From Pelagomonas calceolata (Eukaryota; Sar; Pelagophyceae; Pelagomonadales; Pelagomonadaceae): a stretch of 64,000 nt of DNA. The DNA lies in contig CAKKNE010000004.1 of NCBI GenBank assembly GCA_918797485.1, positions 3,534,001 to 3,598,000 of the forward strand. The letters run 5' to 3'. The notes beneath the pieces were generated by a model. It saw only the letters and a list, made by a program, of their open reading frames with translations. It did no database searches and had not been told where the DNA came from. The first letter of the stretch is position 1; each line of letters begins with the position of its first letter. The position numbers and the translations under genes were made by a program. Positions 1 through 64,000 of the stretch are shown one piece after another.

Positions 1-1
1 C

Positions 2-3000
2 AAGCCGGACGGGTACTGCGGCTTCGGCGGGGAGTCGAACTGCATGTTGTATTTCTCGGTCCAATGGATCGCCGGCGTCGTCTTCTGGTTCGAGGTCCAG
101 ATCAAGTGGACGGGCTGGGGCAAGACGATGTATTTTAAGGACTACTTCAACTGGCTCGACGTCTTTTTGCTGGGCTTCTGGGTCATGAACACGCTGATGT
201 TGGTGTTGTTCGCGGGCGGGTCGGGGGGCGGCGGCCTCGGGGCCCTCAAATCCCTAAAGGCGCTGAAGTCGCTCAAGTCGCTCAAATCCCTGAAGGCCCT
301 GAAGTCGCTCAAGTCGCTTAAAGTACTGCGATTATTGAAATGCGCGAAGTACATCGACCCGTTGATGTACCAGATCAAGCGCTGGTTCCTGCGGTGGATC
401 GCCGACGACAAATTGGCGTCCAAGGAACTATTAGCGAAGAAGAAGGAGACCATGTCCGAGTGGCGCGCGGAGCGGTCCCTCCCGGCGAAGATCGAGAACC
501 TGAAGAAGGGCTTCCAGCACGCGAAGCGCGAGTACTCGGTCTGCTTCGACGAGTTCGAGCGGGATCATGAATTACAAATTACGAACTTTGAGGCCGTCGT
601 CGACACGGCCGCTTTATCATATCTAGTGGCGCAGTTCAAGAGTAACGCGCCGTTCTGGCGCCTCGTGTTGCTGAGCGAGACGGCGGTGTTCTGCGTCATC
701 GTGACGTGGCTGAAGGCGTCGCAGCCGCCCTGGGCGATATGTCTCGGTGGAGCTTTGGTTAGATCGTTGTACGCCTTCGCTACCTTCATGAAGAAGCCCT
801 ACCTCTACGTGCGCGAGGGGCAGGTCGACGTGCAGACGAGGACGGTCACGATCCTCTTGATGATCTTCGGCGCCATCCTCGACAAGGATTTGCGAGATCA
901 GCGAGGCACGAAACCCGAACACGAAGCGGCCTACGCCGAGCACAAGGCAAAATTTGCGACGGAGTCCGCGCGGACCGCGATCAACACCTGGGCGTTGTTG
1001 CTCATGGCCTTTAACTGGTTACGGTTGGCCTACCTGTGCCGCTTCCACGAGATGCTGCGGGACTTCCGGGACTTTTTAGTATTCCAGGCCGACGCGCAAG
1101 TTGTCAGTCTGTTAATCTCGTACGTGGACTGGAAGTGCTACGCCTTCGAGGACTCGAATTATGGATTGCAGATGATGCGGCAGTGGGACGCGTTAATAGA
1201 CAGACACCAGGCGACGATGTACTCCGTGCCCTGGTTATCCCCGCGACCGGCGAATTTGCTGTCCTGGTACGAGACGCTCGTGGTCATCCGGTGGGCGGCG
1301 ATCCGAGACATAAGGGTGACGACGATGCGGACGCCGACGGGGCAGTGCATCTTGCACTCGGCCATGCTGAAGGGCGAGCCCGAGGTCGTGGCGTGGTTGC
1401 TGTACAACCATCCCGAGTTACTGGCGGTCACGGACGACCAGCGCGACTCGCCCGTGATTATTTGTTTGAAGGAGCTAAGTGCTACATTACTCAGACACCA
1501 CAAGAAGCCCTCGGACAAGACGGCCTGGAAGCGCGCGAAACTAGCGGAAATTTTATTGAGCGACCAGGTCCAGCAGTTTAGGGTTCCGTGGAATTTGACG
1601 CATTTCCGGGGTCTCGGCGACATCGCCGTGCCGCTGCTGGGCGAGCTGGCCCAGCAGATGGCGCTGGCCTTCAACCTGACGCCGCCGGCGGGCTTCGTGC
1701 GCATCTCGAAGTGGCACAAGTACCCCGGCGACATTCCCAACTTCCTGGCGCAGTGCTACGTGGCTTGTCGCGATAGTGTGGATGCGCCGCGATGCGAACT
1801 GGGCGACCTGGGCCGGGTCACGTTCCAGGCCCTGATGCGCGCGCTGGAGATGCGCCAGACGACGATCACGATCTCGTCGAACTTTTTTAATTGTTATCCG
1901 ATTAGTATCGTGCGCATCGACGCTCGAGCGAATAGATTAGATTCAGAAACAGCATCGTACGCCGCGCACGCCGTGTCCCGCAATTCGGCTTTGACATATT
2001 TAGATCTGAGGCAGAACAACATCGACGACGAAGGAGGTGTCGAACTGGCGAAGGCGCTGGGCAAGAGCACCTCGTTGACGCTCTTCTCCATCGCCTCGAA
2101 TCGCCTCGGGCCGCCGGCCGGGTTGGCCTTGGGCAACGCCCTGAGGAAGCACCCGTCCCTCAAGACGCTGAACGTGGCCAACAATAGGTTAGGACCCAGG
2201 CTCATGTACACGAACGAGTTTACAAAGAAGAGCACGCCGTCGAGCGGGCCGCAATTATGCCGAGGCTTGAGGTACAACACGGTCTTAACCTCGTTGGATG
2301 TGAGCGACAACAGTTTGGGACGGGACGCGGCGAAGTCCCTGGACAACGCGTTCCGGAAGAACCCCGAGAGCGCCTTGCGAGTCTTGGGCTTCGCGGGAAA
2401 TGATTTAAGGCAGGAGGGCGGGAGATATCTGGCCCACTGTCTGAAGACCCGAGTGCAGTTGACGGCTCTCGACGCGTCGCGCAATAGACTGGGAGTGGCG
2501 GCGGGCGTGGCCTTTGCCGGCGCGATCAAGAAGAACTCGGCGCTCTGCCATTTGAACCTCGAGAAGAACGGCCTGGGGACGAAGGGCGGCAAGAGTATCG
2601 CGGTGGCCGTGCAGGACAACCACGCCCTCGTGTCGCTGGACCTCTCGGATAACGGGTTCGGGCCCGACGTGCTGCGAGCCTTCTCCGCGGCTTTGCTCAA
2701 GCAGGACACGCTGACCTACCTGGACCTGTCGGACCCGACCGGCAACAATTTGACCACGACGACGTATCTAGGCGGCGCTGTGGAAATGTCCGGAGGCATG
2801 CTCGCGTCGATGGTGCAAGGGAACAAAGTCTTAGCCGCCTTGGATTTAGGTGGAATTGAGTACGAGACCGAGGAATTACTAGCGGCGCTGACGGGCTTCG
2901 CGAAGAACACGGCGTTAAGGGACATCGGCTTCCGGGGCCAGCCCTTCGACAACGCGTCGGCATTGACGTTGTGCAACACGCTCGAGATCCACCGGCACCG

Positions 3001-4543
3001 GGAGGCGGCGCGCGACGAGAAGCTGGCAGCGCAGGGCGAGACCTTTGAGACCAGGGCGGCGAAACGGAAGCTCACGGTCGTCGATTCGACGCAATGGGCG
3101 GGCCTGGAGCGCATTGACCTGAGCGACTGTCGGATCGGGCCGCGGACGGGGCCCGTCACCGTTGCTGCTTTATTTAGCCTGCCCCACGTCAAGGACGTGT
3201 TATTGTCAGGTAACGATCTAGGCGCGAAATTAGCCGAGAGAGTAGCGGACCTGTTTTTGGACGACGACTGCGAGGTCGAGTCGCTGGACATCTCGCGGAA
3301 CAGGCTGTCGGACGTCGGGGGCGGCCAGGTCGCGCGCGCGCTGGAGCACAACGTCACGCTGACGGACATGGACCTAAGTGAGAACCAGCTCACGGGCCGC
3401 GTCGGTATCGCGATCGCCGACGCGACCATCGAATTGGTCGAGTCGGGCTTCGTCGCGCGGCCGGCGCACATCGTGCGCCTGTGTCTCGCGAACAACCCGC
3501 TCGGCACGGACGCGGCCATCGAATTATTTAGGGCGATGCGCAACCCGGTCTGTCGGGATATTGATTTGAGCTTCTGCGAGATCGGGCCCGGGGCGGGCCG
3601 GGACTGCGGTCTATGTCTGAGACGGTCCGTGGTCCAGTGGACGCGGCTGAACCTCGAGGGGAACAACCTGGGCAAGGACGGCGCGAACCCCATCTTCTGG
3701 GCGTTGAGGGTGAACTGCACGCTGACGGAGCTATTGATGTCCGATAATAAGATAGGGGGCGACTTCGGTACCGATAGAGACAAGATGGGCGAGCACGGGA
3801 ATTCGCTCGCGGGGGCCATCGAGTACAATTACACGTTAAGAAGGATGGACCTGGCGCGGAATGATCTATCAAGGGAGTGCGCGACGTGCGTGGCCCACGC
3901 GCTGCTCGAGAACCCGTGCCTGGTCGCGTTCAACTTCGAGCGGAACTCGTTCGACGCGGGCGCGGCGGACCAGCTGGCCACGCGCCTCGCGACGGACGGC
4001 CAGATCAAGTTTTTGAACTTGCGGTGCAACCACGTGAGCTGGACGGGCGCGGTGCGCTTCGCCGCAGCATTGGAAACGAACATCGGATTACTGCACCTCG
4101 ACCTGGGCTACAACGGCGCCGGGAGCTGCGGCCCCGTCGCGGGCCGGGCCCTCGCGTCGGCGATCGAGAAGAACGAGAATTTGCGGCACCTGGACCTCGA
4201 GGGCAACGAGCTGGGCCCGGAGTCGGGCGTCGCGCTCGCGACGGCCATCACGCGGAACAACACGCTCCGCTACCTGAACGTGCGCAACAACCGCTTCGAC
4301 GCGCGGACGGGCGAGAGGTGGCTCGCGGGCGTGACCGCGAATTTGGGGCTGATGGAGATCTGCTTCTCGGTCGTCGAGATCGGCGACGACAACTTCCAGA
4401 AGGTCGCGCGCGTGATGAAGGAGCGCGCGTCCGTGGCGGGCATGGAGGACCCCGACGTTCCCAGTGGTGGGAACACCGACGTGTTCGCGCTGGCGGAGGT
4501 CGACTCGGACAGCCCGTCGGACTCGGACTCGTCCTACGATTGA
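2..4543 (+). CDS. Voltage-sensor-like membrane protein with a C-terminal leucine-rich-repeat (RNI/NLRC-type) domain, 5' partial
   Basis: The frame is open to the left edge; the first ATG in the window is at 44, so the N-terminus is probably missing. Counting from that Met, residues 1-60 match S2-S3 of a voltage-gated ion channel (FEVQIKW, then YFNWLDVFLLGFW). Next comes an S4-like stretch at 66-103 with a basic residue at every third position. More hydrophobic segments lie near 195-290, in a layout seen in stramenopile TRP/polycystin-like proteins; I see no pore signature. From about 600 to 1440 there are many leucine-rich repeats of the ribonuclease-inhibitor type (LDLSxNxLG). The tail is Asp/Ser-rich. 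Inference: a membrane potential sensor or channel relative coupled to an LRR scaffold. No introns are seen. It converges on the kelch gene with 22 bp between stop codons. Confidence 0.75.
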   Translation, partial: KPDGYCGFGGESNCMLYFSVQWIAGVVFWFEVQIKWTGWGKTMYFKDYFNWLDVFLLGFWVMNTLMLVLFAGGSGGGGLGALKSLKALKSLKSLKSLKALKSLKSLKVLRLLKCAKYIDPLMYQIKRWFLRWIADDKLASKELLAKKKETMSEWRAERSLPAKIENLKKGFQHAKREYSVCFDEFERDHELQITNFEAVVDTAALSYLVAQFKSNAPFWRLVLLSETAVFCVIVTWLKASQPPWAICLGGALVRSLYAFATFMKKPYLYVREGQVDVQTRTVTILLMIFGAILDKDLRDQRGTKPEHEAAYAEHKAKFATESARTAINTWALLLMAFNWLRLAYLCRFHEMLRDFRDFLVFQADAQVVSLLISYVDWKCYAFEDSNYGLQMMRQWDALIDRHQATMYSVPWLSPRPANLLSWYETLVVIRWAAIRDIRVTTMRTPTGQCILHSAMLKGEPEVVAWLLYNHPELLAVTDDQRDSPVIICLKELSATLLRHHKKPSDKTAWKRAKLAEILLSDQVQQFRVPWNLTHFRGLGDIAVPLLGELAQQMALAFNLTPPAGFVRISKWHKYPGDIPNFLAQCYVACRDSVDAPRCELGDLGRVTFQALMRALEMRQTTITISSNFFNCYPISIVRIDARANRLDSETASYAAHAVSRNSALTYLDLRQNNIDDEGGVELAKALGKSTSLTLFSIASNRLGPPAGLALGNALRKHPSLKTLNVANNRLGPRLMYTNEFTKKSTPSSGPQLCRGLRYNTVLTSLDVSDNSLGRDAAKSLDNAFRKNPESALRVLGFAGNDLRQEGGRYLAHCLKTRVQLTALDASRNRLGVAAGVAFAGAIKKNSALCHLNLEKNGLGTKGGKSIAVAVQDNHALVSLDLSDNGFGPDVLRAFSAALLKQDTLTYLDLSDPTGNNLTTTTYLGGAVEMSGGMLASMVQGNKVLAALDLGGIEYETEELLAALTGFAKNTALRDIGFRGQPFDNASALTLCNTLEIHRHREAARDEKLAAQGETFETRAAKRKLTVVDSTQWAGLERIDLSDCRIGPRTGPVTVAALFSLPHVKDVLLSGNDLGAKLAERVADLFLDDDCEVESLDISRNRLSDVGGGQVARALEHNVTLTDMDLSENQLTGRVGIAIADATIELVESGFVARPAHIVRLCLANNPLGTDAAIELFRAMRNPVCRDIDLSFCEIGPGAGRDCGLCLRRSVVQWTRLNLEGNNLGKDGANPIFWALRVNCTLTELLMSDNKIGGDFGTDRDKMGEHGNSLAGAIEYNYTLRRMDLARNDLSRECATCVAHALLENPCLVAFNFERNSFDAGAADQLATRLATDGQIKFLNLRCNHVSWTGAVRFAAALETNIGLLHLDLGYNGAGSCGPVAGRALASAIEKNENLRHLDLEGNELGPESGVALATAITRNNTLRYLNVRNNRFDARTGERWLAGVTANLGLMEICFSVVEIGDDNFQKVARVMKERASVAGMEDPDVPSGGNTDVFALAEVDSDSPSDSDSSYD
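248..349 (+). repeat. 9-bp tandem repeat coding for a Leu-Lys-Ser/Ala array (S4-like)
   Basis: A degenerate 9-bp unit (roughly ctSaagtcS) is repeated about eight times. It gives Leu-Lys-Ser or Leu-Lys-Ala triplets and puts 11 Lys and 1 Arg at successive third positions (residues 69-102 counting from the ATG at 44). Confidence 0.85.
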
Positions 4544-4565
4544 GCCTAACTAGTTTTGTGTACTC

Positions 4566-7500
4566 TTACGTGAGGCCTAGCGCGAGCGCCGCCACGACGC
4601 ACGCCAGGGCCAGCGACGGCCGCAGCAGCCCCGCGCCCTCGCGCTGGGTGTTGTACTCGCAGTACTCGCCCATGTGCAGGTCGCTGTGGCACCAGCAGCC
4701 CGTGAGCCGCACGATGAAGTCGCGCACGAGCGGCTCCTCCTTGAACGTCACCGCGGCGGCGCGCGTGGCCCGGAAGCGGCCCACCAGCGACCGCGGGTCC
4801 GCCGTCGCGCTCACGTTCGTGGCGTTGTAGACCGTCATGTGGAAGTACTTCCGACCGGTTTTTTCGAAGAGCGCCCGCTTCGACAGCGGGTGCGCGAAGG
4901 AGTCGTCCACGCTGTGGCCCAGGGCCACGGGGTCCTCGAGGAAGGCCGTCCCGTTCTCGGCCTCGAAGAACGAGTCGGACTTGTCGCCGCGGCCGAAGAG
5001 GGGCGACGGGCAGAAGCCCCCGAGCGCGTCGTTGGCGCCGGAGTCGGGGTCGCACTCATACGGGTTCGCCGCCGAGCCCTTGTCGTCCATCCGTTTGGAG
5101 CGGAGCATCTCGGCCGAGCACGTCGGCCGCCGCCACGGCACGCCGAAGCGCGAGCCCGCCCGGTCCTTCTCGGGCCAGCCCGAGGGGCCGTCTTCGATCG
5201 TCGAGTAGGCGGCGACCTGTGTGGAAATCAAAATTTTACGGCGCGTTCGTGCTGAATCATCGCATCGTCCTCCACGCCATCGACGCGACGCCTGCTCGAT
5301 GGCGTGGCGATGCCAGTTCCTCACCGCTCGACCGAGCCAGGACGGCCACGTCATCGCCGAGAAATGACTTAGTGAAGAATTGTCGGTGCACCCGACGCAC
5401 TGGTTGATTTCCACACAGGCGGCGACGCCGCCCGTGCGCGTGGGGCACATGATGCCGTCGAGCTCGCAGAGGATGTTCGCCTCGCTGCGGAACATCGTGA
5501 GCTGGGGCCCCAGGTCCTCGCCCTCGAGGTAGCCGGGGTCGCCGCCGATGAAGTAGAGCGTCGGCACGCGCGCGACCTCGATCTTATTCCCGGCGGGCCG
5601 CCGCGTCTGGGGGTCCTCGTTCCGGGAGGCGCAGTCGGTCGGGCTCAGCAGCCCGGCCGGCGCGCCGTAGGTTCCCCTCTCGGGCCGCCCGCAGACGGGG
5701 ACGTCGTGGCGGTAGAAGAAGGGCACCATCGTGTGGCTGTACTTCCCCAAAAAGAAGTCCTCGTTCGCCTCCTGAATTTTAAAAATTTCGAGCGTCGAGC
5801 AGATGTAGCGTTCCGAACCCTCGGCCATGCCCACCTGCGCCCAGTCCAGGCCGTCGCGCGACCACCAGAGGTCCGCGTAGGCGTCGACCATCTTCGTGAC
5901 CGCGATGCCCTGCTTGCCGACGTAGCCGCCGCCCGTGAGCCACATGCGCGGCGCCAACCTTCCGTCGTGGCGGTACCGCGCGTCGCCGAACTCCTCGGCG
6001 TGCGGCGTGGCGTCGTGCATGCGCGCGTTGAACGCGATGTCCGAATATATATCGGACGGCTCGGACCACGCGACGAGCGAGTGCCACGCGCGCGCGGGCC
6101 ACGGCGCGAACTCCGCCTTCAACGTCCAGTTCGCGCCGTCGAGCGAGTACCAGACGTCGTTCCGCGCCTTCTGCCCGTCGAAGAGCGGGTGGCGCTCGGG
6201 CCAGCCCGCGAGCCCGCCCGTCAGGAACAGCGCCTCCTGGCTCCCGTTGAACGGGCCCTTGAGGACCTTGTGGGGCCCCTTTTCGGGTTCAAATTCCACG
6301 ACGGTCGTCAGTCCCCGCTCGAGCTGGCTGATCTTGCACGTCTTCGGAACTTCGAGGACGTCCCCGACGCGAACTTTTTTGCACTGCACCTCCGGCACGC
6401 GCTGGGTCTGGAAGGTGTAGCCCCAGCCGTTCTTGCGGCTGAACTGGACCGTGACGCCCGCGCCCGCGCGCGGCGCCCAGCGCCGCGCGTCGCTCACGGG
6501 ATTCCAGCTCTCGGGGTAGTCGAAGAGCCCCGTCGCCGGCGCGACGAGCTCCCAGCTCATCTCCCACTTCTCTCGGACCACATACTCGTCGAGCTCCCCC
6601 AACCAAAAGACGTCGCGCCGGTCGTCGAGCTTCTCGTAGCCCCGCCACTCGAAGGTCCCCGCCCAGACGTCGTTCGTCAGGGGGCTCCCGCCCATGATGA
6701 AGAGGCGCCCCCGGAACATGGCCGACGAGTGGTAGCCCCGGGCCGGCCACGGCGCCTCGCCGACGAACCACCAGCTCACGCCGTCGCGCGACGCCCAGAC
6801 GTCCCGGTCCGGCTTCGGCGTGAAGCCCCCGAGCAGAATCATGGCGTCGACCTCCGCCCGGTCCTCGGCGACGATGCACGGCACGTGCGTGCGCTGGGGC
6901 GTCCACTTCAGGTTGCCGCCGATGCCCTCGTTGTCGTTCGTGACGGCGGCCGCGAGGACGTCGTCGTAGAGCTGGCCCCGGTACGGGCCGCTCAGGAACT
7001 CTCCAAACTGTTTCTCGATGCCCCGCGGTTCGCCCGAGCAGTCGCGGAGGGACCCGCCCTTGTTCTCCTCCGTGTAGGCGCAGGGGCGCGTCTCGGAATC
7101 GGCGCTGTCCGGGTCCACGTAGGCCCAGTCGACATCCTCCTTCCGCGGCTCGTTGCCCGTCCACGACGGGAACACTTGAAAGCAGTCCGTCTTCTCGTCG
7201 AGCTGGTAGTCCAAATACGCGTCCCGGACCGCCTGCCAGCCCAGACCCTGGGCCTGCGCCGCCCGGCACGCGTCGCTGGCCACCGAGGGGTCCTGGGCAC
7301 ACTCCAACAAATCCTGCCTACAAATACAGCACTGGTCGCCGCCGTCCTGGCGGCAGTCCTTGCCCTCGTCGACCGCGTCGCTTCCCCTCACCTCGTCCGC
7401 CATGACGACGGTCACGTTGTCCTTGCGCGTCTTGTATTGGTCCCGGTCCAATCTAACTGTAGCCACGACGACGTCCAGCGAGTGGCCGAAGCGCTCCCAG

Positions 7501-8012
7501 AAGGGCGCGATGTCGCCCGGCTGCTGGACGTCCTCCATGAGGAACGCGCTCGACGTGCGCCTGACGAAATCCCCCCGCAACTGCCTCAGCTGCTGCCAGT
7601 CGTTCTTCTCGATCGTGTAGATCCAGACGTCGGCGAGGCGCGACGTCCGCTGGAAGTTCCACTTCTCGTACTGGTCCGTGCGCCCGCCGACGACGTAAAT
7701 CGCCAACTCGGCCGGGCTGTCGGCGTCGGCGCGGTAGGGGAAGACGACGGACGCGTGGCCGTGGCGCGGCGTGAAGGTCGTGGTCGCCGGCGTGACCTCG
7801 GCGAAGCGCGTGCAGCGCCCGCCCTTGGCCTCGTTGCACGTCTCGCACTCGCGGATGCCCGCCTGGGCCGCCTTGAAGCAATTCTCCCTCTCCTTCCGGG
7901 TCTGGGCCTTCTTCGGCCAGCACTCGTCGCCGTAGAGCTCCTCCATGATGTACGTGGGCAGCGCCGCTTCCGTAAAGCGGAGGAGGAGGAGGGCGTACGC
8001 GAGGCGTGCCAT
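4566..8012 (-). CDS. Secreted or membrane-anchored kelch-repeat protein, two exons split by an introner
   Basis: CDS = complement(join(4566..5216, 5427..8012)), 1078 residues. The frame is open further upstream but without another ATG; MARLAYALLLLRF from 8012 is a good signal peptide, so I start there. Kelch blades are visible as repeated GG plus DVW pairs: YVVGGRT..DVWIYTIEKNDW near residue 80-110, ILLGGFT..DVWASRDGVSWW and FIMGGSPLTNDVWAG mid-protein, then WLTGGGY..DLWWSRDGLDW. A Cys-rich insert (CRQDGGDQCCICRQD) and a C-terminal CWCHSDLHMGEYCEY block lie outside the blades. The last 20 residues are hydrophobic, so a GPI or transmembrane anchor is likely. The intron is 210 nt, a multiple of three with no in-frame stop, so an unspliced message would stay open. 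Function unknown; probably a cell-surface beta-propeller. Confidence 0.8.
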   Translation of the reverse strand: MARLAYALLLLRFTEAALPTYIMEELYGDECWPKKAQTRKERENCFKAAQAGIRECETCNEAKGGRCTRFAEVTPATTTFTPRHGHASVVFPYRADADSPAELAIYVVGGRTDQYEKWNFQRTSRLADVWIYTIEKNDWQQLRQLRGDFVRRTSSAFLMEDVQQPGDIAPFWERFGHSLDVVVATVRLDRDQYKTRKDNVTVVMADEVRGSDAVDEGKDCRQDGGDQCCICRQDLLECAQDPSVASDACRAAQAQGLGWQAVRDAYLDYQLDEKTDCFQVFPSWTGNEPRKEDVDWAYVDPDSADSETRPCAYTEENKGGSLRDCSGEPRGIEKQFGEFLSGPYRGQLYDDVLAAAVTNDNEGIGGNLKWTPQRTHVPCIVAEDRAEVDAMILLGGFTPKPDRDVWASRDGVSWWFVGEAPWPARGYHSSAMFRGRLFIMGGSPLTNDVWAGTFEWRGYEKLDDRRDVFWLGELDEYVVREKWEMSWELVAPATGLFDYPESWNPVSDARRWAPRAGAGVTVQFSRKNGWGYTFQTQRVPEVQCKKVRVGDVLEVPKTCKISQLERGLTTVVEFEPEKGPHKVLKGPFNGSQEALFLTGGLAGWPERHPLFDGQKARNDVWYSLDGANWTLKAEFAPWPARAWHSLVAWSEPSDIYSDIAFNARMHDATPHAEEFGDARYRHDGRLAPRMWLTGGGYVGKQGIAVTKMVDAYADLWWSRDGLDWAQVGMAEGSERYICSTLEIFKIQEANEDFFLGKYSHTMVPFFYRHDVPVCGRPERGTYGAPAGLLSPTDCASRNEDPQTRRPAGNKIEVARVPTLYFIGGDPGYLEGEDLGPQLTMFRSEANILCELDGIMCPTRTGGVAACVEINQCVGCTDNSSLSHFSAMTWPSWLGRAVRNWHRHAIEQASRRWRGGRCDDSARTRRKILISTQVAAYSTIEDGPSGWPEKDRAGSRFGVPWRRPTCSAEMLRSKRMDDKGSAANPYECDPDSGANDALGGFCPSPLFGRGDKSDSFFEAENGTAFLEDPVALGHSVDDSFAHPLSKRALFEKTGRKYFHMTVYNATNVSATADPRSLVGRFRATRAAAVTFKEEPLVRDFIVRLTGCWCHSDLHMGEYCEYNTQREGAGLLRPSLALACVVAALALGLT
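5217..5418 (-). mobile_element. Introner element 1 (202 bp, long subfamily)
   Basis: It has perfect 15-bp terminal inverted repeats, CTGTGTGGAAATCAA and its complement. An exact 8-bp target duplication, gcggcgac, flanks it at 5209-5216 and 5419-5426. Internally there is a 12-bp inverted repeat (CCACGCCATCGA / TCGATGGCGTGG). In the kelch gene the intron is 5426 to 5217: GT comes from the duplicated target (GTCGCCGC) and AG from the terminal repeat. Removing it restores the pre-insertion reading ..GG VAA YS.. exactly. Confidence 0.95.
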
Positions 8013-8355
8013 GGCTGCCCGTCCGCTATCGAGGCTGCCGCCGGGGCATTCTTTTGCTGCCCTGGTTACTCGTCGATGGAGCGCGTCTGAGCACGCACAG
8101 AGGAGCGCTGCCGGACCGAAAAAACCTAGTGCGTCGAAAACTCTAGCTAAATTACTAATCCGCCGAGATCTCACCGGGAGTGGGGCGTGGCGATTGTCAA
8201 GGGTCGGGCCGAGTGCCTACTGGCTTTGTTGGAGTGTACGGTGCCGAACGCGGCCGCGGTCCAAGCTCGCCTGCGGGAAGTCGCGGGGCAAATTGATTGA
8301 ACGGGCGCAATAGCGGTTTGTGTCGTATAACAATCAACCTTACTACCGCCCAGCT
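8013..8355. other. Intergenic: kelch gene 5' flank
   Basis: This gap separates the kelch ATG from the stop of the next minus-strand gene. It should hold the kelch promoter and the neighbour's 3' end. I see no repeat, RNA gene or the shared promoter palindrome. Confidence 0.5.
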
Positions 8356-10583
8356 CTACGCGGCGGCAGCGGCGCCGTCGCCTTCCGTGCTCGAGAGGAT
8401 GTGCTCCGTGATGTCGAACCGCTCGACGGACTTCCCGTCCAGGGCAACGCCGTCGTCGCGCCGCACGGTCGCCTCGAGGCGCAGGATGACCTTCGTCTTG
8501 TCCAGCGCGCAGATCGCCGTGCCCGCCGCGGCGCCACGGACACCCACGAACCCGAAGGGCATGCGGTACCCGATCGGCTCGATGTGGTCCTCGCCGCCCA
8601 GCAGGCGCAGCGTGTCGTAGACGAGCTTCGGCAGCGGCCTCGTCTTGGCCATGGCCGTGTCGGTGATCGACACGAGCGCGACGCGCCCGGCAGGCATCCG
8701 CGCGACGTGGGCGTGGAACGCCTCGGACTGCGCCTCGACCTTGTTGTAGAGGTCGAAGCGCTCCAGCGCGACGCACCGCAGGTCGCCGTTCTTCTCTTCC
8801 AGCTCGAGGAACCTGTGTGGAAATCAACCAGTGTGTCGGGTGCACCGACAATTCTTCACTAACTCATTTCTCGGCGATGACGCGGCCGTCCTGGTTCGGT
8901 CGAGCGGTGAGGAACCGGCATCGCCGCGCCATCGAGCAGGCGTCGCGTCGATGGCGTGGGGGTCGACGCGATGACTCAGCACGAACGCGCCGTAAAATTT
9001 TGATTTCCACACAGCGAGGAACCAGAGGCCCACGCGGTTCTTCGGGAGCTGGATCGTCACGAGGCCGGCGTCGTCGACCGTCGGCTTGACTTCTAAATTG
9101 GTCGACACGGGGTTCGTCCGCTTCGGCGCGTCCCACGTCGCCGGCCCGAGCTTCGCGGCCGGGGCCTTGGGCTTGAAGAAGGCGTCGATGCGGGCACGCT
9201 TGGCGGCCCGGCCGCGCACGAAGCTGAACCATCCCGCGCCCTTGCCGGCGGAGTAGCCGTTGCATTCGACGCCGACGGCGCCCGGCGCGGACGGCGGCGG
9301 CCGCGCCTTCCGCCGGTCGTCGCGGAGCGCGAAGTACGCGTCGAGGCCCTCTCCCGTCAGCTCCGACTTGTCGATGCCTGTGTGGAAATCAAATTTCGGG
9401 CGCCCCACGCCATCGACGCGATGTTGTCCCCGTGACCGCGTCGGCTCGATGGCGTGGAGGTTAACCTAACTCACTGGTTGATTTCCACACGGGTCGATGC
9501 GGAAGGCCTCGAAGTACGGCAGCTCCTTGCCGTCGCTACTCCCGGCCGTGAAGCCCAGGGCCCGCATCTCGCCCGCCGTCTCCTCCGGCATCTTGTTGTA
9601 GGAGCTGTGCGAGAAGGCCACGATCGAGATCCGCGTCGGCGCCGCCTTGCCGGGCGCCGCGCGGAAGGGCATCGTGTAGTGCTCGCTGTTGCCGTCGAAG
9701 AGCTTCCAGGCGCGGTGGCACTTGATGACGCTCTCGCCGCCGCCGCCGCGCAGGACCTTTTCGCCCTTGTCGTTCTCTTTCTCGACGAACGTGTCCGCGA
9801 CCCAGAGCTCGCCGCCCGCGTGGTCGCCGAGGCTGATGATGTGCGAGGGCCCGATGTTGTTGCCGTCGACATGTTTCTTGGCCTGCGTGCGCGAAGCTCC
9901 GCGTCCACGCCATCGCCGCGACGGCGCTCCATCTCCACACCATCGCCGCGCGGTGACAGGGGAAGGCGCCGTGGGACGCCGCGCGCGACGGCGTAGTTGT
10001 AGTTGATCTGCAGCGACGAGAACGGAAAGTCCGGGAGCTCCTTCGTCGTCCACGCGCAGACGAGCTTCACCAGGTTCTGGAAGTTCTGGCTCACGGCCGA
10101 GAGCTGCATGCCGACGCCCCCGAGCACGTTCACGGCGCCGAGGCACATGCCGGTCACGGCTTTGGCGTCGGGCGACACGTTCGGCCGCGCCTGCGTCGGC
10201 CACTCGCCGATGCCGGCGAGGACGCGCTCGACCGCCTCCGTCGTGATCTCATTGGATTGGAGGGCGGCGGCGGCGCGCGCGTCGGCCTTCTCGAGCTGGC
10301 GCCGCACGGACGACGACCACGTGCCCTGGGCGACCTTCTTCTGCGTCTTCGCCTCGTTCTTGGGCGCCGCCTCGGCGGGCGGCGCGCCGGCGGCTTTCTC
10401 CGACGTCGACTTGGGCGGCGCGGGCGGCTTTACGGCCGGCGTCGCCGCGACGGCGTTTTGCTGTGTCTTTTGAGCGGTCGCTGGCGCCTTCGCCGCGGGC
10501 GCGGTCAGATCCTGCGGTTTCGTGTTGTTTGCAGCCTGCAAGGCGCTTCCCGGTTTGGCCTTGGGGCTACAGAAAGCGTCCAT
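8356..10583 (-). CDS. Oxygenase-like plus ILEI-domain protein, four exons
   Basis: CDS = complement(join(8356..8812, 9023..9377, 9501..9882, 9990..10583)): 1788 nt in frame, 595 residues. ATG 10583 starts MDAFCSPKAKPG. Residues 1-110 are Ala/Pro/Lys-rich and look disordered. The middle holds KHVDGNNIGPS..LGDHAGGELWV..SEHYTMPF..TRISIVAFSH, a pattern I know from algal 2-oxoglutarate/Fe(II) oxygenase-like domains (HxD, then a distal His). The C-terminal third, from NRVGLWFLELEEKNGD to GYRMPFGFVGVRG, fits the ILEI/FAM3 fold, usually found in secreted or Golgi proteins. No signal peptide is evident. Introns 2 and 3 are introners; intron 1 (9883-9989) looks like a decayed relative. Each join restores a continuous conserved reading (FRID|KSEL, GLW|FLEL). 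The domain names are recognition by pattern, not by search. Confidence 0.8.
8813..9014 (+). mobile_element. Introner element 2 (202 bp, long subfamily, opposite orientation to element 1 relative to its gene)
   Basis: It has the same 15-bp terminal repeats and length as element 1, about 95% identical by eye with no gaps, but inserted the other way round relative to transcription. The target duplication cgaggaac lies at 8805-8812 and 9015-9022. Gene-sense intron 9022 to 8813 starts GTTCCTCG (target GT) and ends CACAG, and splicing joins GLW to FLELEEK. Confidence 0.95.
9378..9492 (-). mobile_element. Introner element 3 (115 bp, short subfamily)
   Basis: It shares the outer repeats (one mismatch, CCGTGTGG at its gene-sense 5' end) and the inner 12-bp inverted repeat, but lacks most of the long-subfamily interior. 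The target duplication gtcgatgc is exact (9370-9377, 9493-9500). In gene sense the duplicated target begins GC, so exact excision (9500 to 9378) needs a GC-AG intron; using the GTGTGG just inside would leave 10 extra bases and shift the frame. Confidence 0.92.
9883..9989 (-). other. Intron 1 of the oxygenase/ILEI gene, probable decayed introner
   Basis: A 107-nt GT-AG phase-0 intron (GTCGCG...GCACGCAG) between NYNYA and AKKHVDG. Its 3' end TTCGCGCACGCAG resembles the terminal repeat of introner 5 (TTCGCGCACAG). Its interior holds two copies of a CACGCCATCGCCGCG-like motif that recalls the introner core. No target duplication is left. Confidence 0.6.
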
Positions 10584-10770
10584 GGCTGTGAGAGCGCGTG
10601 GCAGCGCGTGGCAGCTTCTCAGGCCACAGGTTGGCCGTGCGCTGCCAAAACGGAGAGCAAAACCAAAAGGCGCGCGAGAGCTTAGCGGCATAAACACACT
10701 AGAAAAGAACAAAAATCTCCCCGAGGCACCCTCGGAGCGTCCTTTACAAAGTAAACGTATATATACAAGT

Positions 10771-11304
10771 TCAAAATTTATTAACAAACTCCAACTCGGG
10801 CTCGTAATCGAGAAACCGGCTCTTGAACCGCTCCGTCGGCGCGCGGCACGTGTCGCTCGCCCCGAACAGTTTGTAGCGGTACTTCGCGACGAGCCGGTAG
10901 CCGGCGTCCCGGAGCGCCGCCGGCAGCGCGTGGAACGCGGCGACGTAACAGAACGGCGCGTCGAGCAGCGCGATCACGCGCAACGCCGCGTCCGACCGCA
11001 GGTAAAAGACGTCGTCCTGGATCACTACGAGCGTCGACAGCGCCTCGGCGCCGCCCTCGGCGTAGCGGCCGGCGCCGGCCCTGTGCAGTGCGTCCGCGTG
11101 CCGCTGTATCGCGCCAAACCGGACCCGTCGCGAACTGTCGTGGTCCGCCACGAAGTTCACGAAGCCGTCGCACAGATTGCAGACGCCGTCGAAGAAGAGC
11201 ACCGTCTCCACGCCTTCTGCGGGTCGCAGCGCGGCCGGCACGGTGACGGCCGCGTAGAGCGCGGCGCTCGCGGCGACCGCGGTTATGGCGGCCCAGCGTG
11301 GCAT
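10771..11304 (-). CDS. DCC-family thiol-disulfide oxidoreductase-like protein (DUF393)
   Basis: 177 residues from ATG 11304. An N-terminal hydrophobic stretch (residues 4-27) may be a signal anchor or targeting peptide. The family signature FFDGVCNLCDGFVNFV is clear, with the CxxC pair at Cys42 and Cys45. It is followed by the typical LRSDAALRVIALL and the C-terminal YRLVAKYRYKLFG segment. Length is normal for the family. Members are predicted redox proteins; the substrate is unknown. The stop is 187 bp from the ATG of the oxygenase/ILEI gene on the same strand. Confidence 0.9.
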   Translation of the reverse strand: MPRWAAITAVAASAALYAAVTVPAALRPAEGVETVLFFDGVCNLCDGFVNFVADHDSSRRVRFGAIQRHADALHRAGAGRYAEGGAEALSTLVVIQDDVFYLRSDAALRVIALLDAPFCYVAAFHALPAALRDAGYRLVAKYRYKLFGASDTCRAPTERFKSRFLDYEPELEFVNKF

Positions 11305-11732
11305 TCTGCTGCGTCACGAATTCTGCTGCGGTTAAGCTTAGGATGAATTCTCGGGTACGAATTCTCGCGTACCCGAGCTGGCACAGTCTTGCAAGCTGTG
11401 TATGAACTGGTAGCACTCCGGAGAGCTGTCGCTCGCAAAGGGGTGGTGCTCCGCAGTGACGAGATTGACAACCCAGCGCGAATTTGACGCGTTGTTGCAG
11501 GAATGCGGCCACACTGGTCAAAAATATGCGGAGCCAGCGGCATAGAGACACTAGGTACCCTTTTTCACCGGGGGCTTGTTGAGGCGGTTCTGCTTAGAAA
11601 GAAGTGCGCTGTTATGAAAGATGCGGCACGCGCCCGCCGCCGATGAATCGGCGCGGTGCCGCCCACTAGTCCTAGCACCGTAACAGATAACACGCACGCG
11701 ACGCCGCCGCCGCGCCTATTCACCAATACTAC
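11305..11732. other. Intergenic between two minus-strand genes
   Basis: It holds a short local inverted repeat around 11346-11378 (cgggtacgaattc / gaattctcgcgtacccg) and the GGTGCC...GCACCGTAACA motif at 11655-11686. No coding potential is seen. Confidence 0.5.
11655..11686 (-). promoter_or_regulatory. Shared intergenic motif J, copy 1
   Basis: The + strand reads GGTGCCGCCC, ACTAGTCCTA, GCACCGTAACAG, with GGTGC and GCACC as inverted arms. It is near-identical to 19219-19249, which is also upstream of a minus-strand gene. The role is inferred only from recurrence; it is 351 bp from ATG 11304. Confidence 0.4.
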
Positions 11733-12503
11733 TTACCCCTTCGCCTCATCATCATCATCGTCGTCCGACCACGCCTCGAGGCCCCCGTGGAGCGCCTGGA
11801 GCCGCGCGAGGTTCGCCTCGAGCTCGCGCAGCTCCGCGTCCGCGGCCTCGCGGAACGCGTCGCCGTCGCGTCGGAAGACCGGCAGATTCGCAGACGGCGC
11901 CTCGGCCCGCGGCGCCTTCAGGAGCGCCTCGACGCGGCCGCGCGCGCCGCGCGCGGACGACAGCGCCTCCTCGGTCCGCGCGGCCAGCGCCGTGCGGTCG
12001 AGGTCCAACGCGAGCTTCGGCGGCGAGTACTCCGCCTGCAGCTTCATTTCTAGAGCTTTCCGGTCCGCCTCGCGCGCGGCGCGCCACTTCTGCAGCGACG
12101 CGAGCGCGCCGTCCATTTCCGTCGCGGCCGCCTTGACGTCGGCCTCCTCCGCGTCCAACGATACCGAAGAAGCGGCGTGGGCCGCGATGGCCGCCTCGAG
12201 GTTTTCGGGAGGCGGCGGCGGTTCCGCTTTTGTAGTCTGCTCCTCCCTTAGCTTCGCCTGGAGCCGCGCCAGGGCCTGAGCGACAGCCACCTCGTCCACG
12301 GCGTCGTCATCACTTTTCAAAGCCTCGGCGAGCCGCGCGGGCGTCCGCCACGCGGGGGTGCCCTCCTGGACGGGGCTCCGCGGCTCGGTCTCGATGACTC
12401 CATCTAGATCCACGGCCGCGAGGAGGCGCTGGCGCGGCGTCGAGAGCTTGCCCTCGTCTGCCTCCATTTCCGGCGCGTTGCTGTGGTCCATGAGGGGCTG
12501 CAT
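11733..12503 (-). CDS. Unrecognised acidic coiled-coil protein
   Basis: 256 residues from ATG 12503. I do not recognise a family. The composition is rich in Ala, Glu, Leu and Arg with heptad-like stretches (residues 75-100, 115-160, 205-240), so coiled coils are likely. The protein ends in a run of six Asp (AWSDDDDDDEAKG). No signal peptide or membrane segment. It shares a 593-bp divergent promoter region with the ArfGAP gene. Confidence 0.7.
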   Translation of the reverse strand: MQPLMDHSNAPEMEADEGKLSTPRQRLLAAVDLDGVIETEPRSPVQEGTPAWRTPARLAEALKSDDDAVDEVAVAQALARLQAKLREEQTTKAEPPPPPENLEAAIAAHAASSVSLDAEEADVKAAATEMDGALASLQKWRAAREADRKALEMKLQAEYSPPKLALDLDRTALAARTEEALSSARGARGRVEALLKAPRAEAPSANLPVFRRDGDAFREAADAELRELEANLARLQALHGGLEAWSDDDDDDEAKG

Positions 12504-13096
12504 GTGCTTCGTGGTGCGCGGCTGTCCGGGCTGCCTCGGCGCCGCGACGACGACGAATTACTCTGATTCGAGCTGTGCTGGTGCGGCTGCGTCTCTCGGA
12601 CCGCTTTTGGCAGCACCGACGAGCCCCAAAACCGGCAAAAAGGGCTTCATATGTACTTAATATTTTTTTCTTCTCTGGTACAATCGCCCAGCCAGACATC
12701 CTCCCATCCGCCCCACGACGTTTGGTCGCTCGCGAGCAGAGGTCACCTTGGACAGCTCGACGGCCTCCTCTCCAAGCCTGGTTTTTTGCGACATTAATTA
12801 GGCGCAGCCGACAGCCGACCGCGGAAAGCTGGTCTTTGCGCGAGCGCTACACTCACAAGTGCAAGCGCTGGTGCGAGGCGCCGAGCGCTGCAGCACTTTG
12901 GGCTGTGAACCCAAGAGAGGTGAATTTTTTCGATTGGGCGTGTCGGGCCGAGCGGTCGCCGGGCGCTCGTTCAAAAAGAGCCTCGCGCCGCCGCCGTCCG
13001 TCGAAAGCGATCAAGGCGCACCGATCCGCAGCGTCGCCGGTGAGCTAGCGACAAACCGGGCGCCGTCGCCCGCCGGCCAGACGCCCAGCAAAAAAA
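12504..13096. other. Divergent promoter region
   Basis: It lies between the coiled-coil gene (minus) and the ArfGAP gene (plus). I see no clear repeat, RNA gene or shared promoter motif. The ArfGAP ATG is preceded by a run of A bases. Confidence 0.5.
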
Positions 13097-14437
13097 ATGG
13101 CCGTCTCCATGACGCCGGCCATGCAGGCCGAGATTAGGATCCTGCCGGGCAACGACAAGTGCGTCGACTGCGGCTCGAACCACCCGCAGTGGGCCTCGGT
13201 CACGTACGGCGCGCTCATGTGCCTCGAGTGCTCGGGCGCGCATAGGGGCATGGGCGTGCACATCTCCTTTGTCAGAAGCGTGACCATGGACTCGTGGTCC
13301 GACAAGCAGCTCAAGATGATGACGCACTCGTCGAACGACGAGCTCGTGGCCTTCTGGAAGAAACACAATGTCGACCCGCGCATGCCCCACAACGCGAAGT
13401 ACCACGAGCCCGCGTCGCAGCTGTACGCCGATCGCCTGAAGGCGAAGGTGGAAGGGAGGCCGTTACCCACCAAATTACCGGCTCGCCAAGCGGCGCCGAC
13501 GTCTGCGTATGATGCCCCCGGTGGCGGGTCCATGTCCGCGGGCGGGTTTGGTGGTGGCGACTCCAAAGGATCGGCGGCTTTGGCGGGCGAGACGACGGAG
13601 CAGTACGTCGCGCGCCAACGGCGCCTCCAGGCCGAGGCCCGCGCGCGCATGCGCGCCAAGTTTGGTGGTGGTGGTGCCATGGGCGGCGTCGGCTCAAATA
13701 GTGATTATGACCCCAAGACGGGTACTTATGGAGGTGGCGGTTTAGCAGGATTAGGCCAGGGCGACATCTCACTCAACAACGTGCAGGACGCTTTAGGGCA
13801 AGGTGTGGGCAAGCTGCGGTCCTGGGGGTCTCAATTAGCAGAGGAGGAAACTGTACGGGACCTGGGCTCGAAGACGGGCGAGGTCGCGGGGGCGGCCTGG
13901 GGCGGCCTGAAGCGGTGGGGGTCCGTGCTGTCGGACAAGGTCAAAGATCTAACCGTCGCGGACCCCGAGCCCGGCGCGCTGACGGCCGGTCTGGGCCAGT
14001 CGGGCCTGGCGCGCGGCTCGTCGTACGAGGGCTTCGGCGGCGGCGGTTCCTCGACGTCACTGCAATCGATGGGTTCCAACGGCGGCTCGTCGGGCTACCA
14101 GGCGTCGCAGGAGAACGGCTTCGGGAGCGGGAACAACCGCCTCCAGACGATCCAGTCGCTGGGCTCGGACCCCGACGGCGCGTCGATGCCGCGCAGCGCG
14201 TCGCAGCGGTCCTTCGCGTCCTCGGGCTCGGGCGGCTCGCGCGGCCGCGCGTCGCCGCCGGCGCCGCCCGCGCCGGCGCAGACGGCGCGGACGACGTCGT
14301 CGCCCGTGCCGCCGCCCGCGCCGGACCTCGCGGCGGGGCGGTCGGCCTCGGTGCCGTCAGCAAAGCCGTCGGCGCGGAAGGCCAAGAAACTCGAAGTGGA
14401 CCCGGACAAGGACTTCTTCGACTCGTTCGGCGTGTGA
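13097..14437 (+). CDS. ADP-ribosylation factor GTPase-activating protein (ArfGAP1-like)
   Basis: 446 residues. The N-terminal ArfGAP zinc finger is complete: Cys22, Cys25, Cys42 and Cys45 (CVDC..CLEC), followed by the catalytic arginine of SGAHR at Arg50 and the conserved HISFVRSVTMDSW. It stimulates GTP hydrolysis on Arf and so controls COPI coat release at the Golgi. The rest is Gly/Ser/Pro-rich. Around residues 215-290, WGSQLAEEETVRDLG and WGGLKRWGSVLSDKVKDL resemble amphipathic lipid-packing (ALPS-like) helices of ArfGAP1, which sense curved membrane (inference). ATG 13097 sits in an A-rich context and directly precedes the domain. Confidence 0.93.
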   Translation: MAVSMTPAMQAEIRILPGNDKCVDCGSNHPQWASVTYGALMCLECSGAHRGMGVHISFVRSVTMDSWSDKQLKMMTHSSNDELVAFWKKHNVDPRMPHNAKYHEPASQLYADRLKAKVEGRPLPTKLPARQAAPTSAYDAPGGGSMSAGGFGGGDSKGSAALAGETTEQYVARQRRLQAEARARMRAKFGGGGAMGGVGSNSDYDPKTGTYGGGGLAGLGQGDISLNNVQDALGQGVGKLRSWGSQLAEEETVRDLGSKTGEVAGAAWGGLKRWGSVLSDKVKDLTVADPEPGALTAGLGQSGLARGSSYEGFGGGGSSTSLQSMGSNGGSSGYQASQENGFGSGNNRLQTIQSLGSDPDGASMPRSASQRSFASSGSGGSRGRASPPAPPAPAQTARTTSSPVPPPAPDLAAGRSASVPSAKPSARKAKKLEVDPDKDFFDSFGV

Positions 14438-14534
14438 GCACTATCTGCGGGCCCGGTACTTATGCTGCGTGTAGCGGCGGTATCGGCATTTATGACCAAA
14501 TTAACTATATGATGATAAACCTATTACTCACAAG

Positions 14535-16202
14535 CTACGATGCAGCCGGTACGCGCACCTCGGGAAGCCGCGTCCCGTCCGCCTCGACGGCAACGGAGAG
14601 CGCCGCGTCCGCGGCGATCGCGACGGCCGCGAGGACCTCCGTCGCGGCCCCAAGCGCCGACGCGTCGACGGCGGCCACGAGCGCGCCGCCCGCGAAGACG
14701 GCGACGGCGAGCGCCGGCCCGGCCCCCGCGACCGCGACCGACGCGTCGCTCCCGAGCGGCAGCGGCGCGCCCGCCGCGGCGACGGCGACCGCCGCGGCCG
14801 CGAGCGGCGCGAGCGCGGCCTCCGCGGACGGCTTGTCGGTCGGGAACGCCGCGAGGCGCGCCGCCGCGACGCTCACGTCGGCCTCGAGGCAGGGCAGCGC
14901 CGTCTGCTTGAGGCAGAAGTCGGCGCGCGGCGACGCGAAGGCCTTGGCGAGGCCCTTGCCGCGGCGCTCGGCCGGCGCGGCGGTCTCGGGGTCCGCGCCG
15001 AAGGCCAATAAAGCCGCCTGGCGCGCGGCGCCGACGCAGGCGAGCTCCGCGGCCTCGCCGAAGGCCGCGACGGCCGCGCCCGGCACCGCCGCCACTACTG
15101 CCGCGCGCAGCGGCGCGGACCGCGCGGCTTGGCCCGCGAAGATTAAGAGAGGACTCGATCCAATGGAGACGGCCTCCACCAATGATTGTGCCTTCGCCAC
15201 GACGTCCGATGTCAAGTCCTCGAAGCGCGCGCGCGTCACGCGCGCGCGCGCGTCCATGCCGTCGACTAACGCGTCGGCCTCGACGTCGGCCTGCGCCGCG
15301 CCGTTCGCCAGGAGCTTGGCGGCGCGGGCGCAGGCATCTCTTAACTTGCGCTTGGCCCGCGCGCCGCCCGTGTCGACGTCGATCTTCTGCCGCCTCCGGA
15401 GGAAGGTCGCCGCGAAGACGTACAAGCAGGACGTGAACGCGTCGCCACTCAGCGACGCGTCGTCCTGACATTTGGCTCTCTCTAGGATTCCAGTGGCGTG
15501 CCTTGTATACGACGTCGCCTTGGCACGAGTCCCGCCGACGTCCAACACGACGACCGAATCGCACGCCACGTCGTCCTGGGCGGCGAAGCTCGCGACGCTA
15601 TCACCTTCGTCGACGACTTGCAAAATGCGCAGCCCGGCCTGGGCCGCCGCATCCAACAAAGCTTTGCGAGAGACCGTATCAGCCAAAATATCCGACGGCG
15701 CGGCTAAGACACAACATAAGACCTCCTTCGCGTCCGCTCCTAATGTATCAGCGACCCGCGTCCGCAATTCACCGAAGATCTTCGCGACGACGTCCGAACC
15801 GCTTAAAGCAGCAGTTACCTCGGTCTCCTCGCCGTCCTCGTCCCAGACGGTCTTGGCGAGCTGCAGCGTGGCGCCATCTATTTCGACTTTCCCGGCGCCG
15901 TGCGTCGCTAACCGGGCCTTCAGCGCGCCTTCGTCATCATTTGAATGGGGCAAGCAACTCAGCGCGCGCGGCACGGTCGCCGCCGGGTTCTTGGCGGCTT
16001 GCGACAGGGCGGCGTCTCCTACCACACACTCGCCCGTGCCTCCCAATGCGACAGCACAAGGCGTGCTGCGCGCGCCCGACTCCGACGCGACCAATGAAGG
16101 CTGGCCGATCGCGTTCGTCGTCGCGTCGCGTCGTATGATGACGGCGCGCGCCTCGCAGTAGCCGATGGCGATGCCGCAGACGTGCTGGAGGGGCGGGCCC
16201 AT
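14535..16202 (-). CDS. Divergent Hsp70-like protein (HSPA14/Ssz1 class)
   Basis: 555 residues from ATG 16202 (MGPPLQHVCGIAIGY). The actin/Hsp70 ATPase layout is visible: a first phosphate-type segment GIAIGYCEARAVI, the region ILQVVDEGDSVASFA in the place of the Hsp70 IHEP segment, VVVLDVGGTRAKA as the second phosphate segment, and a final adenosine segment. Each is degenerate compared with canonical Hsp70, as in HSPA14 and Ssz1, ribosome-associated atypical Hsp70s. The C-terminal part is short and Ala-rich, without a classic substrate-binding domain. The frame is open upstream of the ATG with no further Met. I infer an Hsp70 relative that may bind nucleotide but is unlikely to run a normal chaperone cycle. 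Confidence 0.75.
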   Translation of the reverse strand: MGPPLQHVCGIAIGYCEARAVIIRRDATTNAIGQPSLVASESGARSTPCAVALGGTGECVVGDAALSQAAKNPAATVPRALSCLPHSNDDEGALKARLATHGAGKVEIDGATLQLAKTVWDEDGEETEVTAALSGSDVVAKIFGELRTRVADTLGADAKEVLCCVLAAPSDILADTVSRKALLDAAAQAGLRILQVVDEGDSVASFAAQDDVACDSVVVLDVGGTRAKATSYTRHATGILERAKCQDDASLSGDAFTSCLYVFAATFLRRRQKIDVDTGGARAKRKLRDACARAAKLLANGAAQADVEADALVDGMDARARVTRARFEDLTSDVVAKAQSLVEAVSIGSSPLLIFAGQAARSAPLRAAVVAAVPGAAVAAFGEAAELACVGAARQAALLAFGADPETAAPAERRGKGLAKAFASPRADFCLKQTALPCLEADVSVAAARLAAFPTDKPSAEAALAPLAAAAVAVAAAGAPLPLGSDASVAVAGAGPALAVAVFAGGALVAAVDASALGAATEVLAAVAIAADAALSVAVEADGTRLPEVRVPAAS

Positions 16203-16675
16203 GTCTTTTGCTTTTTTGTAGCAGTGGCTGTCCACTGGAGGTTACCCAGCTATGCAGCTACGTGCTGTCCGAGCACCGGTGCTGCAGCAGCAGTTGGCAG
16301 AGGTATCAGAGACACACGCAATGCGGTCAGTACGTAGCCGCAACCACGAATGCGGAAATGCAGCCGGGTGACAATGCATGCAAAATCGCCCAGCCTTGCC
16401 GGCCGGGGTCCCGCGAATTTATGCACGGCTCTTGGAGGAGCGCCTCCTGGGACGTCTCTGGAGACCTCGACCTCTGCCGTTTGTTGCAACGCGACGGATC
16501 GGCAGACAGAGGAGCACCTGCAAACGTGAGAGTACAGCGGCTAGATTGCCGCGTCGTACAGCGGTTGCAGGCTTTCGAAGGAGTAAATTCATCATAAATA
16601 TACGAGTTTTGCAAGGCGCTTGCCTCCCAGTCCTGGCAAAGCTGCTATCTGCAGCTCCATTGCCATTTGCACATC
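16203..16675. other. Divergent promoter region
   Basis: It lies between the Hsp70-like gene (minus) and the mTERF gene (plus). There is a small palindrome, GAGCACCGGTGCT, near 16271. Nothing else identifiable. Confidence 0.5.
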
Positions 16676-17473
16676 ATGCTTGCTGCCATGGTATTTGCCA
16701 CAGTCGCGGTCGCGCTCGGACTGGCGCCGCGTGAGTCCCTCACTGGGCGGCGACCGATGGCAGCCCCACGCTGCGGCGTCGTGCGGACCGGCGTCAGGCC
16801 GAGCGCCAGACGCTGCGGCGTCGCGAGGACCGGCGTTAGGCCGAGCGCCAGACGCCGCGGCGTCGTGCGGCCCGGCGTGGCCACGGACTACTGCGTGCAG
16901 ACGCTCGGCTGCTCGCTCGAGGACGCCGTGAGGGCGGAGGCGAAGATGCTGCCGCAGGTGGCGAACTCCGTGCGGCGCGATAAGGCCGAGGTCGTCTGCG
17001 CCGAGCTGCGGGCCAAGCTCGGCCTCTCGGATCACGAGATGCGGAAGCTAGTCCTGCGCGTGCCGACGGTACTGACGCTCAACATGGATAAGAACGTCAA
17101 TCCAAAGCTCGACTGGCTGCAGGAGCGCCTCGACCTGAGCCGCGACGAGCTGAAGAAGATCTGCCTCACGCTGCCGGCGACGCTTGCCTACAGTGTCGAC
17201 AAGAATTTGGAACCGAAGCTGTCCTACTTCGAGCACGAGCTCGGGATGTCGCCGCGCGAGATCCGGTCCAAGATCATCTCGATGCCCGCCCGCCTGGGCT
17301 ACAGCATCGAGAAGCGCTACCGCCCGCGGCTGGCCGCCATCCGCGCGACCGCCGGCGCGGACCCGGCGGCCGTCATCGACCGGATACGCGCGGCGGACGC
17401 GGAGTTCTGCAAACGGACCGGCGTGTCGATCGACACGCTGCGGCGGGAGCAGGCGAGGGTAAGGCGACGATAA
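16676..17473 (+). CDS. mTERF-domain organelle protein
   Basis: 265 residues from ATG 16676. The first 18 residues (MLAAMVFATVAVALGLAP) look like a signal peptide, and a basic, Ser/Pro-rich region up to about residue 65 follows, so plastid import through the secretory route is likely. Residues 90-235 hold repeated mTERF helices: LRAKLGLSDHEMRKLVLRVPTVL, LQERLDLSRDELKKICLTLPATL and FEHELGMSPREIRSKIISMPARL. mTERF proteins bind organelle nucleic acid and act in transcription or ribosome assembly. The presequence contains a 42-bp tandem repeat (separate entry). Confidence 0.88.
   Translation: MLAAMVFATVAVALGLAPRESLTGRRPMAAPRCGVVRTGVRPSARRCGVARTGVRPSARRRGVVRPGVATDYCVQTLGCSLEDAVRAEAKMLPQVANSVRRDKAEVVCAELRAKLGLSDHEMRKLVLRVPTVLTLNMDKNVNPKLDWLQERLDLSRDELKKICLTLPATLAYSVDKNLEPKLSYFEHELGMSPREIRSKIISMPARLGYSIEKRYRPRLAAIRATAGADPAAVIDRIRAADAEFCKRTGVSIDTLRREQARVRRR
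16769..16882 (+). repeat. 42-bp tandem repeat inside the mTERF presequence
   Basis: Two full units (16769-16810, 16811-16852) and a partial third encode RRCGVxRTGVRPSA-like 14-residue repeats. The two full units differ at only a few bases by eye. Confidence 0.9.
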
Positions 17474-17670
17474 TGTAGTCCCCCCGGCGGCGTCAAAACG
17501 GGTTTTTGCTGCAGCTTTTTTGCAGATTTGGTCTCAGCGGCCGCGTCAACAACCGCGGCGACGTGCGAGTCACTTCGGCTAAAACGCCTTGGCCGCTCCA
17601 CAGAAGGCGCCACACCGCTAACCCTCAATCTTAGTCTAGAGCCATAAACCTTTCGAGTGAATCGTGAGAA

Positions 17671-18619
17671 ATGGATTTTGACGGCGTTGAGGCGCCGCCG
17701 CCGTCCGACGGCCTCGAGCCCGAAGACATCAAGTTCATCCGGAGCCTCCGGACGTCGGCGACGGGGCCGTCGAGCGACGGAGAGGCCGGCGAGCGACTCG
17801 GAGGCATCGCGCGGCGTCTGTCGTCGCGGACGGTGAAGAAGCTCGAGGTCGCCAGCGACGAGATCGAGCTCCAACCAAGCGTCTGGGACTCGGCGCTCTT
17901 CCAGTTCGCGTCGGTCTCGGGCCGCGGCGCGTCCGTGTTCACGCTAGTGCTGCTGGTCGTCATGCGGGTGCGGGTATCCGTTGACGGACCAGGCCCTCAC
18001 CGACATAGAACAGGGGTGCTCGGTGGACACCACTGGCTTCTACCACGGTGCCTTACGCACAATGCCGTGCACGGACGTCACGGCAGAGGGCGACGCGTAC
18101 GACGCCGTCGCGCTCGACGTCATGAATATGACGCGGTGGACCGCCTTCCAGCGCTACCTGGACCACAAGGCGCGCGACTCCGAGTCCATGCCGGTCGACC
18201 TGCGGAGACAGGTAAATGTCTACGTCGGCTACCTCAAGACGTACGGGTGCCGCTACCTCCGCGACCCTAGCGTCTGGCACGACCTCAACTCGACGGAGGA
18301 CGCGTTCCGCGCCGACGCGAGGAACGGGTCGAAGGCCATGCCGCCGTACCTGAGTGGTCGCAACCTGTGCGTGAGGGGGCGCGGCGGCCACAAGCCGTTG
18401 TCCCTTTTTTGTCCGCAAGCGTGCGGCTGTCACCGCGGCGACCGCGATTGCTCGCTCCGATGCCCGGAGCGCGAACCGGCGACGCCTACATGCCCCGCGC
18501 ACCAGGAGGCCATATGGGTGCGGGAAGGGCGTCGCCCGGGCCACTGCCCGCGCTTGCCTCGCTCGCAGCTCCTTGACGTGGGTGTGGACCACGGCGGTAT
18601 GATGGGAGAGATGCCCTAA
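17671..18619 (+). CDS. Single-pass membrane protein with a Cys-rich C-terminal domain; reading frame changes near 17966
   Basis: The first frame (ATG 17671) gives an acidic cytosolic segment ending in the membrane helix FTLVLLVVM. The frame one base off continues as CGYPLTDQALTDIEQGCSVD and on to a stop at 18619. Both halves look coding, and a one-base difference in the G-run of catgcgggtgcggg (17961-17974) would join them, so this is either a recent frameshift or a base-call error. I found no plausible intron there. The extracellular part carries Asn-glycosylation-like sites and a CPQACGC motif resembling ShK-type domains common in stramenopile surface proteins. Function unknown. Confidence 0.6.
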
Positions 18620-18631
18620 GGATCACACACA

Positions 18632-19024
18632 TTAGTCACCGAGCGGCGAGTAAATAACCCGTCGCAGCTCGCCCGTCGCCTCGTCCGCGGTCACCTGGCA
18701 GACGAGGTCGAGCCGGTACAGCTCCGCGCCCCCACCTTCGTGCAGCGCGCACCGCAAGACGCCGCAGTTGGGCGCGTCGCCGACGAGTTTCGCGGAGCAC
18801 GCGACGTGCGCGGCGCCGGCGTAGTCCGCGGGTGCCGCCCGGTGTAGCTCGACGACATCGTCAGGCGCGCCGACGATGTCGCGCGCGTAGGAGAAGAACC
18901 ACTGCACGTTTTGTAGCGGTCGCAGAGCATCGAACGTGATGTGCAGAGACAGCGGCGCTCCGAAATCGCAGTCGTTCGGATCTATTTTGATTCGTGTGAC
19001 CGCTACGCATGCGTTTGAGCACAT
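18632..19024 (-). CDS. Small beta-rich protein, weakly ASF1-like
   Basis: 130 residues from ATG 19024 (MCSNACVAVTRIKIDP); the frame runs further upstream but composition and lack of similarity suggest UTR. The stretch PLSLHITFDALRPLQNVQWFFSYARD recalls the histone chaperone ASF1 beta-sandwich (EISFE..DLEWKIIYVGSA), and the rest alternates as beta strands. The match is only moderate and I would not rename it on this basis. It converges closely on the 17671-18619 gene (12 bp between stops). Confidence 0.55.
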   Translation of the reverse strand: MCSNACVAVTRIKIDPNDCDFGAPLSLHITFDALRPLQNVQWFFSYARDIVGAPDDVVELHRAAPADYAGAAHVACSAKLVGDAPNCGVLRCALHEGGGAELYRLDLVCQVTADEATGELRRVIYSPLGD

Positions 19025-19348
19025 TTGTGCAGCCTGCAGCAGTCTTTGTTTTCGGAGCCCGCGGCAGTAGGGATGCAAAGAGCTGCGTGACGGGAAAGGC
19101 ACAGCAGCAGTCTCCAGTCTGCCTCCCCGCGGCAGCGTGAGTGGACGATGCGTCGCGAGGCGTGGGCCAATTAGGCTACGAGCTAAGTCAATAGAGTTGC
19201 TAGCCCACGTATAGCTCGGGTGCCGCCCATAGTCCTTGCACCGTAACAACATAAGACCTCGGGATTTAGCTCTAGCATCGACCGCTTTAAGGGGTAAGCC
19301 ACAATGCGCCAGACTGATTTCGAGAACTATCCACTTTACGGCGAGCGA
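19025..19348. other. Intergenic between two minus-strand genes
   Basis: It holds the second copy of shared motif J (19219-19249), 194 bp upstream of ATG 19024. Nothing else is recognised. Confidence 0.45.
19219..19249 (-). promoter_or_regulatory. Shared intergenic motif J, copy 2
   Basis: GGTGCCGCCC, ATAGTCCTTG, CACCGTAACAA on the + strand, matching 11655-11686 apart from a one-base gap and a few substitutions. It has the same setting: upstream of a minus-strand gene and beyond the stop of another. Confidence 0.4.
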
Positions 19349-20935
19349 CTAGAACGTCGACGCCGGCCGCGGCCGCCGGATGCGAGACACGTGCGCCGGC
19401 GGCGGCGCGTACGCGCGGTGCACGTCGGCCCGGGGCCGCCCCCAGGAGTCGTCCGTCGCGCCGCGGATCATAAGATCGTTGAAGCCGGCGAGGAGCGTCG
19501 CCGGAAAGAGGCCGCCGGACACCGGGGGCGCGCGTCGCCGTCGCGGCGCGGGCGCCGACGTCGGCCGCCGCTGCGACGGCCGCGGCGCGGAGTAGGTCTG
19601 GGCGAGCGGGTCGAAGTCCCCAGACTTGATCGACCGCCGCTTCTGCCGCCGCAGCCCCGACGCGATGGCGCCGCTGAAGACGGGCGCGGGCCCGGCGGGC
19701 CCCGGCGGCGGCGTCCGCCGCGACTTTGTGGTGGACTGCGCCGCGGGCGTGCCGGGCCGCGCCTTGACAGGTGTCTTCTTCCGGCGCCGCTTTTCTGCCG
19801 ACGGCGGCCGTTTGGTTGGAGGCAGCGTCGTCCCGTCGAAGGTCGTCCGTCCCGAACTCCGCGGCTTCTCGGCACGCCGTCTAGCTTCGCGCCGCGGCGG
19901 CGAGCCTAGTAGTTCCACATCCCTAACAATAGCCTTGAGGCGCTCGTCGGGCGACGGCGCGCCGTCCTCGGACGGCGACGAGAACCCGCGGCCGTAGGGG
20001 TCGACCTCGTCCGCGTAGGGATCAACCACCACAGGTCGCGACGCGAAGGTCGGTCTATCGGATGCGACGGGGCTCTTCTTCAAGCCTGGGTTGGATGGCT
20101 GAGAAGTCTTCTTGAGGATGCCGCGTCGGGGGGGCGGCGCTTTCAGATTCGGGCCCCTCCCACTCCCCGACGGGCCGCTCACGACGCCCCGCATGCCCGC
20201 GTCCCGCCGGTCGACCCACCTTAGCCTGGTCGCGGCGTGCGCCATCTCGTGCGCAGCGCTCCGCAATTTCGCGACGTCGACGTTGCACTTCGCGTTGAAG
20301 AAGCTATTCACTAGCTCTTCCTCGTCCTGGACCAGTTCTTCCGCGTCCTTATCGACGACCGCGTCCCATGATTGGATCCTTGCCGGCGTCGCGTCCCATG
20401 CTTCTAGGCGTCTTTGCGCGTCCTCATAGGCCTGCCTCCGTTTCTTCGCCGGGAGTCTTTCTATTTTCCGACAGCGCGCTTTTTGTAAGCGTCGATCGAG
20501 CGCCGCGAGCTGTTTCAGGAAGCCCGGGTTGGGGGCCGCGTCCGCGCGCTTCGATCGCACAAACGCCAACGACTTCTCGAGGCCCCACTCGTACTTGTGC
20601 ATCAGGTAGGCCAGTGCGCAAGCTACTGCTCTTCCAGTACCTCGCAGCGAATGGATCAAAACCGCCTCGCCAGATATAAGGGCTTCGTCAACAAAGGCGC
20701 AGATCTGCTCCGCGACGACGCATCGCCCCGTGTCGTGCGCGTCGAAGAGTCGGTACGACGGCTCGTCCTCCCAGGAGAAAGTCAAATAGCGAATACCGTG
20801 CGGCGCCCACAGGTTCGGGAGCTGTCTTCCCGCGCAATTGATCACGTACGATATTTTGTTCATCTCGACGAATTCGCCGTCCTGGCTGGACTCGCCGTCG
20901 GCCACGAAGATGCCGTCCTTGATGCGCGTCGCCAT
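19349..20935 (-). CDS. Dual-specificity-phosphatase-like pseudophosphatase with a disordered tail
   Basis: 528 residues from ATG 20935. Residues 1-150 are a DSP fold: RIKDGIFVADGESSQD, ISYVINCAG, IRYLTFSWED, then the signature loop IHSLRGTGRAVACALAYLM. The catalytic Cys of HCxxGxxR is Ser96 here (H95-S96-L-R-G99-T-G-R102), so it should bind phosphate but not hydrolyse it. HS-type DSP loops also occur in other protists. The remaining 370 residues are Pro/Arg/Lys-rich and low complexity. Inference: a phospho-reader or scaffold in signalling. Confidence 0.85.
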   Translation of the reverse strand: MATRIKDGIFVADGESSQDGEFVEMNKISYVINCAGRQLPNLWAPHGIRYLTFSWEDEPSYRLFDAHDTGRCVVAEQICAFVDEALISGEAVLIHSLRGTGRAVACALAYLMHKYEWGLEKSLAFVRSKRADAAPNPGFLKQLAALDRRLQKARCRKIERLPAKKRRQAYEDAQRRLEAWDATPARIQSWDAVVDKDAEELVQDEEELVNSFFNAKCNVDVAKLRSAAHEMAHAATRLRWVDRRDAGMRGVVSGPSGSGRGPNLKAPPPRRGILKKTSQPSNPGLKKSPVASDRPTFASRPVVVDPYADEVDPYGRGFSSPSEDGAPSPDERLKAIVRDVELLGSPPRREARRRAEKPRSSGRTTFDGTTLPPTKRPPSAEKRRRKKTPVKARPGTPAAQSTTKSRRTPPPGPAGPAPVFSGAIASGLRRQKRRSIKSGDFDPLAQTYSAPRPSQRRPTSAPAPRRRRAPPVSGGLFPATLLAGFNDLMIRGATDDSWGRPRADVHRAYAPPPAHVSRIRRPRPASTF

Positions 20936-21355
20936 TTTGGTCTTGCGGCTGCTGCCTGGCTAACAACGCGGCTGCCCAAGCGTTGGGGTTGCCGGTGGGC
21001 TGCCTCTTGCCTCTGGCAAACCGCCTAGGCCGCTCGTGCCATGCCCGCGATCGCTGGGCAGGACGCTGCCCCGGTAGCGCTTCGCCGATATCGGTAGTTG
21101 GCGTGTAGCGCGGCCAACAACACCAGCATCCGCCGCTGTGGCTAGTAAGTTTTGATTCTAGTATGTTACCACGCTATCGGAGCTTTTTTTGCGCGACTGT
21201 GTTTTGCACAGCCGACAGCTCACGCTAGCGCGCTGTTTGCAAAAGGCGAACGCATCCAGCAGACGCCATCGACGCGCCGCGCTGGCAGATACAACTTTCC
21301 GCGCCAAAAACCAGCGCGTTGGCACGAAACACCGGATCGCCTAGACCGCAGGAAA
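20936..21355. other. Divergent promoter region
   Basis: It lies between the pseudophosphatase (minus) and SerRS (plus). It holds promoter-palindrome copy G (21158-21178) and, in the SerRS leader, ACGCCATCGACGCG at about 21264. Confidence 0.5.
21158..21178 (-). promoter_or_regulatory. Promoter palindrome, copy G
   Basis: In gene sense GATAGCGTGGTAACATACTAG, 223 bp upstream of the pseudophosphatase ATG (20935). It is a degenerate match to the shared element. Confidence 0.5.
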
Positions 21356-23188
21356 ATGCCTTTAGACATCAACACCATCCGCGCCTACAAGGGCGGCGAC
21401 CCCGAGAAGGTCCGCGAGTCGCAGCGGCGGCGCTTCGCCGACGTCGCGTTGGTGGACAAAGTGATTGCGGAGGACGAGGAGTGGCGGCGCCTCGTCGCGT
21501 TGGCCGACGACAAGCGAGGCGAGAAGAACGCCAAACAAAAAGAAATTACCGCATTAAAAAAAGCGAAGAAAGAAGTCGACCCGCAGATGCTGAAAGATTT
21601 AAAAGCGTTAGATGCGAAGGTGAAGGAAGCCGAAGCCGCGACGGAGCCGCAACTGCAAAAAGTGCTGAAGCTGTTCAACACCATCGGGAACTTGGTCGAG
21701 GATTCCGTCCCCGTTTCTAATGATGAGGACAAGGACAACGAAGTGGTCAACAAGTGGGGTACGTGTAAACAAGATGCTAAATATTCGCACCATGAATTAC
21801 TATATATGATCGGTGGCTACGAGCCGGAGCGCGGCGTGAGAGTTGCTGGTCATCGAGCTTATTTTTTTACGGACTATGGCGTGTTGCTCAACCAAGCTGT
21901 GATTAACTACGGCATCGCGTTCTTACGAAAGAAACAGTACAAGATCCTCCAGCCGCCCTACATGATGAATAAGGATTTGATGGGCGGCGTCGCGCAACTC
22001 TCGGAGTTCGATGAAGCGTTGTATAAGGTCACGGGGGGCGACCAGGAAAAGTATCTCATAGCCACTTCTGAACAGCCCATCTGCGCCTACCACAAGGGCG
22101 AGTGGCTGCAGGAGTCAGAGTTACCTCTACGATACGCGGGTGTGTCCACCTGTTTCCGGAAGGAGGCCGGTTCGCACGGGAGAGACACGTGGGGCATCTT
22201 CCGCGTCCACCAGTTCGAAAAAGTGGAACAGTTCTGTTTAACGACGGGAGACTTGGAGAAGTCCAACGAGATGCACGAGGAGATGCGGGACATCGCCGAG
22301 GAGTACATTCAATCCATGGGCTTCCCGTACCACGTCGTGAACATTGTGTCTGGCGAATTGAACAATGCGGCCATCAAGAAGTACGACATCGAGTGCTGGT
22401 TCCCTTTTCAAAAAAAGTATCGCGAACTCGTATCTTGCTCGAACTGCACGGACTACCAGTCCCGAGCCATGGAGGTGCGCTGCGGCGGCAAGAAGATGGG
22501 CTCGCGGGAGAAGAAGTACGTGCACATGCTCAATAGTACGTTGTGCGCCTGCGGCCGGACGATATGTTGCTTGCTCGAGAACAACCAGACGGAGACGGGT
22601 GTGGTCGTACCTGAGGTGTTGAGACCCTTCATGGGCGGCGTGGACTTCATGCCTTTTATAAGAACGATGGACGGCAAGCCCTTCAAGGCACCCCAAGCTC
22701 CTGGGAACCCGGAGGCGGCGGCGTGCGCGGCCCAGGGCGACAAGATCAGGCAGATGAAGGCCGCCAAAGCGTCCAAGGAGGAGATCATGAAGGCCGTCGA
22801 CGAACTCAAAAAGCTCAAGGCCAAGCACCTCGAGGTGCACGGCACGGAGTTCGCTCCCACCGGAAAGGTCGAGGGCTCGCGCAAGGACAAGAAGAAGGCC
22901 GCTCCCGCGCCCGCAGCGCCGAAGGCCCCGAAGGCGCCGAAAGCGCCCAAGGCGCCCAAGGCGGCGAAGCCGCCCCCCGCGCCTTCTGGTGGAGGCGCCC
23001 TCGCGGAGCTGAACGGCCAGGTCGAGTACGCTCCTTATTTAGGGGGCTACGCGCCGTCGGCGGCCGACGCCGCGGCCTTCGCGAAGCATAGGGGTGCGGC
23101 CTGCGACGCCGCGGCGCTGCCGCACGCCGCGCGGTGGCTCGCGCACATGGCGTCCTTCGACGACGCGGCGCGGGCGGCGTGGAAGTAG
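21356..23188 (+). CDS. Seryl-tRNA synthetase, cytosolic, with a C-terminal eEF1B-beta/GST-C-like domain
   Basis: 610 residues from ATG 21356 (MPLDINTIRAYKGGDPEKVRESQ), an N-terminus typical of eukaryotic cytosolic SerRS. A Lys/Glu-rich coiled-coil arm (about 40-105) that would hold the long arm of tRNA-Ser is followed by the class II core: motif 2 FRKEAGSHGRDTWGIFRVHQF and motif 3 around CGRTICCLLENNQTETGVVVPEVLRPF. After a KAPKAP-type linker (about 515-545) the last 65 residues, LAELNGQVEYAPYLGGYAPSAADAAAF..LPHAARWLAHMASF, match the GST-C-like N-domain of elongation factor eEF1B-beta. That would be an unusual appendage on SerRS and may dock it to elongation-factor or multisynthetase complexes (inference). 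Confidence 0.93.
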   Translation: MPLDINTIRAYKGGDPEKVRESQRRRFADVALVDKVIAEDEEWRRLVALADDKRGEKNAKQKEITALKKAKKEVDPQMLKDLKALDAKVKEAEAATEPQLQKVLKLFNTIGNLVEDSVPVSNDEDKDNEVVNKWGTCKQDAKYSHHELLYMIGGYEPERGVRVAGHRAYFFTDYGVLLNQAVINYGIAFLRKKQYKILQPPYMMNKDLMGGVAQLSEFDEALYKVTGGDQEKYLIATSEQPICAYHKGEWLQESELPLRYAGVSTCFRKEAGSHGRDTWGIFRVHQFEKVEQFCLTTGDLEKSNEMHEEMRDIAEEYIQSMGFPYHVVNIVSGELNNAAIKKYDIECWFPFQKKYRELVSCSNCTDYQSRAMEVRCGGKKMGSREKKYVHMLNSTLCACGRTICCLLENNQTETGVVVPEVLRPFMGGVDFMPFIRTMDGKPFKAPQAPGNPEAAACAAQGDKIRQMKAAKASKEEIMKAVDELKKLKAKHLEVHGTEFAPTGKVEGSRKDKKKAAPAPAAPKAPKAPKAPKAPKAAKPPPAPSGGGALAELNGQVEYAPYLGGYAPSAADAAAFAKHRGAACDAAALPHAARWLAHMASFDDAARAAWK

Positions 23189-23199
23189 ATGACTGCTTC

Positions 23200-23886
23200 T
23201 TAAGAGACACTACTAATTAGCCGCTCGACCGTCAGTCGCGTGTCCTTTTCTACGATTCCGCGGATCATGCCCTCGCCCCGAACCATGGCCCTGTCGGGCA
23301 CGGGCCACCACCGAGGTAGAGGAAGCGTCAGCGCAAAGTCGCCCGTCGCTTCCAGTTTACCGTCGCGGGCGCTCAGCTCCGTACACGCCTCGACGCCAAT
23401 GCCGGCTAGGCCGGACACGAGGCGTCGCAGCGGGCCGGAGAAGACCATCTGGCACTTCTCGGTGACATAACGGATGCCTGCGCCCGTCCTTTCGACGCGC
23501 AGCGTCGCGACGGGCTTGCACGCCAGTAACCCAAAAAAGCCCACCGAGGTGATCGCGGCCTCGTAGCGATCCCCGCCCAGCGGCGTGACGGCTTCGACGG
23601 AATCGTCGAGCCGCACGAGAGTGTTACCGTCCATTTGTCGCAGGTATTGACGCATGCGATCGTCGCAGGGCGCGGCGACTTCGGACCTCGCAGTCCATCG
23701 CACGCTCCGCGTCGGTTTCTCGCCGCTCGCGGCGGCGGCGCGTCGCGGGGCAGCGCTTGGACGACGCGGCGCGATCCATGCGCTCAGCCGCCGTCGTGTG
23801 GGAGGCTGCCCGCGACCGTTTGCAGCTACAGATGCGCAGGAAGAGAGACAGACAGCCAGCACGCGGATGAATACCCGTCGTCGCAT
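23200..23886 (-). CDS. Probable plastid DUF1997-like protein
   Basis: 228 residues from ATG 23886 (the longer frame has no earlier ATG). The N-terminus, MRRRVFIRVLAVCLSSCASVAA, is a signal peptide, followed by a basic Ser/Arg/Pro-rich transit-like stretch to residue 60, as in secondary-plastid targeting. The body, MRQYLRQ..VRLDDSVEAVTPLGGDRYEAAITSVGFFGLLACKPVATLRV, has the look of the cyanobacterial/plant DUF1997 family, whose function I do not know. It converges on SerRS with only 11 bp between stop codons. Its promoter likely includes palindrome copy A. Confidence 0.7.
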   Translation of the reverse strand: MRRRVFIRVLAVCLSSCASVAANGRGQPPTRRRLSAWIAPRRPSAAPRRAAAASGEKPTRSVRWTARSEVAAPCDDRMRQYLRQMDGNTLVRLDDSVEAVTPLGGDRYEAAITSVGFFGLLACKPVATLRVERTGAGIRYVTEKCQMVFSGPLRRLVSGLAGIGVEACTELSARDGKLEATGDFALTLPLPRWWPVPDRAMVRGEGMIRGIVEKDTRLTVERLISSVS

Positions 23887-24232
23887 GTTCCTGTAAGCAG
23901 CCACCGACGGTGGGCAGCGGCGGCACGAGTTGGGGAGGCTGTCAAATGGAATCCAGACTTGGTGACTGGACCAACCCTGCCCCTCCCCCCAAAGCTCGTC
24001 ACAAAGCCATCGGAATCATGCGTCAGAGGCCTTTGACAAGCCCCGCGACCACTTCATGCTTGCTAGTGTCTTACATGCCGCTAGCAAGGCCTCGAAACCG
24101 CGCCAGACACGGCTCTGTGCGGCGAGAGCTGCCATAGCTGCCTGCCACTTGTTTCAGACACTGATAACTCTTGCCTGCAGCGCCCGCAGTCAGTGTTGTG
24201 CGCTGGCACGTAGTCTCCACATCACTCTGAGG
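23887..24232. other. Divergent promoter region
   Basis: It lies between the DUF1997-like gene (minus) and the next plastid-type gene (plus). It holds palindrome copy A at 24062-24085. No ORF of note. Confidence 0.5.
24062..24085 (-). promoter_or_regulatory. Promoter palindrome, copy A
   Basis: Gene-sense GCTAGCG, GCA, TGTAAGACACTAGC, starting 175 bp upstream of ATG 23886. It is an exact match to the consensus deduced from all copies. Confidence 0.65.
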
Positions 24233-25720
24233 ATGCGCATCCTACTTTTTCTAGCCGCAGCCGCGGCCTTCCAGCAGCCGCCGACGCAGCACAGCTCACG
24301 CCTAAATGCAGCCAAGGGCGACCTCGACGACGACCTCTCGCCCGAAGACATGGCCAAGTTCGCCGCGCAAGCGCCGTCAGAGAACGAGCAGGCGGCGCTC
24401 TTCGCACAACTGAAAGAACAGTTCGCGGCCATCGAAGGCAGTACTTATGGAGGCGCCCGCGACGAGGACTACTTTGAGGAAGAAGATAAGACGTTGGAGG
24501 CGGAACTAAGAAAAGCTGGTGGCCGCCTCTCGAAGCAAGATCAGCGCGACGTCGATCGCGCGGCCCTCGAGGCGACCTTTGAAAGAGCCAAGGAGGATTT
24601 CAAGAGTACGGTGGAAAAGATGAAGGAGGACGACCTGGCCGTCACAAATATCAAACGAGCGGAACTCGAAGAGGAGATGGCCGCGGAGGCCAGAGCCTTC
24701 GAGACGCGCATGGACGCTTTAGCGCGCGAGGCGGGCGTCGACCCGCGCGGTCCTTTACCGGAATTTGATGAGGACGTGATTGTGACGCTGGACGACGTGC
24801 TGGCCGAGCCGGCGCCGGTGGCCAATGTACCTGTATCGAACGCCGTGCGCGTGTGTGGAGCGAAGGGCGGGGCGCTGCAGGAGTTAGTTGTGGACGAGCT
24901 CAAGAAGCTGGGTGTACAAGAGGTGTCCGTGGGCGACGCTAAACGTGGCAACACGGGCACGTTGGTATTGGTGGACGCGGGCGAGGCCGAGGCGAAGCGC
25001 CTCGTGGAGACTGCGAGGCCCCGACGCGTCGTCGTCGCGTCGCGCCAGGGCGTCACGCGGTCCGGCGAGTTCGCGTTTTTGTTCCGCAAGGGCGCGCTCG
25101 ACGGCGCGCGCGGCGTGGAGGGTGCTGCCAAATTAGCCCTGCAGAAGATTGGCGAAGGGGGTGAAAGTGTTGTGGTCCGCCTGGGCGAGGCCAAGGGCGC
25201 GTCTGGGAGTGCCGTCGTGGAGGTCGGCGACACGCTCGACGAGGCCACTTCTGTAGATGTCGCGGCGGCGGCGTTGGCGCGGTGCTGCCTCGACGCGCGC
25301 GTGGCGAACGCGACTATCGCAGTCAGCGGCGCCGACGCGTCAGTGGACTGGAGCGACTTGTTGCTAAAGGCGGACGGGCCCGAGTTGTTGAGGAGGCCCG
25401 CACGCGCGTCGGAGAACGAGGTCCTGAGCTGGGTTCGGGAGTGGGCCACACTATGGACGAAAAAAGGCGACAACGCGCGGCGGCTCACGACGCCCGTCGA
25501 CGTCGTGCCGACGCCAAACGGCGCCGAGCTCGTGTTTGTGGACAAGCGGGCTCCGAAACGATCCAAGGCCGGCGGCGTCCGGCTCGTGGTCGAGGCTGTG
25601 GACGGGGTGCGCGTGCGCGCCGTCCGCGGCACGTACAGCGAGGGCATCGCTGTCAAGGCCATGTCCGAGGACCTGATCCTGGCGCGGCTCGACGAGGACA
25701 TGGCGCGGACGTTCGGGTAA
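24233..25720 (+). CDS. Plastid-targeted protein with an atypical Rossmann-like C-terminal part
   Basis: 495 residues from ATG 24233. MRILLFLAAAAAFQQPP is a signal peptide ending in an AAF motif of the kind that marks heterokont plastid import (Phe at the cleavage site). Residues 30-190 are acidic and helical (coiled coil likely). From about 215, AVRVCGAKGGALQELVVDELKKLGVQEVSVGD and LVLVDAGEAEAKRLVETARPRRVVVASRQG follow a degenerate NAD(P)-binding Rossmann pattern; the dinucleotide loop is not canonical. The C-terminal 150 residues are unrecognised. I cannot assign a reaction. Confidence 0.7.
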   Translation: MRILLFLAAAAAFQQPPTQHSSRLNAAKGDLDDDLSPEDMAKFAAQAPSENEQAALFAQLKEQFAAIEGSTYGGARDEDYFEEEDKTLEAELRKAGGRLSKQDQRDVDRAALEATFERAKEDFKSTVEKMKEDDLAVTNIKRAELEEEMAAEARAFETRMDALAREAGVDPRGPLPEFDEDVIVTLDDVLAEPAPVANVPVSNAVRVCGAKGGALQELVVDELKKLGVQEVSVGDAKRGNTGTLVLVDAGEAEAKRLVETARPRRVVVASRQGVTRSGEFAFLFRKGALDGARGVEGAAKLALQKIGEGGESVVVRLGEAKGASGSAVVEVGDTLDEATSVDVAAAALARCCLDARVANATIAVSGADASVDWSDLLLKADGPELLRRPARASENEVLSWVREWATLWTKKGDNARRLTTPVDVVPTPNGAELVFVDKRAPKRSKAGGVRLVVEAVDGVRVRAVRGTYSEGIAVKAMSEDLILARLDEDMARTFG

Positions 25721-25770
25721 CTTAATTAATCTAGTAGGATCGTTATGTACAAAACTTCGGGAAAAATTGC

Positions 25771-26388
25771 TCAGCGGCGGCCGCGGAGGTTCCGACTGCT
25801 GGGTTCAGGACAAGGCGACGATGGCGTATCCCCGGAGCCACTACCAAAGCACGGCAGGGCGGTCGGCTCGGCCTCTTCGGTGGCGGTGTTGCCATTGGCG
25901 GGTTCCACAAAGTATAGCTCCTCGAGCGCGTTGAGTCCGCGCACCGCTTCCGGAAGCGCGACAAGTTTCGTGCACCAGGACATAGACTCCAGTTCCTCGA
26001 TCGAGCCGATGGCGTCCAGTCCATCAATCCTTGAACACTTTTCTAATGTGAGGCCCGTCACGCGCCCATTGTTCACGGCGACACCTGTCCACTTGCTCGG
26101 GTCCTCGGAATCTCCAAAATAATCATTTAGCTCGATCGATGAGTCGCGTAAGAACGTTAGCGCCTCGACATCATCTTGCCACGAGCCGCGCACCGAAATC
26201 CCCGCGATGGTCCAGCCGATGCTGAAGAAGACGACGCTCACGAGCATGCATAGCGCGACGACTGGCAGAGTCACGACTTTCTGTCGTTGTCTCAGGTGTT
26301 TTGGTCTGGTTGTGGCCCTGTGGCAGTAATTTCGCGTGCGTTTTGACGGCTGGCGCGGGTGAACTTGGACAAGGGTCACTGCTTTCAT
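25771..26388 (-). CDS. Small single-pass LRR membrane protein
   Basis: 205 residues from ATG 26388. A basic N-terminal tail (residues 1-38) precedes one strong membrane helix (LPVVALCMLVSVVFFSIGW). This is followed by an N-cap like that of plant LRR receptors (EALTFLRDSS..SKWTGVAVNNGRVTGLTL) and about two leucine-rich repeats (IDGLDAIGSIEELESM, LVALPEAVRGLNALEEL). It ends in a Gly/Ser/Pro tail. It is far shorter than receptor-like proteins and has no kinase. Topology suggests an outside-facing LRR. Confidence 0.75.
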   Translation of the reverse strand: MKAVTLVQVHPRQPSKRTRNYCHRATTRPKHLRQRQKVVTLPVVALCMLVSVVFFSIGWTIAGISVRGSWQDDVEALTFLRDSSIELNDYFGDSEDPSKWTGVAVNNGRVTGLTLEKCSRIDGLDAIGSIEELESMSWCTKLVALPEAVRGLNALEELYFVEPANGNTATEEAEPTALPCFGSGSGDTPSSPCPEPSSRNLRGRR

Positions 26389-26785
26389 TGGTATTCAACT
26401 TATAATTCAAGCGCTCGCGAGGCTCAACTCTCGGGAATTTTGTGCTTAAGAGCCGCGTTTCATACGTTAAGGCAACGTGGCAAGGTATCACCGCGAGAGA
26501 GTCGCGGGATCAATGTATTCTCCAGCGTTTTTTGGTCGTTTTGCCCAGCAAGACATGAATGAGGCACTAGCTTAGGCACTAGCTTACCGAGAGATCTACG
26601 TAGACATTACACCAGCAACACATCACTACAGACCAGCTGCGACGACGACGAACGCCACAATGCCGATCGACGCGACCGAAGCGCGTGCGGCGTTGTCGGT
26701 GGTATACCGATACCATACCGAGGGACCGTACGTGTGAACTTTCTTAGAACGAGAGGGGGAGGGACGAGAGGGGGAATCATATAGT
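26389..26785. other. Intergenic between two minus-strand genes
   Basis: A short direct repeat, GGCACTAGCTTA, occurs twice near 26564-26585, about 180 bp upstream of ATG 26388; it may be a degenerate relative of the promoter palindrome. No coding signal. Confidence 0.45.
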
Positions 26786-28681
26786 TCAGCGACGCTTCTT
26801 GGGCGCCGCCGGGCTCTGAGCGGCAGCGGCACGCTTTGACCGGCGTGGGGGCGGCGCCGGCGGCGCTTCGGCGGCCGCCGCCGGGTTTGAAACGACGAGG
26901 CCCGAATCCGCGAGCGCCGGCGCGAACACGGGCGGCGGCGTCGGGCCGGCGGCCGGCGACACTGCGGTGACGGCCGCGGCGGTTGCGCCGATTTGTCGCA
27001 ATCTGGCACGCGTCCGGTCGAGCTCCTGCTGGAGCGCGCGCGATCGCGCCCTTTCGAGCTCGAGGTCGAGGGCCGACACTGTCGCGCCGCCGAGCTGCGC
27101 CGGCCGGCGCCGCGCGGACCCGCCCGGCAGGAGGCCGACGCCAGCCAACGTGTCAGGGAAGGCCGGCGGCAGCAGGGCCGCGATGTCCTCGGCGCCCACG
27201 GCGCGCCGCGCGCCCGGCGCCGTCGGCGGCGGCGCAGCGGAGCTGCCGCCGACGCGTTCGGCGCTGTCCCAGTTGAACTCGGCGCCGCACGCGCACGACA
27301 TGTGCGCGCAGCCCTCCGAGCGGTAGATGAGGACGTGGCACTCGGGGCACGCCCGCGTCGAGTCGCCGGCCCAGGCCAGGAACGCCGCCGTGCCGTCGTC
27401 GTCGTCATTTGAACCCGCCGCCGTCCGCGCCTGCAGGTCCCGCAGCCGCTGCTCGTAGGAGCGCCGCGCGCGCGCTAAATGGGCCTGGTAGGCCTCCGGC
27501 TCGAGCAACAGCTCCAGCGCCTCGCGGGGCAGCGGCGTCTTGCAGCCCGGCGTCGGGCACCGCGTGTAGATGGCCCCATCGCGCGCCTGGATCTCGAGCC
27601 ACCGCGCCGCGCAGGGCGCGCACATGTCGCACGCCGACGCCTGGCCGCCGACGTTGGCCGGGGGCGGCGGCGGCGCGAGCGCAAGCGCGTGGTGGTACGG
27701 CAGCTGGCGGTGCAGCGCGATCGTGTCGCGGCGCGCGACGCGTTCGCCGCAGGCGACGCAGTCGAAGGCCGGCCGGTTCCGCGCGGCCTGGTTCTCCTCG
27801 GGAGGCAGCAGCGCCGCGAGCGTCTCGAGCGACAGCGAGGCCTGGCACCCCTCGGCGGGGCACGCGACCCGGCCGTCGTCGCTGTTCAGCGCGCGCGTCG
27901 CCGTCTCCCGGGCGCAGCGCTCGCAGGCGCAGTGCGCGCACTGCGTCCGCGCGCGCGGCACCGCGGACGCGGGCCGCTGCGCCGTCAGGTCGTAGTAGAC
28001 GGCCGCGTCCCGGCGCGCGCGCCGCGGCGGAGGGCCCCGCTCGAGCACCGCGAGGCCCGCGAGCTCGGCGGGGTGCGGCGCCGTGAGGTCGACGACGTCG
28101 CGCTCGGCGGCGTACTGGGCGCGCAGGCGGTCGCGCAGGCGGGGCGCGGGCGCGCCCGCCACCGCCGCCTCGCGCCTCGCCCGCGCCGCCGCGAGGGGCG
28201 ACATGCCCGCGAACGGCGTCGCCGAGCTCGAAACCGCGAGGCCCGGCGCCGGCGTCGCGCGCGTGGGGACGCGGCGGAGCGAGACTCCGCCGCGCGTCGC
28301 GCCGACGGCGCGGGCGCGCGGCGGCGCGGGCGCCGCCTGCGCCCGCTCGAGGCGGTCGCGGTCGCGCTGCTGCGTCCGGCGGCGCGCCCGCAGGGCGTGC
28401 AGGGCCGAGGGCGCCCGCGACCGGCGGACCCAGGGCGCGAGCGTCCCGGTCCGCAGCTCTATCAAACCGCCCGCCGCCTCGCCGCACACGCAGCACGGCG
28501 TGCAGTGCGTCTCGAGGACGTGGCGCGTCATCGTCGCCCAGGCGGCCGCCGTGTCGGCCGGGCCGTCTTCAGTAGAGTCCGGCGTCGGCTCCGTCAGCCC
28601 GCAGACGCCGCAGCAGATGCCGCGCGGGAGGCGCGTCAACGACGCGGCGGCGACGGAGCGGCCGTACCAGCCGGTAGCCAT
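26786..28681 (-). CDS. RBR-like E3 ubiquitin ligase
   Basis: 631 residues from ATG 28681 (MATGWYGRSVAAA). Zinc-binding clusters begin with CCGVCG..HVLETHCTPCCVC at residues 23-65. Later come CAHCACERC..VACPAEGCQASL, a CVACGERV finger, CDMCAPCAARW..TRCPTPGCKTPL, and finally CPECHVLIYRSEGCAHMSCACGAEFNW. The last is the Rcat (RING2) pattern: the Cys in EGCAHM corresponds to the catalytic Cys that receives ubiquitin in RBR ligases such as parkin. The order RING-like, BRcat-like, Rcat fits RBR, but the first RING is incomplete in pattern. The C-terminus is Ala/Pro-rich and ends in basic KKRR, possibly a nuclear signal. Confidence 0.8.
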   Translation of the reverse strand: MATGWYGRSVAAASLTRLPRGICCGVCGLTEPTPDSTEDGPADTAAAWATMTRHVLETHCTPCCVCGEAAGGLIELRTGTLAPWVRRSRAPSALHALRARRRTQQRDRDRLERAQAAPAPPRARAVGATRGGVSLRRVPTRATPAPGLAVSSSATPFAGMSPLAAARARREAAVAGAPAPRLRDRLRAQYAAERDVVDLTAPHPAELAGLAVLERGPPPRRARRDAAVYYDLTAQRPASAVPRARTQCAHCACERCARETATRALNSDDGRVACPAEGCQASLSLETLAALLPPEENQAARNRPAFDCVACGERVARRDTIALHRQLPYHHALALAPPPPPANVGGQASACDMCAPCAARWLEIQARDGAIYTRCPTPGCKTPLPREALELLLEPEAYQAHLARARRSYEQRLRDLQARTAAGSNDDDDGTAAFLAWAGDSTRACPECHVLIYRSEGCAHMSCACGAEFNWDSAERVGGSSAAPPPTAPGARRAVGAEDIAALLPPAFPDTLAGVGLLPGGSARRRPAQLGGATVSALDLELERARSRALQQELDRTRARLRQIGATAAAVTAVSPAAGPTPPPVFAPALADSGLVVSNPAAAAEAPPAPPPRRSKRAAAAQSPAAPKKRR

Positions 28682-29249
28682 GGTTTTCTCTTGCTGGAGA
28701 TCTGTCGCGTCGATGGCGCGCCGCTGGCAAGTCCGAAGGGCCGTGCGACGTAGCCGGCGTTCGCACGAATGTATTTTAGGTGCTGCTGCTCTCAGGCTCT
28801 TTCTTTGCTCCTCGGCGGCGCCTTTTGGGGCGCTGCGCTTGCGATATTCGTGGGTGGCACTACTAAGCGGTTCCTTGCTCGGCTTGCAGGCCTCTCGCAG
28901 GTCCCGTAGCGTCCCCGAGGACCGTGTTTACGAGACGAGCGCTCTGTGGGCAGCAAAGTGCAGGTGGAGCGCCGACCAGAGGAACCACCCGTCTGCCCAC
29001 CCCTACCCGTGAAGAGAGGGGATGGCTCGCGGAGGACAGGGCTGGAAACGCGGGGTGGTTGGGCCATGGCCTTTGGCAGCGCCCAGTTGCTTTGGCAATG
29101 CCCAGGCGGCGCTGAGCACGCCCACGCCCGGCAGAGACGAGCGCGGCGCCTCGGAACGCAGTTATACATAGAACGCGTGCGTCGAGGCAGCCTCATCAAC
29201 CGCCGAGGCGAGGGCTGCCCCCAACCCAGCCAAGGAGGCATAGGACACC
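28682..29249. other. Divergent promoter region
   Basis: It lies between the RBR gene (minus) and the LRR-IQ gene (plus). It has the introner-core-like motif TCGCGTCGATGGCG near 28707 and a local direct repeat TTTGGCARYGCCCAG at about 29072 and 29092. No promoter palindrome was found. Confidence 0.45.
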
Positions 29250-32200
29250 ATGCCGGTCGCCGCGGACCACGTGAAGAAGGAGCGCGCGCCCGGCGTGCTC
29301 GAGTCGCTCGACCAGCTGCGCGCCGACCGCAAGAAAGCTGTGCAGGCGGCGAAGCCCAAGTACATTACGCACGACCCCGGCTACGCGGACCCCGAGCTCG
29401 TTCCTTCTGTTCGAAAGACGAAGCCCAAGAAGCAGAAAGTCGTGCACGAGGAGGACGATGCATCGGACGGAGAGACCTCGTCGAAGGTGCCCGACGCGCA
29501 AACTTTGCAAGGCTTAACGTTAGGCTTGCGGCCGGTCCGCGACAAAGCTCAATTGGACGGCCAGCCCAAGTCCACGGACTTCGGGCCGGATGTGTTCGAG
29601 CGGGCGTCTCCAAGAGCTAGAGCTACATTAAGGACGTTCCTCTGCGACTTTTTGGTGGACGACAATCGCGGCAACGTGCGGATTCGGCGAGACATTGATT
29701 TGACGAACTACCGGAAGGAGGCATTACGGCCGGTCACGAACTCGATCATACAAGAGGTTTGTGTGATGCAGCCGCGCATGGTGTCGCTCAACGTCTCGGA
29801 GTGCGAGGAGCTCACGGACATGGCGTTACTGACTCTCGCGAAGCACTGCCCCGAGCTCGAGACGTTGATTGGTCCTGGGATTCCAGGATTCACTAGAGTG
29901 GGTCTTCGAGCATTAGCTCTAGGATGTCCGCGCGTGACCACGCTAGAATTATCGAGGTGTGCTTCGCTCGATGATGATGCTCTGAATGCCATCGCCGCGT
30001 CGCTACCCCATCTGAAACAACTAGTAGTGGAAGATTGCCAAGGCGTCACGGACGACGGTTTGGCGGTACTAGCTTCAGGATGTAGAGGATTGACGAGAGT
30101 GGACGTGTCGGGCTGTCCTAGGGTCGGAGAGTTCGGCGATCGGGCATTACTAGCCCTAGGACGGTACTGCAACGACCTCGTACGATTAGACATGTTCGGC
30201 TGCGCGCACGTGCAGGACGCGGGCATGATCGCGGTCGCGCGCGGTTGTCCCCTTCTGGAGGAGTTGCGGGTGACGGGCTGTCGGGAACTGTCGGGCAAGG
30301 CCCTCTCCAAATTATCTCGGTGTAGGAATTTGAGGGATTTGAGCATAGCGGGATGTGTCAGAGTGCGCGACGCGGACATTTGTAAATTGGTCGGCGTCTC
30401 TCCAGATTCACCAAAACCACCACCACCACCCGGAGGGGAGGTGCTGGCCAAGGCAAGGGCTCATGGTACGCCTACACGCGAGGCCATGGAAGCCATCAAG
30501 CAGCAGGCTACTGCGAGGCCCCCGATCACCGGGGGCGCGACGCAGCTCGAGAAGATCGATCTGAGCGAGTGCCCCGACGTTAGGGCAAGAGCCATCGGCG
30601 CGATCGCGAGAAACTGCCCGGACCTCAAGGATCTGACGTTAGTCGGTTGCGTCTCGGTGGGCGACGAGGCCTGCGAGGCGCTCGCGCGATACTCGACGCG
30701 GTTAAGGCACCTGGACCTGAGCGACTGCCAGCGCATTTCGGAGCGGGGCGTCGGCGCGATCGGGCGGAACGTTACTGGTTTAGCTAAGTTGAACGTGACG
30801 GGGTGCAAGAAAGTCGGTCGAAGGTTCCTCCTGGATCTGATCGACGAACTGCAGTTCTGCGATTTAGCTAGAGACTACGTGGGCTACCAACCCAAAAAGA
30901 ACGCGGACTGGCTGCGGCGGGAGGCGGAAAGAAGGCAGCGCGAGCTCGGGTCGATTATCAAGATCCAAGCGCTGTTCCGCGGCGCAGTATTTAGAACGGG
31001 CCTCGGCGCCTACCGAAGGCGGGTCTTCTTCGAGCGCTGCGTGACGAAATTGCAGGCCTGCGAGCGAGCTAGAACATGGAGGAAAAGAGTAGCGGCCGTG
31101 GCGCTCGCGGACCGCGAGCATAGGGCCGCGACGTGGTTCGCGGCCATGTACCGCGGCAAGATCGCGCGGCGCATCGTGGCGCAGTGGCGGAACCAGCAGG
31201 CGTCGGCGCGAAAGACGTATCGCGCGGCCATGATCATGCAGCGGACGGTCCGGGCCCACCGCGCGAAACGGAGGGTGGAGTCGTTCCGACGGGCCGTCGA
31301 GGCGATGCGCTTGGATGCGGCCAGACTGCGCGCAAGGCAGGAGTGGCGCGCCGTCATGCTCCAGGCGGCGCTTAGAGGTATGTTCGCGCGGCAGGAGGCG
31401 CTACGACTCAAGGCAATACGCGACGCGAAGCGCGCGGAAGAGAAAGCCCGAGCCGAGGCCGCTCTTAGAATACAAGCGCAGTACCGCGCGTCTCTTGGGA
31501 GAGACGAAGCTACACGAAGACGGGACGCCCGTGCTTACAGAAGGTGGCTCTGGCGCACGGCTCGCAAGATCCAGAGCTGGCTGCGGGGCTGCTGGGGCCG
31601 CATGCGCGCGGCCGCCGTTAGAAAAGCCAAGGCCGACGAGATCAAGAACAAGATGGCCACGAAGATTCAGGCGGCCTGGCGCGCGGCAAAGTCGCGGTAT
31701 TTGGCCACCATTCAAGCCTCTCTGGAAGCCTTGCGAGCGGAAGAAAAGGTCGCCGTCGTGCGCATCCAGTCGTCGGCTCGGGCGTACTTCGCGCGCAACG
31801 TCGTGCAGCGGAAGCGCGAAGCGAAACGATTGCTGGAGCTCCAGGGCGTCGCTGCTGCCTTAATTCAACGAATATTGAGAGGCCACTACGGGCGGACGGC
31901 CTGGGAGGTCGCGCAGCGCCAATTAACATTACAAGATCGGGCAGCTCCTCTCTATTCGAGGCTGAATGTACTACTGGATGAAAGTAGAGAGGCCGCCGAC
32001 GCGCGCGACGACGCGACCAAGGCCCACGCCGAGGCCCAGGTCGAGGTCACGCAGATCGAGGCCGAACTTCGAGAATTGTCGCGCGTGGGCCACGACACGT
32101 GGGACACCGGTAGACTCTCCCAGGGCTACGTGCAGCGCTACAAGACGAGCTTCCTCAAACACAGAATCATCGAGCTGCTGGCCAACAAGCGCGCGGCCGT

Positions 32201-32858
32201 CGTCGAGTTCGCCGACATGGCGCGCGAGAAGACCATTGTGGCCAGGGACAAGGCGCGATTGATTCGGGAGGTGCAGCGGGAGATCCGGCCGCTCGCCGAC
32301 GGTCTTGCTGAACGCACTAGACGAGAGCGCGTCCACCGGCTGCGGACGAACGTCCGGCGCAACGCGGCCATGGCGACGCGCTTGCAAAAATTGACAAGGG
32401 GTGTCGTCTGCCGCCAGGCCTTCGATCGGTTGTTGTTGCGCGGCGTCGACCAGTGGCTTGTACTCGAATGCGAGCTGTCGGGCGACCCCTACTTCTACAA
32501 CCGCTTCACGGAGGAACGGCGCGACGTCCGGCCGCTCGAGCTCGACTACGGCGTCATTGTTTCGAGAAGGGACTTCTGCATGCGCGGCCGCATCGGCCGG
32601 CTCATGCAGGAGGCGCGCGACGCCGGCACGCTGCAGGACGTGCCTGATGATGACCCGGAGAACCAGACCGTCCAGACGCCCGTCGACACGATGCCGTCGA
32701 TGACGACGCAGGGCACGGCGCGCTTCACCTGGACGTCCTTCGATGGGAACAGGCCGCCGACGCTGGACCAGCCGTCGCGGGCGTCGTACGACCCGTCCCT
32801 GGCGACGTCGTTCGAGGAGTCGGAGCAGCACATAGACTCCGTTCAGGAGTATGGGTAA
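29250..32858 (+). CDS. Large LRR (AMN1/FBXL-type) and IQ-motif protein
   Basis: 1202 residues from ATG 29250. Residues 1-150 are a Lys/Asp-rich N-terminus. About 160-540 hold roughly a dozen cysteine-containing LRRs of the AMN1/F-box-like type (LxxLxLSxCxxVTDxGLxxLA). From 565 to 1090 there are about eleven IQ or IQ-like motifs (KIQALFRGAVFRTG, RIQSSARAYFARN, LIQRILRGHYGR and others) interleaved with coiled coil, so it should bind several calmodulins or myosin light chains. Near 1110, DPYFYNRFTEERRDVRP resembles a WW-type strand pattern. Such LRR-IQ proteins are often ciliary or cytoskeletal; here that is only inference. It ends 16 bp from the convergent stop of the next gene. Confidence 0.87.
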   Translation: MPVAADHVKKERAPGVLESLDQLRADRKKAVQAAKPKYITHDPGYADPELVPSVRKTKPKKQKVVHEEDDASDGETSSKVPDAQTLQGLTLGLRPVRDKAQLDGQPKSTDFGPDVFERASPRARATLRTFLCDFLVDDNRGNVRIRRDIDLTNYRKEALRPVTNSIIQEVCVMQPRMVSLNVSECEELTDMALLTLAKHCPELETLIGPGIPGFTRVGLRALALGCPRVTTLELSRCASLDDDALNAIAASLPHLKQLVVEDCQGVTDDGLAVLASGCRGLTRVDVSGCPRVGEFGDRALLALGRYCNDLVRLDMFGCAHVQDAGMIAVARGCPLLEELRVTGCRELSGKALSKLSRCRNLRDLSIAGCVRVRDADICKLVGVSPDSPKPPPPPGGEVLAKARAHGTPTREAMEAIKQQATARPPITGGATQLEKIDLSECPDVRARAIGAIARNCPDLKDLTLVGCVSVGDEACEALARYSTRLRHLDLSDCQRISERGVGAIGRNVTGLAKLNVTGCKKVGRRFLLDLIDELQFCDLARDYVGYQPKKNADWLRREAERRQRELGSIIKIQALFRGAVFRTGLGAYRRRVFFERCVTKLQACERARTWRKRVAAVALADREHRAATWFAAMYRGKIARRIVAQWRNQQASARKTYRAAMIMQRTVRAHRAKRRVESFRRAVEAMRLDAARLRARQEWRAVMLQAALRGMFARQEALRLKAIRDAKRAEEKARAEAALRIQAQYRASLGRDEATRRRDARAYRRWLWRTARKIQSWLRGCWGRMRAAAVRKAKADEIKNKMATKIQAAWRAAKSRYLATIQASLEALRAEEKVAVVRIQSSARAYFARNVVQRKREAKRLLELQGVAAALIQRILRGHYGRTAWEVAQRQLTLQDRAAPLYSRLNVLLDESREAADARDDATKAHAEAQVEVTQIEAELRELSRVGHDTWDTGRLSQGYVQRYKTSFLKHRIIELLANKRAAVVEFADMAREKTIVARDKARLIREVQREIRPLADGLAERTRRERVHRLRTNVRRNAAMATRLQKLTRGVVCRQAFDRLLLRGVDQWLVLECELSGDPYFYNRFTEERRDVRPLELDYGVIVSRRDFCMRGRIGRLMQEARDAGTLQDVPDDDPENQTVQTPVDTMPSMTTQGTARFTWTSFDGNRPPTLDQPSRASYDPSLATSFEESEQHIDSVQEYG

Positions 32859-32874
32859 GGGTTTGTCTAAATAG

Positions 32875-33717
32875 TTATGGCCGGTGGTCCCAGGAGGGCC
32901 GCCGCCGCTGCCCGCCGCTGCCGCTCAGGTCCGCGGGCAGATATTTCGGCGCCGCCCGCGGAGTGAGGCTGCCGTGCGAGCCGGGCCCGCGGGGACTCTG
33001 GCTGCGTAGATCGGCGGGAAGATATTTTCCGCTCGACAGATCCGCGGGACTCCGACTCCGCGCTGGCAGAAAATCGCGGGGACTCTGGCCGCGCGGCGGC
33101 AAGAAGTCGGCCGGCGACGCACTCCGCCCGCGCTCGAGGATCTCAGAGAGGTCCGCCGGCGACCGCGTCCGCCCGCGCTCGAAGATCTCCGGCGCCGCCG
33201 GCTCGAATGACCGCCGCGACAGGTCGGCGGGCGAGGCGCTCCGCCCGCGCCCGCGGACGTCGGGCATTTCGGCGCCGAGCCGTATCTTGTCGAGCTTCAG
33301 GCCCAGCTCCGCGACGCGCGGCTGCGGCGTGTTCCGCGCGAGCGGGTCGCGCGGCGGCAGGCCGCGGCGCGCGGCGGGCGTCGGCCGCGAGCGCGGCGGG
33401 CGCGCGTCTGCCGAAGCGGCGTCGAAGGACTTGGGCTCCGAGGGCTGCGGAGTGACCAATGGAGGACCCGGTTCATCGAAGAAGTGGCGGCGCATGCCGA
33501 CCGGGCGCGCGTCGGGCGTGACCGCGTTCAATGGAGACAGCGCCGCGACGCCGCGTTTGACGGGAGGCAGCGCGTCTTCATTCGACTGGCGCGGCGTGCT
33601 CAGCGACGGCAGCCGCGCGGGCGGCCGGCCGTCACTCTTGGCCTCGGGCTGCCGCCGTCGCGTCTGGCCCAGGGGCTCCAGGAGCCGCGGGCTGTCGAGG
33701 GGCCGGCGGCGGTCCAT
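32875..33717 (-). CDS. Disordered Ser/Pro/Arg-rich protein with RSxSPADL repeats
   Basis: 280 residues from ATG 33717, the first Met in a frame that is open further up. There is no folded domain. Residues 140-270 carry a repeated phospho-site-like motif: GRSASPADL, RTRSPADL, GRSASPADF, SRSPADL, and KYLPADL twice. RS/SP motifs are typical targets of proline-directed or SR-type kinases. The rest is Pro/Arg-rich. Function unknown. It converges with the LRR-IQ gene. Confidence 0.65.
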   Translation of the reverse strand: MDRRRPLDSPRLLEPLGQTRRRQPEAKSDGRPPARLPSLSTPRQSNEDALPPVKRGVAALSPLNAVTPDARPVGMRRHFFDEPGPPLVTPQPSEPKSFDAASADARPPRSRPTPAARRGLPPRDPLARNTPQPRVAELGLKLDKIRLGAEMPDVRGRGRSASPADLSRRSFEPAAPEIFERGRTRSPADLSEILERGRSASPADFLPPRGQSPRDFLPARSRSPADLSSGKYLPADLRSQSPRGPGSHGSLTPRAAPKYLPADLSGSGGQRRRPSWDHRP

Positions 33718-34090
33718 CCGGTGGTGTCGAGGCTGCTCCTGGCAGCAATTAGGTTTACGAGCGGTGGCGGACTTGCTGGTCACGCCGGCGGGCGTCCGAG
33801 GCTGCCCCACGAGCTACTCCGCGGGCGACGCGCCCTGACGATGCCCGACTCGGGCCGAGGTTTTTTTTTTGGCAGCACCCCGGAGCCACTCGGATGGCAG
33901 TTAATGGCAAACATGGGCTTCAGAAAACCCGGGGGTTTAAAACTAGAAGAGCCCAGCCGCCGTTCCCGCGACCAGAGGAGAAGTTCCAGTGCAAGAGGAA
34001 GCAGCCGGAGCGCCGCGCAACAAGACGATCGGGACCAACAACGGCGCACGCTTCTCTCTCTGGACCGCGCGCCGCCAAATTTTCACGGAT

Positions 34091-34514
34091 GGAAAATAGA
34101 CTGTGAGCGACGCGCGGAGCGCGGCTAGACGAGGAGCGGCGGCGATTGGAGGAGGGGGACAAACACGCGCGAGTTGCAGCGGCAACTCGACGCGCAAACT
34201 GAAGTCGCCGATTTGAAAGAAACAAAGCCACGGTTTGCATTACAAAAAACACTCTGCGCAGGGCCGCATCACCTGAGACAGGGCGCGTCGTGCAGGAGCT
34301 TCTCTCTGGACCGCGAGGCGAACGCGCTCTCCGCGGAGAGAGCGGCACGACGGCGCGACGTTGGGAGAAAGGGCATGGAAAATAGACTGTGAGCGACGCG
34401 CGGCGGCGCGGCTAGACGAGGAGCGGCGGCGATTGGAGGAGGGGTTCCGGACAAACACGCGCGAGTTGCAGCCGCAGAAACTGAAGTCGCCGATTTGAAA
34501 AAGAAACAAAGCCA
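34091..34514 (+). repeat. Direct duplication, two copies about 140 bp each, 286 bp apart
   Basis: Copies 34091-34230 and 34377-34514 share GGAAAATAGACTGTGAGCG at the start, GGCTAGACGAGGAGCGG, GGCGATTGGAGGAGG, ACAAACACGCGCGAGTTGC, and CTGAAGTCGCCGATTTGAAA at the end, with small indels. Both are non-coding as far as I can see. Confidence 0.85.
34266..34293 (+). repeat. 28-bp repeat, copy 1 (copy 2 at 35779-35806)
   Basis: The sequence starting GCATCACCTGAGACAGG and ending GCGTCGTGC is identical at both places, 1.5 kb apart, on either side of the decayed gene copy. Confidence 0.9.
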
Positions 34515-34774
34515 GCTCAACCTCGGGCGCTTTATGGCCTTCGACGGCTTCGAGGCGCCTGGCTGGGTTCTCGTGTTGCGTATTTACCGGAGGAGCCGCC
34601 GCCGGATTCGGACTTCGAAGGCGTCGTGGCCCGTGGGCCGTCGGCGACTTTCTCAGTAGAATTTGTGGTGGTACGCGCGGGCGGGGGAGATTGGCCTCGT
34701 GCGAGCTCACTTTGCGTGCGCGGAGTACCGGCGCCTCCAGGCATTTCTCTCCAGCCGAACTACTGAAGACAACC

Positions 34775-34924
34775 ATGGACGTGGAGATGACGGGGAACTA
34801 CGCTCGCGTCCGCGGGCGCCGGCGCCGGATCCGCGGAGGATCAGAGGCACGCAAGACCATCGACCCGATCACTGGCAAGCCTATCACCGACTTCCAGTCG
34901 CCTGGGTTCATATTACTACGTTAA
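34775..34924 (+). CDS. Possible 49-residue basic peptide
   Basis: ATG in a good context (AACCATGG). It encodes a short basic protein with RGRRRRIRGG and KTIDPITGKPITDFQSPG, followed at once by a CAAATAAAA stretch that could be a polyadenylation region. There is no family match; it sits in a repeat patch, so it may be a remnant. Confidence 0.3.
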   Translation: MDVEMTGNYARVRGRRRRIRGGSEARKTIDPITGKPITDFQSPGFILLR

Positions 34925-35134
34925 CCCCAATCAAATAAAATGGTGTCTACCAGTCAGAGGCAGAGGGCCGCGCCGTTCACGTTGATTACGTCTGCTCGGG
35001 CGACATGGCCAACCTCCAGACGGTGTCGAAGAAGGGCTTCGCGACTGGGACGTCGGAGAACGCGCGGCCGTGTTATTGTTGCGCGCAGACCAACAGGCAG
35101 ATGACGACGCCCAAGGTAGTTGACGACCTTTGCG

Positions 35135-35575
35135 ACGTCTGCAGAGGGCTGGCACGGCTGCCGCTGCGCCGACGGAACCACTTGCACGCGCGCTTCGCTG
35201 CTTATTGGAAAACCCCAACCAAAACGGGTTTTACGCAAAGTTCGACTGTCGGACGCAATTAGAACACGCCACGCCAAATTCTGATGCGCTCATCTCCCTG
35301 GCCGTGCGTCTTGCATTTAGAAAACCGGACGCGCGAAGCGTTGCCAATTTGTGATCTACGAGGACCCCGTGCGGCCGCGCCCCTCTGCGCGCCGGACGAC
35401 GCCAAGCGGAGCTACGAGGCCACCGATGGTGCTATATCGAAAACGAAGATCTGCACGGAGCATCCCGCGGGCCACAGCTTATTTGCCCGGTTCTCGCCCC
35501 TCTTGCGGCCACGAGGCGACGCGGGCCACAAGCGGCGGATGGTGCGCTCAAGCCCGGCGAAAAAGAGCGTCGAGT
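35135..35575 (+). pseudogene. Broken partial copy of the 35922 gene and its leader
   Basis: Blocks in order match the functional copy downstream: the leader (GGGCTGGCAC..CGACGGAACCA), the start of the coding region (CCCCTCTGCGCGCCGG), then GGTTCTCGCCCCTCTT and AAAAAGAGCGTCGAG. They are separated by unrelated insertions, and no intact frame spans them. It is probably a partial duplicate that decayed in place. Confidence 0.65.
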
Positions 35576-35580
35576 AGGCT

Positions 35581-35921
35581 GCGACGAGTCGGCGCGGACT
35601 TCTCGGGCGTTGGGACGCGTGAGCGTCGGCACGTCCGCGCCGGCGACCGGCGCCTAAACTCGCACGACGCCGCCGTCGCCGCCCAGCAAACGACCAGTCT
35701 CGACCTGTGTTTGGGCAATCTAATAAAGTCAACCAAACAAAAAGTCAACTTTGTCAAATCCCACTAGTCGGCCGTAGTGCATCACCTGAGACAGGGCGCG
35801 TCGTGCGGAGCCCCGGGAGCCCCGGCGGACGCCCGTCGCGCCGGCGCCCGACCATTGGGTTACGCAACCCCAATCAAATAAAAAGCGTAAGCTGCCCCGG
35901 GCTGGCACCGCCGACGGAACC
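35581..35921. other. Intergenic upstream of the 35922 gene
   Basis: It holds the second copy of the 28-bp repeat (35779-35806) and the second AACCCCAATC-AAATAAAA (35866-35883), both shared with the patch upstream. Nothing else. Confidence 0.5.
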
Positions 35922-36446
35922 ATGGTGGACGTGTGCCGCTCCTGCGAGGCCCCGTGCCTCTGCGCGCCGGGAGCCGAGCCCCGCGGGCAGCCCCCGTTCT
36001 CGCCCCTCTTCCACAAGGTGCGCTCCAAAAAGAGCGTCGAGTGCTTCGTGACGGCGCGCATGGCGTTCGCCGAGACGCCGCCCGGCACGGCGGCGTGGCG
36101 CGTCTGGCAGCTCGAGGCGGCGGAACACGTGGCCACGGTGGCCGTCGAGGTCGAGCGCGACGCCCTCACCGTCTGGTGCGGGCCCTTCGACCTCGCGGCG
36201 CCCGACGCTGCGCCGTGTCTCCTCGAGGCGTTCGCCTGCCTCGCGGCGCCGGACCAGACCGCGCCGGTCGTGCGGGAGCTGAGCGGGGCGCAGTGCCTCG
36301 CGTTCCTGGCCGGCGTCCGCGCGCAGTGCGACCCCGCGACGACGCGCGTCGTCGACGGCGTCGTTGACGGCGTCGAGGTCGTCGTCCGGCGCCTCGGCGA
36401 CGACCGCCCGGTCTCCACGAACCTCAAGCGCCGGAAGAACCGCTGA
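35922..36446 (+). CDS. Unrecognised 174-residue protein
   Basis: ATG 35922 in an ACCATGG context. The N-terminus has a Cys cluster, CRSCEAPCLC (residues 5-14), possibly metal-binding. The middle is WRVWQLEAAEHVATVAVEVERDALTVWCGPFDL with beta-like alternation. The C-terminus is basic (NLKRRKNR), possibly nuclear. I do not recognise a family. A fragmentary second copy lies just upstream, so the locus has been locally duplicated. Confidence 0.65.
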   Translation: MVDVCRSCEAPCLCAPGAEPRGQPPFSPLFHKVRSKKSVECFVTARMAFAETPPGTAAWRVWQLEAAEHVATVAVEVERDALTVWCGPFDLAAPDAAPCLLEAFACLAAPDQTAPVVRELSGAQCLAFLAGVRAQCDPATTRVVDGVVDGVEVVVRRLGDDRPVSTNLKRRKNR

Positions 36447-36783
36447 CTTGTTTGATATCCCATTGCCATTGTGGTTTGCCGCCGACCGCCACGACCGATC
36501 CTCCTTTGTTTGTACCACTTGCGCGCCCTCTGGTGTTCGCCCCACGCGAACGCCGACGGCGTTTGTCTCTCTTCTGCCCTGCGGCCCATTTTGCACCGCA
36601 TTGCTGTTCGCCCCGTTTGTCTGTGCCTCGACGTTCGCCCCACGCGAACGCCGCCAGCGCCGTTTCCCCGCCTTGCCTGTCGCCCCCAACGTCTATCTGA
36701 CGCGCCTCCGCACGCGCCTGCCTCTCTTCCGGCATCTGAATCGCATCCCTACCAGGGTGTTTTCTAACATAAAGGTGTACACA
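36447..36783. other. Intergenic between convergent genes, with two hairpin repeats
   Basis: An identical 21-bp unit (GTTCGCCCCACGCG plus AACGCCG) occurs at 36535-36555 and 36633-36653, 98 bp apart. Each unit can fold as TTCGC/GCGAA. The strand is pyrimidine-rich. No gene. Confidence 0.6.
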
Positions 36784-38025
36784 TTAACATTGTTCCTCGA
36801 AGGCGCTCGCGACGAAGCGCTCGATCATGTCGAGTGCTCGTGAGGGCGCGTCGTGCGGTACGAGGTGCCCCGCGGCGTTGACGGTCAGGTGCGTCAGGCC
36901 GCCGCAACTCCGGTAGTAGCCAGCGATCCCCGAAGACTTCCACGCCTTTCGCGGAGACTCCAAGAAGCGACGCGAGCCAGTCCAGCTCCAATTCGCGAGC
37001 CAGGCCTCCGTCGCGGCGACGCCGTCGCGGGCGTCGAGCTGACCTTGGTACAGGAGCACCGGGACTCCCGCTGCTAATACTGGTTCAAGGAGAGACGAGT
37101 AGGGCTTCATAATGTCGTCGTACAAATTCTCGTGCACCGCTCTGCTCTCTTGGCGCCACGTCGCGTCGGCTGGAAGGTTCAGGCTCTTCTTCGTCTCGGC
37201 GCTATTGAGGAATGCGGTAAATGGTTCGTCGTACTCGCCGTACTTGAGAAAACTATCAACATTCGGCGCCGTATCCGGCCCGTTCGCCCCGTCGATATAA
37301 TCGAAGAGGACCGACCTCGCGGCGGTGGCATTCGACCAGCGCCCAGCGTCGATGTGCGCGGCGATATCTAAGGCCAATCGATACGCCCTGTCGCGTTGCG
37401 ATTGGTCGAGTATGCCTACGGCGTAGTAACTTGCTGGGACTGTCAACGTCATCTCACGCGGACACGTGAGCCCGTTTCCAACCGCGACGCCGGAGACCGG
37501 AATGCCGTGGGTGACAAACCGCGCGGCAATTGCGGGCAGGTACTTGCCGGCATAGCTCTCCCCCGTCAGCCAGAGCTGCTTGGTCCGAGTTTCTGGATAC
37601 GCTCCGTAGAAGTTGGCTAGGAATGCGGAGAATGCTTCTGCGACATCGTCTTGGTTGCGGGCGTACGCACCTTCTTGTGCAACACTGAAGCCGGTGCCGG
37701 CCGGCTGGTCCACGTACAGCACGTCGAATTTATTGTTCCACGATGCGTTTCTCGTGTGCAGCGAGCCGTCGTCAGAGACAAAGTAGGGGCCGTTCTCGAG
37801 AAAGAGACCCATCATCGACGACGAGCCCGGGCCGCCATTTAGCCACACGAGCAGCGGTGCCGCTTTGTCGCCCTTACGCGCGGGGCACAGCCAGTAAAAG
37901 TACTGGCGGCCGGGGCCCGCTGGGAGACGGCCGGCGAGCTGCGGACCGAGCGTGGCAGCCGTGGCCGCATAAATGTCGTACTTGGTTTGCGTTGCCAGGC
38001 ATAGCGCTGCGAATAATCGATGCAT
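36784..38025 (-). CDS. Serine carboxypeptidase (peptidase family S10)
   Basis: 413 residues from ATG 38025. All S10 landmarks are present: LLVWLNGGPGSSSMMG (substrate site, 58-73), VLYVDQPAGTGFS, the nucleophile in GESYAGKY (Ser157), Asp331 in YQGQLDARDG, and His387 in AAGHLVPHDAP. An N-terminal hydrophobic start (MHRLFAALCLAT) could act as a short signal peptide, fitting a vacuolar or secreted enzyme that removes C-terminal residues from peptides. Length is near the lower end for the family. It shares a divergent promoter with the 38377 gene. Confidence 0.95.
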   Translation of the reverse strand: MHRLFAALCLATQTKYDIYAATAATLGPQLAGRLPAGPGRQYFYWLCPARKGDKAAPLLVWLNGGPGSSSMMGLFLENGPYFVSDDGSLHTRNASWNNKFDVLYVDQPAGTGFSVAQEGAYARNQDDVAEAFSAFLANFYGAYPETRTKQLWLTGESYAGKYLPAIAARFVTHGIPVSGVAVGNGLTCPREMTLTVPASYYAVGILDQSQRDRAYRLALDIAAHIDAGRWSNATAARSVLFDYIDGANGPDTAPNVDSFLKYGEYDEPFTAFLNSAETKKSLNLPADATWRQESRAVHENLYDDIMKPYSSLLEPVLAAGVPVLLYQGQLDARDGVAATEAWLANWSWTGSRRFLESPRKAWKSSGIAGYYRSCGGLTHLTVNAAGHLVPHDAPSRALDMIERFVASAFEEQC

Positions 38026-38376
38026 TAATAGTGCACTGCGCAGCAGCGCTTGTAAGACACGCTAAACAATTTGCAGTAACGATTTGAGGTCCCAGCAGCA
38101 GTACCGCACCGTGCGGAGCTGCACGGGTATTCGGGAATATTTTTGTGCAGATTTTGGCTACGAACGAGGGTACTAAGTCTTTGTCAACGCTATGCCTAGT
38201 TAGACATACTAGCAAGCAACAAGGCTTAGCAAGCAAGCAAATCGGCGGCGCTTTTGCAGGACCCTGGGTACATTTTTGCACTGCCGCTAGCCGTCTGTAT
38301 ACCCCAGCACGCCCGCGGCACGCCGGAGCTACCCCTGCTGCCGTAGGGGCAAGTTTGGGCACACCTAAAAGCAGCC
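38026..38376. other. Divergent promoter region
   Basis: It lies between the carboxypeptidase (minus) and the two-exon gene (plus). It holds palindrome copy F and a cluster of AGCAAGC repeats at 38211-38238. Confidence 0.5.
38195..38213 (+). promoter_or_regulatory. Promoter palindrome, copy F (degenerate)
   Basis: CCTAGTTAGACATACTAGC, followed by AAGC as in other copies, 164 bp upstream of ATG 38377 and in the same relative orientation. Confidence 0.45.
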
Positions 38377-39704
38377 ATGGTGCAAACGCGCCACGCGGCG
38401 CGGCGGCGGCAACGCAACTGGTCGATGTGCCGCATCTGCGAGACGCTGTGGACCATCTCTGGAGTCTGTTGCCTCTGCTACCTGATGCTGCAGCCGCACC
38501 TGATGCTCGACGCCGCGCACCGCGGCCACCACCCGCAACCACCCAAGGCGGTGCCGCACGACCTGTCGCCGCTCGAAGCAATGCTAACAACGACTGAGGC
38601 CCTGGCGAAGGCCCGGGGCTGGCCGAGCCGCGCGGCGCGGGACGCGCTCGCGCGCGGCCTCGAAACAAGAAATGGGCGGCCGCGGCCGCGCCGCTTTGAG
38701 AAAGGCGAGGGCCCGCTGTGCGCCGTGCTCATGTGGACGGCGACGTTCGTCCTGGAGATCGCCAAGTTTCGCGTCTTCGAGCCGTTCGTGGCCGAGCTCG
38801 ACGCGCAGGTGCCCTCTATTAATATGAGCGCCCTCGTCGACTGGACGGAGCTCGGCCAGGCGCACACGCTGCTGCACGTCTTCGCGGAGCACCCGTCGCA
38901 AGTTTTGAGAGGCGGGGCCGTCTCCACAATACCCGACGGCGACGCGACGCGGACGCTCGGCGAGCGCGTCTACCGGAATGTAGGAAGGGTGCGCGCGGCG
39001 GAGCGGGCGAAGCGCAAGCTGAAGCGCCAGGAGACCAAGGCCTTCTGCGACACGCTCAATCGGTCGGCGGCGGCCGGCGTGTGTTATGGGAGAGACGACG
39101 AGCCCCGATTGGGGTGGATGAAGATATCTGGCTTCGCCCTGGCGACGGACGGCACGATGCTTGCCCTTTTTGACGACGTCTCGGGCTGTGTGGAATCAAA
39201 TTCCGGGCGTCCCACGCCATCGACGCGACGTCGTCCCCGTGACCGCGCCGATGCAACCTAATTCACTGGTTGATTTCCACACAGGTCGAGGGTAATATTG
39301 AGGAGCTGCGCGCGGCCCTGCGCCACGCGGCCGATCCGATGTTCCCGGCCGGCGCCGTGCGGCAGACGGCGCCGCTGCATTTGGTCATTGGGCGCTTCGT
39401 GGACTGGCCCGTGTTGAATGACCTCGACCGCGCGCGCGTGAACCTGTGCGTCGAGCGCTGGGCGGCGGCGCTGCGGGAGCACCGCGAGCCGCAAGATGGC
39501 ACGGAGGTGCCCTACGTCGGCGCGACGGCGCGGCTCTACGAGCTCGAGCTGGCGCGCGACGACGCCTTCGGCTTCTTCGAGCGGGCGACGCACCGGAAGG
39601 TGCCGCTCCTCGAGGGCTACCCCGAGGAATACTCCGACGACGAGTCGGTCCGGCGCGAGGCCCGCAAAAAGAAGAAGAAGGACAAGAAGGGGAAAGAGTT
39701 TTAG
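38377..39704 (+). CDS. Unrecognised type II membrane-like protein, two exons split by an introner
   Basis: CDS = join(38377..39177, 39285..39704), 406 residues. ATG 38377. A basic N-terminus with CRICETLWTISGVCCLCYLMLQ forms one probable membrane segment (about 18-44), so a type II topology is likely. The large C-terminal part (110-390) is well ordered in pattern (LCAVLMWTATFVLEIAKFRVFEPFV, APLHLVIGRFVDWPVL) but matches no family I know. It ends in a Lys run (RKKKKKDKKGKEF). Splicing out introner 4 joins MLALFDD to VEGNIEELR. Confidence 0.75.
39186..39284 (+). mobile_element. Introner element 4 (99 bp, short subfamily)
   Basis: Ends CTGTGTGGAATCAA (one A lost) and TTGATTTCCACACAG. The interior CCCACGCCATCGACGCGACG is shared with the others, but the second inner arm is gone. 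Flanks gtctcggg (39178-39185) and gtcgaggg (39285-39292) agree at 6 of 8 bases, an aged target duplication. Intron 39178-39284 is GT-AG, 107 nt. Confidence 0.9.
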
Positions 39705-39754
39705 TTTTTGTTGTTGTCACTAAGTCCTGCCAGTGGTCCTACTAGTACGGTAGA

Positions 39755-40297
39755 CTAGGAGTACGATACTATTATACATTGTCGTCGTGGCGGCTCGAGA
39801 ACGCGGACGTCCGCCGCGGCAAGTTGGCCCGCCGGTGTTTTTGCGTCCGCGTCTTGAAATTCGACTCCCGATACAACTGGTATATAGGTCGAGTAGAAGT
39901 GGGCCGTGGAACCGAAAGGCGTGCCGATCTTCATTCCCTGGAGATCCGCGGGCGAGACGATGCCGGGCCGCACGAGCAGCGCCTGGGACTCGCCCTTTAG
40001 GTGCGCGACGTAGAAGTTCCGTAACCTGACGCCTCGCGCGATCGCCGCGGCCGCGGGCGTCGAGCCCAGTAGACTAATTTCGAGGTCGCCGTCGTCGATC
40101 TTCGAGACGGCGCCGACGCCCGCGGACTGCGGCAGACATACGACCTCGATGTCAAGCTCGCCTTCGAACCAGCCGCGCGCGCATGCGACCTCGAACGGCT
40201 GCGCTTCTGTGAAATATCCCAGACGCACGACCTCGCGGGCGGTGGCCGCCGCCGCGAGCAGGAGGAGGGCGGCGGGCCATACGCCCCGCGCGCTCAT
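39755..40297 (-). CDS. Truncated ABC-type substrate-binding (TauA/NMT1-like) protein
   Basis: 180 residues from ATG 40297. Signal peptide (MSARGVWPAALLLLAAAATA), then the first lobe of a taurine/sulfonate-type binding protein: VRLGYFTEAQPFEVACARGWFEGEL, GDLEISLLGSTPAAAAIARGV, LLVRPGIVSPADLQGMKIGTPFGSTAHF. Full-length relatives run to about 300 residues; here similarity stops after STAHF and the protein ends some 50 residues later. There is no room for a downstream exon before the convergent neighbour. It is therefore a half-protein or a decaying gene. The family is mainly bacterial, so transfer is possible. Confidence 0.7.
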   Translation of the reverse strand: MSARGVWPAALLLLAAAATAREVVRLGYFTEAQPFEVACARGWFEGELDIEVVCLPQSAGVGAVSKIDDGDLEISLLGSTPAAAAIARGVRLRNFYVAHLKGESQALLVRPGIVSPADLQGMKIGTPFGSTAHFYSTYIPVVSGVEFQDADAKTPAGQLAAADVRVLEPPRRQCIIVSYS

Positions 40298-40584
40298 GGT
40301 TTTACCGCAGAGTGCGCAGAGCTTTTTCCTAATTTCGCACTGAGCCGCCGTTACTCGCTTAGGCGTCAGTCGTTCTTGAAAAGAGTATATAAGCCCGCGG
40401 CGTAGTAGTCAGGCGGCCAGGTAAAGCTACGTCGCGGCCTCATCTGCCAACTTGCGTATACGTCCCTGTCTATATACATGTAAGGTAGGTAAGGTAAGGA
40501 TATAAGGAAGTCCTTTGAGACGCTCCTCAGATGATTGGGGGGACATCCTTTATAGTCGCTCAGATAGATCGATAGGAACAAGCC

Positions 40585-41874
40585 TTACCCCACCCCCGCG
40601 CGCCGCCGCGCCGCCACGAACTGCTCCACCCAGGCCGCCGTCTTCGTCAGGTAAAACTCCGGCGACGGGTACGCCAGGTACGTAGTGACGCCCGGCCGCT
40701 CCGGCGTGAACGCCGCCGCCGCGGTTTCGATCTGCGTGCCCTCGTGCCACTCGTTGAAACTCGTGACCGCGACGCGCGCCGCGCCGCTCTCAAGCGCCGC
40801 GCGCCAGCTCCGGTCGTAGTAGGCGCCCGCCTCGCGGCCCCGCGAATTCGCGCCGTTCCACGGTCGCACGCGCAGGTCGTCGTAGCCCGGCGCGACGCAC
40901 GGGACGAAGAGGCCGCCCTTCGCCGACGCCCGTGCGACAAGCCCTTTCCAGCTCGACGGCGTCGAGGCTTGCGTGAAGCCGGTAGCGCCAAAATAGCTGT
41001 AGGCCCCGTCGAAGCCGCCCGCCCCACCCACGTAGTCGTCGACGTGCTTCGCCTCCAGCGCCAGCGCGATGAGGAACGCGCCGTCGTTCGCCGCGACCCG
41101 CGCCGCGCGCCAGTCGCGCGCGGCGAGCTGGTACGAGTCGTAGGCGAAGAACACGCACTTGCCGTCGATCTTGTGGTAGGCCTCGTGGGCGCCGTACGTT
41201 CGGACGGCGTAGGCCACGTCCTTCAGCTGCGCCGCCGCCGTGCGCCCCTCCCAGGGCTCCAGGTGGAGGCAGAGCTCCAGGCCGAAGCGCGCCGCCGCGG
41301 CCAGCAGCCTCTTCACCAAACCGTCGACCTCGGGGCCGTTCGCGTCGCGCTTGCCCGGCGGGTACCAGCTCACGACCGCCACGCCGACGTTCGCCTTCCG
41401 GAGCTGCGCGAAGTGCGCCTCAATAATTGAATCGTCGGCCGACGAGTAGGCGCCCAGCGCGGGGAAGAAGCTCGCGCCGACGTCGCGTTTTTCCGGGTCG
41501 TGGACGAAGGGCGGGTACTTGGCTCGGACCGCCGCGTCCCAGTGATCTAGATGCTTGTGGTTCCAGTGCGCCCAGAGGCCGTCCGTCGCGGGGTTCTGGT
41601 ACCAGGCGTAGTAGAAGGCGTAGACGCGCGGGTCCAGCTTTTTTTGTGTCGCCGCGGCGGTCGGCGCGTTTGTAGCAGCCGGTGCCGGCGGCGCGGCGGC
41701 TGGTGCGAACTCGGCCATCTGTGGTCGCAGCGCTTTACCGATGAGCACGCCGATTGCAAAGCAGGCCGCGACGTATGCGAGTGCTGGTATGCGTTTTGGC
41801 TCCTCACTGCTCCTCTTGCTGCTGCTCGATTTGTGGACTGGCAGCACTGGTGCCTTGGTGCGGCCGCGGTGCAT
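40585..41874 (-). CDS. Glycoprotein endo-alpha-1,2-mannosidase-like (GH99)
   Basis: 429 residues from ATG 41874. A cytosolic tail and one membrane anchor (IPALAYVAACFAIGVLIG, 29-46) give the type II topology of a Golgi enzyme, followed by an Ala/Pro stem. The catalytic domain starts at VYAFYYAWYQNPATDGLWAHWNH, contains VAVVSWYPPGKRDANGPEVDG and ends with VTSFNEWHEGTQIE; these are the hallmark segments of GH99 and include the catalytic acidic residues. The enzyme cleaves glucose-capped mannose from N-glycans in the Golgi. Palindrome copy B lies 127 bp upstream. Confidence 0.93.
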   Translation of the reverse strand: MHRGRTKAPVLPVHKSSSSKRSSEEPKRIPALAYVAACFAIGVLIGKALRPQMAEFAPAAAPPAPAATNAPTAAATQKKLDPRVYAFYYAWYQNPATDGLWAHWNHKHLDHWDAAVRAKYPPFVHDPEKRDVGASFFPALGAYSSADDSIIEAHFAQLRKANVGVAVVSWYPPGKRDANGPEVDGLVKRLLAAAARFGLELCLHLEPWEGRTAAAQLKDVAYAVRTYGAHEAYHKIDGKCVFFAYDSYQLAARDWRAARVAANDGAFLIALALEAKHVDDYVGGAGGFDGAYSYFGATGFTQASTPSSWKGLVARASAKGGLFVPCVAPGYDDLRVRPWNGANSRGREAGAYYDRSWRAALESGAARVAVTSFNEWHEGTQIETAAAAFTPERPGVTTYLAYPSPEFYLTKTAAWVEQFVAARRRAGVG

Positions 41875-42000
41875 CTAGAGCGCTGCCAGCTGCACTCAGT
41901 TGGCTGCAAGCGTCGCGAAGGCAACTTGTATACAGCGCACCACTGAATCTACTGTATTTATTCGATCTATGCGACCCTTTTTGCTCGGCTGCCCGGCTAG

Positions 42001-42023
42001 CTAGTGTCTTACAAACCGCTAGC
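42001..42023 (-). promoter_or_regulatory. Promoter palindrome, copy B
   Basis: Gene-sense GCTAGCG, GTT, TGTAAGACACTAG, 127 bp upstream of ATG 41874 (GH99). Confidence 0.65.
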
Positions 42024-42084
42024 GACTCCTCCGCAAGGCGTATCAATCCTTCCGGTTAATATTACCACCCCCGATAACGAAACT

Positions 42085-43074
42085 CTACTGGTCCTTGGGG
42101 TCGTCGTCCTCGTCGTCCGATCGGACGTCCTCCGCGCGGCCCGTCGCCATCATGCGCACCGCGACCTTGATGATGAGGTAGAACCAGTAGCACTGGAGCC
42201 CGTACAACGTCCACAATAAGGCCACGCAGGTCCATTCCGGTAAACCTTTCGGGAAGTAGCGCGTCGCCTCGACGTGCGCGCTCCAGCAGACGTAGGGATA
42301 CATCGCGATGCGCGTTACGAGGAATACCAACGCAAACAACTCGAAGACGCGGTCGGCGCAGAACGTGCATCTTTGAGCTAATTTTTTGTCCCTGGATTCC
42401 CGCGCGTCGCTCACGTACTTGAACATCTTCGCGAGGTGTAGAGGGACATCGGCCGGATCCAACAAAAGCATGACGACGCAGCCCACGCGGTTCCATCCAT
42501 ATAGGTACGAAATGCCCACCACGGCAACAGTAACGGCGTGGTGCAGCAGCATCTCCACGAAGTCCTTCCTTTTTGGCTCCAATAGGACATTGACGAAGCC
42601 CGCGACGTATCGAGCCCCATACAGCAAGTAGTAACACCGCAGGTCATCGCGCATGACCTCGTGGCCCCCGTCCGCGAACCCGATCCACCAGTGCTTCGAG
42701 GGCCAGAACCACGGCTGCGACGGCACTATCACTAGACCTATTAACGCGAAGGAGCCGTAGACCAGCAGCTCCAAACAAGCCTGGGAGAACTTGACGACCA
42801 TCCTTCTTAAGGCCCTTGTCGGTCGTTTTGGCGTGGCTAATAAGAAATTCGCCAATGGCCGCGCTATTATGAGTCGCAGCGCCCAGTTCAGCGCGAGCTG
42901 CGCTGCAATAAATAAGACGAAGACGTAGCCGTCGAGTCGCGGCAAGGGCGCCCGCGCGCCTAATTCGGCCTCGTCGCGCGTGAACGACTTCAGGAGCAGC
43001 GCGGCCTCGTCGAGCGCCGCCGCCGGCGACGCCTCGGTCGGCGGCGCCTCGGCTGCACTAAACCAGGCGGACAT
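42085..43074 (-). CDS. Ceramide synthase (TLC/LAG1 domain)
   Basis: 329 residues from ATG 43074. Several membrane helices and the LAG1 signature RKDFVEMLLHHAVTVAVVGISYLYGWNRVGCVVMLLLDPADVPLHLAKMFKY, with the paired His of LLHH thought to be catalytic. It N-acylates sphingoid bases in the ER. A C-terminal acidic tail (SDDEDDDPKDQ) is present, as in several ceramide synthases that are phosphorylated there. There is no homeobox-like insertion. It has a divergent promoter with the 43506 gene carrying two palindromes. Confidence 0.93.
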   Translation of the reverse strand: MSAWFSAAEAPPTEASPAAALDEAALLLKSFTRDEAELGARAPLPRLDGYVFVLFIAAQLALNWALRLIIARPLANFLLATPKRPTRALRRMVVKFSQACLELLVYGSFALIGLVIVPSQPWFWPSKHWWIGFADGGHEVMRDDLRCYYLLYGARYVAGFVNVLLEPKRKDFVEMLLHHAVTVAVVGISYLYGWNRVGCVVMLLLDPADVPLHLAKMFKYVSDARESRDKKLAQRCTFCADRVFELFALVFLVTRIAMYPYVCWSAHVEATRYFPKGLPEWTCVALLWTLYGLQCYWFYLIIKVAVRMMATGRAEDVRSDDEDDDPKDQ

Positions 43075-43223
43075 GGCTAGCTTGCGGCTGCAGCAGGCGC
43101 TGCGCAGGACTCACGCTGCAAAAACGCGTGGGAGGCGATCACTTGCGATGCCTAAGGGTGCAGTTTCGCGCGCGGTGACCTCTATCTCCCCTTAGATGCA
43201 CGGGTCGATGCTTGCTTGCCTAG

Positions 43224-43246
43224 CCTAGTGTCTTACACGCGCTAGC
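43224..43246 (-). promoter_or_regulatory. Promoter palindrome, copy C
   Basis: Gene-sense GCTAGCG, CG, TGTAAGACACTAGG, 150 bp upstream of ATG 43074 (ceramide synthase). Confidence 0.65.
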
Positions 43247-43324
43247 CCGGACAAGGCGTATTCGTCCGGTGAGGTCTCGGCCAAGCGCCCCCTCTCGGCC
43301 TCTCCGCTCGGCTGGCTACTCGAT

Positions 43325-43346
43325 CCTAGCGCAGTAAGACACTAGC
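43325..43346 (+). promoter_or_regulatory. Promoter palindrome, copy C-prime
   Basis: CCTAGCG, C, AGTAAGACACTAGC on the + strand, 160 bp upstream of ATG 43506. It is the mirror partner of copy C. Confidence 0.65.
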
Positions 43347-43505
43347 AAGCCCAGGGCGCTTGGCTTGTGAGTTTAGCGGCGCGAAGGCTTTTGCCTCGTT
43401 GCGTGGGAGCACTGGCAGCCACAGCACACATCAGTCGAAGCGAGGAACAATTCGCAGCGGCGCTGAGCAGTCTCTGCAGGCACAGCTCCTGGAGCAAAGA
43501 CAAGG

Positions 43506-45668
43506 ATGAGTTACGCGTCGCCCCCGCCGTCGCCGCCGAAGAAGACCCTCCAAACGATGAACAGCCAGGACAGCGACTACCAGATCCAGCAGCCGAAGCC
43601 GCAGTCGCGCATCGTCCTCGCCGGGTCGCTGGAGGCGCGAAGCCGGGACGGGAAGAAGTGGAAGATGCGGCGCGTCGAATTACTGGGCAGCGGCGAGTTA
43701 CTACTAAGAGGGAAACGAAATGCGACGCGCTACCTGCTAGATGGGAGGTGTACTGTATCTACAGTAGAAGCCAAGGTCTCGGACAAAGGGATACATAGCT
43801 TCAGCGTGAGCTGGCCGGCCGGCGCCTACACGCCGACGCCCATCCCGAACCGCCTCCAGACAAAAAACAAAAAGATGGGCGAGTCGAGCGACTCCGAGGA
43901 CGAGGGAATCAAAATGAGGGAAATCGACGCCGAGCTCAGGCAGAAGAAGAAGCTCACGAAAAAACATAGAGCGGGCAAGGGCATGCTCGCGACGGCGGCG
44001 ACGGCGACGACCGTCGTTGCGGGCGGTGTCGTGATCGGCGTCGCGACGATGGGGATCGGCTTGGTGCCCTACGCCGTGGGCATCGCCGGTCTTGCTGGTG
44101 GTGGTGCTGCTTATTTAAAGTCGTCGGAGAAGGAGCTCCACTTGGAGCTTGGAAGTCGCGACAAGAAACTAGCTGATAGATGGCGTTCTTTAATAGATGA
44201 CATGGTCGCTAGAAGAGCCGCCGCTCTAGATCTGGCCGCGGGCGTCGACGCTCAGTCAACGATGGAGTCGTCACGTTTGGTAGCGCGGCCGGACCGCGCC
44301 ATCGTGCTCAGAAGGTCGCGCGCGGGCACCATGGCGACGTCGTCGTGCCGACGCGTCGTACGAGCGCCGCCTCTCCGATTGTTCGTGGCGTTATTGGGCG
44401 GCGAGCGGGGCTGCTGGGCGGCGCACCACGGCTGCATTCGGGAGGTGAGCCAATTAGCTGCGATAAATGACCGCTCGGACGTCGCCGTGCTCCAGATCGC
44501 GGGGCTGGCGCCGCCACAATTGCCGCTCGCGGAGTGGTTTTCGGTCTTGACGACGTCGCGGAGCGTCGGCGATTTTATCTACGCGCTGTGGGGTTTATGT
44601 GCCGCGCTCGCGAATCTGTTGGTGGCCGCCGCACGGCTCTACGCGCCGATTTTAGTAAGACCCTGCGTCTTCCTCGCTTCACTCACCGCGACGCGGCCGC
44701 GGGCGTGCGTCGTCGCGCGGACGTGGCGCGTCGACGACGACGGCGCGTTTTTGGTTCGGCTCGAGCCCGCGGCGGCGCCGCCGGGCGCTCATGTCAAGGG
44801 CATCCGGACCCAGCTCTGCGCTGTTTTAGCTGTGGCGCCGCACGCCGACGACCAGCTCAAGTCGGAGGGAGATGAAGAGTATGAGCCGGAGCGCGCGCTC
44901 GTGTCGGCGCGCGTCGCGCTGGTCGACGGCGGCGGCTGGCTCGCGCCGGGGCGGGGCTGGGTTCCCTCTTCGTTGAGAGCGGCGGCGCAGCGCCTCGTGG
45001 CCGACGCCGTCGCGTTGTCAGTGGGCGACCTCGCGGACGCGTGGGAGCACGACGTCGCTTCTATAAATGAACCGGAGGACGAGGACGCGTCTTTTGAAAG
45101 AGAGGCGCTGCGGGCGCGCGCGACGCCGCCTTCTGTGTCTCAGCGCAAAGTGTCCATCGGCGGCGAGCGCGCGCGGCTCGAGAAGATTGTGGTCGAGAAG
45201 CAGGGCGCCGAGCGGTCCTTGTCCTGTGTTTTTCTTCACCTTTGCCCGTTGGTCTCCCCTTACGCCGTCGAGGCGACGCCCTGACGTCTCTCCCGTCGCA
45301 GGCGCGCGGCCGTGCTGCAGCTCCAGCGTTTACTTAGAACCGCCGACGGCCTCACGACGGCGGCGTCCCTCGGGTCCTTCGACGACACGGAGGACGACGA
45401 CCTCGCGCTCGCCGAGCCCCAACCGCACGAGCGGCGGGCCCTCGCGGCCCTCGCGGCGGGCCTCTGGGCGCGCCACCCCGCGGCGCGGCGGCGCGCCGAC
45501 GCGCGCAGCGCGACGCGCGCCTCGACGTCGGGCGCCGACGACCGGCGCGCGTGGCGGCTCGTGCCCGTCGCGCAGGCGCCCCGCGGCGTCGGCGGCGACG
45601 ACGACTTCGTGGCGACGGTGCTCGGCGTCGCCGGCGTGTCGGCGGTGGCGTACTGGCTGGCTGGCTGA
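43506..45668 (+). CDS. PH-like and START/EDR2-like lipid-binding protein, two exons
   Basis: CDS = join(43506..45214, 45302..45668), 691 residues. Residues 35-105 (IVLAGSLEARSRDGKKWKMRRVELLGSGELLLRG) have a PH-domain pattern. A Gly/Ala-rich hydrophobic hairpin follows (MLATAATATTVVAGGVVIGVATMGIG, about 160-205). The region 290-420 (CIREVSQLAAINDRSDVAVLQIAGL.. VARTWRVDDDGAFLVRLEP) resembles the START domain of EDR2/DUF1336 proteins. The C-terminus has a final membrane helix (VLGVAGVSAVAYWLAG). The 87-nt GT-AG intron has a pyrimidine-rich 3' end (CTCTCCCGTCGCAG) and is an ordinary, non-introner intron. A lipid-sensing membrane protein is inferred. Confidence 0.75.
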
Positions 45669-45726
45669 TCGGTCTTCTTTTTTCCTCTCTAATGTGATTC
45701 TTCTCTTTGAAAAACGTACTGTGCTT

Positions 45727-45753
45727 TTACCCCACCAGTACGCCATCGACGCG
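45727..45753 (+). repeat. 27-bp direct repeat flanking the MYND/TPR gene, copy 1
   Basis: TACCCCACCAGTACGCC plus ATCGACGCGA. Copy 2 at 46609-46635 differs by one base. The two lie on either side of the MYND gene, 882 bp apart. The core ACGCCATCGACGCGA is also found inside introners. Confidence 0.85.
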
Positions 45754-45849
45754 ATCCGCTCCCAAACCTGGGACCAACCCCGATTTTTTCAACCTCCAAA
45801 AAAAACACGTCGCGACGCGAACGCGCTACAGACGCCCCGCCAACGCAAT

Positions 45850-46559
45850 ATGATCCTCACAAATTGCGCCGCCTGCGCCGCCCCACTGGCCCACGACCAC
45901 AAGAAAAGGTGTAGTAGGTGCAAGACCAGATATTGCAATGAGGCCTGCCAGCGCCAGCACTGGGAAAGGGGCGGACATGAGGCGCTTTGTCGACGGATTA
46001 AGCGGGGCGGTGGCGCGGAACAATACCACGCCGACAAAAAATACAAGGAGGCAGTCGCTGAGGCCGTCGAGGCGTGCGCCGAGGACGTATCCTCGACACG
46101 CTGACCAATCTTGCGGGCACGTATCAAGTTGTTGGGCGGGTTGAAGAGGCCAACCGCATGCTACGAGATGTATACTCCGGGCGTTTGAAGCTCCATGGCA
46201 AAGAAGATAGAGATTCCATCAAAGCAGCCGGCAACTACGCGACGACGCTGGGCAACCTCAAGCGCTACGACGAAGTCAAATCATTGCTGCGCAAAACGAT
46301 ACCCGTGGCGCGGCGCGTTCTCGGAGAGAATGATGATCTTACGCTCACGATGAAAGCGATTTACACGTATGCGCTCTACACAGACCCCAGCGCCACGCTC
46401 GATGATCTCCGCGAGTCCGTGACGACGCTTGAGGAGACGACACGGACCGCCCGGCGCGTGCTCGGGGGTGCGCACCCGCAACTGAGGGTGTATGAGCGAT
46501 TCCTACGAAACGCGCGAGCCGCGCTCGCCGCCCGCGAGACGCCATCAGCGAATGCCTAA
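45850..46559 (+). pseudogene. MYND-finger/TPR protein gene with an internal loss, probably broken
   Basis: From ATG 45850 one frame gives a MYND zinc finger (CAACAAPL..RCSRCKTRYCNEACQRQHWERGGHEALC) and KRGGGAEQYHADKKYKEAVAEAVEACAED, then stops at 46104. Another frame from about 46078 gives the C-terminal TPR part (NLAGTYQVVGRVEEANRMLRDVYSGRLKL ... SLLRKTIPVARRVLGE ... TRTARRVLGGAHPQ) to 46559. In the Aureococcus family I recall, a RING-CH-like domain and the first TPRs lie between these blocks; here they are absent and the frame changes at the junction. It is likely a non-functional or shortened copy, unless an intron joins the parts. It is flanked by 27-bp direct repeats. Confidence 0.7.
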
Positions 46560-46608
46560 AGAACAAACAACAACAACACAAGCTTACGTCGCCTCGCGCG
46601 TATACTCC

Positions 46609-46635
46609 TACCCCACCAGCACGCCATCGACGCGA
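46609..46635 (+). repeat. 27-bp direct repeat flanking the MYND/TPR gene, copy 2
   Basis: TACCCCACCAGCACGCC plus ATCGACGCGA; see copy 1 at 45727-45753. Confidence 0.85.
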
Positions 46636-46683
46636 CGCCGTTAGTGGCGGAACTTGAGTCTTACACAGGGGGGAATCTATCTA

Positions 46684-48675
46684 CTACCGCGCGTCGTACG
46701 GGTCGTCCTTCGTACCCGTGCCCTTCCAGGCCTCAAGCTCCATCGCCCGCTGCGAGTAGAAGCCCTTCTTCTTCTTGATGCCCTCGCGCGTCGACCGGCG
46801 GAGCGGCCCCGTCCGTTCGACTTTAACTTTCTTCAGGCGCGGTTTCGTGGTCCGCGCCGCCGGGGCAGCATCGGCGTCGTCGTCGTCGGCGCCGGAGTCC
46901 CGAGCGCGCTTGCGCGACATTGATGCTACGACCGGTTTCGCCGCGGCGCCGCCCGCGGCGCGCCGGGGCGGCGGCTTGGCGCGCGGGCTCGTGGGTTTGT
47001 TCTTGGCCGCCTCGGCGGCCGCAGCTTTTGCGAGTGCTTCCTGGGCTTCTTCCGCTTTCCTGGCTTCTTCCTCTTCAGCAGCGCGCGCCGCTGCGTCGCG
47101 CTCGGCCGCCGCGGCGGCCTCCTGCTTCCGGCGCTCGTCGTCGGCCCGTTTCTGTCGTGCACTTTCCTCAATAGCTCTCGCCTTTTCTTCGGCCTCCCTC
47201 TTTTTCTTCTCTGAGGCCTCCTTCTTTCGCTGGGCGGCAATTTCGGCCTTCTTGCGCGCCGCCTCTTCGGCCGCCTCGCGGCGTTGCGCCTCTCTCTCCG
47301 CATTCAAGCGGGCCGCAGCCTCCCTCGCCTCGACTTCTTCCCGCGCGCGTCGTGCCGCGTGCTCCTGCTGCTCCCGGTCGCGTTGGGCGCGCAAGTCCGC
47401 TTCGGCGCGCTCCTCGGCTAGCTGTGCTTCCTCGAGGCGGGCCCTCTCTGCACGCTCCGCGGCAACTCTCTTCTCTTCTGCAGCGGCACGTTCGGCGGCG
47501 ACGCGTCGCTGCTCCTCCGCGGCCCGCGCCGCTGCGGCCTTACGCTCTCTTTCTTCGGCTTCTCGTTTCATGCGCTCCTTTATTTCTCTTGCCGCCTTCT
47601 CGCGGGCGAGACGCTCACGCTCGGCCTTCGCGGCTTGTTCCTCCGCGCGTTTCGCCGCGGCCGCCTGCTCCTCCGCGCGTTTCGCGGCGGCGACCCGTTC
47701 GCGCTCGATGCGTTCAGTTTCCTTGCGTTTTGCCTCCTCGGCAGCAGCTCTCTCCTGGGCAAGCTTCTTCGCCTTCGCCTCTGCTTCGACGCGTGCCCGC
47801 TCCTTGGCTGCTTCATCAGCACGTTTGCGCGCGGCGGCGGCCGCCGCCTCTTCCTCAGCGCGTCTTTTCGAGGCGAGCTCATCCGCCTTGCGTTTGGCCT
47901 CCGCGGCAGCTCTGGCTCGAGCTTCGGCCTCCTTTTTAGCTTTCGCGTCGGCCTCTTCTTTTAGTCGAGCCTTCTCGCGCGCCGCTGCCTCGGCCGCACG
48001 CTTCTTCGCGAGCGCTGCAGCAGCATCCTTCTCAGCCTTGAGCTTGGCCGCAGCGGCTGCTTTTTCACGCTGTTCTTTCGCGAGAGCCTCGGCTTTCAGC
48101 TTGGCCGCCGCGGCGTCGGCCGCCTGTTTCTTCGCCAAGGCCTCCTTCTCGCGCCGCTCGGCGTCCGCGCGAGCCTTGGCTTTTGCCGCGGCCAAAGCTT
48201 TTGCTTTTTCCTCCTCTTGTTTCTTCTTGGCGGCGGCGGCGAGCGCTTCCGCTTTCTTCGCCTCCGCGAGGCGTTTTGCTTCAGCATCGGCCTTGGCCTT
48301 GGCGAGAGCGGCATCTTTCTTCTTTTTGGCCTCGAGTTCCGCTGCTTTCTTCGCTGCCGCCGCGCGCGCGTCTGCGGCAGATTTGGCCTTCTGTGCCGCG
48401 ACGGCGTCGGCGCGGTCCTTTGCGGCCTTAGCGTCCGCTGCTTTTTTTGCTGCTGCAGCCTTCGCTGCCGCGGCCTGCTTCGCGGCGTCGGGGGCCGGCG
48501 GCGGCGGCGCGGTCACGACCTTACCTTTGAGAGGCTGCGGCGATGACGGCGACGCTGGCCCGACTTTGGCTTTCAGAGCGTCAAGAGCCGTCTTCTGTGA
48601 AGCGTTAAGGTTGCCCGCCGCCTCCCTCTTGATCAGGAAGTTGTACATGGCCTTCTCGGGGCCGGTGAGCGCCAT
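46684..48675 (-). CDS. Long Ala/Lys/Glu-rich protein, predicted single alpha-helix
   Basis: 663 residues from ATG 48675. A small N-terminal region (LTGPEKAMYNFLIKREAAGNLNASQKTALDAL) precedes about 500 residues made almost only of Ala, Lys, Glu and Arg (blocks such as KAKADAEAKRLAEAKKAEALAAA). These predict a stable, highly charged single helix rather than a classic coiled coil. The C-terminus is basic, with SRKRARDSGADDDDADAAP and RLKKVKVERTGPLRRSTREGIKKKKG, likely nuclear signals. Function unknown; such helices act as rigid spacers or bind nucleic acid or microtubules. Confidence 0.8.
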   Translation of the reverse strand: MALTGPEKAMYNFLIKREAAGNLNASQKTALDALKAKVGPASPSSPQPLKGKVVTAPPPPAPDAAKQAAAAKAAAAKKAADAKAAKDRADAVAAQKAKSAADARAAAAKKAAELEAKKKKDAALAKAKADAEAKRLAEAKKAEALAAAAKKKQEEEKAKALAAAKAKARADAERREKEALAKKQAADAAAAKLKAEALAKEQREKAAAAAKLKAEKDAAAALAKKRAAEAAAREKARLKEEADAKAKKEAEARARAAAEAKRKADELASKRRAEEEAAAAAARKRADEAAKERARVEAEAKAKKLAQERAAAEEAKRKETERIERERVAAAKRAEEQAAAAKRAEEQAAKAERERLAREKAAREIKERMKREAEERERKAAAARAAEEQRRVAAERAAAEEKRVAAERAERARLEEAQLAEERAEADLRAQRDREQQEHAARRAREEVEAREAAARLNAEREAQRREAAEEAARKKAEIAAQRKKEASEKKKREAEEKARAIEESARQKRADDERRKQEAAAAAERDAAARAAEEEEARKAEEAQEALAKAAAAEAAKNKPTSPRAKPPPRRAAGGAAAKPVVASMSRKRARDSGADDDDADAAPAARTTKPRLKKVKVERTGPLRRSTREGIKKKKGFYSQRAMELEAWKGTGTKDDPYDAR

Positions 48676-48994
48676 GGCGAATTATTTGACTGCAGCGCTC
48701 CGAGAGGCACAACGCCACAACCCCGGCGCGGTGACGCTTGAACTTCGCGTAGCGCCCACAGAAGGTCCGGGCTACGTCCCACGCGTGCTCAAAGCCTGTG
48801 CAGCGTCAGGGGTGTCGCGCACGACGCTGAACAGATGCCGTCGATCGAGAGCGCTGTGCTTCGTACGGGGCTCTCCCAAAGCAGACCTCTTGGAAACGCC
48901 TCAAACAGCAACCAAGCAAGGCCCACGACTCCCCAGCACCGCTCAAGCCGCCGGGCAAGCGTAGGGCCCCCCAAAAAAAGTCACTTCACAAAAA
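48676..48994. other. Intergenic between two minus-strand genes
   Basis: Nothing recognisable beyond the 5' flank of the Ala/Lys-rich gene; no shared promoter motif. Confidence 0.45.
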
Positions 48995-49699
48995 CTAAAG
49001 CTCCCCCTCCTTCCTATCCCGCAGCTTGTACCACCGCTCCCCGTCCGGAAAAATCAACGACCCCGAGCCGTCGAACGTGTGGATGCCGTCCCAGCCGGCC
49101 ACGCCGCCGATCGGCCCAAAATCCATAAAAAAGCTCTCCGACGACTTGGGCCAGCCCCGGAAGGCCCCCACCAACTCGAAGAATTTCACACCATCGTCCG
49201 TGCCGACGACGGTCACGGACACGCCCTTGATTCTCCCGCTCCTTCTTGAAACGACCCTCAAACCCGCGAGGCCCCCGTCCCAATCCTCCGTCGCGTAGAC
49301 GCCGTCGAAGGGCTGGTCCCCCTCTACCTTCACAGCGGCGAAGCCCGCCTCCCGCCGCCGCCACTCGCCGCCGCCCTCCCACCGTAGCACGTCGCCGTCC
49401 CAGGTCGCCTTCCTCGACTCCGTACCATCAATGTGTGACCAGTCCAGGGCCAGCTCGCTCGTCCCGTCGTAGCTCCCGTGCGTCGTCCAGACCGTGCCGT
49501 CCGGCAGGACGCCCATCGCGTGCGCGCGGCCGTCGTCGTGCACGTAGACGGCCCGCGCGCTGGCGAGGGCGTCGCAGGTTTTGGATAACTTGCCGCAGGC
49601 CGACGCGTCGCTGAAGAGGCCCGTCGGTTGTTGGGCCGTCGCGCCGATGGCGTAGAGGAGCACGCCCCAGGTGGTGGGGCTGCCCATTCTCGTATGCAT
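48995..49699 (-). CDS. Secreted protein of unknown function
   Basis: 234 residues from ATG 49699. The N-terminus (GVLLYAIGATAQQP) suggests a signal peptide cleaved near residue 23, then a Cys pair (ASACGKLSKTC). The rest is rich in Gly, Trp and Asp with beta-strand alternation (ATWDGDVLRWEGGGEWRR, GVSVTVVGTDDGVKFFELVGAF, GIHTFDGSGSLIFPDGERWYKL). No family is recognised. A degenerate palindrome lies about 135 bp upstream. Confidence 0.7.
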   Translation of the reverse strand: MHTRMGSPTTWGVLLYAIGATAQQPTGLFSDASACGKLSKTCDALASARAVYVHDDGRAHAMGVLPDGTVWTTHGSYDGTSELALDWSHIDGTESRKATWDGDVLRWEGGGEWRRREAGFAAVKVEGDQPFDGVYATEDWDGGLAGLRVVSRRSGRIKGVSVTVVGTDDGVKFFELVGAFRGWPKSSESFFMDFGPIGGVAGWDGIHTFDGSGSLIFPDGERWYKLRDRKEGEL

Positions 49700-50022
49700 G
49701 GTCTGGCGGGCTAGCCTTCTTAACCAAAAGGGCTGCCCAAACGATGCGGCGGGGTCTTCTAAATGTCCGGACTGAGCGCTGCGTGGCTGTGCGGTTCAAT
49801 TGCCGATTTGCACATCGCTTTCGGGGCTGAAAACTAGTGTGTGTGTATGCTAGGTAGCTGCCTCCCTTAAACTTCGCAAACTACGCGTACGCCGCCACAC
49901 TTGTCAAGCGTCGCGGGTAAACGCCACACACGAGACCTGGCCGCGGTGGTGGGCGCAAAAAATTGGACGTAACCGCATCACCAAGCGCCGTAGACAGTAC
50001 AGCATTGCTACCGCCTGATCAC
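49700..50022. other. Divergent promoter region
   Basis: It holds a weak palindrome-like site (49834-49854, CTAGTGTGTGTGTATGCTAGG) and a short GT run. No gene. Confidence 0.45.
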
Positions 50023-50178
50023 ATGTCTTACGAGACCGCCCAGAAAGTGCAGCAGCAGCAACTCAAGGACCGCGTCGTGTACGCAGCGATCATAGTACTG
50101 GGCTTTGTAGCTTTGTATATCAATATCAAGCGCGCGGCCAACGAGCACGCGGCATGGGAAAAAGGAGAGCACAACTAA
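50023..50178 (+). CDS. 51-residue single-pass membrane protein
   Basis: From ATG 50023 (MSYETAQKVQQQQLKDRVVY); the frame is open upstream without another ATG. An amphipathic Gln-rich N-terminus precedes one membrane helix (AAIIVLGFVALYINI), with a charged tail, RAANEHAAWEKGEHN. The shape fits a small organelle-membrane subunit (respiratory or import complex), but I cannot name it. Its 3' end overlaps an upstream ATG (50154) of the Nudix frame. Confidence 0.6.
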   Translation: MSYETAQKVQQQQLKDRVVYAAIIVLGFVALYINIKRAANEHAAWEKGEHN

Positions 50179-50210
50179 GCCTGCTCGCGCTGCCGATCGC
50201 CGCGCTACGG

Positions 50211-50732
50211 ATGACGACCATCGACGTAGCCGCGGTGCGCGCGGCCGCCGCGCCCTTCAGCTGCGCGATCCTGCGACGAGGAGACGACAAATTGCTAGCG
50301 GAGGTGAGAGGAGCCGACGCGCAAGCTGCCGCGGGCCGCTTGACGTGCTACGGCGGCAAGCGCGAGCAGGGCGAGAGCTCGATTCAATGCCTTGTGAGAG
50401 AACTTAACGAGGAACTCGGCTGGGCGCCCGAACATATACCTGCGGAGCCGGCCTGCTCGCTGCTCGTGGACGGGTACCTGATCGCGCACTTCTACGAAGC
50501 GAGCGTGGACCGCACGGACTTTGAAACCGAAGGCCGGGCGTTCGAATTCGTGGACGAAAGCGACGCGCGCTGGTCGGCGTGGCACGCGCGCATATTAGCC
50601 GCGAGGCGCCGCGGCGACGCCGTGGCAGTCTTCGACGACGGCGGTGATCCCGCCGCGACGCTCGCGCTCCTGCGCAAAGTGCCGACGGCCGGCGAGGAGG
50701 GGCTCGAGCGACGCTACTACGAGCCATTGTGA
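50211..50732 (+). CDS. Nudix hydrolase
   Basis: 173 residues if started at ATG 50211 (MTTIDVAAVRAAAAPFSCAIL); an in-frame ATG at 50154 would overlap the upstream gene by 25 bp. The Nudix box is complete: GGKREQGESSIQCLVRELNEELGW fits Gx5Ex7REUxEExGU, which binds Mg and cleaves nucleoside diphosphates linked to another group. The exact substrate cannot be read from the sequence. Only 32 bp separate this start from the stop of the upstream 51-residue gene on the same strand, unusually close for a eukaryote. Confidence 0.88.
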   Translation: MTTIDVAAVRAAAAPFSCAILRRGDDKLLAEVRGADAQAAAGRLTCYGGKREQGESSIQCLVRELNEELGWAPEHIPAEPACSLLVDGYLIAHFYEASVDRTDFETEGRAFEFVDESDARWSAWHARILAARRRGDAVAVFDDGGDPAATLALLRKVPTAGEEGLERRYYEPL

Positions 50733-50755
50733 ATGTACATAACTAAACTAACAAA

Positions 50756-51640
50756 TTATGACTCAGACTCATCTTCGGGCCACCAGGGAGGCACGTACGG
50801 CGCCGCGCGCACGTCGCTCCCCTCCACCCTAACGTCCAGCACCTCGCCGGACAGCGCGAAGTCCAGCTTCACGTCCGCGACGGCCGCCGTCGACTCCGGC
50901 GAGACCGCCACCAGCTTGCCGACGTCCTTGCCATTTGAGACGAGCTTGGCGCCGACCGTAGGTACATCAACAGATAGGGGCGCGAAGGGCACGGGGTCCG
51001 CCGGCGGCTCGGCGCGCGCCGCCGAATGCGTTACGTCGGTCTCGTGCAGCGCGACGGGCATGAACCGTCGCCGCACCTGGCCCCGGAACTTGGCCCTTGC
51101 CGTGAGCTCCTGGCCCAGGTAGCAGCCCTTGTCGAAGGCGATCGCATTCAACGCGTCGAGGTTCGCGACGAGCGGCACGGCACCCTCCAATTCCTCGCCC
51201 TCCGCGACGCCCAACGCGAGGCGCCTCCTCAAATACAAGCCCGGCGCCTCGCCCTCAGTACCTTTCTCGACAATACCGCGACTCCCTAACAATTCCGTCC
51301 GCGGGTCGGATCCACTAACAACGCAGTTTTGGAGCGTGCTCGTCGCCGTGACGACGTCTAAGTCCGCCTCGTCCCTTATTTTCACGTCTGCTCTCAACTT
51401 GTACATCTTGAGGTGCCTCAGGAGTTTTGGTGCGGCCGCGGCGGCGCAATCAATTAACACCGCGTCGTCGTGGCGCCAGAAGCACGCGTCCGCGAGGACG
51501 CGCCCCTTCGTGGTCAGGAACGCCGCGGCGAGCGCGGGCGCACTTCCCTCGAGCCAGGTCGCCACGTTGTTCGTGCAGAGGCTCTGCAGGAGCTTGCTCG
51601 TGTCCGCGCCGCGCAGGCTGAGGACGCGGCGAGCTGCCAT
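50756..51640 (-). CDS. IBA57-like folate-dependent Fe-S cluster assembly factor (YgfZ/GcvT family)
   Basis: 294 residues from ATG 51640. It has the IBA57/YgfZ pattern: VLSLRGADTSKLLQSLCTNNV at the N-terminus, LTTKGRVLADACFW, and the signature KGCYLGQELTAR. IBA57 helps make 4Fe-4S clusters in mitochondria, with ISCA proteins and folate. From this ATG there is no obvious presequence; the frame is open upstream to 51943, and that stretch is basic (SQPRRRRRDN), so a presequence could start at a non-ATG codon or the protein may go elsewhere. It shares a divergent promoter with PUS10. Confidence 0.9.
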   Translation of the reverse strand: MAARRVLSLRGADTSKLLQSLCTNNVATWLEGSAPALAAAFLTTKGRVLADACFWRHDDAVLIDCAAAAAPKLLRHLKMYKLRADVKIRDEADLDVVTATSTLQNCVVSGSDPRTELLGSRGIVEKGTEGEAPGLYLRRRLALGVAEGEELEGAVPLVANLDALNAIAFDKGCYLGQELTARAKFRGQVRRRFMPVALHETDVTHSAARAEPPADPVPFAPLSVDVPTVGAKLVSNGKDVGKLVAVSPESTAAVADVKLDFALSGEVLDVRVEGSDVRAAPYVPPWWPEDESES

Positions 51641-51990
51641 ATTATCGCGGCGGCGGCGTCTGGGTTGAGAGTGAGCACAGGCTGACAGAGAGCGCGTGGC
51701 AGCTTCGTGCGCAGCGGTGACGCGGACGCCGGCTGGCACGTCCTGTATGATGCCGAAGCGACGTGTGTGACGACTCTTGATGTCCTTCGCGAGAGTGGGC
51801 TGTGCCACGGCTGTGCTCAGCTGCTGCTGCAGGCCTGCGGGTTTAATTGCTTTTTGCCGCAGCCAGCCGCTGATCGATAGCGATCGTTTAAAAGGTGTCG
51901 CGTGCAAGCGCTGTCCACAGCTTTGCACCTTCCAAGAGTGCACGCTGCGGCAACTAGTGAGTGCACCACACTCACTGCAGCAGCAGCACC
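51641..51990. other. Divergent promoter region
   Basis: It lies between IBA57 (minus) and PUS10 (plus). The minus-strand IBA57 frame stays open through most of it. No shared promoter palindrome. Confidence 0.45.
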
Positions 51991-53415
51991 ATGGCTGCCG
52001 AGCAGGAGCCGGTCTACCTCATCGTCGCCGAGAACGCGACGACGTGCCGGAACATCTTGGCGCGCGGCGGCTGCGACCGCTGCGCGCTGCGGCACTGCGC
52101 GCCGCCGTGGGCGCTCTACGACGCGGCGCCGGCCACGCTGCGCGGGGCGCTGCGGTCGGCGCTCGACGTCCCGCAGAACGAGGGCTGCTCCCTCTGCCTC
52201 GGCGCCTTGGCGGAGACGACGGCCCGGGCTGTTGCACATGCATCGAGCGAGCACGCGGGCCTCGGCGCCGCCCGCGGCTGGGCGCTCCGCGTCGCGGCGC
52301 CGCCGTCGTGGGCCGTCCGCGACGCCGCGGCCGGCGGGACGACGCACTCGGTCAAGGACGCGCTGCGGCGCGTCGTCGCCGCGGACCTCGACCGCCTGTC
52401 GCCGCCCAGTAATTCGGAGGCCGCACCACCGGCGCCCTGCTACTTCGACCTGGCCTTCGACGGCGCGCCGGACGACGTCGCCGCGCTGCCGGCGCGGCTC
52501 CGGCCAAAGCCGCCGAAGCAGAAGGGCCGCGGCAAGCGCCCGAGGCGCGCGCCGGAGCCCGTGCCGGCGGCGCGCGTCGCCGCCGCGCTCGAGGCTCTAG
52601 ATGCCGACGAGCGCGCGGCGCTCGCATCAATTCTCACCACGTCTCCGCCCGTCCGCGTCGATGTCAAGTGCGCGCGCGAGCCCGTCTATCTGGCCTTCCG
52701 CTACCGGAAGTTGGGGCGGCGCACGCCGCAGTCGAGTTGGGTCGTCGACGGGCGCGTCAAGGGCGTTGGGTCGGTCGAGGAATATGTTTGTAAGGCGGCG
52801 AAGGCCGTGGCCGACTGCGACGGCGTCAAATTCGCCGCGTCGGGCCGCGAGGACTGGGACGTGCGCATGCTGGGCAACGGGCGGCCGGCCTACGCCGAGC
52901 TGCAGAATTGTCGAAAGTGGTCTTCCACGGACGTCGTCGGAGACTTCGCGCGCGAAGTGGCCAAGGCTTCAAACGGTGTAGTGGAGGCCCTACACGTCGA
53001 AATCGCGGACAAGGCCAGGGCCGACGCCGTCAACGCTTCAGCTGAAACAAAAGTGAAGACTTATGCGTGCGTCGTGTGGTTTTCTGCGGATCGGTCGGCC
53101 GAGGACGCGCGGCGCGTGTCGGCGAGCGCGCCCCTGGCCGTTCAGCAGAGGACGCCCGTCCGCGTGATGCACTCGCGGTCGCTGGCGACGCGCGAGAAGC
53201 GCGTGCTGCGGCTGAAGCTGACGATGACCAACCCGCGGTTCGGCGTCCTGGAGTTGGATACGAGCGCAGGGATGTATATCAAGGAGTTCGTCCATGGCGA
53301 TCTGGGCCGCACGGAGCCGTCGCTCGCGTCGTTGGCGGGCTGCGACGCGGACATCCTCCAGCTCGACGTGCTCGACGTGCACGACGACGTCGCCGCCGCG
53401 TCTAGTTCTAGTTAG
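51991..53415 (+). CDS. tRNA pseudouridine synthase PUS10
   Basis: 474 residues from ATG 51991 (ACCATGG context). The N-terminal half has the Cys pairs of the PUS10/THUMP-like accessory domain (CRNILARGGCDRCALRHC; CSLCLG). The catalytic half has GREDWDVRMLGNGRPAYAELQNCR, in which Asp follows the conserved GRED, and the end has TSAGMYIKEFVHGDLGRTEPSLASLAGCDADILQLDV. PUS10 makes pseudouridine 54/55 in tRNA in archaea and many eukaryotes. All key blocks are intact. Confidence 0.94.
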   Translation: MAAEQEPVYLIVAENATTCRNILARGGCDRCALRHCAPPWALYDAAPATLRGALRSALDVPQNEGCSLCLGALAETTARAVAHASSEHAGLGAARGWALRVAAPPSWAVRDAAAGGTTHSVKDALRRVVAADLDRLSPPSNSEAAPPAPCYFDLAFDGAPDDVAALPARLRPKPPKQKGRGKRPRRAPEPVPAARVAAALEALDADERAALASILTTSPPVRVDVKCAREPVYLAFRYRKLGRRTPQSSWVVDGRVKGVGSVEEYVCKAAKAVADCDGVKFAASGREDWDVRMLGNGRPAYAELQNCRKWSSTDVVGDFAREVAKASNGVVEALHVEIADKARADAVNASAETKVKTYACVVWFSADRSAEDARRVSASAPLAVQQRTPVRVMHSRSLATREKRVLRLKLTMTNPRFGVLELDTSAGMYIKEFVHGDLGRTEPSLASLAGCDADILQLDVLDVHDDVAAASSSS

Positions 53416-53493
53416 GTAATCACAGTGTTAGTCACGCGCCCGTCGCCACGCGGTCGCCATCTTCACGCGGCCGTCGCCGCCGCCGTGAGCTGC

Positions 53494-54303
53494 TCACCCG
53501 GCATCGCGCCAGAAAGAGAGGACGTGCCAGCAGGCGCCGTTCGGCAGGCGCGCGATGCGCTCGAGGCGCCGGCTATCCTTGGAGCGGTCCCGGACCTTGG
53601 CGCGGCCCCGGACGAGCAGGCTGCGGAGGCGGAGGAAGCGGCGGTGCGGCTCCCGCACATAGGCCTTGTAAGTGCCGTAAGCGCGGACGCCGGCGACGAG
53701 CTCTCGGCACTTGGCGAAGGACTCGTCGTCGGCGTAATGTGGGCGGCAAGATAGGAAGTCTTGCATCAGCTCCTCGGCCGAGAGATCTCCCGCTTCGGTC
53801 GAAAAATCTCGCATGCATCGGTCGATCGAGGCGCCCGCTCGGAGTAAGACTATCAGGATTTCTAGGCCAGAGCGTGAGACTAGTCTCTGATGCGACGCCC
53901 TAGAAATCTCCTCCTCCTCATAATCCACGCAAAAATCGAATTCCTGTAGTAATACACCGAGTGGTGTTTGGTTTCCGTGTTCCGTTCTGGCGTTTACATT
54001 GGCTCCTGCCTGGAGAAGCAGCGAAACCATTGCTGACGCGTAGCCTTCTGGATAGCATGCGTAGTGCAGCGGCTTCCAACCATATGAGTCTCCCATATTT
54101 ACGTCGCCGCCTCGCGCGGTGATCATTCTAGCGCACTGGATGTGGTGCGCTTCAATGTTCGAGTTCATGCATAACATGAGAAGCGATAATCCCGATTCAT
54201 CTCTATCATTGATGGCTTCCCGGTCCTGCCTATCAAGCCACCTTTCTACAACTGGGATGTCGCCCTCCGACGCAGCACTGCAGATGTCGGGCGGAAGAAC
54301 CAT
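53494..54303 (-). CDS. Ankyrin-repeat protein
   Basis: 269 residues from ATG 54303. About four ankyrin repeats: DICSAASEGDIPVVERWLDR, ESGLSLLMLCMNSNIEAHHIQCARMITARGGDVN, YGWKPLHYACYPEGYASAMVSLLLQAGANVN, and HGNQTPLGVLLQEF..LEILIVLLRAGASID. The C-terminal RIARLPNGACWHVLSFWRD is a helix I associate with a large ankyrin family in Aureococcus. A protein-binding scaffold; partner unknown. A 54-residue ORF ends one base before this ATG. Confidence 0.85.
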   Translation of the reverse strand: MVLPPDICSAASEGDIPVVERWLDRQDREAINDRDESGLSLLMLCMNSNIEAHHIQCARMITARGGDVNMGDSYGWKPLHYACYPEGYASAMVSLLLQAGANVNARTEHGNQTPLGVLLQEFDFCVDYEEEEISRASHQRLVSRSGLEILIVLLRAGASIDRCMRDFSTEAGDLSAEELMQDFLSCRPHYADDESFAKCRELVAGVRAYGTYKAYVREPHRRFLRLRSLLVRGRAKVRDRSKDSRRLERIARLPNGACWHVLSFWRDAG

Positions 54304-54304
54304 T

Positions 54305-54469
54305 CTACACGGCGAGCTCGTCGCCGAAGGCGTGCATCAAAATAACAGACCCGACGAAGAAGCAGACGGACTTGTGGTCCCAGGCGCGCGCGAACACGCC
54401 CTTCATCGTCGCCCATACGTTCGTTAATTTGACGCGCGCGCGGCCGAGTTGGTCGTCGCCGGCGTCCAT
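54305..54469 (-). CDS. 54-residue single-pass membrane protein directly upstream of the ankyrin gene
   Basis: ATG 54469, stop TAG at 54305-54307. It encodes MDAGDDQLGRARVKLTNVW, then a probable membrane helix in KSVCFFVGSVILMHAFG, ending DELAV. The composition looks like a real small tail-anchored or organelle-membrane protein rather than a random ORF, and palindrome copy H lies 144 bp upstream of its ATG. One base separates its stop from the ankyrin ATG, so it is either a uORF or the first cistron of a two-gene message. Confidence 0.5.
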   Translation of the reverse strand: MDAGDDQLGRARVKLTNVWATMKGVFARAWDHKSVCFFVGSVILMHAFGDELAV

Positions 54470-55085
54470 GGTGGCGTTTTGGTGGGTTCTAGAAGGCGGC
54501 TCTGGCGCAGCGATGGAAGCGCAGCGCGGTGCTGTGGCAGGCGTTGTGTGAAGAAATGTGTACGCTCAGCAGTCAGGCGTCGCGGCTGGTTTTGCGCGAC
54601 TCACCTGCGACTCTAGAGTCTCTAACGCTAGCGTGCGGCGACGTTTGCCGGCTTCAGCCTTCGAGCGACGCATCCCAGGAGCCATGGGACAGACGGCGCC
54701 GACCAGGAGGAGCTCTGATGCTGGCCCTTGCAGCTCGAGCTTGCCCTGCTTTTGCCCACTCACAGCGCCAACCGCGAGACCAACGTGCGTTAGCAGTGCA
54801 GCGAAACCACCACGAACGACCGATGATTACGCTACGTGTGTGTCGCCTCGATTGAGGACGAGGAAGCGGAGCAAGGCAGCTCTGTGCAAGAGAGCCCTGC
54901 CTAACGCGCGGCGGGCGCGCCGAGCCAAAGCGGAGGCGCGCCGGCCTGCCGAGAGACCTCCGAGGCTGTGCTGGGCGGACGTTCTCGAAGAGCGCTTTTG
55001 CTTGCACACGCGACGACCGAAACGCGGCCGAGACCCTTCGGTGGCTGCGGTATCCTCAACGCGCGACGCCCCCGCAGGCAACAGA
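54470..55085. other. Divergent promoter region
   Basis: It holds palindrome copy H (54613-54632). The right part should contain the leader of the 55086 gene. No convincing coding region. Confidence 0.45.
54613..54632 (-). promoter_or_regulatory. Promoter palindrome, copy H
   Basis: Gene-sense GCTAGCGTTAGAGACTCTAG, 144 bp upstream of ATG 54469. A degenerate but clear match. Confidence 0.55.
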
Positions 55086-55331
55086 ATGAAGCTCCTCGCG
55101 GCCCTCCTCTTCGGCGCGGCCTCGGCCCTGCAGCCCGCGCAGGTGAAGCCCGCCGCCGTCGACCGCCGGGCGGCGATGAAATTCACGTTCCCCGCGGCCG
55201 TCGCCGCGGCGCTTGCACCGGCCGCCGCGCTCGCGGCCAAGCCGCCGCAGCTGCAGTCGATGCAGCCGCCGCGCCGCGCGAAGACGGGCCAGATCAAGAC
55301 GGGCAACGCGGGCTCGATCATGAAGAAGTAG
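55086..55331 (+). CDS. 81-residue plastid (thylakoid-lumen type) small protein
   Basis: ATG 55086. The N-terminus MKLLAALLFGAASALQP is a signal peptide. After a short basic stretch (VDRRAAMKF) comes a second hydrophobic segment, TFPAAVAAALAPAAALAAK, ending in an Ala-x-Ala site as in lumen-targeting signals. The mature part is only about 30 residues, basic and Pro/Gln-rich (PPQLQSMQPPRRAKTGQIK). It is probably a small lumenal photosystem-associated peptide, but I cannot name it. Confidence 0.65.
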   Translation: MKLLAALLFGAASALQPAQVKPAAVDRRAAMKFTFPAAVAAALAPAAALAAKPPQLQSMQPPRRAKTGQIKTGNAGSIMKK

Positions 55332-55384
55332 GAGGTTTGTCGATACGGCTCTTCCCTAAAAAACAGTATCTTCGATTATACACA

Positions 55385-56224
55385 CTACTCGTACCTCGCC
55401 GGCGGCGGCGGCGGCTTGCCCCCCATCCAAAATGAGGCGACCCAGGCTTTCCCGAAGGCGCCCGGCGCCGCCGTGCGCTTGAAGCGTGGCCCCCACGCAC
55501 CTAAATCCAGCGACTTCTTGTAGTCCTCCTCGCGAAGTTTCGTTTCCGCGTACTCCTCCACGGAGAGGCCGTCGGGCACGTACGCGCGGCTCGCGCGCAG
55601 CTCCGCCGCCTTTGTCGCGACGCGTGCGGCAAAGCCGTCCTCGCCGCCGCGGGCCCAGCGCGCGACCGCCGCGAGGACCGCGAGGGCGACGGCGCTGCGC
55701 CTCGTGGGGGCCATAGATGCGACGACCGCCGCGCCCGCCGCGATGGCGAGCTGGCGGGCGATCACCACGGCGGGAACGCGCTTTCGCCGCGGCGACAGTG
55801 CGGCGTCGCGTTCGGCGCTTGCGACGGCCGCGCGCTCCGGCGCCGCCAGCGCCGTCGAGAGCAGCACGAAGGCGCCGAACACGAGGCGCGCCGCGAGCTT
55901 CGGACTGACGCGGCCCGTGGCGGCGACGCGGCCCGCGAGGCCGACCGCGACGCCCGCGGCGGCCGGCGGCGAGCGCTTCGCGACGACGGCGCGCAGTTGC
56001 GAGGCCCACGCGCGCACCGCCGCGTCGTCCGCGGGGCCCGCGTCCTTTATGCCACCTGCCACCGCGCCAAGGGCTGTGCGCTGCGGCAGCGCGGCGTCCA
56101 AGCGATGCGGCAGCGCCGCGTCAAATCGATGCGGCAGCGAGGGGCAGCGCTGCAGCGCGGCCGTAAACGGCAACAGAAGCGGAAGCAGGAGTCGCAGCGG
56201 TGCTCGCATGACTACTTGCGCCAT
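55385..56224 (-). CDS. Plastid-type membrane protein of unknown function
   Basis: 279 residues from ATG 56224 (MAQVVMRAPLRLLLPLLLPFTAAL). The start is a signal peptide followed by a Pro/Arg-rich region with a small repeat (HRFDAALPHRLDAALPQR). Two or three hydrophobic stretches follow (LVFGAFVLLSTALAA, VVIARQLAIAAGAAVVAS). The C-terminus is RAYVPDGLSVEEYAETKLREEDYKKSLDLGAWGPRFKR, a charged tail seen in stramenopile plastid membrane proteins. Function unknown. Confidence 0.65.
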   Translation of the reverse strand: MAQVVMRAPLRLLLPLLLPFTAALQRCPSLPHRFDAALPHRLDAALPQRTALGAVAGGIKDAGPADDAAVRAWASQLRAVVAKRSPPAAAGVAVGLAGRVAATGRVSPKLAARLVFGAFVLLSTALAAPERAAVASAERDAALSPRRKRVPAVVIARQLAIAAGAAVVASMAPTRRSAVALAVLAAVARWARGGEDGFAARVATKAAELRASRAYVPDGLSVEEYAETKLREEDYKKSLDLGAWGPRFKRTAAPGAFGKAWVASFWMGGKPPPPPARYE

Positions 56225-56303
56225 CGATGCGATAACTAGAGGCCGCAAGGAATACTCTGCGAAGTCCCCAGTTGATGGCTCGTCGACGCGTCGATGATGG
56301 CTC

Positions 56304-56326
56304 GCTAGCGGTCTGTAACACTCTAG
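56304..56326 (+). promoter_or_regulatory. Promoter palindrome, copy E
   Basis: GCTAGCG, GTC, TGTAACACTCTAG on the + strand, 156 bp upstream of ATG 56482. Confidence 0.6.
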
Positions 56327-56481
56327 AAATGTTTTTTTTGTGGCCCAAGCTTCCGCGTAAACATCATTTCCAATTCACCCGGGCCATTCTAAAAGCAGAA
56401 TCACTCATCCGTGTGGCGTACTGCCGCTTGACGGAGCCAAAACGAGCCGCTGGACACAGCATGCGAGATGCATAGCTAATA

Positions 56482-58167
56482 ATGTGGGAGCGCTTTGGCA
56501 GCGACCCGGAGGACGCGGCGCCCGCGGCCGTGCTGCGGGCGCTGCACCGGCGCGGCGTCGGCAGGCTCCTCCGGGTCACGACGTCGCCGTCGCACGTCGC
56601 GCTGACCGTCGCTGCGCGGTGCGACCAAAGGTGCACGCTCGTCTTCGCCACGACACCCGACGCGCCGCCGCGCGACGCCGTCGAGGACGTGGCGACGGCT
56701 TTGTCTGAAAGCGCGGAGGCCGGCGCCGTGGCGTGCGCCGTGCCGCGGGCGCGGGCCGTGCGACACGGGCCGTTCGTGGAGATCGCCCTCTCCGAGTCGA
56801 CAAAGTCGCGAAACGCGACGCTCGTCATCGTCGAAACTTCTGGAAGAGCCGACGTCTGGTGCACCTCAACTGAAGGCTGGCGCCGGGCGGGCGGCCTGCA
56901 GCTCACGGATAATACTATCTCCTCGGCGGCCTTCGACGGCCGTCGCGTCTTCTGGCGCGAGACTGGGGGAGTCTTCTGCCGCGCGCTCGGCCGGCGGAGC
57001 GGCCGGCTCGCGGCGGGCCTGCGGGCGCGCGCGGCCGACGCCGCGGCGGCCTCGTCAGAAAAGCTTTTTGCCGCGGGCCGCGGCAAGGGGGCCTGGCGCG
57101 TGAGCGAGGCGCCGCTTATTATTAGGAGGGGAGCCTTCGAGCGGTGTCTGGGCGCGTCCGGCGTCGTGTGTCGCGACGGCGACGGCCTGCTGGTCGTGGC
57201 GGCCACGGGCGACGTCATATGTGTGACCTACGGCGACGCCGGGATCGAGGCGACGACCTTGGGCCGCGCTTCACAAAACGCGGTCGCCGTGGCGCCCGTC
57301 GACGGCGGCGTCGCGCTGCTCGCGGAGGGTTATGTTGTGTTCTACCCGCGTCGCGGCGTCGTCGCGCGCGTGGCCGCGCCGAAAGGCGCGGTCGCGCTCT
57401 GGGCGCACCGCGGCGGCGTCGCCGTGCGCGATATGCATGGAGGCGTCTGGACGCTCCGGACGCCGGACCTCCGCGCGCCGCCGCCGCCGCCTGTTGTAAA
57501 ACCTCCAGCCGTCGAACCGCGCCCGCGACCGCGGCCGCGCCGCGACTGGCATAATTCCAGAGACGCCTTCGCGGCCGCGCAGCGCTTGGCCGAGGCGCCT
57601 TCCGCAACACCGCTCCCGTCACTGAAACGGGCCGCGCGGCTCGCGCGCGAGCTGGGCCTCGACCCCGCGACACTGTTTACCGACGGCGACGAGCTGCCGT
57701 CGATGCTGTTCTTCTGCCGCGAGCGGCGACGAGATCGGTGGTTCGGGTGCTTCGAGCTGTTGTGCCACGTCTGCCTCGCGCTGCGGCCGGAGGCGCTGCC
57801 GAAATTCGTGGCCGACGTGATCGCCGCGAAGCGCCGGTCGCGGGCCATGCGCGGCGAGGCGACGGACTCGTCTTCGTCGGACTCCGACGTCAGCTCCGAC
57901 GAGGCGGAGGGCCACGCCGAGGAGGAGGGGCTCCTCTTCTGGACGGGCGCGCCGGCGCCGCCCGCCTTTCATGCGGCGCCGCGGTCGGCGGCGCCCGCCG
58001 TGTCCGTCGCGCTGCCGCGGCGCCGAGACCGCGCCGGCGACGCGTCGTACGAGCGCCGCGCCGTCGCCTGCCTGCGCGCCGTGCCGGGGCTGGCGCCGGC
58101 GCAGCGTGACGCGGTGGAGTTCGTGTGTGCGCGGTATTCTAGAGCGGGGAAGGCGTTGGGTCTGTGA
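56482..58167 (+). CDS. Unrecognised 561-residue protein, beta-rich N-terminal half
   Basis: ATG 56482. The first 330 residues alternate short strands in a WD/propeller-like rhythm (CTLVFATTPDAP, ATLVIVETSGRADVW, ISSAAFDGRRVFW, GLLVVAATGDVICVTYGDAG, VALLAEGYVVFYPRRG, GVAVRDMHGGVWTL) without a recognisable repeat signature. A Pro-rich hinge (about 335-355) leads to a helical C-terminal half with an acidic Ser run (DSSSSDSDVSSDEAE). The layout recalls large trafficking-complex subunits, but no family is certain. Confidence 0.7.
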   Translation: MWERFGSDPEDAAPAAVLRALHRRGVGRLLRVTTSPSHVALTVAARCDQRCTLVFATTPDAPPRDAVEDVATALSESAEAGAVACAVPRARAVRHGPFVEIALSESTKSRNATLVIVETSGRADVWCTSTEGWRRAGGLQLTDNTISSAAFDGRRVFWRETGGVFCRALGRRSGRLAAGLRARAADAAAASSEKLFAAGRGKGAWRVSEAPLIIRRGAFERCLGASGVVCRDGDGLLVVAATGDVICVTYGDAGIEATTLGRASQNAVAVAPVDGGVALLAEGYVVFYPRRGVVARVAAPKGAVALWAHRGGVAVRDMHGGVWTLRTPDLRAPPPPPVVKPPAVEPRPRPRPRRDWHNSRDAFAAAQRLAEAPSATPLPSLKRAARLARELGLDPATLFTDGDELPSMLFFCRERRRDRWFGCFELLCHVCLALRPEALPKFVADVIAAKRRSRAMRGEATDSSSSDSDVSSDEAEGHAEEEGLLFWTGAPAPPAFHAAPRSAAPAVSVALPRRRDRAGDASYERRAVACLRAVPGLAPAQRDAVEFVCARYSRAGKALGL

Positions 58168-58191
58168 TGTAAAAAATTTTGTGAGAGTTTC

Positions 58192-59157
58192 TTATCCAGA
58201 AGAGTCGTCCGAGTCCGATGAGGAGTCGTCCGAGTCGGCCGTGCCGCTCAAGTCGAAGAACGACCGCTGGCCGCCAATGATGTCCGAGTCGTCCGAAGAG
58301 GAATCGTCCGAGTCGTCACTCGAGTCCGGCGGGTTGCCCGAGTTGTTCTCTACGATCAGAATACAGGCGTCGAACGGCCATATCATCTTCATCTCTCTTC
58401 CGTTCATCCCTCTTCCGGACACTCTGTACGCACGATATTTTTCCGAGACACCTACGACCCTGCCTTCCCGCCCTTCTGGCCTAAAATAGTCCGGCCATGG
58501 GCCAATGTTAATGGCTTTTTGGCTGCCCGGAGCAGGCCGCCCGAAGAGCCGTTTGAGCTCGTCTCTGTCGTCGATTAATCGGATAATTGCCCCGGCCTTA
58601 AGGTCGGGGCGCCATGCGGTCATCGGGCTGCGCGTCCGGCCCGATAAGATCGACTCGACTTCGCGAGTGACCCCTGCGGCGGCCGCTTTCGTCAAAACGC
58701 CTTTGTGCTGATCGCGCAGCGCCAGCGCCTCCCGCAGCACGTCGCATTCCGTCGAGGAATCCAGCGCCGCAGCGCGGTCGAGGTGCACCTTAGCCGCGTC
58801 GATGCCGCCCGGCAGCGCGCCGGTGATCTTCTTGCGGGCCGAGGCCGCGTGCCACGCCGCCGCCGCGTCGTCGTCAACACTTTCGCTCTCGAGCAGCGAC
58901 TCGACCAGACTGCGGGTGTTTTGGGCGGCGACGAGCCGAGCGCCCATGGCGGCATTCGTGACGGGGCTGCGATTGTTAGAGCTCAGCCACTTCGTGATCT
59001 GATCTCGCTCGTAGATTGCTCCATCTTCCGCCATGACCGGGTCCACGACCAGGGCTTGGCTGATGGGGCAGGTCACGCTTGAGAGCACCGCGGATGCTAG
59101 CATATGACCGGACGCGCCTGCATCATCCGTGCGCGCTCGCTTTGCTGGCTTAGGCAT
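58192..59157 (-). CDS. U-box E3 ubiquitin ligase-like protein
   Basis: 321 residues from ATG 59157 (MPKPAKRARTDD). The U-box is clear at 30-80: VTCPISQALVVDPVMAEDGAIYERDQITKWLSSNNRSPVTN, which recruits E2 enzymes. After a helical linker, WRPDLKAGAIIRLIDDRDELKRLFG..REGRVVGVSEKYRAYRV resembles the SH3-like repeat of mind-bomb proteins. The tail is a run of Asp/Ser (SDDSDDSSSDDSD, repeated), an acidic phospho-prone end. It converges with the 56482 gene (24 bp between stops). Confidence 0.85.
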   Translation of the reverse strand: MPKPAKRARTDDAGASGHMLASAVLSSVTCPISQALVVDPVMAEDGAIYERDQITKWLSSNNRSPVTNAAMGARLVAAQNTRSLVESLLESESVDDDAAAAWHAASARKKITGALPGGIDAAKVHLDRAAALDSSTECDVLREALALRDQHKGVLTKAAAAGVTREVESILSGRTRSPMTAWRPDLKAGAIIRLIDDRDELKRLFGRPAPGSQKAINIGPWPDYFRPEGREGRVVGVSEKYRAYRVSGRGMNGREMKMIWPFDACILIVENNSGNPPDSSDDSDDSSSDDSDIIGGQRSFFDLSGTADSDDSSSDSDDSSG

Positions 59158-59402
59158 GGTATGCGCCTCGCAGAGCTCGTACACATGTGACCGGAGAGGC
59201 TGAGCTAGCGTAAGCATACTAGTATCGAGTTGCGTCCTAGTACCAGCCGGACGGGTGGGCCCCGGGGGAGCGGGAGGGGTACGGGGGACCCGCGACGTAA
59301 CTAGCCTGAGCCTGAGCCGAGTTGCCTGAGCCTGAGTTAGGCGCCGAAACAACACGTCAAACGTGTACAACAAGAAATAAGGATTTATATCAACAAGACT
59401 GA

Positions 59403-60755
59403 CTACGCGGACAGCACCGTCACCGAGTCCAGGTCGTCCACGAGGTCCATGAGCATTTCGCGGACCGCCGAGTTGTATTCGCCGGGTCCCGAGACGACGA
59501 CGCGGCAGGGCTGGGGCATTTTTTGATACGCCTCACTCAAAATCTGGGCCGAGAGCCGCCCCCGGACCACAGAGGCGTTCTCCAATCCTGCGACCGCCGC
59601 GTCGACGTCGACGTCGGGAGCATTCGGGAACGGCACGTCGCCCTCCGCCGCCGGCGACAGTAATAAAGTACAATTCCGAAGTCCCGCGGCGTCGCCCTCC
59701 TCGCGACACCACGCCGCGCACCGCGGCGCCATCGGGGCGTCGTCCTCCCTACAAGAGAGCAGCACGTCGATGGGCACGCGGAGCTGGTCGCGCTTCGGCG
59801 TCGAGATGCGGAGCGAGCCGTAGGGGTCGCGGTGCGCCAGGATCTGCGGGAGCGCGACGACGCCCGTGCCGGCGAGCAAAAGTAGGACCGAGGCGGGCCG
59901 GAAGGAGGGCCCGTCGTCGTGGACCAACGACGGCACCGCGAGCGTCCGCACGGGCCGCGACAGCCATATCGTCTCGGGCTTGGTCCGATAGAGCCACGAC
60001 GTCGCCTTGCCATCAGCATAAATCTTGATCAAAATTTCGACGCGGCCCTGCTCCCACTGGTGCGCTGACGAGATGGGCGTGTAATCCCTTTCGATCCAGG
60101 GCAGCGGGCCCTCGTCGTTCGCGCCGACCTCGGCGAGGAGCGTCGTGTGCCACGTGATCGGCCGCGGCACGCGGCCCCGCCCGCGCGGGTGCGGCGTGCC
60201 GCGCTTGCGGTCCTTGGACGTGTAGGTGAAGACGGCCGCGTGCCGCGACACCGGCTCGACGGACTCTAGCGACCACTTGGTGTACTCGGCAATCGCCTCA
60301 GGCATCTGCCCTGTCGAGTCGGCGGAGCCCACCTGCCTCCTCAACCAGTCGAGCTCCTCGCGCAGCCGCGGCTTCCCGACGGCCTCCGCGCCGAGGCCGT
60401 TCAGGGCGCTGTTCCAGTGGTAGACCTCCTTCGCGCGCTCCCGCGCCCGCGCCGCGCGGAGGCCCGCCAGCTTCTGCTTGATCTGATCGTCTTCCAGGTT
60501 CGGCTGGAGGCCCGTCGCGGCGGCGACGACGTCGGCGGAGGCCTCCAGAGACCGAATGAGGGTGTGCACCTTCGGGCGCTCCCCGCGCCTCACAACCACG
60601 GCGTTGGGCGCCTGGCTGCAGTAGCCGAGGCAGCCCGTCTCGTGCACGGTGCACTGGCCGCCGACGGCGCTGGCCAGCTCCTCTATTTCTGTGAGCACTC
60701 CTTCCGCGCCCCGGTTCAGACAGGTTCCGGCGTGGCATACGTGAACTTGGGCCAT
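59403..60755 (-). CDS. Fusion of thioredoxin-like 2Fe-2S ferredoxin and cytochrome-b5-reductase-like module
   Basis: 450 residues from ATG 60755. Residues 1-75 form a thioredoxin-like [2Fe-2S] ferredoxin: Cys7 and Cys12 (CHAGTC), Cys42 and Cys46 (CLGYC), the CX4C/CX3C ligands also used by NuoE and bacterial shuttle ferredoxins. A helical linker (85-175) leads to a ferredoxin-reductase-type FAD/NAD module: RDYTPISSAHQWEQGRVEILIKIYADGKATSWL (FAD site), LLLLAGTGVVALPQIL (in place of AGGTG) and CRVVVSGPGEYNSAVREML (NAD end). It would pass electrons between NAD(P)H, FAD and the cluster in one chain. No targeting signal is obvious. Confidence 0.82.
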   Translation of the reverse strand: MAQVHVCHAGTCLNRGAEGVLTEIEELASAVGGQCTVHETGCLGYCSQAPNAVVVRRGERPKVHTLIRSLEASADVVAAATGLQPNLEDDQIKQKLAGLRAARARERAKEVYHWNSALNGLGAEAVGKPRLREELDWLRRQVGSADSTGQMPEAIAEYTKWSLESVEPVSRHAAVFTYTSKDRKRGTPHPRGRGRVPRPITWHTTLLAEVGANDEGPLPWIERDYTPISSAHQWEQGRVEILIKIYADGKATSWLYRTKPETIWLSRPVRTLAVPSLVHDDGPSFRPASVLLLLAGTGVVALPQILAHRDPYGSLRISTPKRDQLRVPIDVLLSCREDDAPMAPRCAAWCREEGDAAGLRNCTLLLSPAAEGDVPFPNAPDVDVDAAVAGLENASVVRGRLSAQILSEAYQKMPQPCRVVVSGPGEYNSAVREMLMDLVDDLDSVTVLSA

Positions 60756-60934
60756 GTTTTTCGCTGCTGCACCTTCGGCGCAGTATGGCACTCAAGGGTT
60801 ACGTTTGGGCTCAAGCCGCAAACTAGACAGCTTCTCTGGCAACCGTATGAGCACCTATTTGCCTCAGCGGTGTTGGAACTTGTAATCAGAGACAACTGGC
60901 TTGATTATACAGGCTTTGCTTGCTTGCTAGGGAT

Positions 60935-60958
60935 CCTAGTGTGTTACAGCACGCTAGC
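60935..60958 (-). promoter_or_regulatory. Promoter palindrome, copy D
   Basis: Gene-sense GCTAGCG, TGC, TGTAACACACTAGG, about 180 bp upstream of ATG 60755, with the TTGCTTGCTAG extension seen in other copies. Confidence 0.65.
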
Positions 60959-61029
60959 AGTTTTTGGGGAAACATCTAGGTGTAGTAATATTCTTAGGGG
61001 AACAACATCCAACCAGTAGTGCCGTGCAC

Positions 61030-62669
61030 TCAGGCCGGCGTCTGCGGAGCGCGCGACCGGCGGACGGCTGACGGGGGCGACCGGCGGTCCAGGACGTCCG
61101 CGACGCGCTCGGCGGACTCCGGCGACTGCGTCTTCCAGAGGTGCTGCAGCAGCGAGGGCGTCGACGGCGGTGGCCCAGGCGGTGGCGGCGGCGGCGGTGG
61201 CGGTGCGGACGGCGGCGGCACCCGCGCGGACCGCGGCCACGACGGCGGAGCTGCAGACGGCGGCGCCGCGGACGGCGGCGGCCCGGGCGGCGGCGGCCCA
61301 GGCGGCGGCGGAGGTAGAGGCGGTGGCGGCTGCTCGGCGACAACCGGCGCTGGGGGAGGCGGAGGCGGCGGCGACGGCCGCCGCTCGGCGACCACCGGTG
61401 CGGGCGGAGGCGGCGGCGGTGGCGGCGCGCGGCTTAGAAAGCGGGGCTCGAACGTGCACTCGGCGACCTCGGCCTCGTTGTTCGCCGCGCGCTCCTCCGC
61501 GACCTTCGCCCGCGCGCGCTCGAGCCAGGCCTGGTTCCGGTCCGCGAGGGACACGCCCTCCGTTGAAGAGCGGGGATCGTGCAGCGCCGGCGCAAACGTG
61601 TAGCCCGCGAGCTCCCGCTCGGCCTCGCGCGCGCGCCGGTCGCGCATGCGCGCGCGGCCCTCGGTCGCGTCGCGGTACAAGCGCGCCGCGGCGGCCGACG
61701 CTCTCCTCGTCGCCGCCATCTCGCGCGAGGCTCGTCGCCCGCCCGCCTCGCCCGACTCGCGCCGTTTGGCGCCGAACGTCGCCCGCACGGACCCCAGGAA
61801 GTCGCCATCCGCGACCTTGGCCCGCGTGCCGTGCGGCTTTGGCCTGCGCGCAAATCAACCAGTGAGTGGGTGCTCGCAAAGTCATATCTCGGCGACGACG
61901 CGGCTCAAGTCGCGTGGTCAGAGAACCGCACCGCCACGCCGTCAAGCAGGCGTCGCGTCGATGGCGTGGGAAGCGCCGCGAAACTTGATTCGCGCACAGG
62001 CCAAAACCGCGCCAGGCGCTCCGCGGCGGACTCGTCGTGCGCGACCGCGCGGCTCCCGGGGCAGACGTGGCTCGTGCTGCGCGCGTCACGCGCGGCCCGG
62101 TCCGCCGCGGCGGTGCGGCGCCGCGCGTCCTCCTGCCGCCGCAGCGCGTCCACGTAGAGCGTCGTCGCGCGCGCCGCCGCGCGCTCCGTCCGGCCCCGCG
62201 CCGCACGCGCCGCCGCCGCGCGGTCGGCGTCCTTCCGTCGCGCGAGGTCCTCGGCCCGCGCGCGCGCCGCCGCGTGGAGCCGCGCGTGGACGGCGTTGTC
62301 GCGCCGGAGCCGCGCCGCCTTGCGCGTGATCGCCGGCGTCGCGGTTCGCGCCGCGCGCTCGCGTTCGGCCGCGGCGCGCTTCGCGACCGCGCGCGCCGCG
62401 GCGCCGTGCGCGTGGAGCCGGTCCTCGACGCGCACGGCCGCCACGACCTCCCCGCCCGCGCCCGCGCCGCCCGCCGCCCAGAGGCCCGCGTCGCGGCTCC
62501 GCGCGGTCGCCGCGAGGCTTACGCTCGCGTCGCAGAGCCGCGGCGACCGCGGCTCCGCGTCAAGGGCCTCCTCCGCGGCCTGGCGCTCCGCGGCGAGCCG
62601 CGCGTCCTCCTCCTGGCGGCGGCGCCGGCGGTCCGCGTCGGCGTAGAGGCGCTGGCAGGCGGTCGCCAT
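61030..62669 (-). CDS. Charged helical protein with ciliary-type TFxP motifs and a poly-proline tail, two exons split by an introner
   Basis: CDS = complement(join(61030..61843, 62008..62669)), 491 residues. ATG 62669 (MATACQRLYADADRRRRRQ). Most of exon 1 is Ala/Arg/Glu-rich helix. Exon 2 has AGYTFAPALHDP..SLADRNQAWLERARAKVAEERAANNEAEVAECTFEPRF: the repeated (C/Y)TFxP next to a WLExxRxK helix is a feature I know from flagellar and centrosomal proteins of protists. The C-terminus is a long Pro run (PPPPPPPPAP) that could bind profilin or SH3/WW domains. The intron join LAR|PKPHGTRAK keeps the frame. Confidence 0.7.
61844..61999 (-). mobile_element. Introner element 5 (156 bp, divergent subfamily)
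   Basis: Ends CTGCGCGCAAATCAA and TTGATTCGCGCACAG (two mismatches as inverted repeats). It shares the AACCAGTGAGT end and the inner CGTCGATGGCGTGG with the others. The inverted symmetry continues outwards (TTTGGC / GCCAAA), and I see no direct target duplication. Intron 62007 to 61844 starts GTTTTGGC and ends GCGCAG. Confidence 0.85.
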
Positions 62670-63020
62670 CAGTACTGTGCCGGTGGAGGCGACTGTACAA
62701 TGCGAGCACTGGGGCAGCGTATACGTCCCTCCGCCGCGGCTCCGAGCCCACGACTGCGTCGCGGTACCACCGCACTGATCGTGCAGACACAAAGTGGCAG
62801 CCAAGCAACAGCTCGAGGCTGCCCCGCACGGCGCGCGGGCGACTTCGGGGCGGCGGGGACTGCTCGGGCGCACGCGGGGGCGCGTACGGATCGATAGCGT
62901 TGTGCCCGACGAAGCCTTTCGCTCTCGCGCCTCGGCGGCGGCGACGCGAGTCACGCGACACGGCACTGCTCCGACGCCACCGACGCCATCGACGCGACAA
63001 GGACGAAAACTAGAACAATA
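62670..63020. other. Intergenic between two minus-strand genes
   Basis: It contains the introner-core motif ACGCCATCGACGCGAC near 62985, about 20 bp beyond the MAPR stop. Otherwise nothing identifiable. Confidence 0.45.
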
Positions 63021-63884
63021 TTACTCGTCGGCCTCCCGCAACCGCGCCACGACGGGGTACTTCCGCGCGAACAGCTTCTCCCAGTCGTCCAAGATCTTGA
63101 CCTCCTTCTCGTCGAGGTCACCTAAATCGGGCCATCCTCTATCAACGTCCTCGGGCTTGAAGGACATCTTCGCCAACGCTCTAGATGCGTCCTTGCCACA
63201 GAACAGGTGGTACGAGCAGCCCGCCCCATAGAAGCCGACGCCGCCATAGCCCACGTCGTAGACGTTGCCCCGCACGCCGATCAGGTGCTCGGCGCAGCAT
63301 CTTCCTGGAGATGGTGCGCAGGTGCCCGTGCCCCTCTCTAACAATTCGGCGCGCGAGATAACCTTGGTGGAGGGCGGTGTCGCCAGCCTTCCAAGGATCG
63401 GGTAGCCCTTCAGCTCCTTGAACTTAAAATGCCATTCGTCCAAATGCTCCCGCTCCCCGTGGTTCAACCCATCGATGGGCTGGTCCAGATCTACCTCTTC
63501 GAGGGACATCGTCGCGAGGCACTTCGACGCGTCCCGGCCAGCAAATAAAGCGTACCCACCACCCGGACCGTAGAAACTTCTCGCTTCGGAAACATCAAAC
63601 ACGTCGCCCTTGACGGCGACATACAACGGCGTGTCCTCGTCCTTGCCGTCGAATTCTCGGAGTTGCTTTGGTGTGAAGTCGCGCGGCGGCTCCTCGTCGT
63701 CTTCCTCATTAACTGGTGCGTGCGTGCCGTCTCTTTCGGGTTCGTTCGTGATGATATAGGCAGCATACGCGCCGAAGAGGACGCACAGGAGTAATGCTAC
63801 CGTCGACGTCGTCGAGCCGCCGGTGAGCCATTGTAGTAGCGACGGCGCGTCTTTTGTTATCGCTTCGGCGGCGGCGTCGGCCAT
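63021..63884 (-). CDS. MAPR-type protein with two cytochrome-b5-like haem domains
   Basis: 287 residues from ATG 63884. One N-terminal membrane helix (STVALLLCVLFGAYAAYIIT) is followed by two MAPR/PGRMC cytochrome-b5-like domains. Domain 1 is about 68-160 (FTPKQLREFDGKDEDTPLYVAVKGDVFDVSEARSFYGPGGGYALFAGRDASKCLA). Domain 2 is about 170-280 (ISRAELLERGTG..EHLIGVRGNVYDVGYGGVGFYGAGCSYHLFCGKDASRALAKMS). MAPR proteins bind haem through tyrosines and support cytochrome P450s in the ER. A tandem pair in one chain is uncommon; both copies look intact. Confidence 0.9.
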   Translation of the reverse strand: MADAAAEAITKDAPSLLQWLTGGSTTSTVALLLCVLFGAYAAYIITNEPERDGTHAPVNEEDDEEPPRDFTPKQLREFDGKDEDTPLYVAVKGDVFDVSEARSFYGPGGGYALFAGRDASKCLATMSLEEVDLDQPIDGLNHGEREHLDEWHFKFKELKGYPILGRLATPPSTKVISRAELLERGTGTCAPSPGRCCAEHLIGVRGNVYDVGYGGVGFYGAGCSYHLFCGKDASRALAKMSFKPEDVDRGWPDLGDLDEKEVKILDDWEKLFARKYPVVARLREADE

Positions 63885-64000
63885 GCTTATCTTATCTCTA
63901 TGCTATCTCGCGCCGCGACGATGGCCGTGTCACAGCTGCTCAATGACAGTGCACTGTGCTAGATCCGTGTGCGACCAATTATTCGTGGCGCAAGCGTTCG

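Follow-up and report, generated by a model that had tools for sequence, protein, structure and literature searches.

The introners of Aureococcus and Micromonas, as set out by Huff, Zilberman and Roy in 2016 (Nature 538:533), reportedly split their splice sites, one being carried by the element and the other coming from the duplicated target. The general range of introners, including those of Symbiodinium microadriaticum, has been covered by Gozashti et al. 2022 (PMC9860276). In Pelagomonas calceolata, a peak of intron length near 210 bp has been called characteristic of introner elements (Commun Biol 2022, PMC9481584); the genome of strain RCC100 described there consists of six nuclear contigs (32.4 Mb) plus plastid and mitochondrion, has a GC content of 63%, and carries duplicated ends of 393 kb, over 99% identical, on contigs 1 and 5. 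The mechanism that would have made the intron at the locus analyzed here (positions 5209-5426) has been described before, and the copy belongs to a set of roughly a thousand. An initial sequence-only reading had suggested that this family in this gene may be new; the mechanism has been published, and introner-like introns of Pelagomonas are already in print. The ends of the element, the share of GC donors and the acceptor-loss test described below were not found in the accessible portions of the literature on Pelagomonas or pelagophyte introners, supplements aside, and may be in print.

The window, i.e. the whole stretch of 64,000 nucleotides that was analyzed, corresponds to positions 3534001-3598000 of contig C4 in a genome of 32,445,274 bases and 8 contigs. 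The element at 5217-5418 is 202 bp long, is flanked on either side by an exact copy of the 8-bp GCGGCGAC and has perfect 15-bp inverted ends, CTGTGTGGAAATCAA (Table 1), so that both structural features claimed in the sequence-only reading are present and exact; an inverted-repeat search on this element returns 16 nt because adjoining letters of the target site duplication (TSD) happen to pair. At the tested spacing, the window has 1,942 direct pairs of 8-mers, of which two enclose perfect 15-bp inverted ends (5209-5426 and 8805-9022), and the structure at 5209-5426 is real, not a product of chance. The host gene is a minus-strand ORF, for which the first in-frame ATG on the 8012 side is assumed to be the start codon, and its product matches kelch repeats (Pfam). 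The predicted intron, the reverse complement of 5217-5426, begins with GTCGCCGC (GTCGCC), finishes with CACACAG and is free of in-frame stops; when it is taken out, the host protein is fused from ...CPTRTGG to VAAYSTIEDG...

This copy is very probably an introner: a MITE, i.e. a short DNA transposon of the non-autonomous cut-and-paste type, that would have become a spliceosomal intron as it inserted. The element would be placed, and 8 bp of the target duplicated, by a transposase supplied in trans; the upstream target copy would provide the 5' splice site, with GT or, in about one-third of the sampled copies, GC, and the 3' splice site would come from the outermost part of the terminal repeat, TTGATTTCCACACAG. 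Splicing would then take out the element together with one target copy, and the original coding sequence would remain.

Table 1. Coordinates of the introner locus, of the other copies in the window and of two hAT-like genes in the same genome (window positions unless a contig or locus is named)
Feature	Position	Strand	Remarks
Target site duplication, left copy GCGGCGAC	5209-5216		Begins the downstream exon in gene sense
Left terminal inverted repeat CTGTGTGGAAATCAA	5217-5231	+	Minus-strand reading ends ...CACACAG, the predicted acceptor source
Element interior, 172 bp	5232-5403		Too short for a transposase
Right terminal inverted repeat	5404-5418	-	5' end of the element in gene sense
Target site duplication, right copy	5419-5426		GTCGCCGC in gene sense, predicted donor
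Predicted GT-AG intron, 210 nt, phase 0	5217-5426	-	Element plus one target copy; from the site itself and family statistics
Host gene, coding part upstream of intron, kelch-repeat protein	5427-8012	-	ORF; Pfam Kelch_1 and others
Host gene, coding part downstream of intron	4569-5216	-	ORF and junction reading
Second copy with TSDs, CGAGGAAC, exact	8805-9022	- (gene strand)	Element 8813-9014, 202 bp
Third copy with TSDs, GTCGATGC, exact	9370-9500	-	Element 9378-9492, 115 bp
Fourth copy with TSDs	39178-39292	+	Element 39186-39284, 99 bp; target copies mismatch at 2/8
hAT-like transposon	L041:3050-6700		Perfect 14-bp ends CAGGGCAGCAGAAG; TSD TTGCTCGC, exact
hAT-like gene (L100 with L101, L102)	C5:1220521-1223389		Ends CTAGGTTGCCATTA (13/14); TSD ACACTCGG; 832-aa open frame

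The genome search for the element ends that the sequence-only reading had proposed turned up 1,562 exact sites of the 15-mer (790 + 772), compared with none for the reversed control; in the window, 10 matches with up to 3 mismatches are found vs 0.5 expected. Among the 68 paired copies listed on contig C1, both ends are exact in 31 and one end is exact in 36, which suggests a total of roughly 1,100 copies that have one or both ends exact (1,562 divided by 98/68); the C1 listing comprises 100 of the 1,562 places, all on this contig, and is not a random sample of the genome. The C1 copies with no more than 2 TSD mismatches (n = 53) are 60 to 206 bp long, 12 of them falling between 200 and 204 bp. 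A similarity search with the 5209-5426 copy, in which the best 40 of 891 candidates were scored, yields sequences 95-100% identical over their main matches. The second copy in the window shares 95% identity with the first and lies in the opposite orientation; the third has GC at the donor position in gene sense and a CCG variant on its gene-sense 5' repeat.

For ten exact ends, no partner with 3 or fewer mismatches is found within 700 bp (L008:1515, L020:3033, L040:575, L056:917, L074:703, L076:700, L082:695, L088:695, L088:893 and L093:699); that in L020 is near the edge of its stretch, and the two in L088 point in the same direction, 198 bp apart. A related element with diverged ends, CTGCGCGCAAATCAA and CTGTGCGCGAATCAA, is found at 61844-61999 of the window and probably represents a second subfamily; its end form CTGYGCGCRAATCAA occurs 64 + 55 times in the genome, and its flanks, GGCTTTGGC and GCCAAAACC, show no clear 8-bp duplication and look inverted. 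Short stretches similar to the inner palindrome of the introner, CCACGCCATCGACGCGACG, are located outside the four copies, at 9904-9932, 46620-46639 and 49637-49659, and may belong to other intron families.

Across 114 pairs of ends, which combine the C1 listing with 30 loci chosen because they resemble the 5209-5426 copy, such that full-length copies are over-represented, an exact TSD of 8 bp is seen in 65 and a match over 9 bp in none. With up to one mismatch allowed, 87 of the 114 pairs have a TSD, vs a mean of 1.6 and a maximum of 7 after shuffling. The copies thus combine inverted ends with a target site duplication, as DNA-transposon introners do, and the 8-bp length of the duplication is that of the hAT superfamily.

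The use of splice sites can be gleaned from the coding sequence on both sides of the element. A codon score, trained on 17 ORFs from the window, each 400 aa or longer (one of which includes the 5209-5426 read-through, another adjoins the third copy, and some host tested copies), was applied to 240 bp on each side of the 95 of the 114 pairs with no more than 2 TSD mismatches, and 56 copies had both flanks scoring above 8. Strand and frame of the two flanks agree in 55 of these 56 once the element and one TSD copy are removed, compared with 11 when the element is left in, the only disagreement between flanks being in L011. Many similar copies therefore appear to interrupt the coding frames of different genes, and the claim that removal restores the coding frame extends from the first copy to those sampled. 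The 55 agreeing copies comprise 23 from the similarity-chosen loci, 29 listed on C1 and 3 located in the window; in gene sense, the target copy has GT at its start in 36, GC in 18 and GA in one (L035, in the called strand), and on the antisense strand it has GT in 7 and GC in 5. The excess of GY in gene sense (54/55 vs 12/55; Fisher 4e-18) persists when the similarity-picked loci are set aside (GT 22 and GC 10 of 32). The predicted introns are in phases 0, 1 and 2 in 27, 12 and 16 cases, respectively.

A preference of the transposase for a roughly palindromic GTCG/CGAC site, rather than use as a donor, could account for the GT that opens the target copy, and the TSD letters are indeed roughly palindromic (G-T-C-G followed by C-G-A-C). 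This explanation is improbable because, among the 65 exact TSDs, a GT start (29) and an AC end (25) are nearly mutually exclusive, occurring together in only 3, and because GY follows the strand of the gene as described above. GY is available on one strand in every one of the 65 exact TSDs, compared with 31% of random 8-mers from the same loci.

The acceptor lends itself to a test of its own. Should the outermost AG of the repeat serve as the acceptor, its loss through a T-to-C change would be expected to be tolerable only in the repeat on the 5' side of the element in gene sense. The variant repeat with this change, CCGTGTGG (CGG replacing CAG), has 60 exact sites in the genome, all of which were examined: 13 had no partner in the surrounding sequence, 24 were not confident and 23 were kept, with no more than 2 TSD mismatches, agreeing coding flanks and the gene strand taken from the coding score alone. 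In all 23 confident copies, 21 of which are outside the 55-copy set, the damaged repeat is at the gene-sense 5', non-acceptor end (two-sided p 2.4e-7), and the gene-sense target copy begins with GT in 18 and GC in 5. Among all 47 partnered variants, 45 are labelled 5' and two (L126 and L136, with weak or disagreeing flanks) are labelled 3'. Mismatches at the AG positions in the 55 copies are distributed 5 vs 0 between the 5' and 3' repeats, too few to count alone, and two of the 23 acceptor-loss copies are also among these five; as a control, the other 14 repeat positions show 12 mismatches at each end. Over its whole length, the gene-sense 5' repeat is not clearly more decayed than the 3' repeat in the 55 copies (17 vs 12 mismatches in total, with 12 copies worse at 5' and 10 at 3'), which counts against the introner reading. 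Taken together, the frame, donor and acceptor-loss results indicate, from sequence, that one splice site is carried by the element and the other is supplied by the target copy, as the sequence-only reading had proposed for the first copy.

A plain MITE within the coding sequence, read through unspliced and adding 70 residues to the protein, would fit the 5209-5426 copy, which is 210 nt long, in phase 0 and stop-free; the observation that this intron lacks an in-frame stop is correct, but the attendant suggestion that retained transcripts stay translatable describes an incidental feature, given that only 4 of the 55 sampled copies are both stop-free and a multiple of three in length. In 45 copies the length is not divisible by three; the frames of the flanks agree in 44 of these with the element removed and in none with it in place, so that read-through would break 44 frames that are intact on both flanks. 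Because unspliced read-through also predicts neither the gene-sense GY nor the one-sided loss of AG, it is highly improbable. The spread of introns via reverse splicing of RNA, rather than DNA transposition, would account for near-identical introns at many places but hardly for inverted ends, an 8-bp target duplication and the use of both orientations, and is least credible.

For the introner reading, the symmetry of the element has a further implication. As the ends are inverted copies of each other and offer the same acceptor on both strands, the element would be able to function as an intron in both directions, provided that the gene-sense target begins with GY; the 38 copies among the 55 that resemble the 5209-5426 element run one way relative to the gene in 24 cases and the other way in 14, in line with such two-way use. 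We lean towards a view of the 15-bp end as a compact, strand-neutral 3' splice-site module, comprising a TTGAT branch site, a short pyrimidine run and CACACAG, that would serve as the acceptor whichever way the gene runs, with a GC-tolerant spliceosome (18/55) accepting any gene-sense GY target, so that insertion alone would produce a working intron in either orientation. The CTRAY branch-site motif is present within 35 nt before the repeat in only 5 of the 55 copies, which counts against the introner reading and leaves the assignment of TTGAT in the repeat as the branch site a guess.

Also against the introner reading, no transposase gene carrying the introner ends was found in the genome, in a search that could miss domains split by introns. 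A candidate for an autonomous partner, with ends 3.4 kb apart at C1:549074-552524, proved to be a lone end and a separate 71-bp element. Two hAT-like genes are each enclosed by their own inverted ends and an exact 8-bp TSD (Table 1), with 1 and 0 mismatches in 14 when the ends are paired vs 5 and 3 in a non-complement control; in the Pfam search, the L041 gene passes the cut-off for the hAT dimerisation domain and the C5 gene is below the cut-off for both families matched. Neither gene is flanked by introner ends, and as both bear other ends, they were rejected as a mobiliser carrying those of the introner. At the junction of the two open frames of the hAT-like transposon, 67 bp (L041:5581-5647) are 87% identical to the introner interior; for the C5 gene, a 63-residue fragment with 56% identity is located at C3:5199540. 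The domains PF21787, PF18758, PF10551 and PF12762, which we take to represent the P, KDZ/Zisupton, Mutator and Merlin superfamilies, respectively, have no match in the genome; the first two have no match in the control genomes either.

The near-identical sequences near the starts of contigs C1 and C5 (99.0-100% over 9 loci) contain no empty site, another point against the introner reading, the element being present in both copies at all 9 compared loci (13 are listed there on C1). In a search of the genome with the host protein, with the best 40 of 709 candidates scored such that other matches may have displaced a paralogue, all 39 matches listed besides the protein itself fall on residues 842-973, around the read-through element. 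Because candidate introners have been reported in mirusviruses (PMC12768974), viral contigs were searched for pairs of exact ends separated by gaps of 60-90, 91-120, 121-150 and 150-180, and none were found, although diverged copies would escape such a search.

These results amount to a sequence-level account of a large introner family in an ocean picoalga, in which the use of splice sites was tested without RNA, through natural acceptor mutants confined to the end where the acceptor is unused. With roughly a thousand copies, the effects of donor strength, orientation and intron phase can be tested on existing RNA reads, against which the share of GC donors is also worth checking.

The introners of Aureococcus anophagefferens are reportedly similar: the host is likewise a pelagophyte, the introns are of ~210 bp, the element is a non-autonomous DNA transposon, and one splice site is carried with the other co-opted from the duplicated target, a likeness that pertains to the descriptions and not to the end sequences. 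Set against them, the sampled Pelagomonas donors are GC in 18 of 55. The introner-length introns previously noted in P. calceolata, with their length peak near 210 bp, are very probably from the genome analyzed here and take up one sentence in the accessible part of that paper, which mentions neither ends nor target duplication nor the split of donor and acceptor (PMC9481584). The introners of S. microadriaticum share the combination of a TSD with inverted ends, but their TSD is 4 bp long, compared with 8 bp in Pelagomonas, and the hosts are unrelated (PMC9860276). Within the same genome, the hAT-like transposons (L041; L100 with L101 and L102) have in common with the introner the 8-bp target duplication and differ from it in their ends, CAGGGCAGCAGAAG and CTAGGTTGCCATTA as opposed to CTGTGTGGAAATCAA.
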